From: Acidobacteriota bacterium | Lineage (GTDB): Bacteria > Acidobacteriota > Terriglobia > Bryobacterales > Bryobacteraceae | Assembly: GCA_017307505.1 (NCBI GenBank) | Contig: JAFKEE010000027.1 | Location: forward strand, 1-64,000 | DNA length: 64,000 nucleotides | Direction: 5' to 3' | Part shown: positions 1 to 64,000 of the stretch, piece after piece | Numbering within the stretch: the first letter of the stretch is position 1 | Layout: every line of letters begins with the position of its first letter | Notes under the pieces: generated by a model | Seen by the model: the letters and a program-made list of their open reading frames with translations, nothing else | The model's database searches: none | What the model was told of the DNA's origin: nothing | Position numbers and translations under genes: made by a program

Positions 1-382
1 GTTTCATCTCAACAACCTCGTGCACGTCTTTTCCCCTCAACAGATCTCGGTACCTCCTCCTCTCAGAGTCGGTAACCGGCCTCAGTCCGTGTCAGGGGGT
101 GGGGAATTTTCGATCGGCACTATGGGGATTTTTGCACCGGCGCTGACAGTTCTTTGAAAACCTCACCTTCTCCGACCATCAGGGGAGCCCCGACTCCCGG
201 TCCTCCCGGGTTCTGCCCGTCGCTCCCCCTCCATCCCGCACCCCTGCAAACCATCCGCCTCCTCCACACGGCACAATAGAAAATACGGTGCTCGACGCAG
301 ACATCTTCCATCCGGCCGGCTTCATCCCGCTGGCCCCACCTCCAGGCTGCCGCCATTTCGCCGTCCCTTCAGCGAGGCTCTC
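1..382. other. Leading non-coding region upstream of the aldolase-lut operon
   Basis: No coding sequence is supported here. The one open frame on the minus strand (about 120-356) has a composition typical of GC-rich antisense shadows and matches nothing I recognise. There is an AT-richer patch around 271-287 that could hold a -10 element, but no convincing -35 goes with it. The stretch probably carries the promoter of the operon that starts at 383. Confidence 0.4.
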
Positions 383-1684
383 ATGAACCCTTACCTCCAT
401 CCCCGCGACGAGATCCTGCGCCTGATGGAGCGGATCTACCGCTACCGGATGACCACCACCTCCGGAGGCAACCTCTCCATTCGCGAACCCAACGGCGACG
501 TCTGGATCACCCCCGCCCGCGTCGACAAAGGAGCCCTCCGCCGCGAGGACATCGTTCTCGTCCGCGCCGATGGTTCCATCGAAGGCACCCGCAAGCCTTC
601 CTCCGAACTCCCACTCCACCAGGCCATCTATGCAGCCCGGCCTGACGTCCGGGGCATCGTCCACGCCCACCCTGTCGCCCTTGTCGCCTTCAGTATGGTG
701 CGCGCCGTCCCCGACACTCGCCTCTTCCACCAGTCCTGGCACGTCTGCGGAGCCGGCGGTTTCGCGGCCTACGAACTCCCCGGCAGCGCCGCCCTCGGCG
801 CCACCACTGCCGCCACGTTCAAAGAGGGCTTCGACTGCGTCATCCTCGAGAACCACGGCATCGTCACCGCCGGCCCCGACCTCCAGGAAGCCTTCCGCCG
901 CTTCGAGACCTTCGAGTTCACTGGCAAGACGATCATCAAAGCCCACCTCCTCGGCCGCCCGGTTCACTACCTCACCGACGCCGAACTCGCCCTGGCCCAA
1001 CAACGTGAGCCGCTTCCGGAACCCACCACCGAGGCCGCTGAGTCCGTCCCGCCCACCAGCGAAGAGAAAGAAGCCCGCCACCGCCTCTGCGAATTCGTCC
1101 GGCGCGCCTACCGCCAGCGCCTCTTCATCAGTACCCAGGGCAGCTACTCCGCCCGCGTCGACCCGTCCACCTTCCTCATTACGCCCTATCAGATCGATCG
1201 CGGCCTCATCCAACCGGAAGACCTTGTGCTCGTCCGCGACGGCCAGGTCCCCGCCGGGTCCGAACCCAGCCGCGCCGCCGCCGCCCACCACGCCATCTAT
1301 CAGGCTCACCCGCACATCGGCTCAATCATTAACGCCTACCCGGTCAACGCCACCGCCTTTAGCGTCACCGGAGCCATGGTCGACACCCGCACCATCCCCG
1401 AAAGCTATGTCGTCGTGCGCCGCCCCGCTATGGCCCGTTACGGCCTCCAGTTCGACGACCCGAAGGCGCTCGCGGCCATGCTCTCCATCATGCAGCCCAC
1501 CGTCATCCTCGAGAATGACGGTGTCCTTGTCACCGGCTCCGACGTCCTCGAAGTCTTCGACCGCCTCGAAGTCATCGAGTCCACCGCCGAGGCCTTCATC
1601 AACTCGCGGGCCGTCGGCGAGCTCTCGCCCATGTCCGACGAAGTCATCCGCGAACTCGACCGCGTCTTCCTTGGGATTAAATAG
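383..1684 (+). CDS. Two-domain class II aldolase/adducin family protein
   Basis: 433 aa with two tandem class II aldolase (fuculose-phosphate aldolase-like) domains, about residues 5-200 and 230-425. Domain 1 keeps the catalytic and zinc set: Glu75 in SSEL, His94 and His96 in HAHP, and His158 in ENHG. In domain 2 the equivalent positions are Ala299, Asn318, Tyr320 and Asp380, so it looks non-catalytic. The family cleaves or epimerises phosphorylated sugars; here, next to lactate-oxidation genes, a role in deoxysugar breakdown yielding lactaldehyde or lactate is plausible but inferred. GAGG with 5 nt spacing supports the ATG at 383. lutA follows after 4 nt, so the genes are probably co-transcribed. 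Normal family members have one domain of about 215 aa. Confidence 0.85.
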   Translation: MNPYLHPRDEILRLMERIYRYRMTTTSGGNLSIREPNGDVWITPARVDKGALRREDIVLVRADGSIEGTRKPSSELPLHQAIYAARPDVRGIVHAHPVALVAFSMVRAVPDTRLFHQSWHVCGAGGFAAYELPGSAALGATTAATFKEGFDCVILENHGIVTAGPDLQEAFRRFETFEFTGKTIIKAHLLGRPVHYLTDAELALAQQREPLPEPTTEAAESVPPTSEEKEARHRLCEFVRRAYRQRLFISTQGSYSARVDPSTFLITPYQIDRGLIQPEDLVLVRDGQVPAGSEPSRAAAAHHAIYQAHPHIGSIINAYPVNATAFSVTGAMVDTRTIPESYVVVRRPAMARYGLQFDDPKALAAMLSIMQPTVILENDGVLVTGSDVLEVFDRLEVIESTAEAFINSRAVGELSPMSDEVIRELDRVFLGIK

Positions 1685-1688
1685 GATC

Positions 1689-2438
1689 ATGCCGAAAGTT
1701 GGGCTATTCATACCGTGCTATGTGGATCAACTGTATCCACAGGTCGGTCTCTCCACCCTGCGCGTCCTGCGAGGCCTCGGCCTCGACATCGAGTTCCCTG
1801 AGGAACAGACTTGCTGCGGCCAGCCTATGGCCAACTCCGGCTGCAGCGAGGACGCCCGCCCGCTGGCCGAGAAGTTCCTGCGCATCTTCGCCCGTTACGA
1901 CCATGTCGTTGCCCCCTCCGGCAGCTGCGTCTCCATGGTGCGCAACCATTACGAACAATGGCTCGCTGGCAAGCCCGGCTTCGAACACCTGCGCGACAAC
2001 ACCTTCGAACTCTGCGAGTACCTCGTCGACGTCGCCAAGGTCACCAAAGTCGACGGCGACTTCGCCCGCAAGGTCGGCCTCCACATGAGCTGCCACGGCC
2101 TGCGCGAGCTCCGCATGGCAAAGTCGTCAGAACGCATGGTCGCGCCCTTCAATAAGGTGAAAGTCCTCCTGGAACAGCTCCGCGGCATCCAACTCGTCGA
2201 CCTCAAACGCCCCGACGAATGCTGCGGCTTCGGCGGCACATTCGCCGTGGCCGAAGAGGCCGTCTCCTGCCTCATGGGACAGGACCGCATCCGCGACCAC
2301 GAGCAGGCCGGAGCCGAGGTCATCGCCGGCTTCGACATGTCCTGCCTCATGCACCTCGAAGGGCTCCTCACCCGCGACAAAAAGCCCATGCAGGTGCTCC
2401 ACGTGGCCCAGATCCTCGAACACGCGAGGCTCTCATGA
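1689..2438 (+). CDS. lutA: LutA/YkgE-type (Fe-S)-binding oxidoreductase subunit
   Basis: 249 aa cytoplasmic protein with two CCG (cysteine-rich) domains, the form of LutA in the LutABC L-lactate-oxidising complex. Cysteines are Cys10, Cys42-Cys43 and Cys80 in the first half and Cys135, Cys178-Cys179 and Cys219 in the second, so both CCG motifs are intact. CCG domains bind non-cubane Fe-S clusters or act in electron transfer. The ATG at 1689 lies 4 nt after the aldolase stop. The TGA overlaps the lutB ATG (ATGA), showing translational coupling. A glycolate-oxidase GlcF-like role is less likely because LutB and LutC follow. Confidence 0.92.
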   Translation: MPKVGLFIPCYVDQLYPQVGLSTLRVLRGLGLDIEFPEEQTCCGQPMANSGCSEDARPLAEKFLRIFARYDHVVAPSGSCVSMVRNHYEQWLAGKPGFEHLRDNTFELCEYLVDVAKVTKVDGDFARKVGLHMSCHGLRELRMAKSSERMVAPFNKVKVLLEQLRGIQLVDLKRPDECCGFGGTFAVAEEAVSCLMGQDRIRDHEQAGAEVIAGFDMSCLMHLEGLLTRDKKPMQVLHVAQILEHARLS

Positions 2439-2439
2439 A
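2424..2439 (+). repeat. 16-nt copy of the aldolase start signal in front of lutB
   Basis: The string gcgaggctctcatgaa spans the GAGG ribosome-binding site and ATG of lutB. The identical 16 nt occurs at 372-387 around the start of the aldolase gene. It contains the Shine-Dalgarno element with 5 nt spacing in both places and fixes both start codons. Confidence 0.8.
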
Positions 2440-3799
2440 AGGCCACGCCGAAAGCGCCGCACCCTTCGTAGCCAACGAGCCCCGGGCCCACTGGCACGAC
2501 GAATCCCTCTGGTTTGTCCGCGTGAAACGCGACCGGCAGGCTTCCACCGTGCCCGAGTGGGAGGACCTCCGCGCCACCGCCTCCGCCATCAAGGCCCACA
2601 CCCTCTCCCGTCTGGCCGACTACCTTGAGGAGTTCGAACGCAACGCGACCGCCAACGGCATCCACGTCCACTGGGCCCGCGATGGGGCCGAGCACAACGC
2701 CATCGTCCTCAGGATCCTCAAAGACCACGGCGTCAAGCGCCTCGTGAAGTCCAAGTCGATGCTCACCGAGGAGTGCCACCTCAACCCTTACCTCGAAGCC
2801 CACGGGATCGAGGTCACCGACACGGACTTGGGCGAACGCATCGTCCAGATGCGCAAGGAACCGCCCAGCCACATCGTCCTGCCCGCCATCCACCTCAAGA
2901 AGGAAGACATCGGCGAACTCTTCCACATCCAGCTCGGTACCGAGAAGGGCGCGTCCGACCCCAAGTACCTCACCGAAGCCGCGCGCGGCCATCTGCGCGA
3001 GCGTTTCCTCGGAGCCCAGGCCGGCCTCACTGGTGTCAACTTCGCCATCGCCTCCACTGGCGGAGTCGTTGTCTGTACCAACGAGGGCAATGCCGACATG
3101 GGCACCAGTCTGCCGCCCCTCCACATCGCCTGCATGGGTGTGGAGAAGATCGTGCCTCGTCCGCAGGACCTCGCTATCTTCCTGCGCCTCCTCGCGCGCA
3201 GCGCCACTGGCCAGCCGGTAACGACCTACACCTCTCACTTCCATGGCCCGCTGCCGGGCGGCGAAATGCACGTCGTCATCGTCGACAACGGCCGAGCCCG
3301 AATCCTCGGCGAAGAGGCCTTCCGCCGCTCCCTGAGCTGCATCCGCTGCGGAGCCTGCATGAACACCTGCCCGGTCTACCGCCGCTCCGGAGGCTACAGC
3401 TACGGCTACACGGTACCCGGCCCCATAGGCTCGATCCTAGGACCGCAGCGCGACCCGGCCGCCTACGGCTCGCTCCCGTTCGCGTCGAGCCTGTGCGGTT
3501 CCTGCACGGACGTCTGCCCGGTCAAGATCGACCTCCATCACGAGCTCCTGGCCTTCCGGCAGGAGTTGGCGAAGAAAGGGCACGTCCCCTGGCAGAAGCG
3601 TTTCTCGATGTGGGTAATGGGCCAGGTGCTGGCCCGCAAGTGGGCCTTCCTCCTGGGCGGCCGGCTGATGCGAACGCTGATGCCCCTCTTACCAAGAGCC
3701 CTGGTCTACGGCCCCTGGAACCCCTGGGGCAAGCAGCGCGAACTCCCCCCGATGCCCAAAGAATCCTTCCGAGACCTGCTGAAGAAGGAGCCCAAGTAA
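2435..3799 (+). CDS. lutB: LutB-type iron-sulfur lactate utilisation protein
   Basis: 454 aa. The N-terminal two-thirds is a LUD-type domain; the C-terminal third carries ferredoxin-like cysteines: Cys302, Cys305, Cys308, Cys312 and, after a 40-residue gap, Cys354, Cys357, Cys361 (CxxCxxxCP). This is the layout expected for LutB, which with LutA and LutC oxidises L-lactate to pyruvate. The start at 2435 rather than an upstream in-frame codon is set by the ATGA overlap with lutA, by the GAGG site, and by the conserved sequence beginning there. The stop TAA at 3797-3799 shares its last base with an ATG (TAATG). Confidence 0.93.
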   Translation: MKGHAESAAPFVANEPRAHWHDESLWFVRVKRDRQASTVPEWEDLRATASAIKAHTLSRLADYLEEFERNATANGIHVHWARDGAEHNAIVLRILKDHGVKRLVKSKSMLTEECHLNPYLEAHGIEVTDTDLGERIVQMRKEPPSHIVLPAIHLKKEDIGELFHIQLGTEKGASDPKYLTEAARGHLRERFLGAQAGLTGVNFAIASTGGVVVCTNEGNADMGTSLPPLHIACMGVEKIVPRPQDLAIFLRLLARSATGQPVTTYTSHFHGPLPGGEMHVVIVDNGRARILGEEAFRRSLSCIRCGACMNTCPVYRRSGGYSYGYTVPGPIGSILGPQRDPAAYGSLPFASSLCGSCTDVCPVKIDLHHELLAFRQELAKKGHVPWQKRFSMWVMGQVLARKWAFLLGGRLMRTLMPLLPRALVYGPWNPWGKQRELPPMPKESFRDLLKKEPK

Positions 3800-3820
3800 T
3801 GGCCGCGCCCATCACCAGCC
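3797..3820 (+). repeat. Direct repeat, left copy, flanking the lutB-lutC insert
   Basis: A 24-nt segment covering TAATGG and the following bases matches 4333-4356 at 21 of 24 positions. Each copy contains a TAATG stop/start junction. The right copy holds the true lutC start, so the left copy looks like a duplicated lutC start, with the 536-bp block inserted between the two. Confidence 0.6.
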
Positions 3821-4335
3821 CCAGCTCCAGTAGCAAGGCCGACAAGATTTCAGCCGTGAGGAAATCCCACACATCCGGCCCATCGTCACCACGAACCACG
3901 ACCGCAAGGGAGTGGTCCTCCACCGCCCTGCGAACCGCGCACGTAAGTAAGCGGGCGCCTCTTCCCCCTGCGTCTTCCCTGGAGTGGCACTCCCCCACGC
4001 TGCGAACCGCGACTGGTAAGGAGCGGGCGACGGGGATCGCCGTATCTCCAACGCTGTCCCCGAAGCAAGACCGGCCTGCCGGAGCCCAAGCAACCCCCCA
4101 AGCCCCAACACAAACAGGAGGGCGGACCCCCTGGTCCGCGGCCGACCCCCAGGTCGGCCACACGGTAGCCCATCGCCGCTCACCCAGTCGACCCACGACG
4201 CCTCGGACACCTCTTCCGACTCCAACCTCCTACGCAGACTTTGCCGGCTCCCTGGGACGACGCCTCCATATCCAATCCCGAAGCACAAGCCACGGACGCC
4301 CCGCGTATCACCAGGAAGAAAGGGGACGCCACTAA
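3799..4335 (+). CDS. Putative repeat-derived ORF between lutB and lutC
   Basis: An open frame of 178 codons starts with an ATG overlapping the lutB stop (TAATG) and ends in a TAA overlapping the lutC ATG (TAATG). The product would be low-complexity, rich in Ser, Thr, Pro and Arg, with no recognisable domain, and much of it is made from the short dispersed repeats and hairpins listed separately. It could be a real coupled peptide, or a repeat insertion that happened to stay in frame. I would not assign a function. Codon choice does not look like that of lutB or lutC. Confidence 0.3.
   Translation: MAAPITSPSSSSKADKISAVRKSHTSGPSSPRTTTAREWSSTALRTAHVSKRAPLPPASSLEWHSPTLRTATGKERATGIAVSPTLSPKQDRPAGAQATPQAPTQTGGRTPWSAADPQVGHTVAHRRSPSRPTTPRTPLPTPTSYADFAGSLGRRLHIQSRSTSHGRPAYHQEERGRH
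3892..4027 (+). repeat. Three degenerate copies of a short dispersed repeat
   Basis: Three copies of a roughly 25-nt unit of the form cgaacc-cg-accg-taagg-agcgg lie at 3892-3915, 3929-3955 and 4001-4027. Read on the minus strand, they encode peptides resembling the LTYVRGS / PCGRGS strings seen in many spurious acidobacterial and planctomycete ORFs. I read them as members of a dispersed intergenic repeat family. That they belong to a known family is from memory, not a search. Confidence 0.6.
4122..4159 (+). repeat. Pair of perfect back-to-back hairpins
   Basis: Two adjacent inverted repeats: 4122-4139 has a 7-bp stem (gcggacc/ggtccgc) with a 4-nt loop, and 4140-4159 has an 8-bp stem (ggccgacc/ggtcggcc) with a 4-nt loop. 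Neither is followed by a T-tract, so they are not intrinsic terminators. They may be a REP-like element, or structures that stabilise or attenuate the lutB-lutC mRNA. Confidence 0.65.
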
Positions 4336-4934
4336 TGGCCTCGCCAACCACCAGCCGCGACAGCATTCTGAAAGCCATGCGGGCCAACGCGCCCAGCCTC
4401 CGGCCCCTACCGGACCCACCCAACGCCATCACCTACCCGGACCCGCTAGCGCACTTCGCCGCCACCTTGGCCGGCGTCGGCGGACGCTTCCTCCAAGCCG
4501 CCGGCGAAGCCGATCTCCAAATCCTACTCGCCAGCCTGGAGGTCTACCAGACGGCCAAACGGATCGCCTCCACGGTGCCGTCCCTCCCGGGCAATGTAGA
4601 CCTGGCTGCCCTGAAGAACCCCCACGAACTGGAAGGCATCGACCTGGCCATCCTGCCCGGAGCCCTCGCGGTAGCCGAGAACGGAGCCGTCTGGGTCCCG
4701 GGTACGAACCTGGGCCCGCAACGCGCGATCTTCGTCATCGCCCAGCACCTGGTCCTGGTCATCCAGGCAGGCTCGCTGGTGCACAACATGCAGCAGGCCT
4801 ACGAGAACCTGAACCTGCAGCGCCCGGGCTTCGGGGTCTTCATCTCCGGCCCCTCAAAGACAGCCGACATCGAGCAATCGCTAGTCATCGGAGCCCACGG
4901 CGCCCGCAGCTGCACAGTAATAGCCCTCCCGTAA
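4335..4934 (+). CDS. lutC: LutC-type LUD domain protein
   Basis: 199 aa, a single LUD domain as in LutC/YkgG, the third component of the LutABC lactate-oxidation complex. Conserved features include the AENGAVW segment in mid-protein and a C-terminal GPSKTADIEQ stretch typical of LutC. The ATG at 4335 is the only start that fits the family length. It is separated from lutB by about 535 bp of repeat-rich DNA, unusual for an operon whose other junctions overlap. It should form the complex with LutA and LutB in the cytoplasm. Confidence 0.92.
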   Translation: MASPTTSRDSILKAMRANAPSLRPLPDPPNAITYPDPLAHFAATLAGVGGRFLQAAGEADLQILLASLEVYQTAKRIASTVPSLPGNVDLAALKNPHELEGIDLAILPGALAVAENGAVWVPGTNLGPQRAIFVIAQHLVLVIQAGSLVHNMQQAYENLNLQRPGFGVFISGPSKTADIEQSLVIGAHGARSCTVIALP

Positions 4935-5026
4935 ACCGCGGTAGCAATCCGCTGCAGGGGCGGGCTCCTTCCCGAGAGAGCCACAGCATTCGCATTATCC
5001 GCCCCGTACGTAAGAGAATAGAATCC

Positions 5027-5608
5027 ATGAGGTGGTTTCTCTTTTTGGTGGCGCTGGCCTCGGCTTCAGCCCAGCGCAAACCCGAGCCCGGTTGTCAGTG
5101 GGTGCAGTGGGAAAGCGAAGATCTCGGCTTGCGGATGTCCGTCCAGAAGTGTGACGGCCGTCCTACCCGAGAATTCAAAGTCCTCAACAACAAGATCCGC
5201 CTGGTCGCGCCCGGCCAGGAGGTCATCACCGGAACAGCGGTCATCGAAGTCTGGGAGAAGCCTGCGCGCCAGAGCGTCCAGGAAGCCATCAATCGCCGCT
5301 TCTACCCGAAGATGACTTCACGCCAGCAGATGGGTTGCGTCGTCACGGACGCAGGCGAAAAGTTCCCCTTGGGCGACCCCAATAAGCAGGTCTTCCAGAT
5401 CACACCCAACGCCCTGTACCAAAGGGAAGCCGACAAGATTCGGGAAGCCGAACCGGGCGCCGACGTCTGCGGCCTCTACGGCGAACTCGACCAGAAGCAG
5501 TACTTCGAATACCACCCGGCCGAGTCCAAAACCCGCTACCTCTTCATCCGGCTGGGCAACGACGCGCCCCTTTTCGACGAGCGCTCCATCGAACTCGCCG
5601 CCAAGTAA
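5027..5608 (+). CDS. Secreted hypothetical protein
   Basis: 193 aa beginning with a short Sec signal (MRWFLFLVALASASA, cleavage near AQR). The mature part has a few cysteines (GCQW, QKCD, GCVV, DVCGLY) that could form disulfides, and no domain I can name. The reading frame is open further upstream, but the ATG at 5027 is preferred because it gives the signal peptide. It is about 90 bp after lutC and 50 bp before the GH28 gene, and could belong to either unit or stand alone. Function unknown. Confidence 0.6.
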   Translation: MRWFLFLVALASASAQRKPEPGCQWVQWESEDLGLRMSVQKCDGRPTREFKVLNNKIRLVAPGQEVITGTAVIEVWEKPARQSVQEAINRRFYPKMTSRQQMGCVVTDAGEKFPLGDPNKQVFQITPNALYQREADKIREAEPGADVCGLYGELDQKQYFEYHPAESKTRYLFIRLGNDAPLFDERSIELAAK

Positions 5609-5633
5609 GGCGGCATTCGGGTCAGGCAGGTGG

Positions 5634-5639
5634 TAGAAT
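5634..5639 (+). promoter_or_regulatory. Possible -10 hexamer (TAGAAT) for the GH28 gene
   Basis: TAGAAT lies 20 nt before the chosen GTG at 5660, giving a short leader. No clear -35 is visible. Confidence 0.35.
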
Positions 5640-5659
5640 CCTGCACGGGTGCGAACTCA

Positions 5660-6997
5660 GTGAAGCCCTTTTGTCTCAGTCTGCTGATTCCCGCCACGCT
5701 CTTCGCCGGGGCGACGGTCTATGCGCCCCCTCATGGGATCGAACAGGACAAGGTCTTCCAGGTCAAAGTCGCAGGACAGCCTTCGTTCGTCTACAGTCTG
5801 CCTGTTGGCGGAATGACTTACTTTTCCTACAGTTCGTTCGCCCGCCGCGCCGACATTGAGATCACAGTCGCCCGGCCCGTCGAAACGGTGGCCATCCGGC
5901 CGAAAAGCCTGAACATCCGCCCCGTCATCAACGGCAAAGTCATCACCTTTCGCCTCGATCGCACAGCCCAGCTCAGTGTCGAAATCAACGGTGACACGAA
6001 GCACCCGCTCCTTCTCTTCGCCAGCCCGCCCGAAAGCGCGCCGCCCAAGCCCGGACCCACCGGGGTCCACTACTTCGCCGCCGGCACGGTTCACAATGTC
6101 GGACGTATCAACGTCACCAGCGGCCAGCTCGTGTATATCGCCGGCGGTGCCATCGTGCGTGGTTCCATCTTCATGGATCAGGCGAAAGGAGTTCACATCC
6201 TGGGCCGGGGCATTCTCGACGGCAGTCTCTACAAGCGCGGCGAGTCCCGCATGATTGAGATCAACCGCTCCAGCGACGTTGAGATCGAAGGCATCGTCGT
6301 CACCAACAGCAAGCACTGGACCGTCCCCATCACTGCCTCGGACAAAGTCACCCTGCGCAACGTCAAGCTTGTCAGCGACAACGATTGGGACGATGGCGTG
6401 GATGTCGTCGGCAGCACCAATGTGATCGTCGACCAGTGCTTTATCCGCACCAAGGACGACTGCGTCGCCATCAAGGCCGGAGTCGACTACTTCACCAGGT
6501 TCAACAACCAGCGGGACGTCAGCAACGTGACGGTCAAGCGCTCAGTCCTCTGGAATGGAGCCTGGGGCAACGGCCTCGAGATCGGTTTCGAAACCCGCGC
6601 CGCCAGCATCAGCGGCATCCGCTTCCTCGACAACGACCTCATCCATGTCGAGGGGCCCGAGGGCACCTTCACTATTCACAACGGCGATCGCGCCGTCATC
6701 TCCGACGTCCTCTACAACAACTGCCGGGTCGAAGACTCGCAGGGCCTCCTGGTAGACTTCAAAATCCTGAAGTCCCGCTACAGCAAGGACGCGGAGCGCG
6801 GCCAGATCCGCAACATCCAGTTCCGCCGCATCCGAGCCGATCACAAGGCAATTCCCTCGCTGTTGCAGGGGTTTGACGCCAAACACCAGATTGGCGGTGT
6901 AGTCTTTGAAGACGTGATCGTCGACGGCAGCAGGTGGACGTCTCTTGTGGACGCGGGGATAAAAGCCACGCACGCTGAACAGATCACTTTTAAGTAA
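5660..6997 (+). CDS. Secreted glycoside hydrolase family 28-like protein (polygalacturonase fold)
   Basis: 445 aa, a right-handed beta-helix protein of the GH28/pectate family. It has a Sec signal (KPFCLSLLIPATLFAGATVYA), then an N-terminal beta domain and a helix domain with NDWDDGVDVV, TKDDCVAIKAG and WGNGLEIGFE, which correspond to the catalytic Asp regions of GH28. The HG motif of classical polygalacturonases is replaced by NGLEIG, so the substrate may not be plain homogalacturonan. The GTG at 5660 is preferred over the in-frame GTG at 5630 because it starts directly at the signal peptide. Likely role: hydrolysis of pectic or related galacturonate/rhamnose linkages outside the cytoplasm, consistent with uxaC at 14.5 kb. 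Confidence 0.85.
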   Translation: MKPFCLSLLIPATLFAGATVYAPPHGIEQDKVFQVKVAGQPSFVYSLPVGGMTYFSYSSFARRADIEITVARPVETVAIRPKSLNIRPVINGKVITFRLDRTAQLSVEINGDTKHPLLLFASPPESAPPKPGPTGVHYFAAGTVHNVGRINVTSGQLVYIAGGAIVRGSIFMDQAKGVHILGRGILDGSLYKRGESRMIEINRSSDVEIEGIVVTNSKHWTVPITASDKVTLRNVKLVSDNDWDDGVDVVGSTNVIVDQCFIRTKDDCVAIKAGVDYFTRFNNQRDVSNVTVKRSVLWNGAWGNGLEIGFETRAASISGIRFLDNDLIHVEGPEGTFTIHNGDRAVISDVLYNNCRVEDSQGLLVDFKILKSRYSKDAERGQIRNIQFRRIRADHKAIPSLLQGFDAKHQIGGVVFEDVIVDGSRWTSLVDAGIKATHAEQITFK

Positions 6998-7018
6998 TCA
7001 ACCGGGAGGCCTAGCGCG

Positions 7019-8215
7019 ATGCCACTGAATCGCAGGATCTTTCTGATGGGTGCGGCCGCGGCCGCGCAAAGCGTTTACGCCGCGGAGAAAATCTCCTTGG
7101 GCGTCATCGGCAGCGGCGGCCGCGGCACGTTCGTCATGGGCGTCTTCCAGAAGGACCCGTCCCTGCGGGTCGGGGCTATCTGCGACGTGTACGAGCCCAA
7201 CCTGGAGCGGGCTCTCTCCGCGGCGGCCAAGGCGCAGGGCGGGGCCACGCCCAAGGCCTACCGCAACTACCGCCAGCTTCTCGACGACAAGTCCATCGAC
7301 GCCGTCCTCATCGCCACACCCGAGCACTGGCACCATCGCATGGTCCTCGATGCCCTGGCGGCCGGCAAGGACGTCTACGTCGAGAAGCCGTTGTGCCACA
7401 CGCCCCAGCAGGGCGTTGAACTGGTGGAGGCCGAAAAGCGCTCCAAAAACATTGTCCAGGTGGGCATGCAGCGCCGCAGCTACGACCTCTACCAGGAGGG
7501 CCGCCGGGTGGTGGCCGCCGGCACGCTCGGCGATGTCCGCATGGTCCGGTCCTGGTGGCTGAACACGCAGCTCGGCGGTGAGAAGGTCTCGCAGTTGAAA
7601 GGTCCTCTCGATTGGGATCAATGGCTCGGCACTGCCGCGAAACGCCCCATGGATCCCGACATCTTCAGCCGCTGGCGGCTCTACAGTGAGTTCGCTGGGG
7701 GCATCGTCGCCGACCAGGGCGCCCACGTTTTCGATGGCATCCACATGCTGATGGGCGCCGGAGCCCCGCTGGCCGTGACCGCCGCCGCGGGCCGTCCCCA
7801 TGCGGCCAGCGGCGACACTCCGGAATCCGTCGTCGTAACGGCCGAATATCCGGAGGACTTCATCGGCGTCTTCACCATCAACTACGCCGCCATGCGCTAC
7901 AAGAGCCGGTATGACCAGATGAACCATCTCGACGGTGGCAAGGCCCGCATGGACATCGGCCGCGAGGACTTCCGCGTGTTCGCGCAGGGCGGGGAAGAGA
8001 CGCCCGTCCTCGAGAAGCGCTCCGAAAAGGGCTTCGGCTGGGCCACCGACCTCCACGTGATGAACTTCCTCGAGTGCGTCCGGACCCGCAAGGCCCCTGC
8101 GGCGCCCATGTGGCTCGGCTTCCAGGCGGCGCTGGTCGTGCAACTCGCGAACCTGTCGCTCAAGAACGGCCGCCGCATGAAGTGGAACCGCTCAACCAAC
8201 CAGGTGGAGGCGTGA
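7019..8215 (+). CDS. Gfo/Idh/MocA family oxidoreductase with twin-arginine signal
   Basis: 398 aa. The N-terminus MPLNRRIFLMGAAAAA is a Tat-type signal. The Rossmann domain has a GSGGRG loop (about residues 26-31), and the EKP motif (VEKPLC) with the following C-terminal alpha/beta domain marks an NAD(P)-dependent sugar dehydrogenase or dehydratase-type protein. The family acts on sugar or inositol substrates; exported members with bound cofactor are common in this phylum. GGGAGG 9 nt before the ATG gives a good start. The next gene begins at 8218, so the two are coupled. The substrate is unknown. Confidence 0.85.
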   Translation: MPLNRRIFLMGAAAAAQSVYAAEKISLGVIGSGGRGTFVMGVFQKDPSLRVGAICDVYEPNLERALSAAAKAQGGATPKAYRNYRQLLDDKSIDAVLIATPEHWHHRMVLDALAAGKDVYVEKPLCHTPQQGVELVEAEKRSKNIVQVGMQRRSYDLYQEGRRVVAAGTLGDVRMVRSWWLNTQLGGEKVSQLKGPLDWDQWLGTAAKRPMDPDIFSRWRLYSEFAGGIVADQGAHVFDGIHMLMGAGAPLAVTAAAGRPHAASGDTPESVVVTAEYPEDFIGVFTINYAAMRYKSRYDQMNHLDGGKARMDIGREDFRVFAQGGEETPVLEKRSEKGFGWATDLHVMNFLECVRTRKAPAAPMWLGFQAALVVQLANLSLKNGRRMKWNRSTNQVEA

Positions 8216-8217
8216 CG

Positions 8218-8991
8218 ATGCAACGCCGAACCCTTCTCCTCTCGACCTTCGGAGCGGCCCTCGCCGGCCAGCCCAAGCCCATGCTGAAACTCTGCAAACG
8301 CGACGACACCAAAGCCATCGAATTCACCGAGTCTCTGGACCCGCGCCACTCGGCCATCATTCTGTGCGACATGTGGGACAAGCACTGGTGCGAAGGCGCC
8401 AATGGTCGTGTCGCCGTGCTGGTCAAGCGCACCGGACCGCTGCTGGAGAAGGCGCGGGCCAGCGGCATGCTCGTCATCCACGCTCCCTCAGAGACGATGG
8501 ACTTCTACAAGGACGCCCCGCAGCGCAAGGCCATGCAGGCGCTGCCCAAAGTAGACCCCCCCAAACCGCTCGACCTCACCTCACCGCCATTGCCCATCGA
8601 CGACACCGATGGCGGCTGCGACACGCCCGGCGACAAGCAGCACAAAGCCTGGTCGCGCCAGCACGCCGGCATCGTGATCGGGCCCAACGATCTGATCTCC
8701 GACCAGGGCTCCGAGGTCTACAGCGCGCTGAAGGCGCGCGGGATCCAGCGCCTGTTCGTCATGGGCGTCCATACCAACATGTGTATCCTCAACCGGACCT
8801 TTGCCATCAAGCAGATGTCGAAGTGGGGCGTTGCCTGCGTCTTATTGCGGGACATGACCGACGCCATGTACGACCCGCAGGATCGACCGTTTGTCAGCCA
8901 TGCCCGAGGCACCGAGCTCGTCATCGAATACATCGAGCGTTACTGGTGTCCCAGCACCACGTCCACCGATCTGCTGAGCGCGCTCGGCTGA
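8218..8991 (+). CDS. Isochorismatase-like cysteine hydrolase, exported
   Basis: 257 aa cysteine hydrolase of the isochorismatase/nicotinamidase superfamily. A short arginine-pair signal (MQRRTLLLSTFGAALAG) precedes the domain. The catalytic Asp is in the ILCDMWDKHW segment, the Lys is probably in the middle, and the nucleophile Cys is in VHTNMCILNR after the cis-peptide-like VMGVHT. Members hydrolyse amides or vinyl ethers; no substrate can be assigned. The ATG is 2 nt after the upstream stop; an in-frame GTG at 8212 overlaps that stop and is possible. Part of a series of Tat-type proteins. Confidence 0.82.
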   Translation: MQRRTLLLSTFGAALAGQPKPMLKLCKRDDTKAIEFTESLDPRHSAIILCDMWDKHWCEGANGRVAVLVKRTGPLLEKARASGMLVIHAPSETMDFYKDAPQRKAMQALPKVDPPKPLDLTSPPLPIDDTDGGCDTPGDKQHKAWSRQHAGIVIGPNDLISDQGSEVYSALKARGIQRLFVMGVHTNMCILNRTFAIKQMSKWGVACVLLRDMTDAMYDPQDRPFVSHARGTELVIEYIERYWCPSTTSTDLLSALG

Positions 8992-9018
8992 GCGCTATAC
9001 TCAGCCCAGAGGGACTGC

Positions 9019-10137
9019 ATGGATCGCCGAATCAACCGCAGGGATTGGCTCGCCACCGCAGCGGGCGCCACCGTGGCTACGCTTGCCTTTGGAGCGAAGG
9101 TAGCCGCTGCCGCCGAACGCACCAAGTGGGGCATGCCCGGGCTCTATCCGGGCCGTGTCATCGAAGTGAATCACCCTGGCTCGATCGTCTCCGGCCAGTA
9201 CCAGCCCGCTGTCATCAAGGAGATGATGCAGCGCGGCATGAAGGATCTCACCGGTGCTGCCGGCTGGCCCGATGCCTGGAGGCAATTCGTCGAGCCCGGC
9301 GACGTCGTCGGCATCAAGCTGAATCCTGTCGGACGTCCGCATTGCATGTCTGACGCCAGCGTACTGCACCAGATTGTCGATGGCCTGAAAGCTGCCGGCA
9401 TCAAGCCGCAGGATATCGTCGTCTACGACCGCTACCGCTCTGAGTTCCTCGAGGCCGGCTTCGACAAGTGGCTGCCCGAAGGGGTTCGGTGGACCACCGC
9501 GGTCAACGGCGGGGATTCCATCCAGCAGGACATCAAAGGCTACGATCCGGAACACTACATGGATATGGCGCTCGTGCTGCCCGGACAGGACATCTCGAAT
9601 GAGACCGCCCGCCGCTCCTATGCTGCGCTGTACATTACCAAACAGGTCAATAAGCTGATCAACCTGTGCCTGATCAAAGACCACCAGTCCGCCGGCGTTA
9701 CCGTGGCGCTGAAGAACCTCTCCCATGGTCTGGTCAACAACGTGGCGCGCAGCCATGCGACCAAATCGCTGAACGCCTGCGGCGCGTTCATCCCCGCTTC
9801 TGTGTCGATTCCCATGATCCGGAACAAGGCCGTGCTCCACATCTGCGACGGCATCAAGGGCGTCTATCACGGCGGACCGTTCGCCAGGCCCGAGTTCGTC
9901 TGGGAGCACAAGACGATGTACTTCTCCACCGATCCGGTCTCGCTCGACCACATCGGCTGGGAAGTGATCGACGCCCAGCGCGCCAAAGTCGGGAAGAAGC
10001 CGCTGGCCGACGATCTGCCCGACAAGTTCAGCACCTTTGTCCGCAAGCAGCCCGAGCACGTCGAGATCTGCGGAGCCATGGGGCTCGGCGTGTGGGAGCG
10101 CAGCAAAATAGACTTGCGCAAAGTGACCCTGGGCTGA
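9019..10137 (+). CDS. DUF362 domain-containing protein with Tat signal
   Basis: 372 aa. The N-terminus RRDWLATAAGATVATLAFG is a typical twin-arginine signal. The remainder is a DUF362-like domain, with VGIKLNPVG near residue 100 and a KNLSHGLVNN segment. The domain is often linked to Fe-S proteins, but no ferredoxin cysteine cluster is visible here. Its biochemical role is not established. It sits 27 bp after the cysteine hydrolase and 13 bp before the RidA gene, probably in the same operon. A TATACT at 8996-9001 could drive an internal transcript. Confidence 0.8.
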   Translation: MDRRINRRDWLATAAGATVATLAFGAKVAAAAERTKWGMPGLYPGRVIEVNHPGSIVSGQYQPAVIKEMMQRGMKDLTGAAGWPDAWRQFVEPGDVVGIKLNPVGRPHCMSDASVLHQIVDGLKAAGIKPQDIVVYDRYRSEFLEAGFDKWLPEGVRWTTAVNGGDSIQQDIKGYDPEHYMDMALVLPGQDISNETARRSYAALYITKQVNKLINLCLIKDHQSAGVTVALKNLSHGLVNNVARSHATKSLNACGAFIPASVSIPMIRNKAVLHICDGIKGVYHGGPFARPEFVWEHKTMYFSTDPVSLDHIGWEVIDAQRAKVGKKPLADDLPDKFSTFVRKQPEHVEICGAMGLGVWERSKIDLRKVTLG

Positions 10138-10150
10138 TACAAGTCAGCGC

Positions 10151-10588
10151 ATGGCCAATTCTCGCCGGAAATTCATAGCCGGTGGCGCCGCACTCGCTGT
10201 GCCCGCCGCCGCTGTTGCACAAGACAAAGTCACGAAGAAGGTCCACTATAAGGGCGAAAAGCCAAAGAAGCAGCCGCTATTCTCCGGCGCCGTATCCCTG
10301 GGCAACCTGCTGTTCATTGCCGGCAAGGGCGCGCATGTCCCCGGTGACATCAAGGTTCACACCAAGATCGTGCTGGACGAGATCGAGGCTGAGTTGAAGA
10401 ACGCCGGTTCCTCGATGGAGAAGGTGCTGAAGTGCAATGTCTACATCAAGACGATGGCAGACTACGCCGGCATGAACGAGACCTTCCTCGGCCGCTTCGG
10501 GATGGAGCCGCCGGTGCGCACCACGATCGCTGCCGCCGATATTCCGGGCAACTCGCTGGTTGAGATTGATGTGATCGCCTATATCTAG
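10151..10588 (+). CDS. RidA/YjgF family protein with Tat signal
   Basis: 145 aa. SRRKFIAGGAALAVPAAAVA at the N-terminus is a clear twin-arginine signal, odd for a RidA protein since these usually work in the cytoplasm deaminating reactive enamines/imines. The domain keeps the functional Arg (VRTTIAAADIPG) near the C-terminus, so it may be an active imine deaminase in the periplasm. The stop codon overlaps the stop of the convergent PLP-enzyme gene by 4 nt. Confidence 0.88.
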   Translation: MANSRRKFIAGGAALAVPAAAVAQDKVTKKVHYKGEKPKKQPLFSGAVSLGNLLFIAGKGAHVPGDIKVHTKIVLDEIEAELKNAGSSMEKVLKCNVYIKTMADYAGMNETFLGRFGMEPPVRTTIAAADIPGNSLVEIDVIAYI

Positions 10589-11769
10589 GCGCTGGCCTTT
10601 TTCAGAATCTCGGCGGCGCGGCGGGCTACGACCTCCGCGTCGCCGGGCTGCATCATCCAGACGGTAAATACCAGCATCTCTTTGTTCGTCATCGGGCAAG
10701 CCTCAATCGAGGGCGAACCCTCCCGAAGCGCTTTCAGCACATCGGGCGGAGTGATCCTGATGACGTTCTGATCCCATTTGATCTTGAGGTGCGGGGTGTG
10801 GTTCGCAATCGGCGGCACCTCCACCGAACACGACACGCTCTTGCACTTCTCAACAGCCTTCTGAATGGTGGCGACCCGCTTGTCCCACTCGCGGCCCTCC
10901 GCTTCGTGGTCGCGCTGCAAATAGGCTTCCAGTGCCACCAGCATGCCTACCATCTCTTCCTTGTTCACCTTCATGCCGCGCGAGATGGTGTCGCTGTTGG
11001 GCGAGGTGTTCATGCGCGCCGCTTCGATCAGGTCCTTGCGGCCCAGCAGCAGGCCCGCGCTCTGCGGCCCGCAGATGCCCTTGCCGCCGGAGAACGTGAC
11101 GAGGTCGAAGCCCATCTTTGTATACTTCTTCAGATTGCTCACTGGAGGCACGTCGGCTGAGGCGTCATTGAAGGTGGGGATGTTGTGCTTCTTGCCCAGC
11201 CGGGTCCACTCCTCGGCATTGATGCGGCCGCGGGGCTCGGCGTCGTTGAAGAACAGCATCATCGCCGACTGCGGTCCGGCGGCCTTCTCCAGTTCCTCGG
11301 CCGTCTCGATCTCCACCAGTTTGACGCCACAGGCGCGCACGGCGTGGTCGTAGCCGTAGCGGTGGCTCTTCTGCACCAGCACTTCGCCCGGCATTCCGGT
11401 GACGTCCGGCAGCCTTTGGATCTTCGAGCGGTCCTTGCCGGTGAGGCAGGCGGCGGTGCCGATGGTCAGGGCACAGGCTGCTCCTGAGGTCACCATAGCC
11501 GACTCGCACTCCAGCAGCGTGGCGATGCGCTTGCCCACGGCGTCCTGCAGGTCAATCAGGTTCACGTACTGGCGAGAGGCGGAGCGCATGGCATCCATTA
11601 CCTCAGGCGGCATCAGGGACGCAGTCAACGCCGTGTAGGTGCCCGCGGCGTTGATGAACGTCCGGACGCCTAGCTCGGCGATCACATCGCGCTTCTTCGA
11701 CGCGGCCTTCAGGCCCGGCGCGAAAGGCAGGCTGCTGAGGACTCCAAGGAACGGTCTGCGGCCAAACAT
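10585..11769 (-). CDS. PLP-dependent SelA-like / aminotransferase class V-fold protein with Tat-like signal
   Basis: 394 aa, fold type I PLP enzyme of the SelA/D-glucosaminate-6-phosphate ammonia-lyase-like group. The Schiff-base Lys lies in TFSGGKGICGPQ near residue 230; FNDASADVPP upstream supplies the PLP Asp region. The N-terminus MFGRRPFLGVLSSLPFAPG resembles a Tat signal, making it a fifth exported enzyme in a row. The ATG at 11769 is preferred: the frame stays open upstream, but that sequence is a shadow of the ADOP gene. Related proteins act on amino sugars or sugar acids; with an exported RidA nearby an eliminase releasing an imine is an attractive guess only. Confidence 0.78.
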   Translation of the reverse strand: MFGRRPFLGVLSSLPFAPGLKAASKKRDVIAELGVRTFINAAGTYTALTASLMPPEVMDAMRSASRQYVNLIDLQDAVGKRIATLLECESAMVTSGAACALTIGTAACLTGKDRSKIQRLPDVTGMPGEVLVQKSHRYGYDHAVRACGVKLVEIETAEELEKAAGPQSAMMLFFNDAEPRGRINAEEWTRLGKKHNIPTFNDASADVPPVSNLKKYTKMGFDLVTFSGGKGICGPQSAGLLLGRKDLIEAARMNTSPNSDTISRGMKVNKEEMVGMLVALEAYLQRDHEAEGREWDKRVATIQKAVEKCKSVSCSVEVPPIANHTPHLKIKWDQNVIRITPPDVLKALREGSPSIEACPMTNKEMLVFTVWMMQPGDAEVVARRAAEILKKASA

Positions 11770-11831
11770 GTTGGTACCCTCCCGATGCGTTCCATCCTCC
11801 CACCTTCCGGGGCTCGTGCCAAGCGCGAGGG

Positions 11832-14486
11832 CTACTCCTGGCGCAGCGCCTCCATCGGGTCGAGCCGGGCGGCCCGCCGTGCCGGGCCATACGCCGCCAG
11901 GAGAGCGACCGCCGCGATGGCCAGCATGCCCAGTCCGAGGGTTGTGCCGGTGTTGCCGGCGACATCGGTGAGCAGCTTCACGGCCAGCTGTTTGCCCCAC
12001 AGGACAGCGGGTACGCCAACCAGAAGTCCGGCAGCGACGATGGTGGACGCCTCCAGCAGAATGGTGCGGGAAACCGAGCCCGGCGTCGCACCCAGCGTGA
12101 TACGGATGCCGATCTCGTTGGTCCGCCTCGTGACGGTATATGCCAGTTGGCCCCACAGCCCGATGCCGGCCAGAAGGGCCGCGAGCAGCGCGAAGAAGCC
12201 CGACAGGGCGGCCATCATCCGCTCCGGCACGATGGACGAATCGATCTGGTCGTTGAGCGTCGTGATCTTCGAGACCGGAATCGTAGGAGCCGCACTGCGC
12301 ACGGTACGCCGGACATCCCCGGCAATGCTGCCGGGATCGACCCCGGTCCGCAGGATGAATGTGCCCGCGATGACACTGCCGTCCCGGAAGGCGGGCAGAT
12401 AGATGGTGCGCCGCCGCTCTTCGCGGATCTCCATGTAGTTGGAGTCCGAGACGACGCCGATGATCTCGTAGGTGGCCGGGTCGCGGGTCATCGTCACATG
12501 GTCCAAGGTGACGTGCTTCCCAATGGGGTCGCCCTTCGGGAAATAGCGCCGCGCCAGCGTCTGATTGAGGATTGCGACACGCGGCTGGGCCTGGTCCCGG
12601 AAAGAGAATTCCCGGCCGGTCAGCAGCTGGATGCCCAGCGTTTCAAAGCAGCGGGGCGCGGCCCAGGCGATGGAGATCCAGCACTTGTCCTCCTGCCGCT
12701 CCTCGAAGCCTTCGAAGGTGCCGAAGCCCGAGGCGCCGGCTCCCTGGAGCGGACTGGGCCCGACGATCGAGGCCGAGCGGACTCCGGGGATGGAGTTCAT
12801 GCGGTCGAACAGGTCGCGATAGACGGCGGCGCGCTGCTCCGGCTTGTAGCCCGAGCGGGACGGGTCGAGTGAGACCAGCAGGACATTGTCGCGGCGGAAG
12901 CCGAGGTCGGCGCTCTTGAGCTTGGCCAGATGGGCGACGAACAGCGCGCCGGCGCTGAGGAGGAACATCGAGAGCGCGACCTGAGCCGCCACCAGCCCAC
13001 GGCCAAAGATGCGGTGGAATCGTTTGCCGGAGGCCCGTCCTGACTGCCGCAGGGCGTCCGCCGGCACGTGGCGGATGGCACTGAAGGCCGGCGCGAGCCC
13101 GAATAGGAGTCCGCTACAGACCGCCACGGCAATGCAGAAGACCAGGAGGGATGCGTCGGTCTGGACCAGAAGATGGATGCGTTCATGAGGCCGGCCGCTA
13201 TCCATGATCTGGAGCAGTGTCTTCGTCCCGAGACCGGCGATGGCCAGACCCGCGACGGTGCCGCAGAAGGAGAGGACCAGAGACTCGGTGAGCACCTGGC
13301 GCATCAGCCGGCTGGCGCTGGCGCCGAGGCCGAGCCGCAGGGCCATTTCCCGGGCCCGCGACGCTCCGCGCGCCAGCAACAGCCCTCCGACGTTCACGCA
13401 GGCCAGCAGCAGCAGGATGCCGACAATTGCCATCAGCACGACCAGCTTCTGGCCGACCTTATCGCGGACGCTGCTTAACCCGGCCCCGGCGGGCTCCATC
13501 TCGAAGCGGAGCTGGCGGACCTGGGGATCCGGGCTGCTGCGCGTGCTCTCGGCGGCCACGCGCTCCTCGACCGTGAAGCGGTAGAGCAGCGTCATCTCGG
13601 CTCGGGCCTGCTCCAGCGTGACGCCGGGCTTCAGGCGGGCGATGAGGGCGAGGCTGCCCTTCGGGTTGGAGGGCAGCCAAAGCGAGGTTTGGGCATCGGC
13701 GCGGACTCCGCTGAACTGGGGCGGTGCGACGCCGACAATTGTGGCCGGCTTCTCGTTGACGGTGATGCGGCGGCCCAGGACGCCCGGATCGCGTTGGAAG
13801 CGCGTTGTCCAGAGGTCCCAACTGATGAGGGCGACGGCGCCGTCCTGCGTCTGGGCTAGATCTGCCCCGGTGATGGCCCGGCCCAGCGCAGGGCGGACCC
13901 CCAGCGTCTGGAAGTAGTTGCCAGTGACGAACTCGGCGACGCAGGTGATGTCGTCCGTATTGCCTAAGTTGAGCCGGGCGATGTTGTCGATGCCGAGGCC
14001 TGTCACGGCCGAGAAGACATGGTTGTTGTCCCGGTAGTATTCATAGCTGCGGAATGACCAGTAGCCATTGCCACGGGGCTCGCCCGGGTACTTCTGCAGC
14101 AGTTCGACCAGTTGCTCCGGCTGCTGGACCGGCAGGGCGCGCAGAAGGATGGAATAGACCAGGCTGAAGATGGCGGTGTTCGCGCCAATGCCCAGTGCGA
14201 GCGAGGCGATGATGACGGCGCTGATGCCAGGGCTGCGGCGCATGCCGCGCAGGGCATAGCGAACATCCTGCAGAACCTCCTCCAGCCAGCGCCAACCCCA
14301 CATGTCGCGGGTGACCTCCCGGACGAGGGCTTCGTTGCCGAACTCGCGGCGAACGGCCAGTTCGGCTTCGCGCGGGTCCTCCCCGCGTTCCACCCGCTCG
14401 CGGACCGCCATCTCGAAGTGCGCCCGGATCTCGTCCTCGAGATCCTGTTCCTGTTGTTTTCTGTGGAAGAACTGCCGGACCTTCAT
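11832..14486 (-). CDS. ADOP-type ABC transporter permease (MacB/FtsX duplicated)
   Basis: 884 aa when started at the ATG at 14486; a second ATG lies at 14513. The N-terminal 80 residues form the permease-prefix helix region (EEIRAHFEM-like), followed by the first transmembrane helix near SAVIIASLALGIGANTAIFS, a MacB_PCD periplasmic domain, three FtsX-type helices, then a second PCD and three more helices. These Acidobacterial Duplicated Orphan Permeases lack a neighbouring ATPase gene, as here. The substrate is unknown; the family is linked to lipoprotein or peptide export and mechanotransmission by analogy with MacB. The promoter region carries inverted repeats. Confidence 0.9.
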   Translation of the reverse strand: MKVRQFFHRKQQEQDLEDEIRAHFEMAVRERVERGEDPREAELAVRREFGNEALVREVTRDMWGWRWLEEVLQDVRYALRGMRRSPGISAVIIASLALGIGANTAIFSLVYSILLRALPVQQPEQLVELLQKYPGEPRGNGYWSFRSYEYYRDNNHVFSAVTGLGIDNIARLNLGNTDDITCVAEFVTGNYFQTLGVRPALGRAITGADLAQTQDGAVALISWDLWTTRFQRDPGVLGRRITVNEKPATIVGVAPPQFSGVRADAQTSLWLPSNPKGSLALIARLKPGVTLEQARAEMTLLYRFTVEERVAAESTRSSPDPQVRQLRFEMEPAGAGLSSVRDKVGQKLVVLMAIVGILLLLACVNVGGLLLARGASRAREMALRLGLGASASRLMRQVLTESLVLSFCGTVAGLAIAGLGTKTLLQIMDSGRPHERIHLLVQTDASLLVFCIAVAVCSGLLFGLAPAFSAIRHVPADALRQSGRASGKRFHRIFGRGLVAAQVALSMFLLSAGALFVAHLAKLKSADLGFRRDNVLLVSLDPSRSGYKPEQRAAVYRDLFDRMNSIPGVRSASIVGPSPLQGAGASGFGTFEGFEERQEDKCWISIAWAAPRCFETLGIQLLTGREFSFRDQAQPRVAILNQTLARRYFPKGDPIGKHVTLDHVTMTRDPATYEIIGVVSDSNYMEIREERRRTIYLPAFRDGSVIAGTFILRTGVDPGSIAGDVRRTVRSAAPTIPVSKITTLNDQIDSSIVPERMMAALSGFFALLAALLAGIGLWGQLAYTVTRRTNEIGIRITLGATPGSVSRTILLEASTIVAAGLLVGVPAVLWGKQLAVKLLTDVAGNTGTTLGLGMLAIAAVALLAAYGPARRAARLDPMEALRQE

Positions 14487-14489
14487 GGC

Positions 14490-14530
14490 TGTAGACAGTC
14501 TACTGCCGAGCATGTAGGTTGTCTACAGCC
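14490..14530 (-). promoter_or_regulatory. Inverted-repeat cluster (TGTAGAC boxes) at the ADOP promoter
   Basis: GTAGAC at 14491-14496 and GTCTAC at 14498-14503 form a tight dyad; TGTAG at 14513-14517 and CTACA at 14523-14527 form another; ggctgtagac at 14487-14496 is exactly complementary to gtctacagcc at 14521-14530. Such boxes resemble operators of PadR- or BlaI/MecI-type repressors often associated with ADOP genes, but no regulator gene is adjacent. Confidence 0.5.
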
Positions 14531-14550
14531 TTACTTGTAACAAACCGGGG

Positions 14551-15954
14551 CTAGAGGGCCAGGCCGAAGAAATCCCTGGCGTTGGCGAAGCAGATGTTTC
14601 GGGCCATGTTGCCAACGAGTTCGAAGCTGTCCGGCAGGAGTCCCTTCTCCATGTCATCGCCCAGAAGGTTGCAGAGCGTGCGGCGGAAGTACTCGTGGCG
14701 CGGGTAGGACATGAAGCTGCGGGAATCGGTCAGCATGCCGACGAAGCGGGAGAGCAGGCCGCAGTTGGAGAGTGCGTTCATCTGCCACTCCATGGCTTCC
14801 TTCTGGTCGAGGAACCACCAGCCGCTGCCGAACTGGATCTTGCCCGCGACGGAGCCGTCCTGGAAGTTGCCGATCATGGTGGCAAAGGCGTAGTTCCAGG
14901 AGGGGTTCAGATTGTAGAGGATCGTCTTGGGCAGGGCGTTTTCCTGGTCGAGCGTGTCGAGGTACTTGCCCAGGGCGTCCATCTGCGGCCAGTCTCCGAT
15001 GGAGTCGAAGCCGGTGTCGGGGCCCAGTTTCCCGAAGAGGCGAGTGTTGTTGCTGCGGCGCGCCATGAGGTGGAGCTGCTTGGTCCAGCCCTTCTCGGCG
15101 TCGAGGCGGCCGAAGAAGAGCATGAGGAAACACGCCCATTTGGCCTGGTTCTCGGGGGAGGCGGCGACACAGGCGCGGGCCTGGTGGAAGATCTCGGCCG
15201 CTTCGGCCTGGGTGCAGGGTTCGGCGAAGGCGGCATTGATGCCGTGGTCGCTCAGCCGGCCGCCCATGGAATGGAAGAAGTCGTGGCGTTGCTTCAGGGC
15301 GTCGAGGAAGGTTGGCAGACCGGTGATGTCGATGTCGGAAACCTGGCCCAACCGGCCCAGCCATTCATTGAACTGGACGGGCAGATGGACATTCATGGCC
15401 TTGTCGGGCCGGAACGTCGGATAGACCTTGGTGGCCAGGCCGGAGGCGGCGATGGCCTGATGATCGGCGAGGTCGTCGGTGGGGTCGTCTGTGGTGCAGA
15501 CAGCCTTGACCTGGAAGCGATCGAGGATGCCCCAGGCCCGCAGGCCCTCCGTGGCGAGCTGTTCGTTGGCCCGGGCCCAGACGCTCTCCGCGTTGGAGGA
15601 GTCGAGCAGTTCGTCGATGCCGAAGTAGCGCTTCAGCTCCAGGTGGGTCCAGTGGTAGAGCGGATTGCGGAGGGTATCCGGAACGGTCTTCGCCCAGGCC
15701 AGAAACTTCTCTTTGGGGGAGGCGGCGCCCGTGACGAGGTCCTCATTCACGCCGTTGGCCCGCATGGCTCGCCATTTGTAGTGGTCGCCTTCCAGCCAGA
15801 TCTCAAACAGGTTGGCGAACTGGCGGTTGCGGGCCACGTCAGCGGGCGGCAGATGGCAATGGTAGTCGAGGATGGGCTGATCCTGAGCGTACTCGTGGTA
15901 CAGCCTGCGTGCGGAGGGAGAAGAGAGCAGGAAATCTTCGTGGATGAACGGCAT
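14551..15954 (-). CDS. uxaC: Glucuronate (uronate) isomerase
   Basis: 467 aa, the full length of UxaC, a cytoplasmic amidohydrolase-superfamily enzyme converting D-glucuronate to D-fructuronate and D-galacturonate to D-tagaturonate. The metal-binding HCH (His32, His34 in DYHCHLPP) and the conserved C-terminal RHEYFRR region are present. It gives the pathway step after pectin or glucuronan breakdown and fits the secreted GH28 and the glucarate-dehydratase-like gene in the window. It stands alone; the uxaB/uxuAB partners are not here. The start ATG is followed by the normal MPFIHEDFLL terminus, and its control region carries an 18-bp palindrome. Confidence 0.95.
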   Translation of the reverse strand: MPFIHEDFLLSSPSARRLYHEYAQDQPILDYHCHLPPADVARNRQFANLFEIWLEGDHYKWRAMRANGVNEDLVTGAASPKEKFLAWAKTVPDTLRNPLYHWTHLELKRYFGIDELLDSSNAESVWARANEQLATEGLRAWGILDRFQVKAVCTTDDPTDDLADHQAIAASGLATKVYPTFRPDKAMNVHLPVQFNEWLGRLGQVSDIDITGLPTFLDALKQRHDFFHSMGGRLSDHGINAAFAEPCTQAEAAEIFHQARACVAASPENQAKWACFLMLFFGRLDAEKGWTKQLHLMARRSNNTRLFGKLGPDTGFDSIGDWPQMDALGKYLDTLDQENALPKTILYNLNPSWNYAFATMIGNFQDGSVAGKIQFGSGWWFLDQKEAMEWQMNALSNCGLLSRFVGMLTDSRSFMSYPRHEYFRRTLCNLLGDDMEKGLLPDSFELVGNMARNICFANARDFFGLAL

Positions 15955-15984
15955 GAAACCACCCGCCTTGTCGGGTCAACCGCA

Positions 15985-16013
15985 ATTCTATCGCCTTACA
16001 GACATGTCAGTAA
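15985..16013 (-). promoter_or_regulatory. uxaC promoter with an 18-bp near-palindromic operator
   Basis: On the minus strand a TAGAAT (-10) sits at 15990-15985, and 17 nt upstream is TTACTG (-35-like, 16013-16008). The -35 and most of the spacer are covered by ttacagacatgtcagtaa (15996-16013), an 18-bp palindrome with one mismatched pair. This is where a repressor would block RNA polymerase. The regulator is not encoded nearby. Confidence 0.5.
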
Positions 16014-16063
16014 ATGGCGATCTGGTGCGGCGGCCCGGCGAGGCGGGTATTCACAGAGACCGG

Positions 16064-16873
16064 CTACTGCCGGCGGACGTTGGCATTGCTGGCGGTGCCG
16101 TTCCGGAAGTCGGCGTCGCAGCTGTAGTTGAACGTGTCGGTCCGATTGTTGCGGCCGCGTGCGTCGAGAACGCCGGTGATGCGGTCGCGGCGGCCGGCAT
16201 TATTATCGGTATTGGTGGTACGGAAGCGCACGTTGGAGTAGCCCTGCTGCTGCGAGTCGCTTCTCAGCTGATCCTGGCAGGCACGGATGGAATCGTTGAT
16301 GCGGGCCCGGTTGCCGTTGTTGCCGCCCTTGCCCCAGCCACTGCCTCCGCTGTTCCCCCAGCCGCTGCCACCGCTATTGCCCCAACCGCTGCCGCTGCCG
16401 CTTCCGCCACCCCAGCCGCTGCCGCCACCGTTCCCCCAACCGCCGCCGCTGCCGGCGTTGCCGTTGCCACCCCGCCATTCGAGGTCGAAGGTGTAGCCTT
16501 CGCTGCCGCCCTTGTTGTCTTCAATGCGCACCACGGCGACGCCGCGATTGTTGCGGGGGTCCTGGATGAGTTCCACCCGGCCGCGGCCGTCGATGCCCTT
16601 GAAGCGGAAGTCCGACATATTGAGGGGCATGGTGCCGTCGCATTGGAAGCGGCGCCACTGGGAGGGTTGTCCGGTGAGAGTCCGGATGCGCCCCTGGGTG
16701 CCGCGAACCTCGACCTCCGCGATCGCGTCGACTACGACTTCGATCGTGCACTTACCCGATTCGATATTGGAGCCATTCACCGTCGCCTGGTAAGTGGCGA
16801 TGGACTGCCCCTGCGCGGTTAGGCCCATTGCGAGGCAGGACAGGGCCGCCACCTGCAAATTCAATCTGATCAT
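16064..16873 (-). CDS. Secreted glycine-rich hypothetical protein
   Basis: 269 aa with a Sec signal ending near TAQGQS. Residues about 130-185 are a low-complexity block of Gly, Ser, Trp and Asn with repeated GGSGWGN units, flanked by an N-terminal beta-rich segment and a C-terminal Arg/Asn/Asp-rich part with a CQDQ and a SCDAD cysteine. The start is fixed by GGAGG six nt before the ATG. Function unknown; repeat proteins of this form may be cell-surface or matrix components. Nothing in the neighbourhood (uxaC, DUF1080) explains it. Confidence 0.7.
   Translation of the reverse strand: MIRLNLQVAALSCLAMGLTAQGQSIATYQATVNGSNIESGKCTIEVVVDAIAEVEVRGTQGRIRTLTGQPSQWRRFQCDGTMPLNMSDFRFKGIDGRGRVELIQDPRNNRGVAVVRIEDNKGGSEGYTFDLEWRGGNGNAGSGGGWGNGGGSGWGGGSGSGSGWGNSGGSGWGNSGGSGWGKGGNNGNRARINDSIRACQDQLRSDSQQQGYSNVRFRTTNTDNNAGRRDRITGVLDARGRNNRTDTFNYSCDADFRNGTASNANVRRQ
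16323..16462 (-). repeat. Degenerate tandem repeats encoding GSGWGN units
   Basis: About 9-21 nt units rich in ccgctgcc/ccccagcc lie inside the glycine-rich gene and encode Gly-Ser-Gly-Trp-Gly-Asn repeats. The copies differ at third positions, so they are old and under protein-level selection rather than fresh slippage. Confidence 0.6.
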
Positions 16874-16999
16874 CGAAGTCCTCCTGCTGAATGGGATGAA
16901 CCCAGTATTACTTCCATGGCCATTTGAGCATGGCCTGCAAATCCCTCCTCTGATTCTACTCGCTCATTTCGGGAGGAGAAACCGGATTGTCCGCCCGTG

Positions 17000-17005
17000 T
17001 ACACT
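17000..17005 (+). promoter_or_regulatory. TACACT -10 box, 6 nt before the start codon
   Basis: TACACT is followed by six bases and then the ATG at 17012. No ribosome-binding site fits between, so a leaderless transcript is likely. Confidence 0.45.
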
Positions 17006-17011
17006 TTGGGG

Positions 17012-17623
17012 ATGCTGGTTCTTCTCCTGTTGCTGCTGCAGCCTGCCGCCCCGTGGATTTCGCTGTTCGACGGGCGCACGACCGCGGGCTGGCTGGAGGT
17101 GACGGGTCAACCGTTTCCGGTGAAGTCGTGGGTCGTGGAGGACGGCTGCCTGAAAGCGCGTGTGGTGGAGGGCGGGTTTCAGGACATCCGCACGGAAGCC
17201 ACATTCCGGTCGTTCGAACTGGAGTTCGAATGGAAGATCGAACCGGGCGGCAACTCGGGCGTGAAGTACCTCATCGAAAAGGTCGACAGTTGGAAGGCTC
17301 CGAAGGGGGAAGGGAACAACGCGCGAGGGCGCGGTCCTGAGTACCAGTTGATCGACGACGATGCCAACCCGGATTCGAAGGGACGCCCGGAGAAGCAGAC
17401 CGCGTCGCTCTACGGCAAGATTGCTCCGTTGACGCACGCGGCGAAACCGCCGGGCGAGTTCAATGCGTCGCGGATCGTCGTGCGCGGCGGGCACGTGGAG
17501 CACTGGCTGAACGGCGTGAAGGAGTTGGAGTACGAGGCTCCGGTGAAGGAGAGCCCGATCGTGCTGCAAAACCACCATTCCGTGGTGTGGTTCCGGAGTC
17601 TAAGAATCCGGCGGTTGGAATAG
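17012..17623 (+). CDS. DUF1080 (3-keto-disaccharide hydrolase-like) protein
   Basis: 203 aa with a leucine-rich Sec signal (MLVLLLLLLQPA), then one concanavalin-like DUF1080 domain: WISLFDGRTTAGW at the start, GGNSGVKYL in the middle, and a HVEHWLNGVK segment with VVWFRSLRIR at the end. Some members of this domain family hydrolyse 3-keto-glycosides, others may bind glycans. The ATG at 17012 is preferred to an in-frame GTG at 16997 because it sits 6 nt after a TACACT -10 and begins the signal sequence. Gene 17724 follows about 100 bp later; keto-sugar dehydrogenase and hydrolase pairs of this kind are common. Confidence 0.85.
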   Translation: MLVLLLLLLQPAAPWISLFDGRTTAGWLEVTGQPFPVKSWVVEDGCLKARVVEGGFQDIRTEATFRSFELEFEWKIEPGGNSGVKYLIEKVDSWKAPKGEGNNARGRGPEYQLIDDDANPDSKGRPEKQTASLYGKIAPLTHAAKPPGEFNASRIVVRGGHVEHWLNGVKELEYEAPVKESPIVLQNHHSVVWFRSLRIRRLE

Positions 17624-17723
17624 ATCAAAAGGTAACCTGAGTTACACCCGCTTCGCCCCCATGTGATAGAACAAAGTGGTATTTCAGTTCGCCCCCCTCG
17701 ACTGTTTGAATTAGGAGTTCGTC

Positions 17724-19004
17724 ATGAGTACACGTAGAACCTTCGTCGCCGGCGCAGGCGGCGTGGTTGTTTCCCACCTGGCAGCGAAGAAGGCCATGGC
17801 CGCCAATGACAAGCTTCGCATTGCCGTAATCGGCACCAATGGCCGCGGCAAGGACCATATTCAAGGGATCATGCAGCAGCCGGACGCCGAGGTTGTGACG
17901 TTGTGCGACGTCGACCTGAAGGTCGGCAATGCACGCGCGGAGTCGTTCGAAAAGAAGTATGGCAAGAAGCCGCAAGTGGTCCAGGACATGCGGCGGGTGT
18001 TCGATGACAAGAACATCGACGCGGTGACCATCGCCACGCCGAACCACTGGCATTCGCTGGCCGCGATCTGGGCCTGCCAGGCCGGCAAGGATGTTTACGT
18101 CGAGAAGCCTGGCTCGCACAACATCTATGAAGGCCGGAAGCTGGTGGAAGCGGCCCACAAGTACAAGAGAATTGTGCAGCACGGTGTGCAGTTGCGGTCC
18201 TCGACAGCGGTCCGCGAGGCGGTCGCTCACCTGGAGAAGGGTGTAATCGGCAACGTCTATATGTCGCGCGGCCTGGTGTTCCGGTGGCGTCCCTCGATCG
18301 GCAAGAAGGGCGTGGAACCGGTCCCCGAGGGGCTGGACTACGAGATGTGGACCGGCCCGGCGGAGAAGGAACCGTTCAGCCGCCGGATCGTGCATTACAA
18401 CTGGCACTGGACCTGGAACTACGGCAATGGCGACGTGGGCAATCAGGGGATTCACGAGACCGACCTCTGCATGTGGGGCCTGGGCGTGAAGGGCTTCCCG
18501 TCGAAGATAACGGCGATGGGCGGCAAGTTCCTGTTTGACGACGACAAGATCACGCCGGAAGTGCTCACGACGCTCTACCACTACCCCGACGAGAAGAAGC
18601 TGATCCAGTTTGAAGTGCGGCCGTGGTGCACAAACAGCGAAGACGGAGCCTCGGTGGGCAACATCTTCTACGGTTCAGAGGGCTACATGGTGATCAAGGG
18701 CTATGACACCTACGAGACCTACCTGGGCCAAAAGAAGGAGAAGGGCCCGTCGGGCAAGGCCGGCGGCGACCACTATGCCAACTGGATCAAGGCGATCCGC
18801 AGCCGCAAGACCGAAGACCAGCATGGTCCTGTGGAAACGGCGCATCTGGCCAGCGGGTTGGCGCACCTGGGCAATATTTCCTATCGCTTAGGACGTGTTC
18901 TGAACTTCGATCCGGCGAAGGAGAAGTTCGTGAACGACAAGGAAGCCGACACGCACCTGACGCGCAACTACCGCAAGGGTTTTGAAGTTCCGGCCAAGGT
19001 CTAA
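17724..19004 (+). CDS. Gfo/Idh/MocA family oxidoreductase with Tat-like signal
   Basis: 426 aa. An N-terminal STRRTFVAGAGGVVVSHLA signal precedes the Rossmann domain (AVIGTNGRGKD, about residues 33-43). The VEKPGSHN motif and ATPNHWH are conserved. A NWHWTWNYGNGDVGNQG segment with HETDLCMWG is typical of the large exported group found in Acidobacteria and Planctomycetes. TAGGAG with 6 nt spacing precedes the ATG. It lies next to a DUF1080 gene, so a role in oxidising sugars to 3-keto sugars is plausible but unproven. Confidence 0.86.
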   Translation: MSTRRTFVAGAGGVVVSHLAAKKAMAANDKLRIAVIGTNGRGKDHIQGIMQQPDAEVVTLCDVDLKVGNARAESFEKKYGKKPQVVQDMRRVFDDKNIDAVTIATPNHWHSLAAIWACQAGKDVYVEKPGSHNIYEGRKLVEAAHKYKRIVQHGVQLRSSTAVREAVAHLEKGVIGNVYMSRGLVFRWRPSIGKKGVEPVPEGLDYEMWTGPAEKEPFSRRIVHYNWHWTWNYGNGDVGNQGIHETDLCMWGLGVKGFPSKITAMGGKFLFDDDKITPEVLTTLYHYPDEKKLIQFEVRPWCTNSEDGASVGNIFYGSEGYMVIKGYDTYETYLGQKKEKGPSGKAGGDHYANWIKAIRSRKTEDQHGPVETAHLASGLAHLGNISYRLGRVLNFDPAKEKFVNDKEADTHLTRNYRKGFEVPAKV

Positions 19005-19027
19005 GATCGATCCTATCTTTTAGAAAC

Positions 19028-19071
19028 GCTCCGCTTCTCCGCTGCGTCAGACGGGTCAGGAGAAGCGGAGC
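19028..19071 (+). promoter_or_regulatory. 13-bp perfect hairpin masking the start region of gene 19072
   Basis: gctccgcttctcc (19028-19040) pairs perfectly with ggagaagcggagc (19059-19071) across an 18-nt loop; the right arm contains the AGGAG ribosome-binding site and abuts the ATG at 19072. In an mRNA this would hide the site for translation, as in thermosensor-type or protein-controlled leaders. It could instead be a DNA operator. Confidence 0.6.
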
Positions 19072-19542
19072 ATGAGACTCCTCACAACAACACTTTTTAC
19101 TCTGATGCTGGCCTGCACCGCGCAAGCGGGCGTAGGTATCTCGATCAATATCGGATCAGCGCCGTATTACGGCTACGCGCCGCCGGAGGTGGCCTATGTG
19201 CAGCAATACGTGCCGGCGTACGACATGCCCAGGGTGTTCGTAATCGCCCGGTATGCTCACATCCAGCCAATGGTTGTGGTCGACATGTACCGGCGTGGTT
19301 ATGGCTGGGACGGGATCTGTTCGCGGTATCGCGTACCGGTGGCTGCTTTTGATGCCTACTTTGGTCCGCGAGGAGGCTACTACGCGCCGCCGCCGCCGCG
19401 ATACTACGGCGGGTATGGCTATGCGCCGCGAGGCAGTGCATTCTATGGTGGACGAGGTTACGACCGCCACTATGACAAGCACTACGACAAGCATTGGGAC
19501 AAGCATGACCGCGGCCGGGGCCATGGCCGGGGCCGCTGGTAG
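19072..19542 (+). CDS. Secreted Tyr/Gly/His-rich hypothetical protein
   Basis: 156 aa with a Sec signal (MRLLTTTLFTLMLACTAQA). The middle has a VVVDMYRRGYGWD segment; the C-terminal third is low-complexity with Gly-Tyr runs and a YDKHYDKHWDKHD repeat, then an RGRGHGRGRW tail. The His/Asp repeat could bind metal ions. Similar acidobacterial secreted proteins are unassigned. The ribosome-binding site lies in the hairpin described at 19028-19071. A rho-independent terminator follows, so it is a single-gene transcript. Confidence 0.7.
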   Translation: MRLLTTTLFTLMLACTAQAGVGISINIGSAPYYGYAPPEVAYVQQYVPAYDMPRVFVIARYAHIQPMVVVDMYRRGYGWDGICSRYRVPVAAFDAYFGPRGGYYAPPPPRYYGGYGYAPRGSAFYGGRGYDRHYDKHYDKHWDKHDRGRGHGRGRW

Positions 19543-19580
19543 GCAGTCGGGCAGCCGCTTCCGAGATTGAGTTGATACAA

Positions 19581-19621
19581 GGCGCAGGGCGATTCAAATT
19601 GCCCTGCGCCTTTTGATTTTT
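19581..19621 (+). terminator. Rho-independent terminator after gene 19072
   Basis: A 10-bp perfect stem, ggcgcagggc (19581-19590) and gccctgcgcc (19601-19610) with a 10-nt loop, is followed by ttttgattttt. It lies about 40 nt past the stop codon at 19542. Confidence 0.85.
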
Positions 19622-19699
19622 CACGGAGGACTACGACTAGAATGCCCCCTCCCGGCCTGGTGACTCGGCCAGGCTTGATTTGAGCGAAATGGAGACTGC

Positions 19700-20935
19700 G
19701 TGGCCGGAAGTTGTGCTCGAACGTCGCTGATATTCCTATTCCTCTGCGTATGCCTGGAATTGCCTGCCTGGCCTCAGCGGGCTCTGCAGCGAATCCAGGC
19801 GGAATATGCGGTGGTGGATGCGGAACTGCAGAAGCACCTGAAGTTCGATCAGTGGCTGGACGGTGAACCAGGCACGCGTGCTCTGGTGGCGCGGCATTGG
19901 GCCCTCTGCCGCGAATGGGTCACAGTCTGGATGGACGCTCATCCCGCGGATGGCCTGGCGGGTGCGAAGAAGGCGCTGTCAGTAATCGCTCCAACTGACC
20001 CCGCTCAGAGTCTGCTCCTGAATAAGGACGCTGTGCTGGTGCAGACGCCCGGAGCGATTGGCAACGTGTTTATCGTTACTAAGGCGAGGGGCCGGCACCG
20101 GGTGGCTTGGAGCATTGACCAGGCCGCAGACCCGCCAGGAGAGTTTGCCGTGGGACTAGCAAAATGGCGGGCCTCGTCGGCCGGGCCATCGGAGGTTTTC
20201 AAGCGCGCAAGTGTTGAAAGACCCACAGGTCCTCTTGTGCCCAATCTTGGCTTACTGCCACAGGATCGGCAGGGGAGGGCGCGTTTCTATATCGATGCCG
20301 CCTATGCGCAGTCCGCGGGTGGAAGCGGTACTAAGCAGATTAGCCTGTGGATTTGGGATGGCCAGTCAGCCCGCCCTCTGATCCTGCGGGATTATCGGGT
20401 GACGTGGTTCCAAGCGAAGTTCACACGGCTGGAAGGTGACCTCCTCAAGGTCCACGAGAAGAGGTTATTTCGAATGTTCGATTCCTGTTCGGGCTGTGAT
20501 GAACGTCAAATCGAATGGGTGGTTCGCGTGACTCCGGATGGCCTGGAAGAGCTGCGAGAGACAAGCGCAACTCCTCAGATGGATGCTGTGGATGAGCTGT
20601 TCTACCGGCTCACGCGGGGCGAACCGGCCGCCACCGTGGCCACTCCGGCGGCCATTGATGCGGCAACTTCCATCCTGGAGGAGGTGCGCAAATCCAATCC
20701 GCAAATGAACTTTCGGGAGGCCCATTCCCTGGGGATGATCATGTCCGAGAAAAGCAAATGGTTCGGTGCGAGCGGCACGATTTGTCTGGGGACATCCGGG
20801 ATCGGGTTGAATGCTTTCAGCCTGAAGCACGGGGCGAATGGATGGATCGTGACTTCGATCGGGAAGGGTGAGGCGGCGTGCCCTGCCGGTCCGGAGCCGA
20901 AGCCCCACCACCTGCCGCCTCAACTCCTGAGATGA
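19700..20935 (+). CDS. Secreted hypothetical protein
   Basis: 411 aa starting at a GTG with GGAG five nt upstream. The N-terminus (LIFLFLCVCLELPAWP) is a hydrophobic signal. The rest is a soluble protein with no family I recognise; notable are an internal DSCSGCDERQ cysteine pair and a Pro-rich tail ending in PPQLLR. It is isolated between the terminator and the convergent enolase-superfamily gene. Function unknown. Confidence 0.55.
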   Translation: MAGSCARTSLIFLFLCVCLELPAWPQRALQRIQAEYAVVDAELQKHLKFDQWLDGEPGTRALVARHWALCREWVTVWMDAHPADGLAGAKKALSVIAPTDPAQSLLLNKDAVLVQTPGAIGNVFIVTKARGRHRVAWSIDQAADPPGEFAVGLAKWRASSAGPSEVFKRASVERPTGPLVPNLGLLPQDRQGRARFYIDAAYAQSAGGSGTKQISLWIWDGQSARPLILRDYRVTWFQAKFTRLEGDLLKVHEKRLFRMFDSCSGCDERQIEWVVRVTPDGLEELRETSATPQMDAVDELFYRLTRGEPAATVATPAAIDAATSILEEVRKSNPQMNFREAHSLGMIMSEKSKWFGASGTICLGTSGIGLNAFSLKHGANGWIVTSIGKGEAACPAGPEPKPHHLPPQLLR

Positions 20936-20951
20936 GTGGGACGACAGGCGG

Positions 20952-22190
20952 TCACCCCCACCACGGTTCTCCGTCGACCAGGTTGGCCTTCAAGTATTCC
21001 TGATTAAGATCCAGCCCGAGGCCTGCACCCATCGGCACCTTCAGTTTGCTCTGGCGCACCTCGGGTGGGTTTGAGGCGGCCATCTTCTCGACGTGCCTCG
21101 TGGGCCGGCCCAGCGCGCTTTCGCTGCGGTAGAAGTTCTGGATGGAGGCTCCGAAGTGCGCATTGGCGATGGTCAGGATGAGTGAGCCCACGTTGTGGAG
21201 GGCTACCGGGGTGCGGGTCAACGCCGCATGGTCGGCGATCTTCTTCGTGCCCGTGAGGCCGCCGGCGAAGGCGAGATCCGGATGGACGATGTCGGCCACC
21301 TGTGTATCGAGGAACGGTTTGAAGCCGCGGACCAGTTCCAGCTTCTCTCCTGTGAGGATCGGGATGCGTGTGGAGCGCTTCAGGGCGGCCCAGCCCTCGT
21401 GGAAGGTGACGTTCAGGGGGTCTTCCAGGAAGAGCGGGTTCATCGACTCCACGGCCTTGGCCACACCGATCGCGCTGGGTGTGTCCATCTCGTTGTGGCA
21501 GTGGACCGCGATGTCGATCTCGTCGCCCACGGCGTCGCGGGTGTTGGTATACGCCGTGTGCACTTTGCGCAGATCCTCGGGCATCAGGGTGTTGGCGTAG
21601 CGCGCGGCCGGCACACCGAGCACGGGGTCGATGCCGTTCTTGAAGGCGTTGAAACCCTCGGGCATGGCTTTGATGCGCGCGGCCCACTCGCGGCAGGAAC
21701 CTTTGTCGAGCATGTTGAAGCCCAGGCCATGGGAGTACATGGGGATGGCGTCGCGGAAGGGTCCGCCCATCAGCACGCACACGGGCTTGTTGAGGATCTT
21801 GCCGGCCAGATCCCAGAGCGCCATGTCGATGCCGGAGATGACTCCGATCTGCGCCATGTAGGTGTGCATGAGCGAGGTCATCTGATGGAAATGGACCTCG
21901 ATGGCCAGAGGGTCCTTGCCAAGGAGGAGGCCGTTCATGGTTTCGATGCGCGCCCGCGCCATGGGACCGGAGGCTCCGGCCTCGCCATAACCCACGAGCC
22001 CTGAGTCCGTTTCGATTTTGATGAGGCAGTTGTTGGCGATGTTCTTGATGGCCATCGCCTTGACGGCGGTAATCTTCACTTTGCCGCTATCGGGCGCGGC
22101 CAGAGCCTGGAAGCGCGGAAAGAGTGTGGTGGCGGGCAGGACAGCCAGGGCGCGGACCAGAGCGCGGCGGCTGAGTTGGGCAGGAGTCAT
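20952..22190 (-). CDS. Enolase-superfamily (mandelate racemase/muconate lactonizing type) protein, Tat signal
   Basis: 412 aa. The N-terminus SRRALVRALAVLPATTLFP is a Tat-type signal. The capping domain is followed by a barrel with metal-site segments LFLEDPL and LTGEKLEL and a VALHNVGS His. The first ligand region reads AVHCHNEMD where relatives usually show VDCH, so Asp appears replaced by His; metal binding may be altered. Sugar-acid dehydratases of the galactonate/mannonate type are the closest idea. GGAGG seven nt before the ATG supports the start. It is divergent from the MFS gene at 22274. Confidence 0.8.
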   Translation of the reverse strand: MTPAQLSRRALVRALAVLPATTLFPRFQALAAPDSGKVKITAVKAMAIKNIANNCLIKIETDSGLVGYGEAGASGPMARARIETMNGLLLGKDPLAIEVHFHQMTSLMHTYMAQIGVISGIDMALWDLAGKILNKPVCVLMGGPFRDAIPMYSHGLGFNMLDKGSCREWAARIKAMPEGFNAFKNGIDPVLGVPAARYANTLMPEDLRKVHTAYTNTRDAVGDEIDIAVHCHNEMDTPSAIGVAKAVESMNPLFLEDPLNVTFHEGWAALKRSTRIPILTGEKLELVRGFKPFLDTQVADIVHPDLAFAGGLTGTKKIADHAALTRTPVALHNVGSLILTIANAHFGASIQNFYRSESALGRPTRHVEKMAASNPPEVRQSKLKVPMGAGLGLDLNQEYLKANLVDGEPWWG

Positions 22191-22260
22191 GGGAACACCT
22201 CCGGGCTATGAGACTATCGCATCTGTTGACCCGTTGCACCGCTCCGCCCGCCGCGACCGC

Positions 22261-22266
22261 TATTCT
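22261..22266 (+). promoter_or_regulatory. TATTCT -10 box, 7 nt before the MFS start
   Basis: TATTCT, then seven bases, then GTG at 22274. This spacing suits a leaderless mRNA. Confidence 0.4.
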
Positions 22267-22273
22267 GGAACGA

Positions 22274-23566
22274 GTGAGTGGATTCGTCGACATTCTCAGG
22301 ACCAACCGCAATTACCGGAATTGCTGGATGGGGCAGATCGTCAGCGAGGTCGGCGACCATTTCAATTCCATCGCCGTCCTCAGCCTGGCCCTGCACCTGA
22401 CGGGCAGCGGAGCTACCGTGGGCGCGGTGATGATTGCGCGCGTCCTGCCGGCTATCCTCGCCGGGCCTATTGCGGGGCTGGTGCTGGACCGCATGGACCG
22501 GCGCAAGATCATGGTCGCTTCCGACCTAATGCGGTGCGTGGTCGCCCTCCTGCACATCCTGCTGCTGACTTACCGGGAAACGTGGCTCCTCTACGTTCTG
22601 AGCGGACTGCTGATGTTCGCGTCGCCGTTCTTCAACAGCGGGCGGTCGGCGATTCTGCCGCGGATCGCAAGCCGGGAAGAGCTGCATAGCGCGAATGCAC
22701 TGACGCAGACGACCTCCTGGCTCACGCTTTCCATCGGGACCATGCTGGGCGGGATCTCGACGGGGGCGCTCGGCTACCGCTGGGCCTTCGTGGCCAACGC
22801 AACGAGCTTCCTGTTCAGTGCGCTGGCGATCTGGAGCCTGAAATCGCCGGAGGGGCATTTCCGGCCCCTGCGCGATGTGAATGCGGCGAAGCGGCAGTCG
22901 AACTACCAGGAGTTCCGGGAAGGGCTGCGGTATATGTCCACGCGGCCGCTGATCCTGGGGATCGCGCTGCTGGGGGTGGGCTGGTCCACCGGCGGCGGCG
23001 CGGCGCAGGTGCTGTTCACGCTCTTCGGCGAGGTGGTGTTCAAGGCCGGGCCGAAAGGGATCGGCCTGATCTGGAGCTTCGCCGGAATCGGACTGGTGCT
23101 GGGCGGCATGCTGGGGCACCGCATGGGGCCGAAGTACACGTTCGAGCGCTACAAACATGCCGTGACCATTGCGTTTTTCCTGCATGGCTTGTGCTATGTG
23201 ATCTTCAGCGTGATGCCGGAGATCTGGGGCGCCATGATCTTCATCGCGTTCTCGCGGGTGGCGATGGGCTTCAACTCGGTGCTGAACCGCACCATTCTGC
23301 TGCTGCACATTCCGGACGGGTTGCGCGGGCGCGTGTTCACGACGGTGGAGACCATGGCGAATGCGGTGATGATGCTTTCCATGGGCGCCGCGGGCGTCGC
23401 GTCGACGCACTACTCGGCGCGCGAGATCGGCGTCGTGGCGGGCGGCCTGAGTGCATCGACGGCCTTGTTCTGGGCATGGGCTAACGCTTCGGGCAAGCTC
23501 ACAGAGCCCGAGCGGGACTGGCAGGAGCCGAAGCGCGAGTTCAGCGAACCTGTAACGCCAGCGTAA
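22274..23566 (+). CDS. MFS transporter (EntS/DHA3-like, MFS_3)
   Basis: 430 aa from the GTG at 22274 (an in-frame ATG at 22208 would add 22 residues with no membrane character). Twelve membrane helices are expected. The loop 2-3 motif reads GLVLDRMDRRKIM, close to the MFS signature A, and the start MGQIVSEVGDHFN is characteristic of this drug/siderophore exporter group. Its last 26 bp overlap the convergent GT-thioesterase gene. Being next to the carrier-protein cluster, it could export that product, although it lies on the opposite strand. Confidence 0.83.
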   Translation: MSGFVDILRTNRNYRNCWMGQIVSEVGDHFNSIAVLSLALHLTGSGATVGAVMIARVLPAILAGPIAGLVLDRMDRRKIMVASDLMRCVVALLHILLLTYRETWLLYVLSGLLMFASPFFNSGRSAILPRIASREELHSANALTQTTSWLTLSIGTMLGGISTGALGYRWAFVANATSFLFSALAIWSLKSPEGHFRPLRDVNAAKRQSNYQEFREGLRYMSTRPLILGIALLGVGWSTGGGAAQVLFTLFGEVVFKAGPKGIGLIWSFAGIGLVLGGMLGHRMGPKYTFERYKHAVTIAFFLHGLCYVIFSVMPEIWGAMIFIAFSRVAMGFNSVLNRTILLLHIPDGLRGRVFTTVETMANAVMMLSMGAAGVASTHYSAREIGVVAGGLSASTALFWAWANASGKLTEPERDWQEPKREFSEPVTPA

Positions 23567-25577
23567 GATCGGCCTTCATGGTGGAGAGCAAGGCGGCCTG
23601 GGCGGGTTCCAGGAAGAAATGTCCGCCCTTGAACTCGGAGTGCCGGAAGACCTGGGTGGTCTGCAGACCCCAGGCCGCCAGGTGCTCGGCCGTGACGTTG
23701 GGATCGGCCTCGCCGCCGTAGGCAAAGAGCGGGAGGTCGAGCGGCGCCTGGGCTTCGTAGGCGTAGTGGCGGTAGAGGCGGGCGTCGGAGAGCAGCGCCG
23801 GCAGGGCCAGTTTCAGCAGTTCGGGGTTGTTCAGAACGCTGGGGGGGAAGCCTTCCAGGCGGCGCAGTTCCTCAATGAAGTCGCGCATGGAGGGTTCCGG
23901 CGGCGGGACGTGGTTGAGGCGGTACTGGGGGGCGCGCGCTCCGGAGACGTGCAGGGAGACGGGCATCGGCAGCCCTTCGCGGCGGAGCGCCCGGGTGAGT
24001 TCAAAGCTGATGCCGGCGCCCATGCTGTGGCCGAAGAAGGCGAACGGGGCGTCCAGGAAGGGGCGCAGCTCTTTGAGGATCGCCTCGACGAGCGGGCCCA
24101 TGCGTTCGAAGGCGGGTTCCGCGGCACGGGTTTCGCGCCCGGGCAGACGCACCGGGACGACGCAGGCGAGCGCGCTGAGTTTGTCGCGCCAGGCGCGGTA
24201 GGGCAGGGCTCCGCCGCCGGCCCAGGGGAAGCAGAAGAGCTTCAGGCGGCCGGCCGGGATCTCCTCGATGCCCGGCAGCCAGGGGTTGCTGTCCGGCTTG
24301 GCGGCCGCGGTATGTTGCTTCAGCCGCAGCGCGAGCAGTTTCTTTTTCTCCTCGCTCAGGGCAGGCCGGACGGCCGGAGCGGGGGGCTGCTTCTTGGGTT
24401 TATGGAGCAGGCCTTCGAGGACACTCTCGAAGGGCAGCACGTTGAGGTTGGCGGCGTATTCCAGCGCGGCTTTGCGCGACGCGGCGGCGAGCTCTTCCCA
24501 GTGCGGCTGGTCTGAGGTGAGGCGCTCCATCACTTTCTGCCAGGGGACGACGTCCTGCGGAGGGACCTCGGCCACGGGGACCATGCTGGCGTCGACCGCC
24601 GGTTTGTACTTGACGATGGGGTTGACGCGGATCAGGTAGGGGACGCCGAGTTTGGCTTCGTGAAGGCCGCCGACGTCGCTGGCGACCACCGGGATGCCGC
24701 GGGACATCGCTTCCAGCACGATGCGGGAGCGCGCCTCGGCCCAGACGGAGGGCACCAGCATCACCTTGGTCTGGCGCAGCAGCCCGTCGATGTTGTCCAT
24801 CTGGTTGAGGAGCGTAATGTTGGGCCGCTGACGCATGGCCTCGAGCTCTTCGGCCTGCGTGCCCCAGGTAGGGATGGCGGCGAAAGGGACGCCGGGCATG
24901 CGGTCCGCGAGGTCGAGGAAGATGGAGATGCCTTTGACGGCGCAGGGATTCACCATCGCGACATAGGGATTCTCGAAACGGCCCAGCAGGGGGAAGTTGT
25001 GCGTGTCTTCCAGGAGGGAGATGGGCACGTGGATGGCGTCGATGCCGCTCCATTCCCGGACGTAGCCGGCGACGTAATGGCTGACGCCGACGGTGGCGTC
25101 GGCGCGCTTCAGGACTTCGGTCTTGGAGGCGGAGACCATCGAACTGTCGGGCCCGAAGGGGACGGCGATGGTGGCTCGCACCAGATAGACGACGCGCGCG
25201 TTGGGAGCCTTGACGGCGATGTCGAACAGAAGCTGGCCGGGGTCGTCTGTCGAGGTGATGATGATGTCGGGCTGGAAGTCGTCGATCTGCGCCTGGAAGA
25301 AGCCGCGCAGGTGTGGGCTCAACGACAGGACGCGGACCGCCACCCCACCCAGGTCGTAGCGGATGCCGGTGCCGTCCGTGCCGTCAGCTTCCACTCCGCG
25401 GGCCTTGAGGGCAGCCAGCATGGCGTCGTGGCCTTCCTGGCCGAATTGTTCGACCCGGGTGACGACGCGCACGGCGTGGCCGCGGGCGGCCAGGGCCTCC
25501 ATCAACAACCGGTTCGATTTGTCGCCACCGCCGAGGGAAGGGAAATAAGTGGAGTTGTGCGCCAGCAGAACCTTCAC
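23541..25577 (-). CDS. GT4 glycosyltransferase-type II thioesterase fusion
   Basis: 678 aa. Residues about 1-395 are a GT4 glycosyltransferase: an N-terminal Rossmann-like LLAHNSTYFPSLGGGDKSN, and EARSRIVLEAM, the EX7E motif, in the donor site. A short linker, LSEEKKKLLALRLKQ, follows. From about residue 435 to the end is a GrsT/surfactin-type thioesterase: FPWAGGG, VRLPGRE, nucleophile Ser in GHSMGAG, Asp in GEADPN, and His in KGGHFF, so the catalytic triad is complete. A GT fused to a thioesterase is rare. The start ATG overlaps the stop of the upstream GT4 gene (ATGA). Likely it glycosylates and releases a product tethered to the ACP of gene 26800. Confidence 0.82.
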   Translation of the reverse strand: MKVLLAHNSTYFPSLGGGDKSNRLLMEALAARGHAVRVVTRVEQFGQEGHDAMLAALKARGVEADGTDGTGIRYDLGGVAVRVLSLSPHLRGFFQAQIDDFQPDIIITSTDDPGQLLFDIAVKAPNARVVYLVRATIAVPFGPDSSMVSASKTEVLKRADATVGVSHYVAGYVREWSGIDAIHVPISLLEDTHNFPLLGRFENPYVAMVNPCAVKGISIFLDLADRMPGVPFAAIPTWGTQAEELEAMRQRPNITLLNQMDNIDGLLRQTKVMLVPSVWAEARSRIVLEAMSRGIPVVASDVGGLHEAKLGVPYLIRVNPIVKYKPAVDASMVPVAEVPPQDVVPWQKVMERLTSDQPHWEELAAASRKAALEYAANLNVLPFESVLEGLLHKPKKQPPAPAVRPALSEEKKKLLALRLKQHTAAAKPDSNPWLPGIEEIPAGRLKLFCFPWAGGGALPYRAWRDKLSALACVVPVRLPGRETRAAEPAFERMGPLVEAILKELRPFLDAPFAFFGHSMGAGISFELTRALRREGLPMPVSLHVSGARAPQYRLNHVPPPEPSMRDFIEELRRLEGFPPSVLNNPELLKLALPALLSDARLYRHYAYEAQAPLDLPLFAYGGEADPNVTAEHLAAWGLQTTQVFRHSEFKGGHFFLEPAQAALLSTMKADLTLALQVR

Positions 25578-26800
25578 GACTGCTCCTTCTTCTGCTTGAG
25601 CCGCGCGAGCAGCAGGGCTCGCTTGGCCGGATCCAGCGCTTTCAACTTCTCCTCCGTGGATTGGACTCGTCTGTGCTCGCCGATGGGTTGCTTTGCTGGG
25701 GTGAGGCTGAGCAGGTGCCGTTCAAAATCGGCCACATCGAGCGTGGAGACGAAGCGCAGGCCGGCGTCACGGGATTGGCGGGCCTCGCGCCAGTAGGCGG
25801 ATTCATTGGTCAAGAGAGTGTGCAGGGCCGCGGCCCAGGGCTCCAGGTCCTGCGGCGGGACGATGGCCCGGGGCATGAGGGTGTCGTCGAAGGTGCGCTC
25901 ATAGCGCTCCACCGGGCGGACGGGCACGACGAAGCCGGTGCCGGCCTTGGCTTCCATGAGACCGCCGGAGTTGCTGGCAATCACCGGCAGACCGCGCAGC
26001 ATGGCTTCCATGGCGATGAGGCCGAAGCCTTCGTACCAGACAGAGGGCATCAGGAGGAGCCGGGCCTGCTCCAGCACTTCCTCGATGTCCGGAACATTCT
26101 TGAGTAAACGTGTGTTGGGCAGGCGTTCGAGGGCGGCGCGGTCGGCGGCGGTGGTCCCCCAGCCGTTGAGGGCGGCAAATTCGATGCCGGGGAAGCGGGC
26201 GGCCAGATCGAGGAAGATGCTGACGCCCTTCACCGCGCAGGGATTGATCATCAGTACGAAGCCCGAACCGAAGCGGCCGAACTGCTTATAGGGCGGCTGG
26301 CCGTAGAGGGGCGGGTGGATGACGACCGCCTCGCGGCCCAGGTGTTCCTGGATGTAACCTGCCATGTGATGGCCGATGGCGACCACGCTGACGGCCTGGC
26401 GAGCCATTTCCGTGCTGGCGTTGTCACGGTTCCAGCTTTCGGGGCCGAAGGGATAAAACTGCGGGGTGTGGGCGAGATAGACGATGCGGCCCGGAGCGAC
26501 GGTGCCGGCTTCGCGCAGCAGCACATGGCTGACGTCCTCACTGGAAACCAGGACCCAATCGGGCTGGAACGTCTGGATGTGCGTGGCGAGCAGGGGTACG
26601 CGGAAGGAGAGGTCCTTCACCCCGTGGATGGTGATGCCGTCGACCACGGTGGTGCGATCGGCCGCGCCGTCGACAGTGGGCGAGACTACCACGCATTCGT
26701 GGCCCTGCGAGGCCAGGTGCCGCAGCCAGGCCAGATTCGAGCGCGTGGAACCGCCGCGCGGCGGGTCGTACGACGCGTTCGAGGTGAGCAGAATCCGCAT
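25574..26800 (-). CDS. GT4 glycosyltransferase with NRPS-like C-terminal tail
   Basis: 408 aa. Tandem paralogue of the GT domain at 23541: both share NPCAVKG(I/V)SIFLDLA and the N-terminal LL(A/T)(H/S)N(S/A) strand. EX7E is EGFGLIAMEAM. The C-terminal LDPAKRALLLARLKQKK tail resembles the linker in the neighbouring fusion and short linkers found before NRPS modules, hinting at docking with a carrier protein. Its ATG overlaps the FkbH stop (TAATG) and its TGA overlaps the next ATG, so the three genes form one transcript. Acceptor and sugar donor are unknown. Confidence 0.83.
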   Translation of the reverse strand: MRILLTSNASYDPPRGGSTRSNLAWLRHLASQGHECVVVSPTVDGAADRTTVVDGITIHGVKDLSFRVPLLATHIQTFQPDWVLVSSEDVSHVLLREAGTVAPGRIVYLAHTPQFYPFGPESWNRDNASTEMARQAVSVVAIGHHMAGYIQEHLGREAVVIHPPLYGQPPYKQFGRFGSGFVLMINPCAVKGVSIFLDLAARFPGIEFAALNGWGTTAADRAALERLPNTRLLKNVPDIEEVLEQARLLLMPSVWYEGFGLIAMEAMLRGLPVIASNSGGLMEAKAGTGFVVPVRPVERYERTFDDTLMPRAIVPPQDLEPWAAALHTLLTNESAYWREARQSRDAGLRFVSTLDVADFERHLLSLTPAKQPIGEHRRVQSTEEKLKALDPAKRALLLARLKQKKEQS

Positions 26801-29073
26801 TAGTACTGCCCGTTCTCGCCTGCCTGCCCTTCCTGGCGGAGCAGGGCCTGGACTTCCTCATCCGACAGCCCTTCGATCTCGGCCAGAAGGGCGTGATACT
26901 CGTCGGCGTCCATGGCGCCCAGTTGGTGTGCTTCGATTGTGCGCGCCAGTTCGCCCAGGGTCAACGTGCCCGAGTAGACGTCGTCCACCGACAGTTCGAC
27001 CGCGAACTCCTCTTTGACTCGCATGAGCAGGAGGACGGCGAGCAGGGAATGGCCGCCGAGGTCGAAGAAGTTGCTGTGAACCGAGGTGGCCGGGCGCTCG
27101 AGCAGTTCCGTCCAGATGGCGGCGAGGCGGCGCTCGACATCGCTGGCCGGGGCGTCCGGAGCGGTGGAGTGAGCCAGAACGGCCTGGGCCTGGCGGCGCA
27201 CTTCGGTTACGACTTGAGCCGGGGTGCGCAGATCGTGCGCGATGCGGGCGAACTCGACAAACCGGCGCACGGCCGGCGCTTTCGGTTTGGATCTCGCCTT
27301 GGGTTCCGCCGCTCCGGCGTCCAGGCGATTTGGTTTCCAGCGCAGGGCTTGGAGTTCGGTGGCCGGGAAGCGGTAGAGGATTTCGTCACCCGTGGTCTCG
27401 ACGGTGCCGAAGCCGATGCTATCGAGGAACTGGCGGGCGGGCATGTTCTTGGACGTGGGCCGGAAGGCGACGCTGACTGTGTAGATTCCGTTGTCGAGGG
27501 CCTCTTCGGCCAGGGCCGAGATCATGCGATGTTCGACGCCGCGGCCGAGGGCTCGGCAGCTGAGCAGGAAGGTGTCGACGCGCATCTCGCTCTCGAGACG
27601 CTCCACGATGAGGACGCCGACCAGGCCGTACTCGCCGAAACGGTCGGACACTTCGCCGGTGAAGCAGCGGTAGCGGCCGTCGGCCAGCAGAGCCTGGATC
27701 TCCTGCTCGTTGCGGCGGATGGTGGTGCAGTTGAACTGGTTGGTGCGCTGGGTGAGTTGCGCGACGCGGCCCAGCCGTTCGGGCGCCAGGGCCTGGAAGT
27801 CCACGCGCAGGTTCAGGCCGGCGATGAACTCCTCCAGGCTGGTGGCCCGTTTGATTTCGCGTCCGAACTCAAGGGTCTGGGCGTAAAGAGTGCTGCGCTG
27901 ACGGTCTTCCTCGGTGATTACCGGATGGTCGAAGGCCCAGATGTGGCGGAGGAATTCGGGCAGCTCCTCGATGTCCTCAGGGAGGACGAGCGGCAGAGCT
28001 TCGGGGGCGCCGTCCGCGACTTCCGCGCATTCCTTGGGGTTGTCGTCGAGGAAGATGAACGTGTCCAGGCCGACATTCAGTTCCTCTGCGAGGGAGGCCA
28101 GGTTGGCGGCCTTCGATTCCCAGTTCAGCCGCCAGGCGGTGAAGTGGCGCAACTGGAGGGGGAACTCGGGGTGGGCGGCGAAGGTGTCGAAGACGTCCTG
28201 ATCGTTGTTCTTGCTGGCCATGACCAGCAGCATGCCGGCTTCACGCTGGTCGAGGAGGAACTCGTGCAGCATGCGGCGCGGGCCATCGAGTGTGACGCCG
28301 GCCGGGCCGTCCTCGCCGCAGATGCCGCGCCACAAGGTGTTGTCGCAATCCACCGCGATGACCTTGTAGGGGGGCATGAACATCGCCTGGGCGCGGCGGA
28401 CCAGTGCGGTGCCCAGCGCGGCGAAGTACTGTTCGGTGTATGGGATCCGCCCCAGGCGCTGGCCTTCGGCATCGTGCTGGTTCTCCACCGGATAAATCCG
28501 GTCGATCTCGGTGTAGTCGAGGCACTGGATGCCGGGTGTCTCGCCGAGTGTGTGCTCGATCACACGCCGGGCGCGTTCGAGGCTGGCGGAGCAGGCCGGA
28601 TCGGCGGCAAATTCGGGGGAAGGAGGGCAAAGGCAGAACACGATGGGCGCGGGCAGGTGTGAGGGCGCTGACCGCAGCGCGGCGGTCAATTCCTGGACGA
28701 TTTCTTCGAGGCGTTGCAGGGTCTCGGTATCGTAACTCTCGAAGTGGCCCAGATCCTCATAGCGGCATAACACCAGGTTCACGCCATGGTCGTTCTGGGC
28801 GAACTCTCCGGACGGATCAAGCACGGTCTGCAGGATCTGGTCGTAGGGCGCGAAGCGCAGATCCAATTCGCGGTTCAGGACCCGGCCCCAGAATGCCAGC
28901 ACGGGCCGGATGGGTTCGGCCGTAAAGTTGGCGCTGACAGCTACGCGGAAGGTCGGGTGATGCGGCTGGTGACTGTTGTTGGATTCGTTCACTGGTTTGT
29001 TATTCGCTCGCGGCAACAGGCCGCGTTCAAGGTCAGGTGGGCAGAATCTCGAGGCTCTGGTTCCCATAGCCAT
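26800..29073 (-). CDS. FkbH-like HAD domain protein fused to an acyl carrier protein
   Basis: 757 aa. An N-terminal region (about 41-230) of the FkbH type is followed by a HAD-IIIC core: Asp242 and Asp244 in VDCDNTLW, a SKNN Ser region, a Lys in WESKAAN, and LDDNP. A GNAT-like part with FGEYGLVGV and the SCRALGRGVE segment follows. At the C-terminus is a PCP/ACP domain with the phosphopantetheine Ser676 in LGGHSL, and a final EIEGLSDEEVQALL tail. FkbH proteins form glyceryl-S-ACP from 1,3-bisphosphoglycerate, so this one could load its own ACP. The upstream ATG has a weak GGGA site; an in-frame GTG at 28992 is possible. It is first in a three-gene operon. Confidence 0.85.
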   Translation of the reverse strand: MAMGTRASRFCPPDLERGLLPRANNKPVNESNNSHQPHHPTFRVAVSANFTAEPIRPVLAFWGRVLNRELDLRFAPYDQILQTVLDPSGEFAQNDHGVNLVLCRYEDLGHFESYDTETLQRLEEIVQELTAALRSAPSHLPAPIVFCLCPPSPEFAADPACSASLERARRVIEHTLGETPGIQCLDYTEIDRIYPVENQHDAEGQRLGRIPYTEQYFAALGTALVRRAQAMFMPPYKVIAVDCDNTLWRGICGEDGPAGVTLDGPRRMLHEFLLDQREAGMLLVMASKNNDQDVFDTFAAHPEFPLQLRHFTAWRLNWESKAANLASLAEELNVGLDTFIFLDDNPKECAEVADGAPEALPLVLPEDIEELPEFLRHIWAFDHPVITEEDRQRSTLYAQTLEFGREIKRATSLEEFIAGLNLRVDFQALAPERLGRVAQLTQRTNQFNCTTIRRNEQEIQALLADGRYRCFTGEVSDRFGEYGLVGVLIVERLESEMRVDTFLLSCRALGRGVEHRMISALAEEALDNGIYTVSVAFRPTSKNMPARQFLDSIGFGTVETTGDEILYRFPATELQALRWKPNRLDAGAAEPKARSKPKAPAVRRFVEFARIAHDLRTPAQVVTEVRRQAQAVLAHSTAPDAPASDVERRLAAIWTELLERPATSVHSNFFDLGGHSLLAVLLLMRVKEEFAVELSVDDVYSGTLTLGELARTIEAHQLGAMDADEYHALLAEIEGLSDEEVQALLRQEGQAGENGQY

Positions 29074-29103
29074 TGTATCGTCCCGGCTATCTTCTGACGC
29101 GGC

Positions 29104-29457
29104 TCAAGCACGCTTGCGTTTCCCTTTACTGGCCTTGGCCCGCCGGGCAGCCTCAACAGCCAGGCGGCCCCACCGTTCCATCTCTTCTCCATTGTCGAAA
29201 AACTCAGGCGGCGGCGGGTAGTACTGCATCACCTCAGGCTTGTCCGGAAAGGGCTGAAAGGGCCTCAGGCCAAGGTCAGTGAAGTGTGCCCGGGAGAGCT
29301 CATCCGCTTTGAGATACAACGTGTTACCGGCCAGGAGGGCGAACGTGAGGCCGTCGCAATAGAGACAATGGCCGCCGAACATGGCCCGCGCTGAGATTTC
29401 CCCCAGCGGCGAGAGCCACTCCTGCAGGAACTCCAGGTACTGATTGGTTGCACTCAT
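29104..29457 (-). CDS. TfoX N-terminal domain protein
   Basis: 117 aa. A TfoX_N domain fills it: RAMFGGHCLYCDGLTFALL near the start and an ADELSRAHF segment. Single-domain TfoX_N proteins are widespread and not shown to control competence. The ATG at 29457 has GGAGAG about 8 nt upstream; the longer open frame upstream is not supported. The C-terminus is Lys/Arg/Ala-rich. It ends 30 bp before the FkbH start, and may be co-transcribed with that cluster. Confidence 0.8.
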   Translation of the reverse strand: MSATNQYLEFLQEWLSPLGEISARAMFGGHCLYCDGLTFALLAGNTLYLKADELSRAHFTDLGLRPFQPFPDKPEVMQYYPPPPEFFDNGEEMERWGRLAVEAARRAKASKGKRKRA

Positions 29458-29473
29458 GGGGTTCTCTCCAGGA

Positions 29474-29479
29474 TATGAT
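29474..29479 (+). promoter_or_regulatory. TATGAT -10 box, 6 nt before the GTG at 29486
   Basis: TATGAT matches the -10 consensus at five of six positions and sits exactly six nt before the GTG. TTGCAC at 29448-29453 is a possible -35 but with 20-nt spacing. Confidence 0.5.
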
Positions 29480-29485
29480 GCTGCC

Positions 29486-30574
29486 GTGACCCTTTTTAGG
29501 ACCCTCGCCCTCGCCACGCTCGCCGCCACGGTGTTCGCCCAGGATCAGGCGCCGCCGCTTCGCCTTGCCATCGCCGGTCTGGTTCACGGACATGTCGATG
29601 GATTTCTGCGCGCCGCCCGCGGCAAGCATGTACAGATTGTCGGGCTCTACGACCCCGACACCAAACTTCACGCGAAATACGCGGAAAAATACCATCTCGA
29701 GGCCAATCTGTTCTTCACTGACCTGAAGACGATGCTGGACAAGACGAAGCCCGAGGCCGTGGCGTCGTTCACGTCCACCTTCGACCACCCGGTGGTTGTG
29801 CAGGCGGCGGCTGCCCGAAAGATTCACGTGATGATGGAGAAACCGCTGGCTGTGAACATGGAGCACGCCCGCGCGATCCAGAAATCCGCCGCCTCGTCGG
29901 GCATCCACGTCATCGTGAACTACGAGACCACCTGGTATCGCAGCCACGGCGCGATCTATGACCTGGTGAAGAAGCAGAAGACGATGGGCGACATCCGCAA
30001 GATGGTGGCCATGGACGGCCACCAGGGTCCGAAGGAGATCGGAGTTGGGCCGGAGTTCCTGGGCTGGCTTACCGATCCGGTGAAGAACGGCGCTGGTGCC
30101 CTGTTCGACTTCGGCTGCTACGGCGCCAATCTGATGACGTGGCTGATGGACGGGCAGCGGCCCATCGCGGTGACCGCCATGACGCAGCGTATCAAGCCGG
30201 ACATCTACCCACGGGTGGATGATGAAGCCAACGTGCTGGTGGAGTATCCGAAGGCCGTGGGCATCATCGAAGGGTCCTGGAACTGGCCGTATAGCCGCAA
30301 GGACCTCGAAGTCTACACGGAGAAGGGCGTCGCGCTGGCCGTGGGCGGCAATATCCTGCGCACGCGGCAACCGGGCCGCAATGACGAACGAACCGAAACG
30401 CCGGCGGCCCTGCCGGCCGAGGAGAGCGATTCGATCTCCTACCTGACAGCCGTGGTGCGCGGCAAACTGAAGCCCGCTGGACTCTCGTCCCTGGAGAACA
30501 ATATGGTGGTGACCGAGATCCTGGAGGCTGCGCGGGAGTCCGCGCGAACCGGGCGCCGGGTGGCTCTGAAGTAG
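29486..30574 (+). CDS. Gfo/Idh/MocA family oxidoreductase, Sec-exported
   Basis: 362 aa from the GTG at 29486, which begins a Sec signal (TLFRTLALATLAATVFA). The Rossmann domain has GLVHGHVDG instead of the usual GxGxxG, which suggests changed cofactor binding. The MEKPLAVN motif is present, and the C-terminal half has the usual GALFDFGCYG sheet with a helix. The upstream in-frame ATG overlaps the TfoX gene and is not preferred. It is the third of three exported members of this family in the window. Confidence 0.82.
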   Translation: MTLFRTLALATLAATVFAQDQAPPLRLAIAGLVHGHVDGFLRAARGKHVQIVGLYDPDTKLHAKYAEKYHLEANLFFTDLKTMLDKTKPEAVASFTSTFDHPVVVQAAAARKIHVMMEKPLAVNMEHARAIQKSAASSGIHVIVNYETTWYRSHGAIYDLVKKQKTMGDIRKMVAMDGHQGPKEIGVGPEFLGWLTDPVKNGAGALFDFGCYGANLMTWLMDGQRPIAVTAMTQRIKPDIYPRVDDEANVLVEYPKAVGIIEGSWNWPYSRKDLEVYTEKGVALAVGGNILRTRQPGRNDERTETPAALPAEESDSISYLTAVVRGKLKPAGLSSLENNMVVTEILEAARESARTGRRVALK

Positions 30575-30660
30575 AGGCTCAATTCCGACTGGCAGAGGAC
30601 GGCCGCGAGCCCCCAGTGGGTGCCGCGGCCGTTCGTGTCACCCAGAGCGTGTGCCTGCGT

Positions 30661-31674
30661 TCAGAGCAGTTGGAAGTTGACGATGATCTGAGCCTCGACC
30701 GGGATGGCCCGGCCGTTCTTCGTGCCTGGCTTGAAGCGCCACTTGCGGACGGCTTCCATAGCTTTTTCATCCAGGCCCATGCCGAGCGGGCCGATGACCC
30801 GAACCGCCGCCGTCCTGCCTAGTTCATCGACGATAATCGCGAGGCGGACCGCACCCTGATACTTGGCCTTGCGCGCTTCTTCTGAGTATTCCGGTTCCAC
30901 CCGGAAGATCGGGACAGGCGCGGTGACACCACCATGGCCGGCATGGTTGACTGAGCCGAAGGGATCACTGCCGGGTCCGGCGCCGGGTCCGCGGCCAGGG
31001 CCCACGCCGCCGCGGTCGCCGGAGCCGATGCCACCGTTGGAACCGGGTCCGCCGGAGGGGATGGTGGCCTTGCTGAACGGATCGCCGAAGTTGGGCAGGT
31101 CGACTTTGGGCAACTGTGCGTCGGGTGCTGCCAGGATGGTGGCCTCCATAATCAGTCGCGGGGCAAGGTTGTTGTGGTCCACGGAGGGTGGCACGAACTG
31201 GCGAGGCGCCACGCGGGGCAGGCGACCAACGCTCTCGGGCAGGGGTGAGTGTGTGCCGCCTCCGCCTCCGGCGAGGGAGTCACGCTGCGGCGTGCGTGGC
31301 ATAAGTTCGCGCGGCCAGTAAGGCGCAACGACGGGTACGAAACTTTTTACAGCCTGCTGCACCTGGGGGCTGCTGCCCACCGTGAAGAGGAGCGCCACCA
31401 CACCCACATGCAAGGCGAGGGAGAGCAGTTGCGATGGTCCACGAAGCGGGTCGGCTGCGTATGGTTCCGCGACTTCCACCGGACGAGCGGTGACGGCCAG
31501 AGGAGGCAGCATCGAGGGGAAGAAGAGTTCCCTGCAGGTAGCGCCGAAGCGCTGGTACCAGGGCTCCGGAGCGTGTTTGGCGAGCGGCGCAGGCGACGCC
31601 GGTTTCGGTGATAGGGGTTGTTGACTCGTAGTGGGATCAGGGTCGGGCAGACGAGTGGCGGGATGCTCGGACAT
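30661..31674 (-). CDS. TonB-family energy transducer protein
   Basis: 337 aa. There is one membrane helix near SLALHVGVVALLFTV at about residue 95, a long periplasmic Pro/Gly-rich linker with repeats of GPG and GGIG, and a C-terminal TonB domain (YSEEARKAKYQG, GAVRLAIIVDELGR, KWRFKPGT). TonB transmits energy to outer-membrane receptors; no ExbBD genes lie here. The ATG at 31674 is chosen because the sequence before it lacks any match; the frame is open to 31827. The YcaO locus is divergent from it, separated by about 200 bp. Confidence 0.83.
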   Translation of the reverse strand: MSEHPATRLPDPDPTTSQQPLSPKPASPAPLAKHAPEPWYQRFGATCRELFFPSMLPPLAVTARPVEVAEPYAADPLRGPSQLLSLALHVGVVALLFTVGSSPQVQQAVKSFVPVVAPYWPRELMPRTPQRDSLAGGGGGTHSPLPESVGRLPRVAPRQFVPPSVDHNNLAPRLIMEATILAAPDAQLPKVDLPNFGDPFSKATIPSGGPGSNGGIGSGDRGGVGPGRGPGAGPGSDPFGSVNHAGHGGVTAPVPIFRVEPEYSEEARKAKYQGAVRLAIIVDELGRTAAVRVIGPLGMGLDEKAMEAVRKWRFKPGTKNGRAIPVEAQIIVNFQLL

Positions 31675-31799
31675 GCGGGACGACGGTCCTTTCCGGCCAC
31701 GCACCCTCTGCGCCGGGAGAGCGTCGGCTTCGAGTGGATGGACGCGCGATAGCATGCACGGTTTCATGAAAGTGGTGCGTCTGTCCAATACATTTATCC

Positions 31800-31828
31800 T
31801 TGACATGATTTGAAATGGACTCCACAAT
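31800..31828 (+). promoter_or_regulatory. Sigma-70-type promoter of the YcaO locus
   Basis: TTGACA (31800-31805), a 17-nt spacer and CACAAT (31823-31828) make a perfect -35 at ideal spacing. Transcription would begin about 31835 and read into the gene at 31883. Confidence 0.7.
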
Positions 31829-31850
31829 CATCGAAGTTTCACACTTTGTT

Positions 31851-31862
31851 GGGGATATCCCC
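31851..31862 (+). promoter_or_regulatory. 12-bp perfect palindrome in the leader
   Basis: ggggatatcccc, a perfect 12-bp palindrome, lies between the -10 and the GGAGG site of the gene at 31883. Its place fits an operator. Confidence 0.45.
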
Positions 31863-31882
31863 TAAAACACGGAGGTAGTGTA

Positions 31883-32173
31883 GTGCCAGGATCCGATCCC
31901 AAAATTCTTAAGCCTAAGATTGTTGCGCTCCAGCGCGACACGGCTGCTCTTCTGAAGCTCCTGGGAGGTGATGCGGAAGACCGGTTGCGCTTCTGGGAGA
32001 TCGTGAAGGGCATCACGACGCCGATCCAGTTGGAGATGGCCAGCCACCAACTCGACGTCATGCAGAACATGATCAAGCAGGTAGCCGTGAGCACCAAGGC
32101 GCTGGAGAAAGCGTCCAGGCCCGCTGCCACCAAAGCCACCAAAGCAGCAAAAGCCGCCAAGGGTGGCGCGTAA
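31883..32173 (+). CDS. Small helical protein, candidate TOMM precursor or partner
   Basis: 96 aa from a GTG with a GGAGG site 7 nt upstream (31871-31875). It looks helical throughout, has a KLLGGDAEDRLRFWEI segment, and ends in a Lys/Ala tail with TKATKAAKAAKGGA. No cysteine is present, and Ser/Thr are few, so it is not a typical azole-forming precursor, yet it is the only small gene next to the cyclodehydratase. The stop overlaps the start of the YcaO gene by 11 nt, so they are made together. It might be a precursor with a Ser/Thr core near the C-terminus, or an accessory protein. Confidence 0.6.
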   Translation: MPGSDPKILKPKIVALQRDTAALLKLLGGDAEDRLRFWEIVKGITTPIQLEMASHQLDVMQNMIKQVAVSTKALEKASRPAATKATKAAKAAKGGA

Positions 32174-34016
32174 ATCAACCGTTACCAACCGGCGGGCGAA
32201 CCCTGGGGCTCGCCCGCCGTTGTTGGGTTCCACTCAGATCCTCCTCCTCGGACCCCTCTCAGAAAACAAACTGGCGGCACCGCTGCGCAGGGCATTTGGC
32301 GCAGGTGTCCGGGTCTCTCCTGCATGGCTTGACGGCCCCCTCCCCCAATTAGCTTTGTGTTTGCGCGGCTTCGAGAGCGAAGCGGCACGAGCACTGGCTG
32401 CCGGTGTGGCTTGCCTGGGGGCTGATTTCCGCAACACGGAGTCTCTGCTGGGGCCGGTGGCTGTTCCGGGCCGGGCTGGTTGCCCGGCGTGCGCCCAGGC
32501 CCGGCTCTATGCGGCCTCGCAACAAAGGCCGGAAGACGATGACCGTGACGAATCGATGGCGCTGGCCGCACCGGTATTGATCCGCGAGATGCGGGCCATT
32601 CTGCGCAACGGCCCGCTGGCGTCCCCGCTGCTCGATCACGTCATGGCGATTGACACGCGCGCCTGCACGTCGTCGCTGCATCGGGTGGTGCCGCTGCCGG
32701 TGTGCGCGGTGTGCGGCGGAGCTTCGGTGCACCCGCGCAGTGCTCCGCGCCGTGACAGTGACGGTGTGATGGAGCAACTGGCCGGCGTATTGGATTTCCG
32801 CACGGGGATTGTGTCGCGGTTGGTGATCGAGAGTCCTGAGGAGCTTGGCGTGGCGACACCCATCGTGGCCACCGCGGCACCGCCGCATGTAGTCAGGGAA
32901 GATGGATCGTTGCGGCAGTTGCCCATCGGCTGGGGCAAGGGCCTGGACTTGAGCGGCGCGATCTTCTCGGCGGTGGGTGAGGCGGTGGAGCGGTATGCGC
33001 CTTCGATCCCGGACCCCTCCCGTATCGTCTGGGCTGCGGCCCAGGAGTTGACGGGCGCGTGGCTGGATACGAATCCGGTGTATTCGGAGGAGCAGTACGG
33101 ACGGCCTGGGTTTCCTTACGTTCGCTTTTCTCCACAGAGCGTGCAGCCGTGGGTCGCGGGTGAATGGCTGGATACCCGCGAGCTGGTCTGGCTTCCGGCC
33201 ATCTCGTCGTACCTGGCGATGACGGTGCAGGCGGACCAGTTTCTCTCGCAAGGCACCTCCAACGGGCTGGCTTCGCATCCGGACGGGGACGAGGCCGCTT
33301 TGCGCGCCGTGCTGGAGCTGGTGGAGCGCGACGCGTTCCTGTCTACCTGGCTGACGGGGCGTGCGGCCCTCCGGATTGAACTGGACGATTCGCTGGATCC
33401 GGCGCTGGCGGCTGTGATCGACGCGGTACGCGGGCTGGGTGCGCAAGTGGAACTGTATCGCCTGGAGACGGCGGCCTGCGGGACCGCCGTGCTGTGTCTG
33501 GCCCTCGGCGATGGTGTGGAGTACCCCGGAGCCACGATCGCCCTGGGGGCGGATCTGGATCCTGCCGGCGCGTTGCGGCAGGCGGTGCTCGAACTGGGTC
33601 AGACCGGCCCGCACCTGCGCAAGATGATGCGGCGGGGGACTCTGCGCGCGCCTGCTCGTCCGGAGGATGTGCGCGAGATGATGGACCACGCGGCATGGTT
33701 CTTTGAGCCCGGCCGGGCGAGCGTGTTCGACCGGCTCCGCGGCAGCGGCAAGGTCCCGCTTCGGGCGCTGCTGGAACAGGGCTGCGAACGATCGCTGGCA
33801 TCTCTTGCGGCCGAGTTGGGGCGGGCCGGCGTTCGTGCCGCGCTGGTCGATGTGACCTCGTCCGACATTGCGACGACAGGATTGACGGTGATGCGGGCGA
33901 TCAGCGCGAACCTTCAGCCGCTCTGGTACGGCTATGGAATGGAACGGAGAGTAGTCGAGCGGATCCGGCGGCTGGGATTGCGTGCAGACCTACCTGCCGT
34001 GCACCCCATCTGGTGA
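32163..34016 (+). CDS. Fused TOMM leader-binding / YcaO cyclodehydratase
   Basis: 617 aa. The N-terminal 190 residues form an E1-like leader-peptide-binding domain with the zinc cysteines Cys107, Cys110, Cys181 and Cys184 (GCPAC, CAVC). From about residue 200 the YcaO domain carries the ATP-binding Sx3Ex2ER motif (Ser269, Glu273, Glu276, Arg277) and an ELVERDAFLSTW segment. The C-terminus ends HPIW rather than a PxPxP tail. Such fusions cyclise Ser, Thr or Cys residues in RiPP precursors to azolines. The GTG start is 11 nt inside the upstream gene; no dehydrogenase or transporter of the usual TOMM kind is present. Confidence 0.85.
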   Translation: MARKSTVTNRRANPGARPPLLGSTQILLLGPLSENKLAAPLRRAFGAGVRVSPAWLDGPLPQLALCLRGFESEAARALAAGVACLGADFRNTESLLGPVAVPGRAGCPACAQARLYAASQQRPEDDDRDESMALAAPVLIREMRAILRNGPLASPLLDHVMAIDTRACTSSLHRVVPLPVCAVCGGASVHPRSAPRRDSDGVMEQLAGVLDFRTGIVSRLVIESPEELGVATPIVATAAPPHVVREDGSLRQLPIGWGKGLDLSGAIFSAVGEAVERYAPSIPDPSRIVWAAAQELTGAWLDTNPVYSEEQYGRPGFPYVRFSPQSVQPWVAGEWLDTRELVWLPAISSYLAMTVQADQFLSQGTSNGLASHPDGDEAALRAVLELVERDAFLSTWLTGRAALRIELDDSLDPALAAVIDAVRGLGAQVELYRLETAACGTAVLCLALGDGVEYPGATIALGADLDPAGALRQAVLELGQTGPHLRKMMRRGTLRAPARPEDVREMMDHAAWFFEPGRASVFDRLRGSGKVPLRALLEQGCERSLASLAAELGRAGVRAALVDVTSSDIATTGLTVMRAISANLQPLWYGYGMERRVVERIRRLGLRADLPAVHPIW

Positions 34017-34045
34017 TTGGCGACGTTCCCTCCACGGCTGCGGGG

Positions 34046-34051
34046 TAAGCT
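34046..34051 (+). promoter_or_regulatory. TAAGCT -10 box, 6 nt before the truA start
   Basis: TAAGCT, six bases, then the GTG at 34058; no Shine-Dalgarno sequence intervenes. Confidence 0.4.
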
Positions 34052-34057
34052 CAAGTA

Positions 34058-34816
34058 GTGAGAACGTGGAAGCTTCTAATTGAGTACGACGGCACGCAGT
34101 ACCGCGGCTGGGCGGAGCAGGCCAATGCTCCGAAGACGGTGATGGGCGAACTGCGCAAGGCCGCCGAGGAACTGTTCGCCGGACCGGTGGAACTGATGGG
34201 CGCGGGCCGGACCGACGCGGGCGTGCATGCGGCGGAACAGGTAGCGCATCTGCGGGCCAACCCGAAACGGGCCGTGTCGCCGGAGCTGCTGGCCCGGAAG
34301 ATGAATGAGGCGCTGCCTGCCGACATCGCCATCATTTCCGCCAAAGAGGTTCCGGCGAAGTTCCATGCCCGGCACGATGCGGCATCGCGCAGCTATGTGT
34401 ACCAGATCTCGCGGCGGAAGACGGCGTTCTCGAAGAAGTATGTCTGGTGGATCAAGGAGCCGTTGGACATCGACCAGATGAAGGCGGCGGCGGCGCTGAT
34501 TCCGGGACGGCACGATTTCGCGCGGTTCCGGGCCAAGGATCCTTCGAAGCCGGGTGAGTCGAGCATCGTCGTGGTGGAGTCGGCCAGCGTCGAAGAACAG
34601 GATGACCTGATTCTGTTCCATATTGAGGCGTCGCACTTCCTGTGGCGGATGGTGAGAAGGCTTGCAGGAACTCTTGTGAAAGTGGGCAAGAGTGAAGTGA
34701 CGGTGGCGCAGTTTCAGGATCTGATCGAGAATCGGGGGCCGCAATTGGATGTGGCGGCCTGGACGGCTCCGGCGTCCGGTCTTTTCCTGGAAAAGATACG
34801 CTACCCGCAGGTGTGA
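34058..34816 (+). CDS. truA: tRNA pseudouridine synthase A
   Basis: 252 aa, the family length. TruA isomerises uridines 38-40 of the anticodon arm of many tRNAs in the cytoplasm. The catalytic Asp lies in GAGRTDAGVHA (about residue 54), and the conserved HARHDAASRSYVY and HFLWRMVRR motifs are present. It starts with GTG. It lies downstream of the YcaO gene by 41 nt, but has its own -10-like box just before its start. Confidence 0.96.
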   Translation: MRTWKLLIEYDGTQYRGWAEQANAPKTVMGELRKAAEELFAGPVELMGAGRTDAGVHAAEQVAHLRANPKRAVSPELLARKMNEALPADIAIISAKEVPAKFHARHDAASRSYVYQISRRKTAFSKKYVWWIKEPLDIDQMKAAAALIPGRHDFARFRAKDPSKPGESSIVVVESASVEEQDDLILFHIEASHFLWRMVRRLAGTLVKVGKSEVTVAQFQDLIENRGPQLDVAAWTAPASGLFLEKIRYPQV

Positions 34817-34848
34817 TATTTTCGGATGCGGTAGTCGCCGGAGCCTAA

Positions 34849-38010
<3,162 letters not shown>

Positions 38011-38027
38011 AGTGCTGCATTGGAGGC

Positions 38028-39179
38028 ATGATGCATTCGAAGATAATCACGCTGATAGTCGCCGTGGCGGTTCTCGCCGGCTGCAAGAAGGTGGAACAAG
38101 GAGGGGTAGGCGCCGTGTCAACGCAGGAATTCGGCAAGACCGAGAAAGGTGAGACCGTGAACCTTTATACGCTCAGGAACAGGAACGGGGTCGAGATCGC
38201 GATCACCAACTACGGTGCGCGGGTGGTCACCCTGAAGACGCCGGACGCCAAGGGCCGTCTGGCCGACATCGCTCTGGGCTTCGACTCCCTGAAGGGCTAT
38301 GAGGGCCCGAACCCGTACTTTGGCGCCGTGGTGGGCCGCTATGGCAACCGCATCGCGAAGGGCAAGTTCACCCTGGACGGCAAGGAATACACGCTGGCCA
38401 AGAACAACGGCGAGAACAGCCTGCACGGCGGCCTGGTGGGCTTCGATCGTGTGATGTGGAGCGGCAAGACGGAGGAGGCGAATGGCGTCCACAAGGCCAT
38501 CCTGAGCTACACCAGCAAGGATGGCGAGGAAGGCTATCCCGGCACGCTGACCGTCACCGTGACCTACACGCTCAGCGATAACGACGACATCCAGATCGAC
38601 TACCACGCAACCACGGACAAAGCGACCGTGTTGAATGTCACGAACCACACGTACTTCAACCTGGCCGGGCAGGGCAATGGCGACATCCTGGGTCAGGTCA
38701 TGCAGCTCAATGCGGACCGCTTTACCCCCGTGGATAGCGGCCTGATTCCGACTGGCGAGTTGAAAGATGTAACCGGCACGCCGTTCGATTTCCGCAAGCC
38801 GACGGTGATCGGTTCGCGCATCAACGACAAAGACGAGCAGTTGAAGCTGGGCAAGGGCTACGACCACAACTTCGTGTTGAACCGTTCGGCCAATGGCCTG
38901 GTGATGGCGGCGAGAGCTGTGGATCCAGTGTCAGGACGCGTGCTGGAGGTTTGGACGACGGAGCCGGGTGTGCAGTTCTACACAGGGAACTTCCTGGATG
39001 GTACGGTCACGGGCAAGAACGCCACAAATTACGCGCAGCGCACCGGGTTCTGCCTGGAGACGCAGCACTATCCGGATTCTCCGAATCATCCGGATTTCCC
39101 CAGCACGGTGCTGAAGCCGGGCGAGGAATACAAGTCCACCACCGTGTGGAAGATGCGTTTTGTGGAACCTGCAAAGTAA
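38028..39179 (+). CDS. galM: Aldose 1-epimerase (mutarotase), lipoprotein
   Basis: 383 aa. The signal ends in a clear lipobox (VLAGC), so it is a lipoprotein. The catalytic His207 is in NHTYFNLAG and Glu344 in LETQHYPDSP; the GRYGNRIAKG and NSLHGG motifs of GalM are conserved. It interconverts alpha and beta anomers of galactose or glucose, the product of the beta-galactosidase 17 nt upstream, and with it forms an operon. Two ATGs in tandem (38028, 38031) follow GGAGG; the second is better spaced. A terminator follows. Confidence 0.93.
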   Translation: MMHSKIITLIVAVAVLAGCKKVEQGGVGAVSTQEFGKTEKGETVNLYTLRNRNGVEIAITNYGARVVTLKTPDAKGRLADIALGFDSLKGYEGPNPYFGAVVGRYGNRIAKGKFTLDGKEYTLAKNNGENSLHGGLVGFDRVMWSGKTEEANGVHKAILSYTSKDGEEGYPGTLTVTVTYTLSDNDDIQIDYHATTDKATVLNVTNHTYFNLAGQGNGDILGQVMQLNADRFTPVDSGLIPTGELKDVTGTPFDFRKPTVIGSRINDKDEQLKLGKGYDHNFVLNRSANGLVMAARAVDPVSGRVLEVWTTEPGVQFYTGNFLDGTVTGKNATNYAQRTGFCLETQHYPDSPNHPDFPSTVLKPGEEYKSTTVWKMRFVEPAK

Positions 39180-39207
39180 ACAGACAAGACCAGAGCGGAG
39201 TGGGGAA

Positions 39208-39243
39208 GGGCTGCCGGCGAGGCAGCCCTTTCTGTTTTTTTCG
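39208..39243 (+). terminator. Rho-independent terminator of the lacZ-galM unit
   Basis: gggctgcc (39208-39215) pairs with ggcagccc (39221-39228) over a 5-nt loop, followed by tttctgttttttt. It lies about 28 nt after the galM stop. Confidence 0.9.
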
Positions 39244-39376
39244 GTCCGGAAGTGTCCGATAGGGCACTCTTTGGCGGTTTTGAGGCAGCCCGGCGCCGGG
39301 TACAGAATACAAGTCCTTTGTTTTGATATGGAGCGGATGGCCCGCGAACTGCACTCTCTGCGGTGGGAGCCTCTCC

Positions 39377-39778
39377 ATGGAAAAACACATTTATATGACG
39401 CAGAACGACTATGACCGGCTGAGCAGCATTGTTGCCGATCGCGCCGCGAGCCGCCAGGACCTGCAACAACTGGAAGCGGAGCTCGACCGTGCGGACATCG
39501 TTGACGTCGCTGAGCTGCCGGCGGATGTCGTCACGATGCACTCCGTGGTCCGTCTCCGCGATATCGACTCGGGCGAGTTGAAGACCTACCGGCTGGTGTA
39601 TCCCAGCGAAGCGGGGCATGGCGAGTCGTCCCTCTCGGTGCTGGCGCCCATCGGGACGGCGCTGTTGGGCTATCGCAGCGGCGACACGATCGAGTGGACG
39701 GTGCCGCGTGGCGTGAAGCGAGTGCAGGTGATGGAGGTCTTGTATCAGCCGGAGGCGGCGGGAGCCACTCCGGTGTGA
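39377..39778 (+). CDS. Rnk-like / GreA-GreB C-terminal domain protein
   Basis: 133 aa. An N-terminal coiled-coil-like helix pair (about 1-45) precedes a GreA/GreB C-terminal domain with LAPIGTALLGYRSGD and W(T)VPRG, as in the Rnk family, which bind RNA polymerase near the secondary channel or regulate nucleoside diphosphate kinase. GGGAG about 8 nt before the ATG at 39377 fixes the start; the in-frame upstream extension is not supported. It stands alone between a terminator and the tRNA. Confidence 0.85.
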   Translation: MEKHIYMTQNDYDRLSSIVADRAASRQDLQQLEAELDRADIVDVAELPADVVTMHSVVRLRDIDSGELKTYRLVYPSEAGHGESSLSVLAPIGTALLGYRSGDTIEWTVPRGVKRVQVMEVLYQPEAAGATPV

Positions 39779-39844
39779 GGAAGAGTTGGGAGGCGCGAGC
39801 GGGTAAACCGGCCCGCGCCTCCAGCTATGCCTGGTAGAGCAATG

Positions 39845-39867
39845 AAAAAGGCTACTTTGCAGTAGCC
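39845..39867 (-). terminator. Rho-independent terminator of the tRNA gene
   Basis: On the minus strand a 7-bp stem (ggctact/agtagcc, 39867-39850) with a 4-nt loop is followed by five T. It lies about 20 nt past the tRNA 3' end. Confidence 0.8.
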
Positions 39868-39887
39868 CTGGCATTCGCTGAAATGTT

Positions 39888-39964
39888 TGGTACGCCCGAG
39901 AGGATTCGAACCTCTGACCTTTTGCTCCGGAGGCAAACGCTCTATCCAGCTGAGCTACGGGCGC
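39888..39964 (-). tRNA. tRNA-Arg (anticodon CCG)
   Basis: 77 nt cloverleaf on the minus strand with GCGCCCG acceptor start, a TAGCTCAGCTGG D-arm, anticodon loop CTCCGGA (anticodon CCG), GTTCGAAT T-loop and an encoded CCA at 39890-39888. It reads the Arg codon CGG, common in this GC-rich genome. Its promoter and terminator are visible on either side. Confidence 0.97.
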
Positions 39965-39977
39965 ACAGTTCTCTTTA

Positions 39978-39983
39978 ATTATA
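39978..39983 (-). promoter_or_regulatory. TATAAT -10 box of the tRNA-Arg gene
   Basis: A perfect TATAAT reads on the minus strand 13 nt before the tRNA 5' end. No good -35 is visible. The box lies just outside the 3' end of the DUF1080 gene at 39986. Confidence 0.65.
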
Positions 39984-39985
39984 GC

Positions 39986-40804
39986 CTAGTTGGGCGGCGG
40001 CAGACGGCGAATCTTAATGTTTCGGAACCACGCGACGTCATTGTGGTGCTGCAACGCGATCGGCGTGATTTGTTTCGGCATCTTTTCGAGCAGTTCGCGC
40101 ACCGGATGGCCGGCGGGCCAGCGCTCTTCGATGTGTTTGCGCACCTGGGGGGTATCCAGATCGGTATCCACCACCTTCACGCCATTCAGCCAGTGCTCCA
40201 CGTGCTTGCCACGCACTACGATCTTGGCCTGGTTGAACTCGCCTACGGGCTTGGTGGCGTCCTTGGTGGCGGCCGCCATGCGATAGAGGGAGGCAGCGCG
40301 GCTCAAGGGGCTGTGCATCGCGTCAGGATGCCGCTGGTTGTCGATGACCTGGTATTCGAAGGCTACGGGGTAGACCTGTGCTCCGGTGCCCTCCTTCACT
40401 TTGTCCAGGCGCGCGGAGTGGTGCTGTAGTTCGTAGGCAACCTGCTGTTCGAACGGGATTTTCGGGTTGGGCAACTGCGCGGCGTCGATGAGCGCGGAAT
40501 CCTGGATCTTGTACTTCACGCCGCTGTTCGAACCCGGAGCGACCTTCCACTCAAAGGTCAGCACGAAATCGCCGAAGGTCGCCGACGACAGCAGGTCTTC
40601 GCGCAGTTTGGGGTTGGAGAGCGATTTGATGCAGCCGTCTTCGACAGTCCATGCATCGGCGCCGGCCTTGGACCAGCCCTTCATGGTTTTGCCATCGAAA
40701 AGGAGCACCCAGCCCAGCTGTTTTTCATCCTTCGTGAGGGTGTTGGGTGGTTGTTGCCCAAACAGGCTGGCGGCCAGTGTAAGAGCGATCACAGGAAGGC
40801 GCAT
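39986..40804 (-). CDS. DUF1080 domain protein
   Basis: 272 aa with a Sec signal (MRLPVIALTLAASLFG). One concanavalin-like DUF1080 domain: WVLLFDGKTMKGW, GSNSGVKYKI, a HHSARLDKV loop, HVEHWLNGVKVV and AWFRNIKIR. Longer than the one at 17012 because of an extra loop about residues 120-165. Such proteins are associated with extracytoplasmic carbohydrate hydrolysis. The start is 5 nt after the stop of the thioredoxin-fold gene, so it is the last of a three-gene unit. Confidence 0.85.
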   Translation of the reverse strand: MRLPVIALTLAASLFGQQPPNTLTKDEKQLGWVLLFDGKTMKGWSKAGADAWTVEDGCIKSLSNPKLREDLLSSATFGDFVLTFEWKVAPGSNSGVKYKIQDSALIDAAQLPNPKIPFEQQVAYELQHHSARLDKVKEGTGAQVYPVAFEYQVIDNQRHPDAMHSPLSRAASLYRMAAATKDATKPVGEFNQAKIVVRGKHVEHWLNGVKVVDTDLDTPQVRKHIEERWPAGHPVRELLEKMPKQITPIALQHHNDVAWFRNIKIRRLPPPN

Positions 40805-40809
40805 GGAAG

Positions 40810-41367
40810 CTAGCTCTTTTTCTTTGCTGCGGGTTTGGCGGCGGGGACCGGGCCCAGCAAACGGGTGATCTCCGCACGCAGGTTCGCTTCGACTGCCGAG
40901 TCGGCCATCCAGGGTTCCTGGGCGCCGTGATGGACCTGGATCATGCCCTTGCGGTCCACAATAGCGATGTGCGGCATCGACATGCGCATAACGTCAGGAA
41001 TCTGCAGGTAGGCGCGCGACTTCATGTAGTCGTAAACACCCAGGGGAAAGTTCGCTCCGCTCTTGGCGATGAAGTTCGAGATGTTCTGGCCGGCGTTCTC
41101 GTCGATAGCCAGTCCGATCACCTGCAGACCTCTCGGCCCGAACTCCCGCTGAAGTCCGGCGAGTTTGCGGGCGGTCTCCTGGCAATGGGGGCAAGTGGTG
41201 AGCAGGAACTCCAGCACGACCACCTTGCCCTTGAGGGCAGAGAGCGTGACAGTGTCGCCCGTATGGGCGATGAACTTGATTTCTTCGGCGGGCCGCGGAA
41301 GAATCTCCGCCATCGCCGCGGAGGAAAGGAACAACGCCGCAAGCAGCGTGGCGGAGAGCAGACGCAT
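40810..41367 (-). CDS. TlpA/AhpC-TSA-like thioredoxin-fold protein
   Basis: 185 aa with a Sec signal (LLAALFLSSAAMA). The redox motif is CPHC in EFLLTTCPHCQ. The frame is open to 41577, but the ATG at 41367 begins the signal and follows the previous gene by 5 nt. A Lys/Ala-rich tail (AAKPAAKKKS) is at the C-terminus. It reduces or oxidises disulfides in the periplasm. It is a tandem paralogue of the gene at 41373, sharing LKGKVVVLEFLLTTCPHCQ almost letter for letter. Confidence 0.83.
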   Translation of the reverse strand: MRLLSATLLAALFLSSAAMAEILPRPAEEIKFIAHTGDTVTLSALKGKVVVLEFLLTTCPHCQETARKLAGLQREFGPRGLQVIGLAIDENAGQNISNFIAKSGANFPLGVYDYMKSRAYLQIPDVMRMSMPHIAIVDRKGMIQVHHGAQEPWMADSAVEANLRAEITRLLGPVPAAKPAAKKKS

Positions 41368-41372
41368 GTGGA

Positions 41373-41960
41373 TTAGCCCTTCTTTGCCTGAGAACGAAGC
41401 GCGGCGCCGGTGCCTTCCTTGACCAAACTTTCCACTACCTTGCGCACGTTGTTTTCTTCGTCCTCGAAGAACTTCGTGTCGGTGCCAGGGTGGTAAGCGC
41501 GGATGATGCCCTTGCGATCGATGAACACGAGCTGCGGGAAATAGACCGGGCCCTTGCTCTGATCGGCTCCCAGCCACTGGTAGGCCATCTCGCGCTTGGT
41601 ATAGCCAACCGGGAACTTGAGGCCGAGCTTGTAGATGTACTCAGGGATCATCATTCGGGCCTGGGTGAGATCGTCGGGATTCACCGCGGCGCCCAGTGCC
41701 GTGAATGCCTTCTCTCCGCCCATGTCGTTCAGGACCTTCTGCATCACCGCCGAGCAACGCTGGCAGTGGGGGCAGGTGGTGAGCAGGAACTCGAGGACAA
41801 CGACCTTACCCTTGAGCTTGCTCAGCAGGACCAGTTCGCCGCTGTTCAGGGTGATGACGAGCTCGGGCGCGGGTTTCGGGACCTGCAAGTCCGCGAAAAG
41901 GTTGAGACCGCCGAGCGATGCCGCCGCGCCAAGGCCTACGAAGTTTCTACGGTTGATCAT
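41373..41960 (-). CDS. TlpA/AhpC-TSA-like thioredoxin-fold protein, Tat-like signal
   Basis: 195 aa. The N-terminus INRRNFVGLGAAASLGGL resembles a Tat signal. The active site is CPHC (TTCPHCQRC), with a third Cys right after it. It lies first in a run with 40810 and 39986. Like its neighbour it is likely an extracytoplasmic thiol-disulfide protein; the substrate is unknown. The basic KKG tail is shared with the paralogue. Confidence 0.83.
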   Translation of the reverse strand: MINRRNFVGLGAAASLGGLNLFADLQVPKPAPELVITLNSGELVLLSKLKGKVVVLEFLLTTCPHCQRCSAVMQKVLNDMGGEKAFTALGAAVNPDDLTQARMMIPEYIYKLGLKFPVGYTKREMAYQWLGADQSKGPVYFPQLVFIDRKGIIRAYHPGTDTKFFEDEENNVRKVVESLVKEGTGAALRSQAKKG

Positions 41961-41992
41961 AATCCAGCTTGCCTTTCAATATAACGCACCGG

Positions 41993-43237
41993 CTAGAGAG
42001 CCGGACGGGCCGGAGCCGCGTCGGGTTTCAACCCTTCCAGCCCGGTGACCTTGGCGCCATCCGCGATGAGGCGGAAGTCTCCATCGTCACCTGTACCCGA
42101 GAGCACGGTTTCAGTCACTTCCTTTACTTCCAACTTCTTCCATTTGCCGGCCAGCACATGGCGATACATGCGCAGGAAGTCCCGGGCAGATTCGGGGGAA
42201 TCCCATTCGACCGACCAGCGCAGCACGGTGTGCTTGTCGCGTTTGTGCTCCAGGAGGTCCAGGCTGGAGCCGCGCCACTTTTCAGCCTGCTTCGTGGCGT
42301 CTTCGAGGTTGGTGTACTGCTGCAGCAGGATCCGGAAATCGAGCTCGCCGATGCTGCCCTCGGTCAGGCTCTCGTACTCTTTGCGGGCGGCGACCGCCGG
42401 CAAAGCCGGATGCGTCGGCTCGATATTCTGGACGTATTTGGCCGGATGGAGGATCTGCTGGGTGGAGATGGGCGGCTTGCGCAGGATCTCGGCAAACGAC
42501 TCCTTGCCCGAGCGAACGAAGATCGCCTGCTGGAACATCATCCCACCCGAGTAGGGGAAGAGCAGTGTTTCCCTCAGATATAGCGGAGCGCTGCTGAAGA
42601 TGGGGTAAGTTTCCGCGGCCATCTTCCCCATGGCGGGCAGCATCATCTCGAGAGTGGCGGGGTTGGTTTTGAGGCTTTGGCCCATCTTGCGGAGCTGGGA
42701 TTCCACCATGATCCACATTGCCTGGCCTTCGACGACGGCCATGCGAGCGGACTGCGCCTCGTCCGATTTGGGTCCTTTTTCCAGAAAGCGCTTCATGTCG
42801 AAGTGCTGGTCGGCCACGGCATGGGAAAGTTCATGGACGAGTACAGCTTCAGCCATGGCGTCGTCGGTAGCGCCGTCGACGAAGAGCATCTTCTTGCGGC
42901 GGTGGTCATAGACGGCCGCGGCCTGCTCGCCCAGCAGGTCGACCGTGGCGGACTTGAGGTCGAAATTCTGCGGCACCAGGCCGAGCTTCTTGAGGAGCAA
43001 CTCTTCGGCCCGGATCTCCGCCGGTTTGACGCTGGCCTGAATCTCGTCCTGCACCCACTTCTTCCAGCCCGCCCGGGAAATGGCTTCGTAGGGGACCGGA
43101 TGTTTGACCTCCAGGCCCGTGATGTCGGCGATCTCAGCGGTAACCCGCTGAATCTGCGCGGCATCGGGGACCTGGGCGCCGGCCCGGCCGAGGAACGGCA
43201 GGACGAGCACGGCGGTGAGGATCAGAGATCGAGCCAA
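41993..43237 (-). CDS. Putative secreted zinc metallopeptidase-like protein
   Basis: 414 aa with a Sec signal (LILTAVLVLPFLGRAGA). The HELSHAV motif near residue 138 is HExxH and a later EGQAMW Glu about 35 residues on could be a gluzincin ligand; both point to a metallopeptidase, but overall it matches no family I can name. The start is a TTG (43237) with AGGAGG 11 nt upstream, inside the end of the MFS gene, so translation may be coupled. A GTG nine codons later is an alternative. Confidence 0.62.
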   Translation of the reverse strand: MARSLILTAVLVLPFLGRAGAQVPDAAQIQRVTAEIADITGLEVKHPVPYEAISRAGWKKWVQDEIQASVKPAEIRAEELLLKKLGLVPQNFDLKSATVDLLGEQAAAVYDHRRKKMLFVDGATDDAMAEAVLVHELSHAVADQHFDMKRFLEKGPKSDEAQSARMAVVEGQAMWIMVESQLRKMGQSLKTNPATLEMMLPAMGKMAAETYPIFSSAPLYLRETLLFPYSGGMMFQQAIFVRSGKESFAEILRKPPISTQQILHPAKYVQNIEPTHPALPAVAARKEYESLTEGSIGELDFRILLQQYTNLEDATKQAEKWRGSSLDLLEHKRDKHTVLRWSVEWDSPESARDFLRMYRHVLAGKWKKLEVKEVTETVLSGTGDDGDFRLIADGAKVTGLEGLKPDAAPARPAL

Positions 43238-44439
43238 GTTTGGAGAGTCCTCCTATGGAAATAGACGAACGCAGCGGCCAAGAGACTCGCGAATCCACCG
43301 ATCGTCGTGGTCCAGCGGGAACCGATCGCCGAGGCCATGGCTCCGGAGAGCAGGCTGCCCACCGGCAACATGCCTATCACCATCATCGAATAAAGACCCA
43401 TGACGCGTCCGCGAAAGTGATCTTCCACATGGGTTTGAATGGCCGTATTGTTGGCGGCGTTCTGGCGGAAGATGCAGGTGCCGAGAAAGGTCATAATCCC
43501 CAGGGAGAAGGGGAACGAGTTGGACCAGGAGTAAGCGATGAAGCCGGCGCCCATCCCGAGCGTCGCCAGCAGGATGACCCAGTGGAGCCCGCTGGCTCCG
43601 CGGCGTCCGGCGAGACTGAGGGTACCCAGGATCGCACCTAAACCCAGTGCTCCGCTGAGCATGCCCAGGCCCTGCGCGCCGCGATGAAAGATCTCCTCGG
43701 CGAAGACCGGGGCCAGGGCGGAGGCCGGGGCGGCGGCGAGGCTGGCTGCTCCGGCGGTCACGAGCAGGACTCGGATGGCTTTGGTCCCCCATGCGTAGCG
43801 GAAGCCCTGGGCGATGCGCTCCAGTGGTGTTTCCGCCGGGCCCTGGGGCGGCGGTTCGACGACGTCCATCGCGACCAGGCTGAAGATGACGGCAAGGAAG
43901 CTGAGGGCATTCAAGGCGAAACAGGTGCCTTCGCCCAGCTTGGCGACGACAAAGCCGGCAATGGGCGGCCCGATGACCCGTGCCGAATTGAAAACAGCGG
44001 AGTTGAGGCTGATCGCATTGACCAGATCTTCCTTGCCGACCAGGTGGACGAACAGCGCCTGGCGGCCGGGAATGTCGAAGGCGCTGGCGACGCCCAACAC
44101 CACGGCGAGGCTCAGCACGTGCCAGACCTGGATGCGCCCCGTCAGGGTGAGCGCCGCCAGGATGACGGCCTGCACCATGGCGGCCGTCTGGGCGTAGAGG
44201 ACAATGCGGCGGCGCGGGTAACGGTCCGCGACGAGGCCGGTGATGGGGCTCAGCAGGAGAATCGGGATGTTGGCGCAGAACCAGGTAAGGCCCAGCATCC
44301 ATTCGGAATGGGTGAGCCGGTAGACCAGCCAGCTCTGGGCCAGTTGCTGCATCCAGGTGCCGGCCAGGGACACGGTCATCCCACCGGCATAGAGACGGAA
44401 GTTTCGGTGCCGCAGGGCGCGGAATGTGCCAGACCCCAT
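43222..44439 (-). CDS. MFS transporter (DHA3/MFS_3 group)
   Basis: 405 aa, twelve predicted helices. The loop 2-3 motif is GLVADRYPRRRIV, and SLAGTWMQQLAQSWLVY at the N-terminus is typical of the group. It exports small molecules, drugs or siderophores by proton antiport. Its last 16 nt overlap the metallopeptidase-like gene downstream. The ATG directly abuts an AAAGGAG stretch, so the exact start is uncertain. Confidence 0.85.
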   Translation of the reverse strand: MGSGTFRALRHRNFRLYAGGMTVSLAGTWMQQLAQSWLVYRLTHSEWMLGLTWFCANIPILLLSPITGLVADRYPRRRIVLYAQTAAMVQAVILAALTLTGRIQVWHVLSLAVVLGVASAFDIPGRQALFVHLVGKEDLVNAISLNSAVFNSARVIGPPIAGFVVAKLGEGTCFALNALSFLAVIFSLVAMDVVEPPPQGPAETPLERIAQGFRYAWGTKAIRVLLVTAGAASLAAAPASALAPVFAEEIFHRGAQGLGMLSGALGLGAILGTLSLAGRRGASGLHWVILLATLGMGAGFIAYSWSNSFPFSLGIMTFLGTCIFRQNAANNTAIQTHVEDHFRGRVMGLYSMMVIGMLPVGSLLSGAMASAIGSRWTTTIGGFASLLAAAFVYFHRRTLQTWLDL

Positions 44440-44502
44440 CTCCTTTCAGGCTAGCGTATTGCGGTACAATGAGGTGTTTAGTCAACGATCTTGGAGGTTC
44501 CC

Positions 44503-44643
44503 TTGGCGGAAAAAGTCAAAGAAAATCTGTATCAGGCCGAATATCTGGGCAGCGGCACGTTCATCATCACGAAGCCGAAGCGCACGAAGCGGAAGCTGCG
44601 CCAGTTGCGGCTGAAGAGCCCGAACACGGGCATGCGCAAGTAG
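44503..44643 (+). CDS. Small basic protein
   Basis: 46 aa encoded from a TTG with GGAGG five nt upstream (44493-44497) and a TACAAT -10-like box at 44465-44470. The C-terminal half is strongly basic (TKPKRTKRKLRQLRLKS), suggesting RNA or DNA binding, in the size range of small ribosomal or nucleoid proteins, but I do not recognise the family. It is short and easily missed. It sits between two unrelated genes. Confidence 0.65.
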   Translation: MAEKVKENLYQAEYLGSGTFIITKPKRTKRKLRQLRLKSPNTGMRK

Positions 44644-44715
44644 GGTACTCCCGCCTTTGCCGGGCCGGCTGATTCGCCGGCTCACTCCCCACACAATTCG
44701 ATGCGCGCGGCGTGA

Positions 44716-44721
44716 TACGCT
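44716..44721 (+). promoter_or_regulatory. TACGCT -10 box, 6 nt before the GTG at 44728
   Basis: TACGCT, six bases, then GTG. No ribosome-binding site is present between; leaderless start likely. Confidence 0.45.
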
Positions 44722-44727
44722 CACACC

Positions 44728-46029
44728 GTGCGCATCAGTTCATTTTCCATTCATCCTGTCGCGGTCGCCGACCCTCCCATCCGTAGTTCCTACGGGCTCC
44801 ACTCTCCTTACGCTCTCCGTACGATTCTGATTCTGGACACCGATGACGGTATTCGCGGTGTGGCCGAGGCGCATGGCGGAGACGGCTCCGTGGCGGCGTT
44901 GAATGCCATCCGGCCCATGGTTTTGGGCATGGATCCGTTCCAGTTGCACGCGCTGTGGTCGGGTTGGGGCAAGCCGGAGGCGAGCGGCGACCGGTCGCAG
45001 ACCTGGATGGTGCCAGGCGAGAATCCCCGGGATGCCCGGACGCGCGCTTTTGCCGCGGTGGAGGCGGCCTGCCTGGACATCATTGGGAAGGCCGTAGGCA
45101 AGCCCGTGTGCGACCTGCTGGGCGGCCGGGCGCGGGATGCGGCTCCGTTTTCGGCGTACCTGTTCTACAAGCACTCCGGCGGGGGCGGGGAAGGCTCGGA
45201 TGCGCGGGAAGACGAGTACGGTGAGTGTCTGTCGCCGGAAACGATGGTCCGGCAGTGCCGCCAGATGATCGAAAAGTATGGATACAAAGAGATCAAGTTA
45301 AAGGGCGGCGTGTTGGAGCCTGAGGTCGAGATTGAGACGATCCGGGCGTTGCGGCGCGAGTTCGGGCCGAACTATCCGCTGCGGATCGATCCGAACTGCG
45401 CCTGGTCGGTCGAGACTTCGGTCCACGTGGGGCAGTCGCTGCGCGAAGAGCTCTCGGGCGGCGGGTATCTGGAAGACCCCACGGCCTCGATGGAGGGTAT
45501 GGCGGAGGTGCGCAAGCGCCTGCTGGCCGAAGGGATCGACACCCCATTGGCTTCGAATGTCGCGGTAACTGGCCTGGACGATGTCGTGCCTGCGTGGCGC
45601 ACGGACGCCGTGCAGGTGGTGCTATCGGATCCGCACTATTGGGGCGGGATACGCAACGTGCAAAGGCTTTCGGATCTATGCGATTCCCTGGGCGTAGGCG
45701 TGTCGATGCACTCCAACAGCCACCTGGGCGTGAGCATGATGATCATGGCGCATGCCTGCTGTGTGTCTCCGGGTATGCATTTTGCCTGCGACACGCACTA
45801 TCCCTGGCAAAGTGAACAGGATGAGGTGATTGTGGGCGGCCGGGTGAAGTTTGTGGACGGAGCCGTGGTGATTCCAGACAAGCCGGGGTTGGGGATTGAA
45901 CTGGATATGGACCAGGTGGCCCGCCTGGAGGAACGGCACAACCAGCTGCCCTACCGGAAGCGGGATGACGCGGCCGAGATGCGGAAACACGTCGACCCCA
46001 CGTGGCAGCGGATCCTGCCCAGATGGTAA
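44728..46029 (+). CDS. Glucarate dehydratase-like enolase-superfamily enzyme
   Basis: 433 aa. Metal ligands and catalytic residues of the glucarate dehydratase group are visible: IKLKGG Lys pair, RIDPNCAW Asp, YLEDPT Glu, LASNVAVTGLDD Asn as third ligand, and HSNSHLGVS His. It dehydrates a hexaric or related acid; glucarate or galactarate is the best guess. No signal sequence, so it is cytoplasmic, unlike the enolase-superfamily protein at 20952. Fits uronate/pectin use with uxaC. The gene starts with GTG. Confidence 0.85.
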   Translation: MRISSFSIHPVAVADPPIRSSYGLHSPYALRTILILDTDDGIRGVAEAHGGDGSVAALNAIRPMVLGMDPFQLHALWSGWGKPEASGDRSQTWMVPGENPRDARTRAFAAVEAACLDIIGKAVGKPVCDLLGGRARDAAPFSAYLFYKHSGGGGEGSDAREDEYGECLSPETMVRQCRQMIEKYGYKEIKLKGGVLEPEVEIETIRALRREFGPNYPLRIDPNCAWSVETSVHVGQSLREELSGGGYLEDPTASMEGMAEVRKRLLAEGIDTPLASNVAVTGLDDVVPAWRTDAVQVVLSDPHYWGGIRNVQRLSDLCDSLGVGVSMHSNSHLGVSMMIMAHACCVSPGMHFACDTHYPWQSEQDEVIVGGRVKFVDGAVVIPDKPGLGIELDMDQVARLEERHNQLPYRKRDDAAEMRKHVDPTWQRILPRW

Positions 46030-47823
46030 CTAGAAGATAAAGCTGACGCCGCCGCGGAAGGAGCGTGGGAACTGGATCAACAGCAACATGCTCCCATCCG
46101 CGCTGGTGATGGGGACATAGCCCTGGGCCAGCAGGTTGCGCAGTTCAGCGTTCATCTCCAGGCGGCCCGGCATACCGGCCACGGCCGGCAGGGGTTGGCG
46201 GACCTGGAAGTTCATGCCCAGCTGCGGAGTGTTCGTCTGCGTCAGGTAGGCGTGGGTGGGTCCCAGGGTGCCGTCGGGCGTCCAGACATAGGACGCGATG
46301 ACACGGGTGCCTGAGCTGGGCAATTGGCCAGTCAGGCGGGCCGAGGCCCAGGCCTTCCGCACAGGGCGCATGCTCTGACGCAGCTCGGAGCCGGAGTTCG
46401 ACTCGAGGGTGGAAACCCCCGGGCTCATCATGCCGGTGGCGCCGGCCATGAGAGTTGCGTTCCAATTCGTGAGGAAGTTCTGCGTGACCGAACCGGAGTA
46501 GCCGATGGTCTTGTAGTTCCCCATGTTGAAGATGGAACTGCGGGACGCGAGGTCGGGCAGACGATCGCCGTCGCCGAAGTCGTTGTTTTCGGAATCGAAC
46601 GTGACAGCGGCGTCGCGGATGAAGTCCTGGTAAACCGAGGCGGCGTAGGTGCGGGAGCCGGCGGCACGGCGGTAACCAAGCTCAAAGGTTTCGTTGCGCT
46701 GGACGCGGGCGCGTCCCCGGTTCAGGGAGACGCGCGGGAACATCGCCAAACCAAGCAGAGCTTCCTGCCCGCTGTCATCCCGATTGTGGGCGATGAGATC
46801 GAGGGCAGGTGCGCCGCTGGAGAAACCGGCTTCGATCAGGCCAAGGCGGCCCAGGTCGTAAGTCATGCGGGCGAAGGGACTGAAAAGGTTCAAGTGCTCG
46901 ATGAAGACGACCGACTCCAGGACGGCGCCGTACTCCAGCGACATCGCGTCGGTGATGTTGGTCTTCTCGCTCACCTTGACGGACATGGTGCGCAGCGTGG
47001 GCGTCGCCTGATTGGCACCCTGTCCGGAGAAGAAACTCTGGCCGGCGCGCTGGCGGAGCGCGGCCTGGCGGACGGTCAGTTCCACATTTGGGGAAGAGAC
47101 GGAGTCGCTATGGCGGCTGTAGCTCGTTCGGAAGCCCGTCGTCGGCGTGTTGGTGCCGGGGGCATAACCGAAATTGCCGCTGAATTTCACCACGTTGCTG
47201 CCGAAGAGCGAGGTGGCCAGGGCGAAGGCGGTACCCAAATCCGCTTCGGATCCCAGAGAAGAAGAGATGCCCTGATCGCCGGCTGACACCCGGACGAGGC
47301 CGGAGGTGGCCGTGAAGGGGGAACCCGATTTGGAAGGCGCGGAGCCACCATTCAGCCACGGATCGTTCGGCAGGAACCGCAGAACGGGGCGGGTGGCGGT
47401 GGAACTGCGCAGAACCCACTTCCAGTCGTCGCTCAGCAGGCCTGTCTGGCTTGGGTTCGAATAGACGAGTTCGATGGAGCTGAAGAGCGTGGCTAACTGG
47501 ATATTCAGGAAGCTCTCCATGCCGGCGCGCACAGGGATGTTGTTGCGCATGGCGGGCACGAAGGTGCTGAGCGAGACGCGAACGCTGTAGTTGTCGGGAG
47601 TGAGGGCGTCGAAGCGGAACCGGCCATCAGGTGCGGTGAGAACCCGTTGAACAATACGTTCGTAGCGGTTCATCAGGAAGACGGCGGCACCCATCTGGCC
47701 TACGCCGGCGCCGTTACGCACCTGTCCTTGTATAGAGCCGAACAACTTCAGTTCGGCTCCTGACAGAGTTCCAGTGCCGCCCAGGATGGCGGCCAAAATA
47801 ACAACCCCGGTGGTGCGAATCAT
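46030..47823 (-). CDS. Carboxypeptidase-regulatory-like domain outer-membrane-type protein
   Basis: 597 aa with a Sec signal. Residues about 28-105 are a carboxypeptidase-regulatory-like (CarboxypepD_reg) beta domain (GSIQGQVRNGAGVGQMG, FDALTPDNYSVRVSL). The rest is a long beta-rich region with many aromatic strands and a Gly/Phe C-terminal strand (FRGGVSFIF), the shape of an outer-membrane beta-barrel related to TonB-dependent or OmpA-like receptors, but no plug domain is clear. Ligand unknown. GWxTD at 47874 lies upstream with 50 bp between, so both may be co-expressed. Confidence 0.7.
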   Translation of the reverse strand: MIRTTGVVILAAILGGTGTLSGAELKLFGSIQGQVRNGAGVGQMGAAVFLMNRYERIVQRVLTAPDGRFRFDALTPDNYSVRVSLSTFVPAMRNNIPVRAGMESFLNIQLATLFSSIELVYSNPSQTGLLSDDWKWVLRSSTATRPVLRFLPNDPWLNGGSAPSKSGSPFTATSGLVRVSAGDQGISSSLGSEADLGTAFALATSLFGSNVVKFSGNFGYAPGTNTPTTGFRTSYSRHSDSVSSPNVELTVRQAALRQRAGQSFFSGQGANQATPTLRTMSVKVSEKTNITDAMSLEYGAVLESVVFIEHLNLFSPFARMTYDLGRLGLIEAGFSSGAPALDLIAHNRDDSGQEALLGLAMFPRVSLNRGRARVQRNETFELGYRRAAGSRTYAASVYQDFIRDAAVTFDSENNDFGDGDRLPDLASRSSIFNMGNYKTIGYSGSVTQNFLTNWNATLMAGATGMMSPGVSTLESNSGSELRQSMRPVRKAWASARLTGQLPSSGTRVIASYVWTPDGTLGPTHAYLTQTNTPQLGMNFQVRQPLPAVAGMPGRLEMNAELRNLLAQGYVPITSADGSMLLLIQFPRSFRGGVSFIF

Positions 47824-47873
47824 CCGGTGTTGGCGGGCCTCCTCGTGCCCGAACCTTTCTTCAGAACAACCTC

Positions 47874-49556
47874 TTATGTTATAGAGAACTGGGCCGACTG
47901 GGTCAAGGACTGATTCTTGAGCTTGTCGGTCACTTTCAGGCGGATTGTGTACTGCCCGGGCGCCAGGTTGAGGTTGCCGAGGGGCAGCATCTTCTCAATG
48001 GTCATTTGCGAGGCCGAACCCTCGATCTGCGTGACATCCTCAGTGAATTCAAGCACTTTGGAGTTGTCGCTGGTCTTGACGATCTCGTATTCCACGGTGC
48101 CCTGGGGCTTATTGGTCTTCTCGTCCGGCTGGAAGTTATAGAGCTTCACGTAGATGCCCATCTTCTCGCTGTTCTTGAAGTTGTCACCCATGCGGGGGCG
48201 AACCTTGGAGGAGCCGATGACGAACTGGCCGGTACCGATGCTGCGCGTAGGTACCTTCTCGAGGACATCCGCCAGGATGAGTGAGCTGGCAAACAGCTTG
48301 TCGTCTTCCATGCGGGGGACGTCGAGGGACATTTCATAGTTGTTCATGTTGCCGCCGACGACATCCTTGGCCACAACGTTGAGGCGGTACTTGCCAGGGG
48401 CGAGCGGAACTGATTTCTGATAGATGGAAGCGCCCTTGCTGCCTTCCTGGAGCATGTCGGTGGCAAGGTCGACTGTCACGACGTCTTCAAACACGTTGAC
48501 GACGCGGCGGGCCATGGAGGTGATGCGGGCGTAGATGTTCACGACGCCCTGGCTTACCGGCCCGTTTTGCTTGAACTGCAGGTCTTTGCGGTTGAACTGC
48601 AGGGTGATGTTGGTCATCACCGTAGTGCTGGTGGTGGGGAAGAAGTCCGCGCGGGCCTGCATGGGCAGCAGGTTGAACATGATGCGCGAGTTCACCTGGG
48701 CTTCGAGGTCGGTGAATTTCACCTTCGGAGCCTTCTGAAGGTCGGCGAACTGCTGCAGGCGTTCAAACTGGTTCATGCGGGCTGGCAGGGGCGAGTTGCC
48801 GGTACCCAGGCGGGTGCCGTCCGTGCGGTTGAAACGGTCGCTCTTGTTCGCCAGACCCATCTGTTCCATCATCGTCAGACCAGCGCCGGGCACCATGAGC
48901 AAGGCGTCCTTCTCGGACGGGTCCATGGTCATGCGGTACTCGCCGGTCATGGTTTTGTCGACGAATTCGATCTGGATGTCGGTGCCGCTGCCTACGTTGG
49001 CGAGGTACCGGTAGCGCCATTTTTCAAAGGGATAGGTGGAAGTGGTGCCGCCGCCCTCTTCATAGGGGCGCTCGTACGTGCCGCCCGAGGGATGCGATTC
49101 GATTTCATCCGGCGGACCGAAGGTGATGTAGATCTGACCGCGGTCGGTCTTCCAACCCGGGATGCCGGACGCGTAGCGCTCGTTGGCGTACGCGATACGG
49201 CGATAGTGTTCTTCCTTGTACTCGTTCTCCTGCGAGTCCGGGGTGGGGTCGCGGCGGAGCCAGAACTGTTCAATGAACTGCTCCCGCTCCTCATCGGTCG
49301 CCAGCCGGGAAAAAGCCTTCTTTTCCTCGTCCGTGATGATGTAGATGACGTCCTCGTTCAACCACTTGCGGTAGGGAGTCATCAGCTCTTTCTTGAGCTT
49401 TTCCTCCGCTTTCCGCTTTTCCTTCTCGGTTTGTGGCTTGGCGACGGTTTCGCGGGCGGCGGAATCCTGCTTCTTCTTCTGGGCGGCCAAGGGCATGGCC
49501 GGACAGATCAACAGCGTTCCGGTGAGGAAGACGGAGACCAGTTCTTTGCTCGTCAT
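47874..49556 (-). CDS. GWxTD domain-containing protein
   Basis: 560 aa with a Sec signal ending near PLAAQKK. The GWxTD domain is recognised by GWKTDRGQIYITFGPPDE near residue 155 and the preceding EQFWLRRDPTP. A C-terminal beta-domain follows. GWxTD proteins are abundant in Acidobacteria and often lie beside outer-membrane transport genes; their function is unproven. The ATG lacks a clear ribosome-binding site. An AT-rich TAAAAT at 49652-49647 on the minus strand could be its -10. Confidence 0.88.
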   Translation of the reverse strand: MTSKELVSVFLTGTLLICPAMPLAAQKKKQDSAARETVAKPQTEKEKRKAEEKLKKELMTPYRKWLNEDVIYIITDEEKKAFSRLATDEEREQFIEQFWLRRDPTPDSQENEYKEEHYRRIAYANERYASGIPGWKTDRGQIYITFGPPDEIESHPSGGTYERPYEEGGGTTSTYPFEKWRYRYLANVGSGTDIQIEFVDKTMTGEYRMTMDPSEKDALLMVPGAGLTMMEQMGLANKSDRFNRTDGTRLGTGNSPLPARMNQFERLQQFADLQKAPKVKFTDLEAQVNSRIMFNLLPMQARADFFPTTSTTVMTNITLQFNRKDLQFKQNGPVSQGVVNIYARITSMARRVVNVFEDVVTVDLATDMLQEGSKGASIYQKSVPLAPGKYRLNVVAKDVVGGNMNNYEMSLDVPRMEDDKLFASSLILADVLEKVPTRSIGTGQFVIGSSKVRPRMGDNFKNSEKMGIYVKLYNFQPDEKTNKPQGTVEYEIVKTSDNSKVLEFTEDVTQIEGSASQMTIEKMLPLGNLNLAPGQYTIRLKVTDKLKNQSLTQSAQFSIT

Positions 49557-49694
49557 AAGCTTTACAAGGCTTTCCAGGGCGGCTCACCTTCCAGGAACCG
49601 TGGCGGACGGCCGTTGGGGGAGACACCCAGGACCGACACCTCCCATATTTTAACGCAAATCAAAGATGCTGACGTACAGGGAACGTTTGGGGTT

Positions 49695-50462
49695 TCAATC
49701 CGCGGTGGCGGATTCGGACTGTGGCGTCAGGGCCACAAATGTCTCGCCCGAGGACCCCTTTGCGAAGGGGTTGAAATTGGTGCCGGTGTCATACACGTCC
49801 ACGCCTTCCAGACGTTTTAGTCCATTCACCACAAGGTAAGTCCCAGGCGTTGCGATGACCTCATACAGTACCTTTCCGATATAGCCCGAGAAGATGAGGT
49901 TCAGAATGGTGCCCCAGGACTCCTTGAATCCGAACGCCAGGGTCATGATCACGACGGAGTCGACGAACTGGCCGACCACGGTGGAACCGATCGTCCGCAT
50001 CCAGAGGGCCTTGCCCTGAGTCCAAACTTTCATCTTGGCCATCACGAACGAGTTGGCGAACTCGCCGGCCCAGTAGGCACAGAGGCTAGCGGCGATCATG
50101 CGCGGGACGGCGCCGAAGACTGTAGCGAAGGCGGCCTGGTCTTTGAAGTCCGGAGCGGGCGGCAGCCAGACGACGACCATGCCCATGAAGGCCATGAGGG
50201 CGGAACCGAAGAAGCCGAGCCAGATGGCCCGGCGGGAGCCGGCATAGCCGTAAACCTCTGTAAACACGTCACCAAAGATGTAGGTGATGGGAAAGAGCAA
50301 CTGGGCTCCGCTGATGCGGAAGGGGCCGATAGCGCAAATCTTGGGGCCAATCAGGTTGGAGATCAGCAGGATGGTGACAAAGATGACGACAAGACTGTCG
50401 AAGAACTTGAAACGGTGATCGGGCCGTTCCAGCGCGCTGAAGGCGCGGGCCGAGGAGGTCAT
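49695..50462 (-). CDS. Queuosine precursor transporter (YhhQ/COG1738 family)
   Basis: 255 aa integral membrane protein with about six helices. The pattern FGDVFTEVYGY and VPRMIAASLCAYWAGEFANS is typical of the YhhQ/DUF165 family, which takes up queuosine precursors such as preQ0/preQ1. TACGCT lies 13 nt before the ATG, giving a short leader; no preQ1 riboswitch is apparent. It is not near other queuosine genes. Confidence 0.92.
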   Translation of the reverse strand: MTSSARAFSALERPDHRFKFFDSLVVIFVTILLISNLIGPKICAIGPFRISGAQLLFPITYIFGDVFTEVYGYAGSRRAIWLGFFGSALMAFMGMVVVWLPPAPDFKDQAAFATVFGAVPRMIAASLCAYWAGEFANSFVMAKMKVWTQGKALWMRTIGSTVVGQFVDSVVIMTLAFGFKESWGTILNLIFSGYIGKVLYEVIATPGTYLVVNGLKRLEGVDVYDTGTNFNPFAKGSSGETFVALTPQSESATAD

Positions 50463-50559
50463 GCTCTAAGAGATTAGCGTATCCGGCCCGTGGCGTCAGG
50501 AATACTGAGCGGCGCGGCGCCTGGAACCCGACCCGTGTGTGTTCCTGCAGGGTGGAAGG

Positions 50560-51030
50560 CTACTGTTTCTCGAAAAAGAACTTGAGGTCGAGTTCGCCCA
50601 TGGGGGCCTTGATGTGGCTGACCGTGGTCAGGGTTTTGCCATCCTCGCCGAGGGTCCAGGTCTCGACGGCGACGATTTCATTGCCTTGGATGTTGCGGAC
50701 CGATTTCACTTCCAGGTTCTTACCCTTCCATGTGGCGGTGATCTCCGCCTCGCCCTGTCCGGACTTCACGTTGTGCGGAGCGCCGTCCAGGATGTAAACC
50801 ACATCGTTGGTTCGTTCCTGACTCTGGAAGGACTGCGTGGTCGTCATCTTGAGCTCGGGGTCGTTGTGGACAATCTTGCGCTCGAATTTGTCGGGACCCG
50901 GACTGGGGCCGAACTCGCTCTTTTTGACGTTGAGTACCCAGGTTCCGGTGAGATTGGGTTTGTCCGCCGAAAAAGCGGCGGGGCTTGCCAGGGCAACGGC
51001 CAGCGCGAGCGTCCACAGTCTGCGATGCAT
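50560..51030 (-). CDS. Secreted lipocalin-like hypothetical protein
   Basis: 156 aa with a Sec signal (LWTLALAVALASPAAFS). The mature part begins PNLTGTWVLNVKKSEFG, a motif common to small acidobacterial secreted beta proteins, and continues with alternating strands, suggesting a lipocalin-like barrel. The role is unknown. TATGCT lies exactly six nt before the ATG (minus strand, 51042-51037). Confidence 0.75.
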   Translation of the reverse strand: MHRRLWTLALAVALASPAAFSADKPNLTGTWVLNVKKSEFGPSPGPDKFERKIVHNDPELKMTTTQSFQSQERTNDVVYILDGAPHNVKSGQGEAEITATWKGKNLEVKSVRNIQGNEIVAVETWTLGEDGKTLTTVSHIKAPMGELDLKFFFEKQ

Positions 51031-51036
51031 TGCCCC

Positions 51037-51042
51037 AGCATA
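51037..51042 (-). promoter_or_regulatory. TATGCT -10 box, 6 nt before the ATG at 51030
   Basis: On the minus strand TATGCT, ggggca, then ATG. A CTGACC at 51064-51059 is a possible -35 with 16-nt spacing. Confidence 0.5.
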
Positions 51043-51078
51043 GCGCAGCGCAGGAACCGGTCAGCTTGTGGAATCGCC

Positions 51079-52443
51079 CTAACCTGCGAGGGAAATCACT
51101 TGATGGGGCGCGAGCAGATAGGGAGTCACAATCCCGCACAGGTTGCTGAGCGGGAGGACGTCGTCGTGGACGGGCAGACCAAGTGTGGTGCGCATGAACT
51201 CGCGGCGCGCGAGGCATCGCTGGAGGAGGTTCGGGCTCAGTTGCGCCTGCAGCGACGCGTCCGCCAGGAGGTAGCCGTCTTCCATGCGGGAAGAGTAGTA
51301 CTTCGGGTTGGAGGGGATGACGTCCGACTGCATCACCATGCCCGAGCGCAGGGGGACGGTGGATCCGGCCCAGACGGGCGAACAAAGCCATTCATCGAGG
51401 TGAATCAGGTGACCGGCGTTCAGGAAGACGCGGAAAGTCTCCGGGTCGAGGCGAGTGTGGATGGCCTGGTGGAGAGCGTCGCCCGCCGCGCCAATGCGCA
51501 GGGCGCCGAACCAGGCGGCCATGGCCGTGAAATAGGGGATGGCAAAGTGATCCAGGTAGCCTTCGGCCTCGGGCGGGAGGTCCTTCTCTGATGCGGCGAC
51601 CCAGCCGCAACGGCAAACGTTCGCACCCCAGTAGGCTATGCCGCAGGAAAAGCGGCCGCCGACGGTGACCCGTTCGCCGCGGGCGCTGGCCAGACTGACG
51701 CGATTCGCTCCACACTTCAGCGTCATGTGAGCCGACAGGGGCACTCCGTTGAAGCGGGCGTGCTCGAGCAGGTCGTAATCCAGCGCACCCGGCTGGATGG
51801 CGTGGATGACCCGGCGCATGCCTTCCGCGGCCAGGCCGTTGGTCCATTCGAAGAAGGCAATTTCGTGCGGATCGACCGTGGTCCTCAGACCGTGCGTATT
51901 GTCGATGAAGAGATGCGCCGCGTTCGAGACGTTTTCATAGCCCGCGGCGAAGCGGAGCTCGTCGACGAGGTAAGAGGGCGCATCGATCGAGTTGGGCTGG
52001 CCGTAGGACTTCCAGCCGGCGACTCCGACCTTGCAGTGGGCGTCGATGTCGAGGCCATCGAGGAGATTGCCCGGTTGGCTGGGCTGGTCGGGCAGGGAGA
52101 ACGGCGTGTAGCGGCGGACCTCGATGTCTCCGGCGGCGACCGGGGGCGCTGAGGGCAGATAGCCCAGGCACTCGTTGCCGGCCAGCAGCAGGGGCTTGGC
52201 TCCGGGCCGGACGAAGCACAGCGCCTCTTCGAAGCGGGGGTCGAAGCCGGTGAGCCAGGCGAGATTGGCGAAGTGCTCGCGGTCGCCGTAGACGGCCAGG
52301 TGGGTGAGGCCCTCGCGAACCATCGCCTCTTCCAGTTGCGAAAGACGGCGGCGGTAGACCTCGAGGGGCGCCCGCCAATCCGGGGTTTCGGAGGTGAACC
52401 CGAACTCGGGCCAGCCGATCTCTAGCAGGCGCGCGTGAGCCAT
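51079..52443 (-). CDS. M24 (Xaa-Pro aminopeptidase-like) protein with degenerate metal site
   Basis: 454 aa from the ATG at 52443. The N-terminal creatinase-like domain and C-terminal pita-bread M24 fold are recognisable (a GMVMQSDVIP strand and RMEDGYLLAD near the end). The Asp metal ligands appear replaced: GIAYWGANVCRCG where peptidases have a D-x(n)-SD pair, and QSD in place of the Glu of EPG. One Glu (RMEDG) and a GHLIHLDE His remain. So it may not be a peptidase; creatinase-like or binding roles are possible. It overlaps the alginate-lyase-like gene upstream by 22 bp. Confidence 0.75.
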   Translation of the reverse strand: MAHARLLEIGWPEFGFTSETPDWRAPLEVYRRRLSQLEEAMVREGLTHLAVYGDREHFANLAWLTGFDPRFEEALCFVRPGAKPLLLAGNECLGYLPSAPPVAAGDIEVRRYTPFSLPDQPSQPGNLLDGLDIDAHCKVGVAGWKSYGQPNSIDAPSYLVDELRFAAGYENVSNAAHLFIDNTHGLRTTVDPHEIAFFEWTNGLAAEGMRRVIHAIQPGALDYDLLEHARFNGVPLSAHMTLKCGANRVSLASARGERVTVGGRFSCGIAYWGANVCRCGWVAASEKDLPPEAEGYLDHFAIPYFTAMAAWFGALRIGAAGDALHQAIHTRLDPETFRVFLNAGHLIHLDEWLCSPVWAGSTVPLRSGMVMQSDVIPSNPKYYSSRMEDGYLLADASLQAQLSPNLLQRCLARREFMRTTLGLPVHDDVLPLSNLCGIVTPYLLAPHQVISLAG

Positions 52444-53603
52444 TGAGTCATCAGCATATCGAAGAGAAGGCCCCAGGAGCCGCCGGGGTGGCCGGTCTTC
52501 TGCTGCAACTCGACCCACTCGCGGCGATTGGCGGCCATGCCGGCCAGCCCGAGGAAGTAGCCTCGTGCCGGGCTAATGGGCGTAATCTGCGGCTTTTTCC
52601 AGCGGGAGGGGGCGGCGGCGAAGGGCGCCAGATACTCCACCGAAGTGAGGACGCCCGCGCCGTCCGAGGTCTTGAAGTTCCAGAGATCCACCCCTCGCGC
52701 GGCAGCCAGGCGGCAGAGGAGGCTGAAGCCGTCGAGGTTCATGATGGAGTAGCTGAGCGAACGGGTGCGGGCCTCCTCAGCGGGGGCGCTGCCGTCCGGT
52801 CGCAACTGCCCGGGAATAAGCCGGGTACGGCAGAGTTCGTAGGTTTTGAGTTCCGCCTTCTTGTCGCCGCAGAAGATCGAGTAGGCTGCGACCTGGGCGG
52901 CCCACCAGGTGGAGTGGTTGTTGCCATTGTCCCGTTCATCGAGTCCCTTGGAACTGGTGGTGAGCCACTGGACGTAGTCAGAGAACCAGCGCCGGAGCCC
53001 GGCGGAGAGCCTGGGATTCGGGAGCGAGCGTTCCAGCAGCGCGATCCCCTGGACGCACCAGATGAGGGGGCGTGTGTCGATGATGCCGATGCCGCGGCCG
53101 GTAGTGATGCCGCGGATGGCCTGGCCGAACTCGAGGTTCGGATTCATGTAGGTATCGGGCTGGAGGAACCAGACGTCCAGCAGTTGCCAGGCGCGCGCGG
53201 CGGCTTCGGCGTCCCGATTCAAGGCGGCGGAGAGGGCCAGGGCGAGGACGGCGTTGCTCATCCGGGCGAGGAAAATGTCGTGAGCGGTAAAGCGGTCGTG
53301 ATTGACCTTGCCGTCTTTTCGGACGTAGGCGCCGTTGGGGTTCTTGGGATCGGGCCACCAGTAGGGGGCTTCGCTGAAGAAGTCGTGGAGTCCGGCCTCG
53401 CTGAGGCCCGTGGGGCGGGTGTAAGTCACGCTCCAGGGGCCCTTCGTGATGCAGTCGTCCCGGAGGTTCCTGAGAGCGGCTGAGGGCTGCAGACCGCTGA
53501 TCTCGCTGGGAGCTACCAGGAGCGCATCGGTCTCTTGCTGTGCGGCAAGTGGAAGGGCCGCTCCGGTCAGGGCGGCCCTTCGCAACAACTCTCGTCGTGT
53601 CAC
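52422..53603 (-). CDS. Alginate lyase-like protein with Tat-like signal
   Basis: 393 aa starting with GTG. RRELLRRAALTGAALPLAA is a Tat-type signal. The (alpha/alpha) barrel of the alginate lyase family is recognised by a YWWPDP segment, DNGNNHSTWW (catalytic Asn-His region) and YSIMNLDGF. It probably cleaves uronate-rich polysaccharides by beta-elimination outside the cytoplasm. TAGACT six nt before the GTG indicates a leaderless start. It ends overlapping the M24 gene, so they are likely co-transcribed. Confidence 0.82.
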   Translation of the reverse strand: MTRRELLRRAALTGAALPLAAQQETDALLVAPSEISGLQPSAALRNLRDDCITKGPWSVTYTRPTGLSEAGLHDFFSEAPYWWPDPKNPNGAYVRKDGKVNHDRFTAHDIFLARMSNAVLALALSAALNRDAEAAARAWQLLDVWFLQPDTYMNPNLEFGQAIRGITTGRGIGIIDTRPLIWCVQGIALLERSLPNPRLSAGLRRWFSDYVQWLTTSSKGLDERDNGNNHSTWWAAQVAAYSIFCGDKKAELKTYELCRTRLIPGQLRPDGSAPAEEARTRSLSYSIMNLDGFSLLCRLAAARGVDLWNFKTSDGAGVLTSVEYLAPFAAAPSRWKKPQITPISPARGYFLGLAGMAANRREWVELQQKTGHPGGSWGLLFDMLMTQWLTRAC

Positions 53604-53609
53604 TGAGGT

Positions 53610-53615
53610 AGTCTA
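53610..53615 (-). promoter_or_regulatory. TAGACT -10 box, 6 nt before the GTG at 53603
   Basis: Minus strand TAGACT, acctca, then GTG at 53603. The box overlaps the last bases of the upstream APC gene, so the alginate-lyase-like gene may have its own promoter. Confidence 0.45.
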
Positions 53616-55049
53616 CTTCTTCCCCAAAAGTGAAAGTTGCAGGTGGCTGCGCGACTTGCTGTAGGTGAAATAGATCACCAGGCCGAGCAGCATCCAGATA
53701 ACAAATGCGATTTTGGTCAGCGAGTCGAGGCTGAACATGAGCAGCAGGTTGAAGCCGACACCCAGGATCGGGACGAGCGGCACCAGCGGGGTCTTGAAGG
53801 GGCGGGGCAGGTCGGGCCGGGTGCGGCGCATGATGATGACGGCGATGCAGACCAGCACGAAGGCGCAGAGGGTGCCGATGCTGGTGAGGTTGCCGAGCTG
53901 CGCGATGGGCGTGAAGGCGCCGAGCAGGGCGACACCGACCAGCAGCATGAGGTTCGACTTCCAGGGTGTATGGAACTTGGGGTGAACTTCGGAGAAGACG
54001 CCGGGCAGCAGACCGTCACGGGACATGGAGTAGAACACGCGGCTCTGGCCGAGGAGCATGACGAGCATGACCGAGGTGAGCCCGGCGAGGGAGCCGAGCT
54101 TCATGACGAAGCCGAGCCAGCCGTACTTCATGGCGTCGACGGCGACCGCGAGCGGGGCGGTGACGTTGAGATCCTTGTAATTCACGACGCCGGTGAGCAC
54201 CAGGGCGTACATGATGTAGAGGATCGTACAGACGATGAGGGAACCGACGATGCCGATGGGCATGTCGCGCTTGGGATTCTTTGCTTCCTGCGCGGCTGTC
54301 GAGACGGCGTCAAAACCGATATAGGCGAAGAAGATCTGTCCGGCGGCCGCCAGCACACCGGAGATGCCGAACTCGCCGAACTTGCCGGTGGTGTTTTCCG
54401 GCAGGAAGGGCACGTAGTTGGCGCGGTTGATGAAGAAGTAGCCGAGGCCGATGAAGAGGATCACGACGGCTACTTTGACCACGACGATGGTGGCGTTAAA
54501 GCGGGCCGATTCCTGGATGCCGATGATCAGGATGGTGGAGATGACGACCAGGATGAAGACGGCGGGCAGGTTCATGATGCCGGGGTTGGGATCCCAGGGC
54601 GAGGCGATCAGAGCCTGTGGCAGGTGGATGCCGAACGATTTAAAGATGGAATCGACAGTGCCCGACCAACTGACTGAGACGGTGGCGGCACCGACGGCGT
54701 ATTCGAGGACCAGAGCCCATCCAATGATCCAGGCCAGCAGTTCGCCCATGGTGGCGTAGGCGTAAGTGTACGCGCTGCCGGCGATGGGGATCATGGTGGA
54801 GAACTCGCTGTAGCAGAGTCCGGCAAAGGCGCAGCCGATGGCCGCGAGGATGAACGAATAGACGATGGCCGGCCCGGCGTGGTGGGCGGCGGCGACGCCG
54901 GTGAGCGTAAAAATGCCGGCGCCGATGATGGCGCCGATGCCCAGCGCTACCAGTTGACCGGCGCCGAGGGTCCGTGTCAGGGAATGGCCGCCCTTGCCCT
55001 CCGACTCCTCCAGCAACCGTTCAATGGACTTGGTCGCGAATAAACTCAT
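53613..55049 (-). CDS. APC-family amino acid permease (CAT-like)
   Basis: 478 aa with about twelve helices. LGIGAIIGAGIF near residue 35 is the APC/CAT signature in helix 1, and SLFATKSIERLLEE at the N-terminus is a typical cytoplasmic lead. It imports amino acids, probably cationic ones. The stop is 9 nt before the alginate-lyase-like start, suggesting one transcript. The second APC permease lies 63 nt upstream. Confidence 0.88.
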   Translation of the reverse strand: MSLFATKSIERLLEESEGKGGHSLTRTLGAGQLVALGIGAIIGAGIFTLTGVAAAHHAGPAIVYSFILAAIGCAFAGLCYSEFSTMIPIAGSAYTYAYATMGELLAWIIGWALVLEYAVGAATVSVSWSGTVDSIFKSFGIHLPQALIASPWDPNPGIMNLPAVFILVVISTILIIGIQESARFNATIVVVKVAVVILFIGLGYFFINRANYVPFLPENTTGKFGEFGISGVLAAAGQIFFAYIGFDAVSTAAQEAKNPKRDMPIGIVGSLIVCTILYIMYALVLTGVVNYKDLNVTAPLAVAVDAMKYGWLGFVMKLGSLAGLTSVMLVMLLGQSRVFYSMSRDGLLPGVFSEVHPKFHTPWKSNLMLLVGVALLGAFTPIAQLGNLTSIGTLCAFVLVCIAVIIMRRTRPDLPRPFKTPLVPLVPILGVGFNLLLMFSLDSLTKIAFVIWMLLGLVIYFTYSKSRSHLQLSLLGKK

Positions 55050-55112
55050 GCGATGAACCTCATAATCCTTTCCTGCAAACTCAGCCGAGCGGCGCGCCGG
55101 ACTTGCGGCGGC

Positions 55113-56507
55113 TCAGCCTTCCACGCTTTGTCTCTTCCAGAGGAAGTAGACGGGGATGCCCAACAGCACGAGAATCAACCCGGGCCAGGTGTAGTTGGGC
55201 TTATAAATCAGCAGCAGACCTTCAATCACGCTTCCGGCCACGATATAGACGACCGGCAGCAGCGGATAACCAATGGCCCGATAGGGGCGCTCCATCGTGG
55301 GACGGGTGCGGCGGAGCACGAACAAACCCACAATCGTCAGAACGTAGAAAAGCAAAACAGCGAAGATAACATAGTCGAGGAGATCGTTGTAACGGCCCGT
55401 TAACGTGAGCAGGCAGGCCCAGAAGCACTGGACCCACAGCGAGACGTAAGGGGTGTGGTGGACGGGATCGACGCGCTTGACCGCTTTGAAGAAGAGGCCG
55501 TCTTCGGCCATGGCGTAATAGACGCGGGCTCCGCAGAGCACCAGACCATTGATGCAGCCGAAAGTGGAGACCATGACGGCGACGGCCATCACCTGGGTGG
55601 CGGCGGGCCCGAGGATCTGGGAAATCACGGCGGTGGCGACGCGATCCTCCGGGGCGTTCATGATGGCGTTCAGAGGCAGGGCCATCAGGTAAACCAGGTT
55701 GCAGCCCATATAAAGGATGCTCACCACGCCGACGCCCAGGGCCAGGGACAAGGGCAGGTCGCGTTTGGGATTGCGGATCTCGCCGGCGGCCAGGGTGACG
55801 CTGTGCCAGGAGTCGGAGGAGAAGAGCGCGCCAACCATGGCGACACCCAGGACGCGGATGATGTCCCAGGGGGAACCGGAGCTGCGCCAGAAGTCGGTGA
55901 AGTTGGCGGTGATCGCTTCCGGCCTGCGTCCGACCAGAATCCCGAGGGCGATGAGGCCGAGAAGGGCTCCGACCTTTGCGATGGTGAAGACGTTCTGGAG
56001 AATGGCTCCGGCGCGCAGCCCCTGGGTGTTCACCCACGTGAGCAGGACGATGACCGAGATGGCGACGATCATCTGGGTATTGAGGCCGACGGAGCCTACC
56101 TTGAAGATCCAGTTCGTGGTGGAGACGGCAGGTACGAAGACGCCCAGGAATTTCGCGAAGGCGACGGCGACGGCGGCGATGGTGCCGGTTTGAATGACCG
56201 TGAAGAAGGTCCAGCCGTAGAGGAAGCCGTAGAGGGGGCCGAAGGCTTCGCGAAGATAGATGTACTGCCCGCCGGCCTGGGGCATGGCAGCCGAGAGTTC
56301 GCCGTAGCTGAGCGCGGCGATGATGGTGAGGATGGCCGTGATCACCCAGGTGAGCATCATCAGGCCGGGCGATTGCACCTGGCGGGAAATATCGGCGGCG
56401 ACAATAAAAACGCCACTGCCGATCATGGATCCCATGACCAGGGTAGTGGCGTCGAGCAGCCCCAGACCTTTGACAAGTGCTGGTGCCTTTACTTCAGTTT
56501 GAGCCAT
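55113..56507 (-). CDS. APC-family permease (amino acid transporter)
   Basis: 464 aa from the ATG at 56507; the frame stays open to 56597, but that sequence is a shadow of thiE. Twelve helices; VMGSMIGSGVF in helix 1 is the APC motif. A GYPLLPVVYIVAGSVIEG segment near the C-terminus is typical of the LAT-like group. It shares little with the neighbouring CAT-like permease. The start lies 19 nt within thiE, so they are coupled. Confidence 0.87.
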   Translation of the reverse strand: MAQTEVKAPALVKGLGLLDATTLVMGSMIGSGVFIVAADISRQVQSPGLMMLTWVITAILTIIAALSYGELSAAMPQAGGQYIYLREAFGPLYGFLYGWTFFTVIQTGTIAAVAVAFAKFLGVFVPAVSTTNWIFKVGSVGLNTQMIVAISVIVLLTWVNTQGLRAGAILQNVFTIAKVGALLGLIALGILVGRRPEAITANFTDFWRSSGSPWDIIRVLGVAMVGALFSSDSWHSVTLAAGEIRNPKRDLPLSLALGVGVVSILYMGCNLVYLMALPLNAIMNAPEDRVATAVISQILGPAATQVMAVAVMVSTFGCINGLVLCGARVYYAMAEDGLFFKAVKRVDPVHHTPYVSLWVQCFWACLLTLTGRYNDLLDYVIFAVLLFYVLTIVGLFVLRRTRPTMERPYRAIGYPLLPVVYIVAGSVIEGLLLIYKPNYTWPGLILVLLGIPVYFLWKRQSVEG

Positions 56508-57118
56508 GCTTCCATTCGCTCCCGGACGGTCATCTTGGTAATTTCCTCGGGCATGAGGTCGCCTATCACGGCGATGGAGTCGGCGCCGGCGCTCCACACG
56601 GAGCGGGCGGTTTCGAGGGTGATGCCTCCAATGGCCACCAGGGGTTTTGAAGTCAGACGGCGCGCGCTGGACAATCGTTCCAATCCAACCGTGGGATCGG
56701 GGTTCAATTTGGAGCCGGTATCAAAGATGGGCCCGAGGGCGAGGTAGTCGACGGGTTCGGCGTCGCCAGCCCTGAGTTGCTGCTCGTTATGCGTGGAGAA
56801 GCCTAGCATCAGTGTATCGCTGAGGACCCGGCGCACGAGCGTGGGCGGCAGGTCCTGCTGTCCCACGTGGAGACCGGCTTCGAGCAGGGCGGCGATGTCG
56901 GCACGGTCGTTCACGACGAAGGCTGCTCCGGCGGCGGCACAGAGGGACGACAACTGCCTGGCGGTCTCGAACGTGGAGCGGCTATAGGCGTCTTTGTGGC
57001 GGAACTGCAGCATGCGGGCTCCGCCTTCCAGCAGGGCTTCTGCAAAAAACAGCGGGTCCCGTCCCCTACGAATCAGGGCCTGGGTGTCGACGATGGGGTA
57101 AATTGCTGGCAGCCGCAT
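56489..57118 (-). CDS. thiE: Thiamine-phosphate synthase
   Basis: 209 aa, the normal ThiE size. It joins HMP-PP and HET-P to form thiamine phosphate in the cytoplasm. Motifs: QFRHKDAYSR (pyrophosphate-binding Arg-Lys), VNDRADIA, VGQQDLPP, GPIFDTGSK and AIGGIT. It lies with an unrelated permease rather than other thi genes. No TPP riboswitch is apparent in the short upstream interval to 57252. Confidence 0.95.
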   Translation of the reverse strand: MRLPAIYPIVDTQALIRRGRDPLFFAEALLEGGARMLQFRHKDAYSRSTFETARQLSSLCAAAGAAFVVNDRADIAALLEAGLHVGQQDLPPTLVRRVLSDTLMLGFSTHNEQQLRAGDAEPVDYLALGPIFDTGSKLNPDPTVGLERLSSARRLTSKPLVAIGGITLETARSVWSAGADSIAVIGDLMPEEITKMTVRERMEAWLKLK

Positions 57119-57252
57119 GCCGGTCCAAAGCGCAATTGAACTAGTGTAGTCGAATCGGGCCCAGGGCGCGCAGGCGTTGAGTGTGAAGCTTTACCAATGA
57201 ATTGAATTGCGCGGGATTGTAGTTATTTTGCGGGACCGCGGGTCTTAGGGGC

Positions 57253-58485
57253 GTGCGTACCAAATGGGCCGCGGCAGGCGCCGCGACGGTCATTGCGGTC
57301 GCGCCTTTCTGGTTTGCCGGCGGTGGTCTGCGGGTGTCGTTTACGCCCGACGACCTCATGAATCTCTATCGATGCTGGGTCGATCCTTGGCGCGACGTAC
57401 TCCTTGCGAATCTGAAGTTCTGGTCGCCCTATTACCGGCCGATGGGGGCGCTGGTCTACCGGATCCTTTACGGGCTGTTCGGGTTCCATCCCGAGCCGCT
57501 GCGGGTACTGTGTTTTGCGCTCGTCGTCCTCAATAGCGGGCTGCTGTACCGTGTGGCGGCTGCGCTCACCGGATCAAGGGCCGCCGGAGCGCTGGCCGCG
57601 CTGCTGGGCGCGTTTCATGGAGAATTCGAGGATCTTTATTACAACGGCGGCACCATTTACGACCTGCTCTCCTTTTCGTTCTATTTCGCGGCGCTGGGCT
57701 TTTATATCGAGGATCGAAAAGCAGGCCGGCCCATTCGCTGGTGGCTGCTGCTGCCGCTCTACCTGTGCGCTTTGAACTCGAAAGAATCGGCCGTGACGCT
57801 GCCCCTGGCGCTGCTGGCCTACGACGCTTTGTATGACCGGCGGTTCTCCTGGCCCGGCGTCGTCACCGGCCTGCTGACAATCCCTTACGTCCTCTCGAAG
57901 TTGTCGAAGCAGAGCATCTTCACCGGCATCCCCGAGTACCACCAGCACATCAGCATCCCTTATTATTTCCAGCACTACGCACGCTATACCGACATGCTGT
58001 TCTATCAGCCCCCGGGCTGGTTCAACGTTGCCCAGTTTTGCGTGCTGCTGGCGATCCTGCTGGTCGTGGCAGTGAAGTCCAGGCAGCCCTGCCTGCAGTT
58101 CAGCCTGGCCTTCCTGGTCTTCGCGGTGCTGCCAGTGATCTTCCTTCCCTTGCGCGGCAGCCTGTTTGTGGTCTACATCCCGATGGCCGGCTGGTCTATT
58201 TACATGGCGGCCCTGCTGCACCGCTTGCCGTTGCGTCCGGCGATGACCTTCTGCCTGACAGCGGTGTGCCTGTTCGTGCTTCACGATGCACACATGCGCA
58301 AGGTGAAGGAGGACCGGGCCATCGCCCAGACGATTGACCGCGTACGGCGCGAGTGCCCTGTTGAGCCGAGGGGCGCCGCGTTCCGGCTGCCGGGGCACCC
58401 ATTTCCTGCTGATTCGTGGAACCTGCTGTACATTGCACGGCTCCACTTCGGCGATAAGAATCTGGATGTGGACCGCCGGCCGTAG
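57253..58485 (+). CDS. Polytopic membrane protein (glycosyltransferase-like)
   Basis: 410 aa starting with GTG; about nine to ten helices with a long N-terminal loop after helix 1 (FTPDDLMNLYRCWVDPW). The arrangement of an acidic pair after helix 1 and the helix pattern recall GT-C glycosyltransferases, but no motif proves it. It is divergent from thiE and convergent with the esterase. Function unassigned. Confidence 0.6.
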   Translation: MRTKWAAAGAATVIAVAPFWFAGGGLRVSFTPDDLMNLYRCWVDPWRDVLLANLKFWSPYYRPMGALVYRILYGLFGFHPEPLRVLCFALVVLNSGLLYRVAAALTGSRAAGALAALLGAFHGEFEDLYYNGGTIYDLLSFSFYFAALGFYIEDRKAGRPIRWWLLLPLYLCALNSKESAVTLPLALLAYDALYDRRFSWPGVVTGLLTIPYVLSKLSKQSIFTGIPEYHQHISIPYYFQHYARYTDMLFYQPPGWFNVAQFCVLLAILLVVAVKSRQPCLQFSLAFLVFAVLPVIFLPLRGSLFVVYIPMAGWSIYMAALLHRLPLRPAMTFCLTAVCLFVLHDAHMRKVKEDRAIAQTIDRVRRECPVEPRGAAFRLPGHPFPADSWNLLYIARLHFGDKNLDVDRRP

Positions 58486-58487
58486 GG

Positions 58488-59990
58488 CTACTGCGCGGTC
58501 TGGAACGGGGGCGCGGGGAGGCCTTCCTTGTTGTAGAGGCTGGTCTCCGGATTGTCCTTCCAGGCGTACCGCGCAGAAACGGGGTTGGCGACGGCCGTGC
58601 TGGTGAGAACCACGGTGTTGCCGTCGATCCGAGCGTCGGCCGGAACATACTTGTGGTCTGCCCCAGCGACTTCAAAGCCCTTGAGGGCTCCGCCACGTAC
58701 GGTAAGTCCGGTACCTGTGTGATCGAAGAACAGGCGCAGGGCGGGACCTTCGGCGACGGCCTGACGGTACGTGGGACCGGAGTATTCGATGGGCTCCCCG
58801 TAAACGATGGCGCGGGCGGCCAGGCCCAGGCGCAGGCCCACGTCCTGCTTGTTCTTCGGGTGGATGTCCTTGGGGTCGCCGATGTCAACGGCGGTGGCCA
58901 TGGCGGTATTGCGGAGCGCCAGTGTCTGCCTCTGCGCGTCGCGCAATTCCGGCCACCGGCTGCTGGAGCCGGTGGTGTAGTTCGCGAGCTGGACGAAGAG
59001 GAACGGGAAGTCTTCCCCCCAGGCGCGGCGCCAGTCCTGGATCATGGTCTGGAACAGGCGTGAGTAAGTGGAGACACGCTCGACGCCGGCGTTGCTCTCA
59101 CCCTGGTACCAGATGGCTCCTCGGATGGGGAAGGGCGTGAGCGGGGCGATCATCGCATTGTAAAGACCGGCCGGCGACCAGCAGTCGCGCTCATTGGGGG
59201 CCCAGGGACGGCCCGGCGCCTTGCGGCCATCGGCTTTGGCCTGATCGACCGACTTCTGCCATTCGGCCAGTTGCTGCTCGCGGCGCAGGTGCGTGGCGAT
59301 GGCGTCGTCGTTCATCTTGGCCCACTCGGAGAAGACCGGCATGAGAGAGGCGTCAGACGAGAGGGCGCGCATGCTGGTCCAGGCTTCGGCCGGCGTGCCG
59401 CCCCAGTTCGACTCGATGAGACCGATGGGGATGCGCTGTTTCTCGTTGATGTGGCGGCCGAAGAAATAAGCCACCGCGGAGAATTCGCCCACCGTTTGCG
59501 GCGTGACGCTGGCCCAGGGGGCCGCTGTGACGTCATCCAAGGGATGCGTGGCCACATTGTTTTCCACACGGAACAGGCGGATGTTGGGATAGTTGGCGGC
59601 GCTGATTTCCTTGTCGGCGTCGACGGCATCGCGGGTGGCGAACTCCATGTTGGACTGGCCGGAGGCGACCCAGACGTCGCCCACCAGGATGTCGTGGAGG
59701 GCGATGGTGTTGGACGCTTTCACCGTGAGGTCGAAGGGACCGCCAGCTTCGCCGGGAGGCAGAAAGATGCTCCATTGGCCGATGGAGTTGGCCCGATTTC
59801 TGACCGTGGCTCCGCGGAATGTGGCGGAGACCTCCTCGCCCGGTGTGGCAGCGCCCCAAACGTGAACGGGCCGGCTGCGCTGGATCACCATGTGGTCCGT
59901 GAAGAGGGCTGGGAGCTTCGCCTCGGCGCAGAGCAGGGAAGCGAAAAGGGGTAGAAGGGCAGCCGTGCGGCGCAGGCGATACGCGGTCAT
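58488..59990 (-). CDS. Sialate O-acetylesterase-like SGNH hydrolase
   Basis: 500 aa with a Sec signal (AALLPLFASLLCA). The SGNH/DUF303 esterase core has DVWVASGQSNMEFA (Ser in GQSNM), IWYQGESNAG, and an DIHPKNK Asp/His segment. Such secreted enzymes remove acetyl groups from polysaccharides or sialic acids. The frame extends upstream to 60131, but the ATG at 59990 begins the signal and follows TACTGT by seven nt. It ends 2 nt before the convergent stop of gene 57253. Confidence 0.88.
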   Translation of the reverse strand: MTAYRLRRTAALLPLFASLLCAEAKLPALFTDHMVIQRSRPVHVWGAATPGEEVSATFRGATVRNRANSIGQWSIFLPPGEAGGPFDLTVKASNTIALHDILVGDVWVASGQSNMEFATRDAVDADKEISAANYPNIRLFRVENNVATHPLDDVTAAPWASVTPQTVGEFSAVAYFFGRHINEKQRIPIGLIESNWGGTPAEAWTSMRALSSDASLMPVFSEWAKMNDDAIATHLRREQQLAEWQKSVDQAKADGRKAPGRPWAPNERDCWSPAGLYNAMIAPLTPFPIRGAIWYQGESNAGVERVSTYSRLFQTMIQDWRRAWGEDFPFLFVQLANYTTGSSSRWPELRDAQRQTLALRNTAMATAVDIGDPKDIHPKNKQDVGLRLGLAARAIVYGEPIEYSGPTYRQAVAEGPALRLFFDHTGTGLTVRGGALKGFEVAGADHKYVPADARIDGNTVVLTSTAVANPVSARYAWKDNPETSLYNKEGLPAPPFQTAQ

Positions 59991-59997
59991 GCAGAAC

Positions 59998-60003
59998 ACA
60001 GTA
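59998..60003 (-). promoter_or_regulatory. TACTGT -10 box, 7 nt before the ATG at 59990
   Basis: Minus strand TACTGT, seven bases, then ATG. It supports a leaderless transcript; no -35 is obvious. Confidence 0.35.
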
Positions 60004-60154
60004 GCACCGGGCGGGGCGGGATTTGGGGCGGGGCCGCATTGCGCGGGCGGACGGGTGCGTCCCATTTGCGGACAGAAAGATCGGAAAACAGAAGCCGAAA
60101 GGCCGCATTTTGGGGAGTTTTCTCCTGGCACGCAGGCTGCATCCCAAATGATCG

Positions 60155-62668
60155 ATGCAGACTTTCACGCAGGATCTCCGATTCGCGCTGCGATCGTTCG
60201 TGAAGAATCCCGTGTTCACGGCGGTGGTGGTGTTGTCGCTCGGGTTGGGCATTGGCGCCAATACGGCCATCTTCACGCTCACTGACCAGGTGCTGCTGCG
60301 TCTGCTGCCGGTGAAGGAGCCGCGGGCCCTGGTGCAGCTGAAGGCGGTGGGGACGATGTGGGGCTCAAGCCGCGGGACTCCGGAGTTCATCTTCTCGCAT
60401 CCCATGTTTCTGGACCTGAAGCAGCCGGCGCTGGCCGATTTCGAGGGGCTGATGGCGCGGTTCTCCACCCGGGCTACGCTGCGCTTTGGCGAAGAGGCGG
60501 AGTTGGCGGCCGCGGAGCTGGTCTCCGGCGATTACTTCAGGATCCTGGGCGTGGGTGCGGCCGTGGGGCGCACGTTGACGGAGGCGGACGATCTGCGGCC
60601 GGCCGGACACCCGGTGGCGGTACTCGGCTACCGGTACTGGAAAGAACGGTTCCATGGCGATCCCACTCTGGTGGGCAAAACGATCCGGGTGAACGACCGT
60701 CCGATGACTGTCGTGGGCGTGAGCCAGGCGGGCTTTGACGGTCTGGATGGGACGGAGCCGGTGGCGGTGCGGATCCCGCTGATGATGAAAAGCTGGGTGA
60801 CTCCGACCTGGGATGACCTGAACAACCGGCGCAGCGCCTGGCTGCAGGTGTTTGGCCGGCTGCGGCCTGGTGTCTCAGCGACACAGGCGCAGGCGGCGCT
60901 GGACGGGGTGTATCACAACTTCCTGCAGGAGGAGACAAAGGACGGGTTCTTCGCGAAGGCTCCTCCCGAGGCGGCGCAATCGCTGCTGAAGCAGCGGCTG
61001 GAGGTGGTTCCGGCAGCACGCGGATTCTCGCAGCTGCGCCAGGCGGCGGAGAAGCCGCTGCGGGTCCTGACGATCCTGGTGGGACTGGTTCTGCTGATCG
61101 CCTGCGCGAATGTCGCCAGCCTGCTGCTGGCTCGGACCGAGGTGCGGCGGAAGGAGATCGCGGTGCGCCTGGCGATGGGCGCCAGCCGGGCAAGACTGCT
61201 GCGGCAACTGCTGGTGGAGAGCCTGCTGCTGTCCTTGTGCGGCGGGGCTCTGGGGTCGCTGTTGTCGATCTGGTGCAGTGATTTCATGGTGCGGTTCATG
61301 AAGGTGGAGGACCAAGCGCTTTCCATCACCACCACGCCGGATTTGAGAATCCTGGCCTTCACCGGCGTGGTTTCTTTGCTGACAGGCGTGCTGTTCGGGT
61401 TCGTGCCCGCATGGCGAGGGACGAGGCTGGAACTGGCCCCGACTTTGAAGGATCAGGGCGGACGGGTCACCACCGGCGCCGGCCACTTGCGGCTGCGGCG
61501 CGTGTTGGTGGTGGCGCAGGTGGCGCTCTCGGTGCTGCTGCTGGTGGGGGCGGGGCTGTTCGGCCGGAGCCTAAGCAAGCTGCGGTCGGTGGATCCGGGC
61601 TTCCAGATGTCGCACGTCGTGGCCTTCACGGTGGATCCGAGTTTGAGCGGCTACGCCAAGGACCGCATCGGGCCCTTCTTCCGGAGCCTGGAGTCGAACC
61701 TCCAAAGCACGGCCGGTGTGCAGAGCGTGGCCTTGACGGGGATCCGGATGCTGGCTAGCGAGGAGTGGCATGCGGGGGTCAAGGTGGAGGGCTATAAGCC
61801 CAGGCCGGGCGAGTCGATCAGCCCGCTGAGCAATGGCGTCAGCGGCTCCTACTTCGAGACGATCGGGCTGCCGCTGCTGGCCGGCCGAACCTTTGACGAA
61901 CGCGATGCGGGGTCGCAGTGGAAGGTGGCCATTGTGAACCGGCAATTCGCTCTGAAGTACTTCGGCAGCGTGAATGTGGTCGGCCGCCGGATCGGCTTGT
62001 CCGAGGGATCGCAGGCTCCTCCGGACTCGGTGGTGACTGGGGTCGTCGAGAATGCCAAGTATCTGAGCGTCCGCGAGACGCCCAAGGCGCAGGTGTTCTG
62101 GCCTTACCAACGGTTTTTGGCAATGACCGGCGGGTTGCATGTGATGGTGCGCACGCAGCATGATCCGGGCCTGGCCATGCCGGTTCTGCGGCAGGCGGTC
62201 GCAAGGTTGGATGCGGGCCTGCCCGTCTTCGACATGCGCACGCTGGAGGAGCAGCGCGAAGAATCACTGGCGCAGGAGCGGCTACTGGCTGCTCTCGCCC
62301 TGGCGTTCAGTGCCCTGGCGGCTTCACTGGCCGCACTCGGGCTCTACGGGATCCTGGCCTACATGGTGCAGGCGCGGACGAATGAAATCGGCATCCGGAT
62401 GGCGTTGGGGGCGAGGCAGGGCAGCATCGTGTGGATGGTCGCAAAACAGCTGCTACTGATGCTTGGCGCGGGAGCGGTGATGGGAACGGTGGCAGCCTCT
62501 GGACTGCTGCGGCTGGTGGCTTCCCAGTTGTATGGGCTGGAAGGTGCCGACCCGGTGAGCTTCGCGATTGCCCTGGGGCTGCTGGCGGCAGTGGGCGTCC
62601 TGGCGGGCCTGATTCCGTCGATGCGGGCGGCTCGTGTGGATCCAATCCAGGCCCTTAAGTACGAATGA
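60155..62668 (+). CDS. ADOP-type ABC transporter permease
   Basis: 837 aa. Unlike the one at 11832 it lacks the prefix helix region and starts directly with DLRFALRSFVKNPVFT, then helix 1 (VVLSLGLGIGANTAIFTL), MacB_PCD, three helices, a second PCD (VVAQVALSVLLLVGAG) and three more helices. An ATPase gene is absent. Substrate unknown. The ATG lies about 150 bp from the divergent esterase start. Its stop is 7 nt before the convergent peroxiredoxin stop. Confidence 0.9.
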   Translation: MQTFTQDLRFALRSFVKNPVFTAVVVLSLGLGIGANTAIFTLTDQVLLRLLPVKEPRALVQLKAVGTMWGSSRGTPEFIFSHPMFLDLKQPALADFEGLMARFSTRATLRFGEEAELAAAELVSGDYFRILGVGAAVGRTLTEADDLRPAGHPVAVLGYRYWKERFHGDPTLVGKTIRVNDRPMTVVGVSQAGFDGLDGTEPVAVRIPLMMKSWVTPTWDDLNNRRSAWLQVFGRLRPGVSATQAQAALDGVYHNFLQEETKDGFFAKAPPEAAQSLLKQRLEVVPAARGFSQLRQAAEKPLRVLTILVGLVLLIACANVASLLLARTEVRRKEIAVRLAMGASRARLLRQLLVESLLLSLCGGALGSLLSIWCSDFMVRFMKVEDQALSITTTPDLRILAFTGVVSLLTGVLFGFVPAWRGTRLELAPTLKDQGGRVTTGAGHLRLRRVLVVAQVALSVLLLVGAGLFGRSLSKLRSVDPGFQMSHVVAFTVDPSLSGYAKDRIGPFFRSLESNLQSTAGVQSVALTGIRMLASEEWHAGVKVEGYKPRPGESISPLSNGVSGSYFETIGLPLLAGRTFDERDAGSQWKVAIVNRQFALKYFGSVNVVGRRIGLSEGSQAPPDSVVTGVVENAKYLSVRETPKAQVFWPYQRFLAMTGGLHVMVRTQHDPGLAMPVLRQAVARLDAGLPVFDMRTLEEQREESLAQERLLAALALAFSALAASLAALGLYGILAYMVQARTNEIGIRMALGARQGSIVWMVAKQLLLMLGAGAVMGTVAASGLLRLVASQLYGLEGADPVSFAIALGLLAAVGVLAGLIPSMRAARVDPIQALKYE

Positions 62669-62674
62669 GGCCGG

Positions 62675-63121
62675 CTAGCTTATCTTGAGAGCCTCGAAAA
62701 CGCACTCCGGCGTGGGTTTGCCGCGCTCGGCGAATTCGATGCGGCCGTCTGTCCCGATTACGTAGACCGTGCGGCGCACCAGCAGCCAGAAGCCACAGTT
62801 GTAGATCTTGGCGACGCGGCCGCCGCGATCCACCAGCAACGGAAATGGCAGGCAGAGCTTGCGGATGAACTTCTGGTGGCTGATCTCACTGGCCGGGTTG
62901 ACGCCAAACATCTGGATACCATGAGCTTCCAGTTCGTCGTTCACATCGCGCAGCTCGCTCAATTGCAGGCTACAGGTGGGGGTGTCGTCTCCGGGATAGA
63001 AGACGAGCATGACGCGCCGGCCGCGCAGGGCCGAGAGCCGGACGTCGCGGCCCTCGTGGTCTTTGAGGGTGAAGTCGGGGGCCGGACTACCCACCGGTAG
63101 CGGCGCACCGAGAATGCTCAT
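62675..63121 (-). CDS. Peroxiredoxin (AhpC/TSA, Bcp-like)
   Basis: 148 aa. VGSPAPDFTLKDHEG is the usual start; the peroxidatic Cys lies in YPGDDTPTCSLQ (the PxxxTxxC motif), and no obvious resolving Cys follows at the PrxQ position five residues on. It reduces peroxides in the cytoplasm. The ATG is at 63121, 7 nt after the argR stop; the longer frame upstream is a shadow of argR. So it is in an operon with argH and argR. Confidence 0.88.
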   Translation of the reverse strand: MSILGAPLPVGSPAPDFTLKDHEGRDVRLSALRGRRVMLVFYPGDDTPTCSLQLSELRDVNDELEAHGIQMFGVNPASEISHQKFIRKLCLPFPLLVDRGGRVAKIYNCGFWLLVRRTVYVIGTDGRIEFAERGKPTPECVFEALKIS

Positions 63122-63128
63122 GGCTGTC

Positions 63129-63563
63129 TCACTGGTTGACGTAGCCGAGCAGGCGCTCCTGCACGGTCTTGGCGCGCTGGTTGTCCCAGCAAACCACCAG
63201 CACAGTGTCGTCGCCGGCGACCGTTCCGGCCACTTCGGCCCAGTCTTCCTGGTCCAGGGCCACTGCCAGCGAGTTCGCACTGCCGGTGGAGGTCTTCAGG
63301 ATCACCATGTTCTGGGCGAGGCGGACGTCGAGCAGGTATTCGGCCATCACCTGGGCCAGGCTTGGGCCGGTGGGGTCGGGCAGGATCTCGCGGTAGCCGT
63401 CGGCGGTCTTGGCCAGGCCGAGTTCGCGGATGTCGCGGGACAGCGTCACCTGCGTGGTCTCGATGCCTTCTTCCTTCAGCTCACGGGCAAGCTCTTCCTG
63501 CGTACCGATCCTTTTCGTCCGAATCAGTTTGAGGATCTGTCCTTGACGGTAGTTCTTGGTCAT
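63129..63563 (-). CDS. argR: Arginine repressor
   Basis: 144 aa. The N-terminal winged-helix domain includes TQVTLSRDIRELGL and the C-terminal domain has VAGDDTVLVVC, the arginine-binding motif of ArgR/AhrC. It represses arginine biosynthesis and probably its own operon. The ATG overlaps the argH stop (ATGA), showing coupling. The open frame upstream to 63734 lies in argH and is rejected. Confidence 0.94.
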   Translation of the reverse strand: MTKNYRQGQILKLIRTKRIGTQEELARELKEEGIETTQVTLSRDIRELGLAKTADGYREILPDPTGPSLAQVMAEYLLDVRLAQNMVILKTSTGSANSLAVALDQEDWAEVAGTVAGDDTVLVVCWDNQRAKTVQERLLGYVNQ

Positions 63564-64000
63564 GACGACATGGACTCCAGCCTCTGGCGCGCTTCGGCCA
63601 GGGCGTTCTTGACAGTCGAGGGCGCCGTGCCCCCTTTGGAAGTGCGGGTTTTCATGCCTTCGGCCGGGTTCATCAGCGCCGCCATCTCGGGTTGGAAGCG
63701 CGGATCGAAAGCGGTGAGGGCCTCGGCGGTCCATTCACTGGGCTTCTTGTTGGCCCGGACGCTTTCCAGCACCAGGCTGCCCACCAATTGATGTGCCTGG
63801 TGGAACGGCAAGCCGGAGCGGGAAAGAGCCTCGGCCAGATCGGTGGCCACCAGCCAGCCTTCCTCGGCGGCCTGCAGGGCCGGTTCGGGGTTCAGTTTGG
63901 TGGTCTGGACTACGACAGCGGCCATTTCCAGCGACAAGGTGAGCTGATCGACAGCATCGAACAGGGGCTCCTTGTCCTCCTGCATGTCACGATTGTAGGT
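63560..64000 (-). CDS. argH: Argininosuccinate lyase, C-terminal part
   Basis: The last 146 codons of argH; the 5' part lies beyond the window. The frame reads YNRDMQEDKEPLFDA at the window edge, the hallmark of ArgH, then the C-terminal helical domain with LPFHQAHQLVG and ending SMSS. ArgH cleaves argininosuccinate to arginine and fumarate. Its position before argR suggests direct feedback control. An internal ATG at 63985 should not be taken as the start. Confidence 0.93.
   Translation of the reverse strand, partial: TYNRDMQEDKEPLFDAVDQLTLSLEMAAVVVQTTKLNPEPALQAAEEGWLVATDLAEALSRSGLPFHQAHQLVGSLVLESVRANKKPSEWTAEALTAFDPRFQPEMAALMNPAEGMKTRTSKGGTAPSTVKNALAEARQRLESMSS

Follow-up and report, generated by a model that had tools for sequence, protein, structure and literature searches.

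We have found, in a window of 64,000 nucleotides (the whole stretch of DNA analysed here), three overlapping minus-strand genes at 23541-29073 that code for an FkbH-ACP fusion, a GT4 glycosyltransferase (GTA) and a GT4-thioesterase fusion (GTB-TE), with intact motifs. The reading that we somewhat favour is that they form a short pathway of thiotemplate type, akin to an NRPS loading line, in which GTA would add a sugar to the glyceryl unit on the ACP, GTB would modify the unit or hand it on and the TE would release it. The computed support for this pathway comes from gene order, conservation, motifs, fused variants, helices and the link of the GT clade to carrier proteins, which is a new observation.

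The three genes and their domains

Open reading frames and domain matches confirmed the preliminary description of three overlapping genes with this domain content. Of the junctions given there, TAATG was right, but the other is GTGA with a GTG start and not ATGA. The genes and domains are the following.

26800..29073, minus strand: gene 1, FkbH-like HAD glyceryl transferase with fused ACP, 757 aa (TIGR01686 292 bits, PF00550 53.3 bits)
27394..28968, minus strand: FkbH region, residues 36-560 (DCDNTLW 242, FLDDN 341, SCR Cys506)
26914..27156, minus strand: ACP, residues 640-720 (Ser676 in LGGHS; PP-binding match at 649-713)
25574..26800, minus strand: gene 2, GTA, GT4 glycosyltransferase, 408 aa (Pfam, structure model, Foldseek)
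23541..25577, minus strand: gene 3, GTB-thioesterase fusion, 678 aa (GT4 family and Thioesterase matches)
24408..25577, minus strand: GTB domain with GT4 fold and an altered donor site (His replaced by Arg134, EGFG by EARSR)
23544..24290, minus strand: type II-like thioesterase domain (Ser518/Asp625/His653)

The start codon of gene 1 is unsure, because most matches beyond the two closest genomes begin at residue 14-45. Scores and motifs agree with the earlier assignment of its product to an FkbH-like HAD enzyme fused to an ACP. The FkbH domain score passed the curated cut-off (146.65 bits), the HAD motifs DxDxT and DD were both found, and the conserved SCR Cys506, a residue with a functional role in FkbH, is present. 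The carrier protein has its PF00550 match and phosphopantetheine Ser676, and the genome contains two genes of the PPTase family. Family score and motifs support loading of the ACP by FkbH, as had been proposed. In a tree the FkbHs of the operon formed one clade of 77 rows, separate from the sampled FkbHs of NRPS type (SH-aLRT 99).

GTA was rightly described as a GT4 glycosyltransferase, judging by Pfam match, fold and typical signatures (His111 and EGFGLIAME from 257). Its AlphaFold2 model (pLDDT 92.6) has the GT-B fold and matched PimA, MshA and BshA in Foldseek, with which GTA shares the GT4 fold and the EX7E motif; in one relative, L058, the second Glu of this motif is missing. BshA, whose substrate is the hydroxy acid L-malate, is among the good structural matches, which was counted in favour of GTA acting on a glyceryl unit. 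The acceptors of BshA, MshA and PimA are not known to be carrier-bound. GTB differs from these enzymes in its donor site. It keeps the GT-B fold but has lost two GT4 signatures, the EGFG-type donor loop, replaced by EARSR, and the His that we take to be of the catalytic site, replaced by Arg134 (a correspondence drawn by sequence alignment only). Arg stands for His in all 27 rows of the GTB lineage, with EARSR in 26 and DAKPR in one, and a second set of 21 family rows has EARSR in 19 and EARGR in two; the His is present in GTA and in 9/9 carrier-linked relatives. Since GTB departs from both signatures, the earlier suggestion that the glycerate is glycosylated twice is doubtful. Glu281 and Lys215 are conserved in GTB, and purifying selection on it is about as strong as on GTA.

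The Thioesterase match covers residues 446-669 of gene 3, and the closest solved relative by sequence is RifR (1.5e-42). Like this type II thioesterase the domain has a complete triad, as had been noted, Ser518/Asp625/His653 aligning with what are presumably the catalytic residues of RifR; unlike it, and against the stand-alone nature expected of type II thioesterases, it is fused to a GT4-like domain, GTB. The dN/dS values of the four domains, obtained against two genomes of the same genus, were 0.04-0.09. The operon domains are under purifying selection, and a decaying remnant was rejected on these values. No match spanning 80% of GTB-TE turned up in searches of plasmids and phages.

Conservation in relatives and relation to NRPS

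The host of the operon is a soil bacterium, and dozens of relatives keep the compact three-gene set. When the gene order was sought among relatives, as had been advised, it appeared in 70 of the 80 fetched family loci, a frequency on which chance adjacency was rejected. The operon is plain in 66 of these 70; three (L044, L058 and L072) have a longer gene 1, FAAL-ACP-C-FkbH-ACP, and one has a C domain fused before gene 1. In 18 of the 70, a single reading frame encodes both GTA and GTB. Among the ten loci missing the full order, two (L050, L055) are cut by a contig end, four (L043, L054, L199, L047) keep FkbH-ACP without the GT pair and four (L190, L192, L202, L203) have other types of FkbH. 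The neighbours of the operon differ widely across the fetched loci.

No synthase was found among the window genes scanned and no condensation domain in the genome, which is 99.93% complete, so that the earlier remark that no PKS or NRPS synthase is in view holds. Elsewhere the genome codes for an A-PCP-TE protein and for an AMP-ligase-ACP-acyltransferase protein. The preliminary description had regarded a synthase module next to these genes in close relatives as evidence against it, and this is partly the case: such NRPS parts do occur in 4/70 operon loci, the other 66 being plain. Because these four carry C or FAAL-ACP-C fused to gene 1, a loader of vioprolide type, the operon is, judged on sequence, related to an NRPS loading line. 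The vioprolide starter module, according to the review PMC8949500, consists of FAAL, C, FkbH and carrier and makes a fatty acyl-glycerate ester. The same kinds of domains make up gene 1 of the three relatives named above, while the window has FkbH-ACP only, followed by GT4 and GT4-TE and with no peptide modules.

GT4 relatives beside carrier proteins and putative docking elements

In the GT tree, GTA, GTB and the carrier-linked GT4s were grouped apart from the six generic GT4 rows (100/97), these being six of 43 generic loci. A carrier protein was found within 3 kb of nine of the 14 non-operon members of the clade (four phyla), versus 0/43 generic loci, in a control by profile search whose profile was built partly from seven of the nine linked carriers; a looser query had missed the Actinoplanes ACP, hence the use of the profile. 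Two of the nine (L132 and L135) are congeners, and the 43 generic loci include L141, counted as generic, whose branch within the GTB portion of the tree is very long. No carrier was present in the locus DNA of the other five members (L033, L123, L128, L136, L137). The first of these is a Niveispirillum GT4 whose record is unannotated there.

Among the clade loci ACP and GT4 are constant while the loader varies. It is an FkbH beside ACP and GT4 on a Streptomyces plasmid, E1-type 2-oxoacid dehydrogenase parts in four actinomycete loci (three of them with an E2 part), and an A domain that we read as presumably specific for Ser in L129 and for Tyr in L135 (read from segments of the loci by specificity positions and codes). 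The unit of each alternative loader would bear a hydroxyl.

Three stretches of the operon resemble docking elements of NRPS type by sequence, the one of GTA also as a helix in the model.

26830..26904, minus strand: putative docking element, acidic stretch that follows the ACP at the C-terminus (LSDEEVQALL; sequence pattern)
25577..25636, minus strand: putative docking element, basic helix at the C-terminus of GTA (LDPAKRALLLARLKQKK; sequence pattern and GTA model)
24312..24359, minus strand: putative docking element, basic stretch in the GTB-TE linker (LSEEKKKLLALRLKQ; pattern in 66/72 loci)

The patterns were counted over 72 loci, the 70 with the operon plus L047 and L055. The strict acidic-tail pattern was found in 57 and proved too strict (15 misses): in these 15 the net charge is -4 to -10, and a related tail is seen by eye in 14. 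In L083 the tail ends at a stop. The GTB-TE linker is the most regular of the basic helices. The GTA helix pattern is missing in 23 loci, of which 17 have the GTA-GTB fusion, three show the helix by eye and three (L091, L092, L200) lack it though their GTA is unfused; this suggests that the helix is lost where fusion to GTB-TE makes docking of GTA unneeded. Basic helices on the operon GTs resemble the helix that opens a Herpetosiphon C-A-PCP-TE NRPS subunit. Outside the operon, the acidic tail occurs on 7/9 linked carriers and a basic helix on the GTs of L129, L132, L133, L135 and L140; the Streptomyces and Algicola carriers are without the tail and the Streptomyces GTs without the helix. A test on charge is weak, the basic patterns themselves requiring K/R and 6-9% of random 15-mers being equally basic. 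Because the ACP tail is acidic, the GT helices are basic and NRPS-like and the GTA helix is lost upon fusion, the sequences suggest that tail and helices are a docking pair. The carrier-linked clade and the docking-type helices lend support to the proposal that a GT acts on a carrier-bound unit. Tentatively, the whole clade may glycosylate carrier-bound hydroxy- or aminoacyl units through acidic/basic helix docking as at NRPS subunit ends, the window operon being its minimal load-glycosylate-release form without condensation.

Proposed pathway, alternatives and known systems

In the pathway that we favour, the FkbH domain would, as expected from its family, take the glyceryl unit from 1,3-bisphosphoglycerate and load the fused ACP. 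From the clade association and the docking-type helices we infer that GTA would dock on the ACP by its basic C-terminal helix and put a sugar on a glyceryl hydroxyl, the unit being still a thioester. The third step is the most uncertain: GTB, tethered to the ACP through the GTB-TE linker helix, may use an unusual donor to add a second unit, or may be a non-catalytic binding module. The TE would finally free the glycosyl-glycerate or pass it to an acceptor, and the earlier proposal of release by the TE is supported. In a few relatives the glycerate would, on the pattern of vioprolide, first receive an acyl group through the preceding FAAL-ACP-C part. The MFS gene on the other side had been suggested as a possible exporter of the product.

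22208..23566, plus strand: convergent gene for an MFS transporter, a possible exporter with a weak link to the operon (domain matches; adjoining in 18/72 loci)

The gene is indeed there, but its link to the operon is weak. The 18 loci in which a similar MFS adjoins comprise 14 with a convergent gene that abuts or overlaps and four with one upstream within 732 bases; it lies farther off in seven (only 24-27% identical in five of them) and is missing from the locus DNA of 47. Little is added by the Herpetosiphon NRPS, whose MFS part is only 23% identical to the window MFS.

A sub-case of the main reading, with odds that overlap with it, takes GTB for a pseudo-glycosyltransferase that scaffolds the TE on the ACP, only GTA glycosylating the carrier-bound unit. 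The constancy of Arg and EARSR in GTB and the regular helix of the linker fit such a scaffold, while the retained Glu281 and Lys215 and a selection similar to that on GTA fit a changed donor too, and we regard this version as possible but rather unlikely. Alternatively, FkbH-ACP might make glyceryl-ACP while the GTs assemble a sugar or glycan on their own, on which the TE, as an acyltransferase, would place the glyceryl group. Surface glycans are a frequent product of GT4s, TE domains may serve as transferases, FkbH is linked to glycans and glyceryl groups occur on surface polysaccharides. Nothing pertinent on the FkbH-glycan link was found in the open-licence literature. This decoration is unlikely, given that no flippase, polymerase, priming transferase or amino-sugar gene was among the 14 scanned neighbouring window proteins (two without Pfam family), that the GTs bear NRPS-like helices and that carriers are found close to nine of their 14 relatives.

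Participation in a larger lipopeptide or polyketide pathway, with other enzymes elsewhere in the genome, would agree with the FAAL-ACP-C-FkbH-ACP fusions of relatives and with the A-PCP-TE and AMP-ligase-ACP-acyltransferase proteins, but the lack of a condensation domain in the nearly complete genome and the widely varying neighbours make it improbable. Hardly credible is the supply of glyceryl-ACP for a tetronate or methoxymalonyl unit. Both routes begin with FkbH and ACP, and in the account of PMC7489565 the FkbH and ACP of the tetronate glycerate-utilisation operon mad7/8/16/17/18 are proposed to give glyceryl-ACP. By comparison with that account the window operon has no FabH-like ligase, acyltransferase or dehydratase and has GTs and a TE instead. 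Both routes were rejected, the FabH-like, acyltransferase/dehydratase, acyl-ACP dehydrogenase and O-methyltransferase partners being absent from the operon and the 14 scanned neighbours.

Another system close to the one that we prefer is the scleric acid cluster (SclQ1-4, C-A-PCP, TE and MFS), where, in the portion of PMC6335953 that describes it, enzymes similar to the E1-type dehydrogenase parts of the actinomycete loci are proposed to load glycolyl. As proposed there, a small hydroxyacyl on a carrier is released by a TE and exported by an MFS, and the type of loader resembles that of the actinomycete kin L130, L139 and L140 (PMC6335953). The window has another loader, and no glycosyltransferase is mentioned for the scl cluster in that portion of PMC6335953.

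In NRPS and PKS pathways sugars are usually said, as in the review PMC8949500, to be added in tailoring of the finished product, and the open-licence literature yielded no description of this operon, of a glycoside or glycolipid from it or of GT4s acting on carrier-bound units. If our reading is true, the glycosylation of a building block still on its carrier would represent a little-known step in natural-product assembly, and the operon would be a short three-gene system in which to test it. With a carrier-docked GT clade, sugar addition would become a modular assembly-line step, usable in engineering. For the organisms themselves, it would indicate a glycoside or glycolipid whose synthesis seems to lie within the capacity of many members of this bacterial family.

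The FkbH-ACP operon and its conservation

We have examined the ORFs and domain calls of the three minus-strand genes at 23541-29073, and the make-up read from the sequence in the preliminary description, FkbH-ACP followed by GTA and GTB-TE, is borne out:

26800-29073, minus strand: gene 1, FkbH-ACP (FkbH TIGR01686 at 292 bits, plus PP-binding)
25574-26800, minus strand: gene 2, GTA (GT4 families)
23541-25577, minus strand: gene 3, GTB-TE (GT4 families plus Thioesterase)

Ser676 of the ACP, the HAD motifs and the thioesterase triad are all present. The second gene junction, described as ATGA, is actually GTGA. GTA and GTB are paralogues with 37% identity.

Gene 1 had matches at E <= 1e-30 in 153 of 237 genomes of the family, the weaker ones including other FkbH proteins, and 80 loci were fetched around matches from this list, mostly the best ones. 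The same gene order was found in 70 of the 80, with GTA and GTB in one shared reading frame in 18 of these 70, while the other ten were two loci cut by the contig end, four without the GT pair and four with other FkbH types. The four without the GT pair (L043, L054, L199 and L047) have an operon-clade FkbH-ACP, and L047 keeps one GT that adjoins an FkbM-type methyltransferase. The dN/dS values of the four domains (0.04-0.09) indicate purifying selection. Of 396 genomes drawn from across the phylum, six gave a gene 1 match at the 1e-90 level, one of them being that of the window, and the short loci around the other five showed no GT match. An operon of the same type, with a 72% identical GTB, is carried by L105 (DYJN01000034.1), a record titled Arcobacter that is possibly a mislabelled genome. 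The operon is real and conserved.

Kinship with NRPS

The preliminary description saw no synthase beside these genes. In the window's genome (99.93% complete), searches found no condensation domain, seven carrier domains and two PPTase-family genes. In a minority of relatives, however, FAAL-ACP-C or C is fused to gene 1, and the preliminary description had named a PKS/NRPS module beside these genes in close relatives as contrary to its reading. Gene 1 is AMP-ligase(FAAL-like)-ACP-C-FkbH-ACP in L044, L058 and L072, and C-FkbH-ACP in L053, at a contig edge, with C-domain motifs HHxxxDLW or HHxxxDVW. The same kinds of domain occur in the vioprolide line, in which an ester-forming C domain joins glycerate and a fatty acid (PMC8949500). 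The FkbH tree places the operon members in a single clade (77 rows, SH-aLRT 99); the fused FAAL/C forms would require one change, but at a support of 31. Away from the operon, the window's genome (G000) also encodes an A-PCP-TE protein (L215, contig C14, near 52 kb) and an AMP-ligase-ACP-acyltransferase protein (L217, contig C17, near 470 kb).

Carrier-linked GT4 relatives and putative docking helices

Scanning genome contigs with a GTB alignment gave, among the matches listed (80 loci), relatives outside the family, and in the GT tree these fall together with GTA and GTB, separate from the six generic GT4 rows used (100/97). A carrier lay within 3 kb in 9 of 14 non-operon clade members versus 0 of 43 generic GT4 loci, as detected with one carrier profile that was built with seven of the nine positives, two of the nine being congeners. 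Herpetosiphon has a run of A-PCP, GT4 and C-A-PCP-TE-MFS genes, which in H. aurantiacus (L135, 8097-16761) makes a small test system. In a Thermoanaerobaculum MAG, tblastn shows stretches resembling FAAL, C, A and ACP in one protein, which is followed by a C-A-PCP protein that opens with a GT4; in an Algicola MAG, a single ORF joins GT4 to A and PCP, with a partial C match in between. A Streptomyces plasmid carries an ACP, a second glycosyltransferase unlike GTA, the GT4, an oppositely oriented TE and an FkbH with carrier. Dactylosporangium, Acrocarpospora, Nonomuraea and Actinoplanes combine a free ACP and GT4 with E1-type dehydrogenase parts; the E2 part is present in three of the four and was not seen in Nonomuraea. 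A GT1-type enzyme separates ACP and GT4 in Nonomuraea and Actinoplanes; Acrocarpospora has one on the opposite strand. The E1/E2-type parts resemble the scleric acid enzymes, proposed as makers of glycolyl-ACP (PMC6335953), and the actinomycete loci (L130, L133, L139 and L140) are possible glycosyl-glycolyl pathways. Stand-alone C domains were also seen in some of them.

Gene 1 ends, after the ACP, in an acidic stretch like YxxLLxELExLSDEEVRALL. Of 72 loci (the 70 in full order plus L047 and L055), 57 show the strict pattern, and 14 of the remaining 15 have a related tail on inspection by eye. GTA closes with a basic helix resembling LSPEKRALLLxRLRxR in 49/72, placed in the model at residues 391-407, beyond a low-confidence linker, and another is found in the GTB-TE linker (66/72). 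The GTA pattern is lacking in 23 loci: 17 of them join GTA and GTB in a single reading frame, in three the helix can be made out by eye, and L091, L092 and L200 have none although GTA is separate. Outside the family the acidic tail appears in seven of the nine linked carriers, being absent from those of Streptomyces and Algicola. A clear basic helix is borne by the GT4s of Thermoanaerobaculum and the two Herpetosiphon species and by the GT1-type enzymes from Actinoplanes and Nonomuraea, and one also opens the Herpetosiphon C-A-PCP-TE protein. Dactylosporangium and Acrocarpospora have a looser form, and none was seen in the Streptomyces locus. As sequence features, with modest charge statistics, these stretches fit putative docking elements.

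Acceptor, donor and export

Hydroxyl-bearing units would come from each of the loaders beside this GT4 clade: glyceryl from FkbH, perhaps glycolyl from the E1/E2 loaders and, as we read the A-domain segments, presumably Ser in locus L129 (DVWHISLVD) and Tyr in the first A domain of H. aurantiacus (L135, DASTVAAVC). Among the good structural matches of GTA is BshA, whose acceptor is L-malate. We infer O-glycosylation of the carrier-bound unit.

Both GTA and GTB are modelled as confident GT4 folds (pLDDT 92.6 and 93.1), as the Foldseek matches also indicate. GTA retains His111 and EGFG, and His and the EXFG loop are kept in 9/9 carrier-linked relatives, with Gln at the His position in L136 and L137, which have no carrier. 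The GTB lineage has Arg for His in 27 of 27 rows, with EARSR in 26 and DAKPR in one; a second set of 21 family rows gave Arg in 21, EARSR in 19 and EARGR in two. The Arg for His and EARSR for EGFG replacements count against the proposal that the glycerate is glycosylated twice, and GTB would be either an enzyme with a different, perhaps charged, donor or a binding module.

The suggested MFS exporter is firmly linked within the genus but not in general: a similar gene adjoins it at 18 of the 72 operon loci, all eight same-genus loci among them, lies farther off in seven, and is missing from 47 within the locus sequence examined. A YcaO protein gene lies 3 kb from the operon (32163-34016, plus strand), with a SagD-type TOMM match just below the cut-off and a leader-binding-domain match above it; downstream are pseudouridine synthase, beta-galactosidase and aldose epimerase genes.

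The NRPS kinship and the doubts about GTB make the operon less interesting than the preliminary description stated, and the carrier-linked GT4 clade and the helices make it more so.
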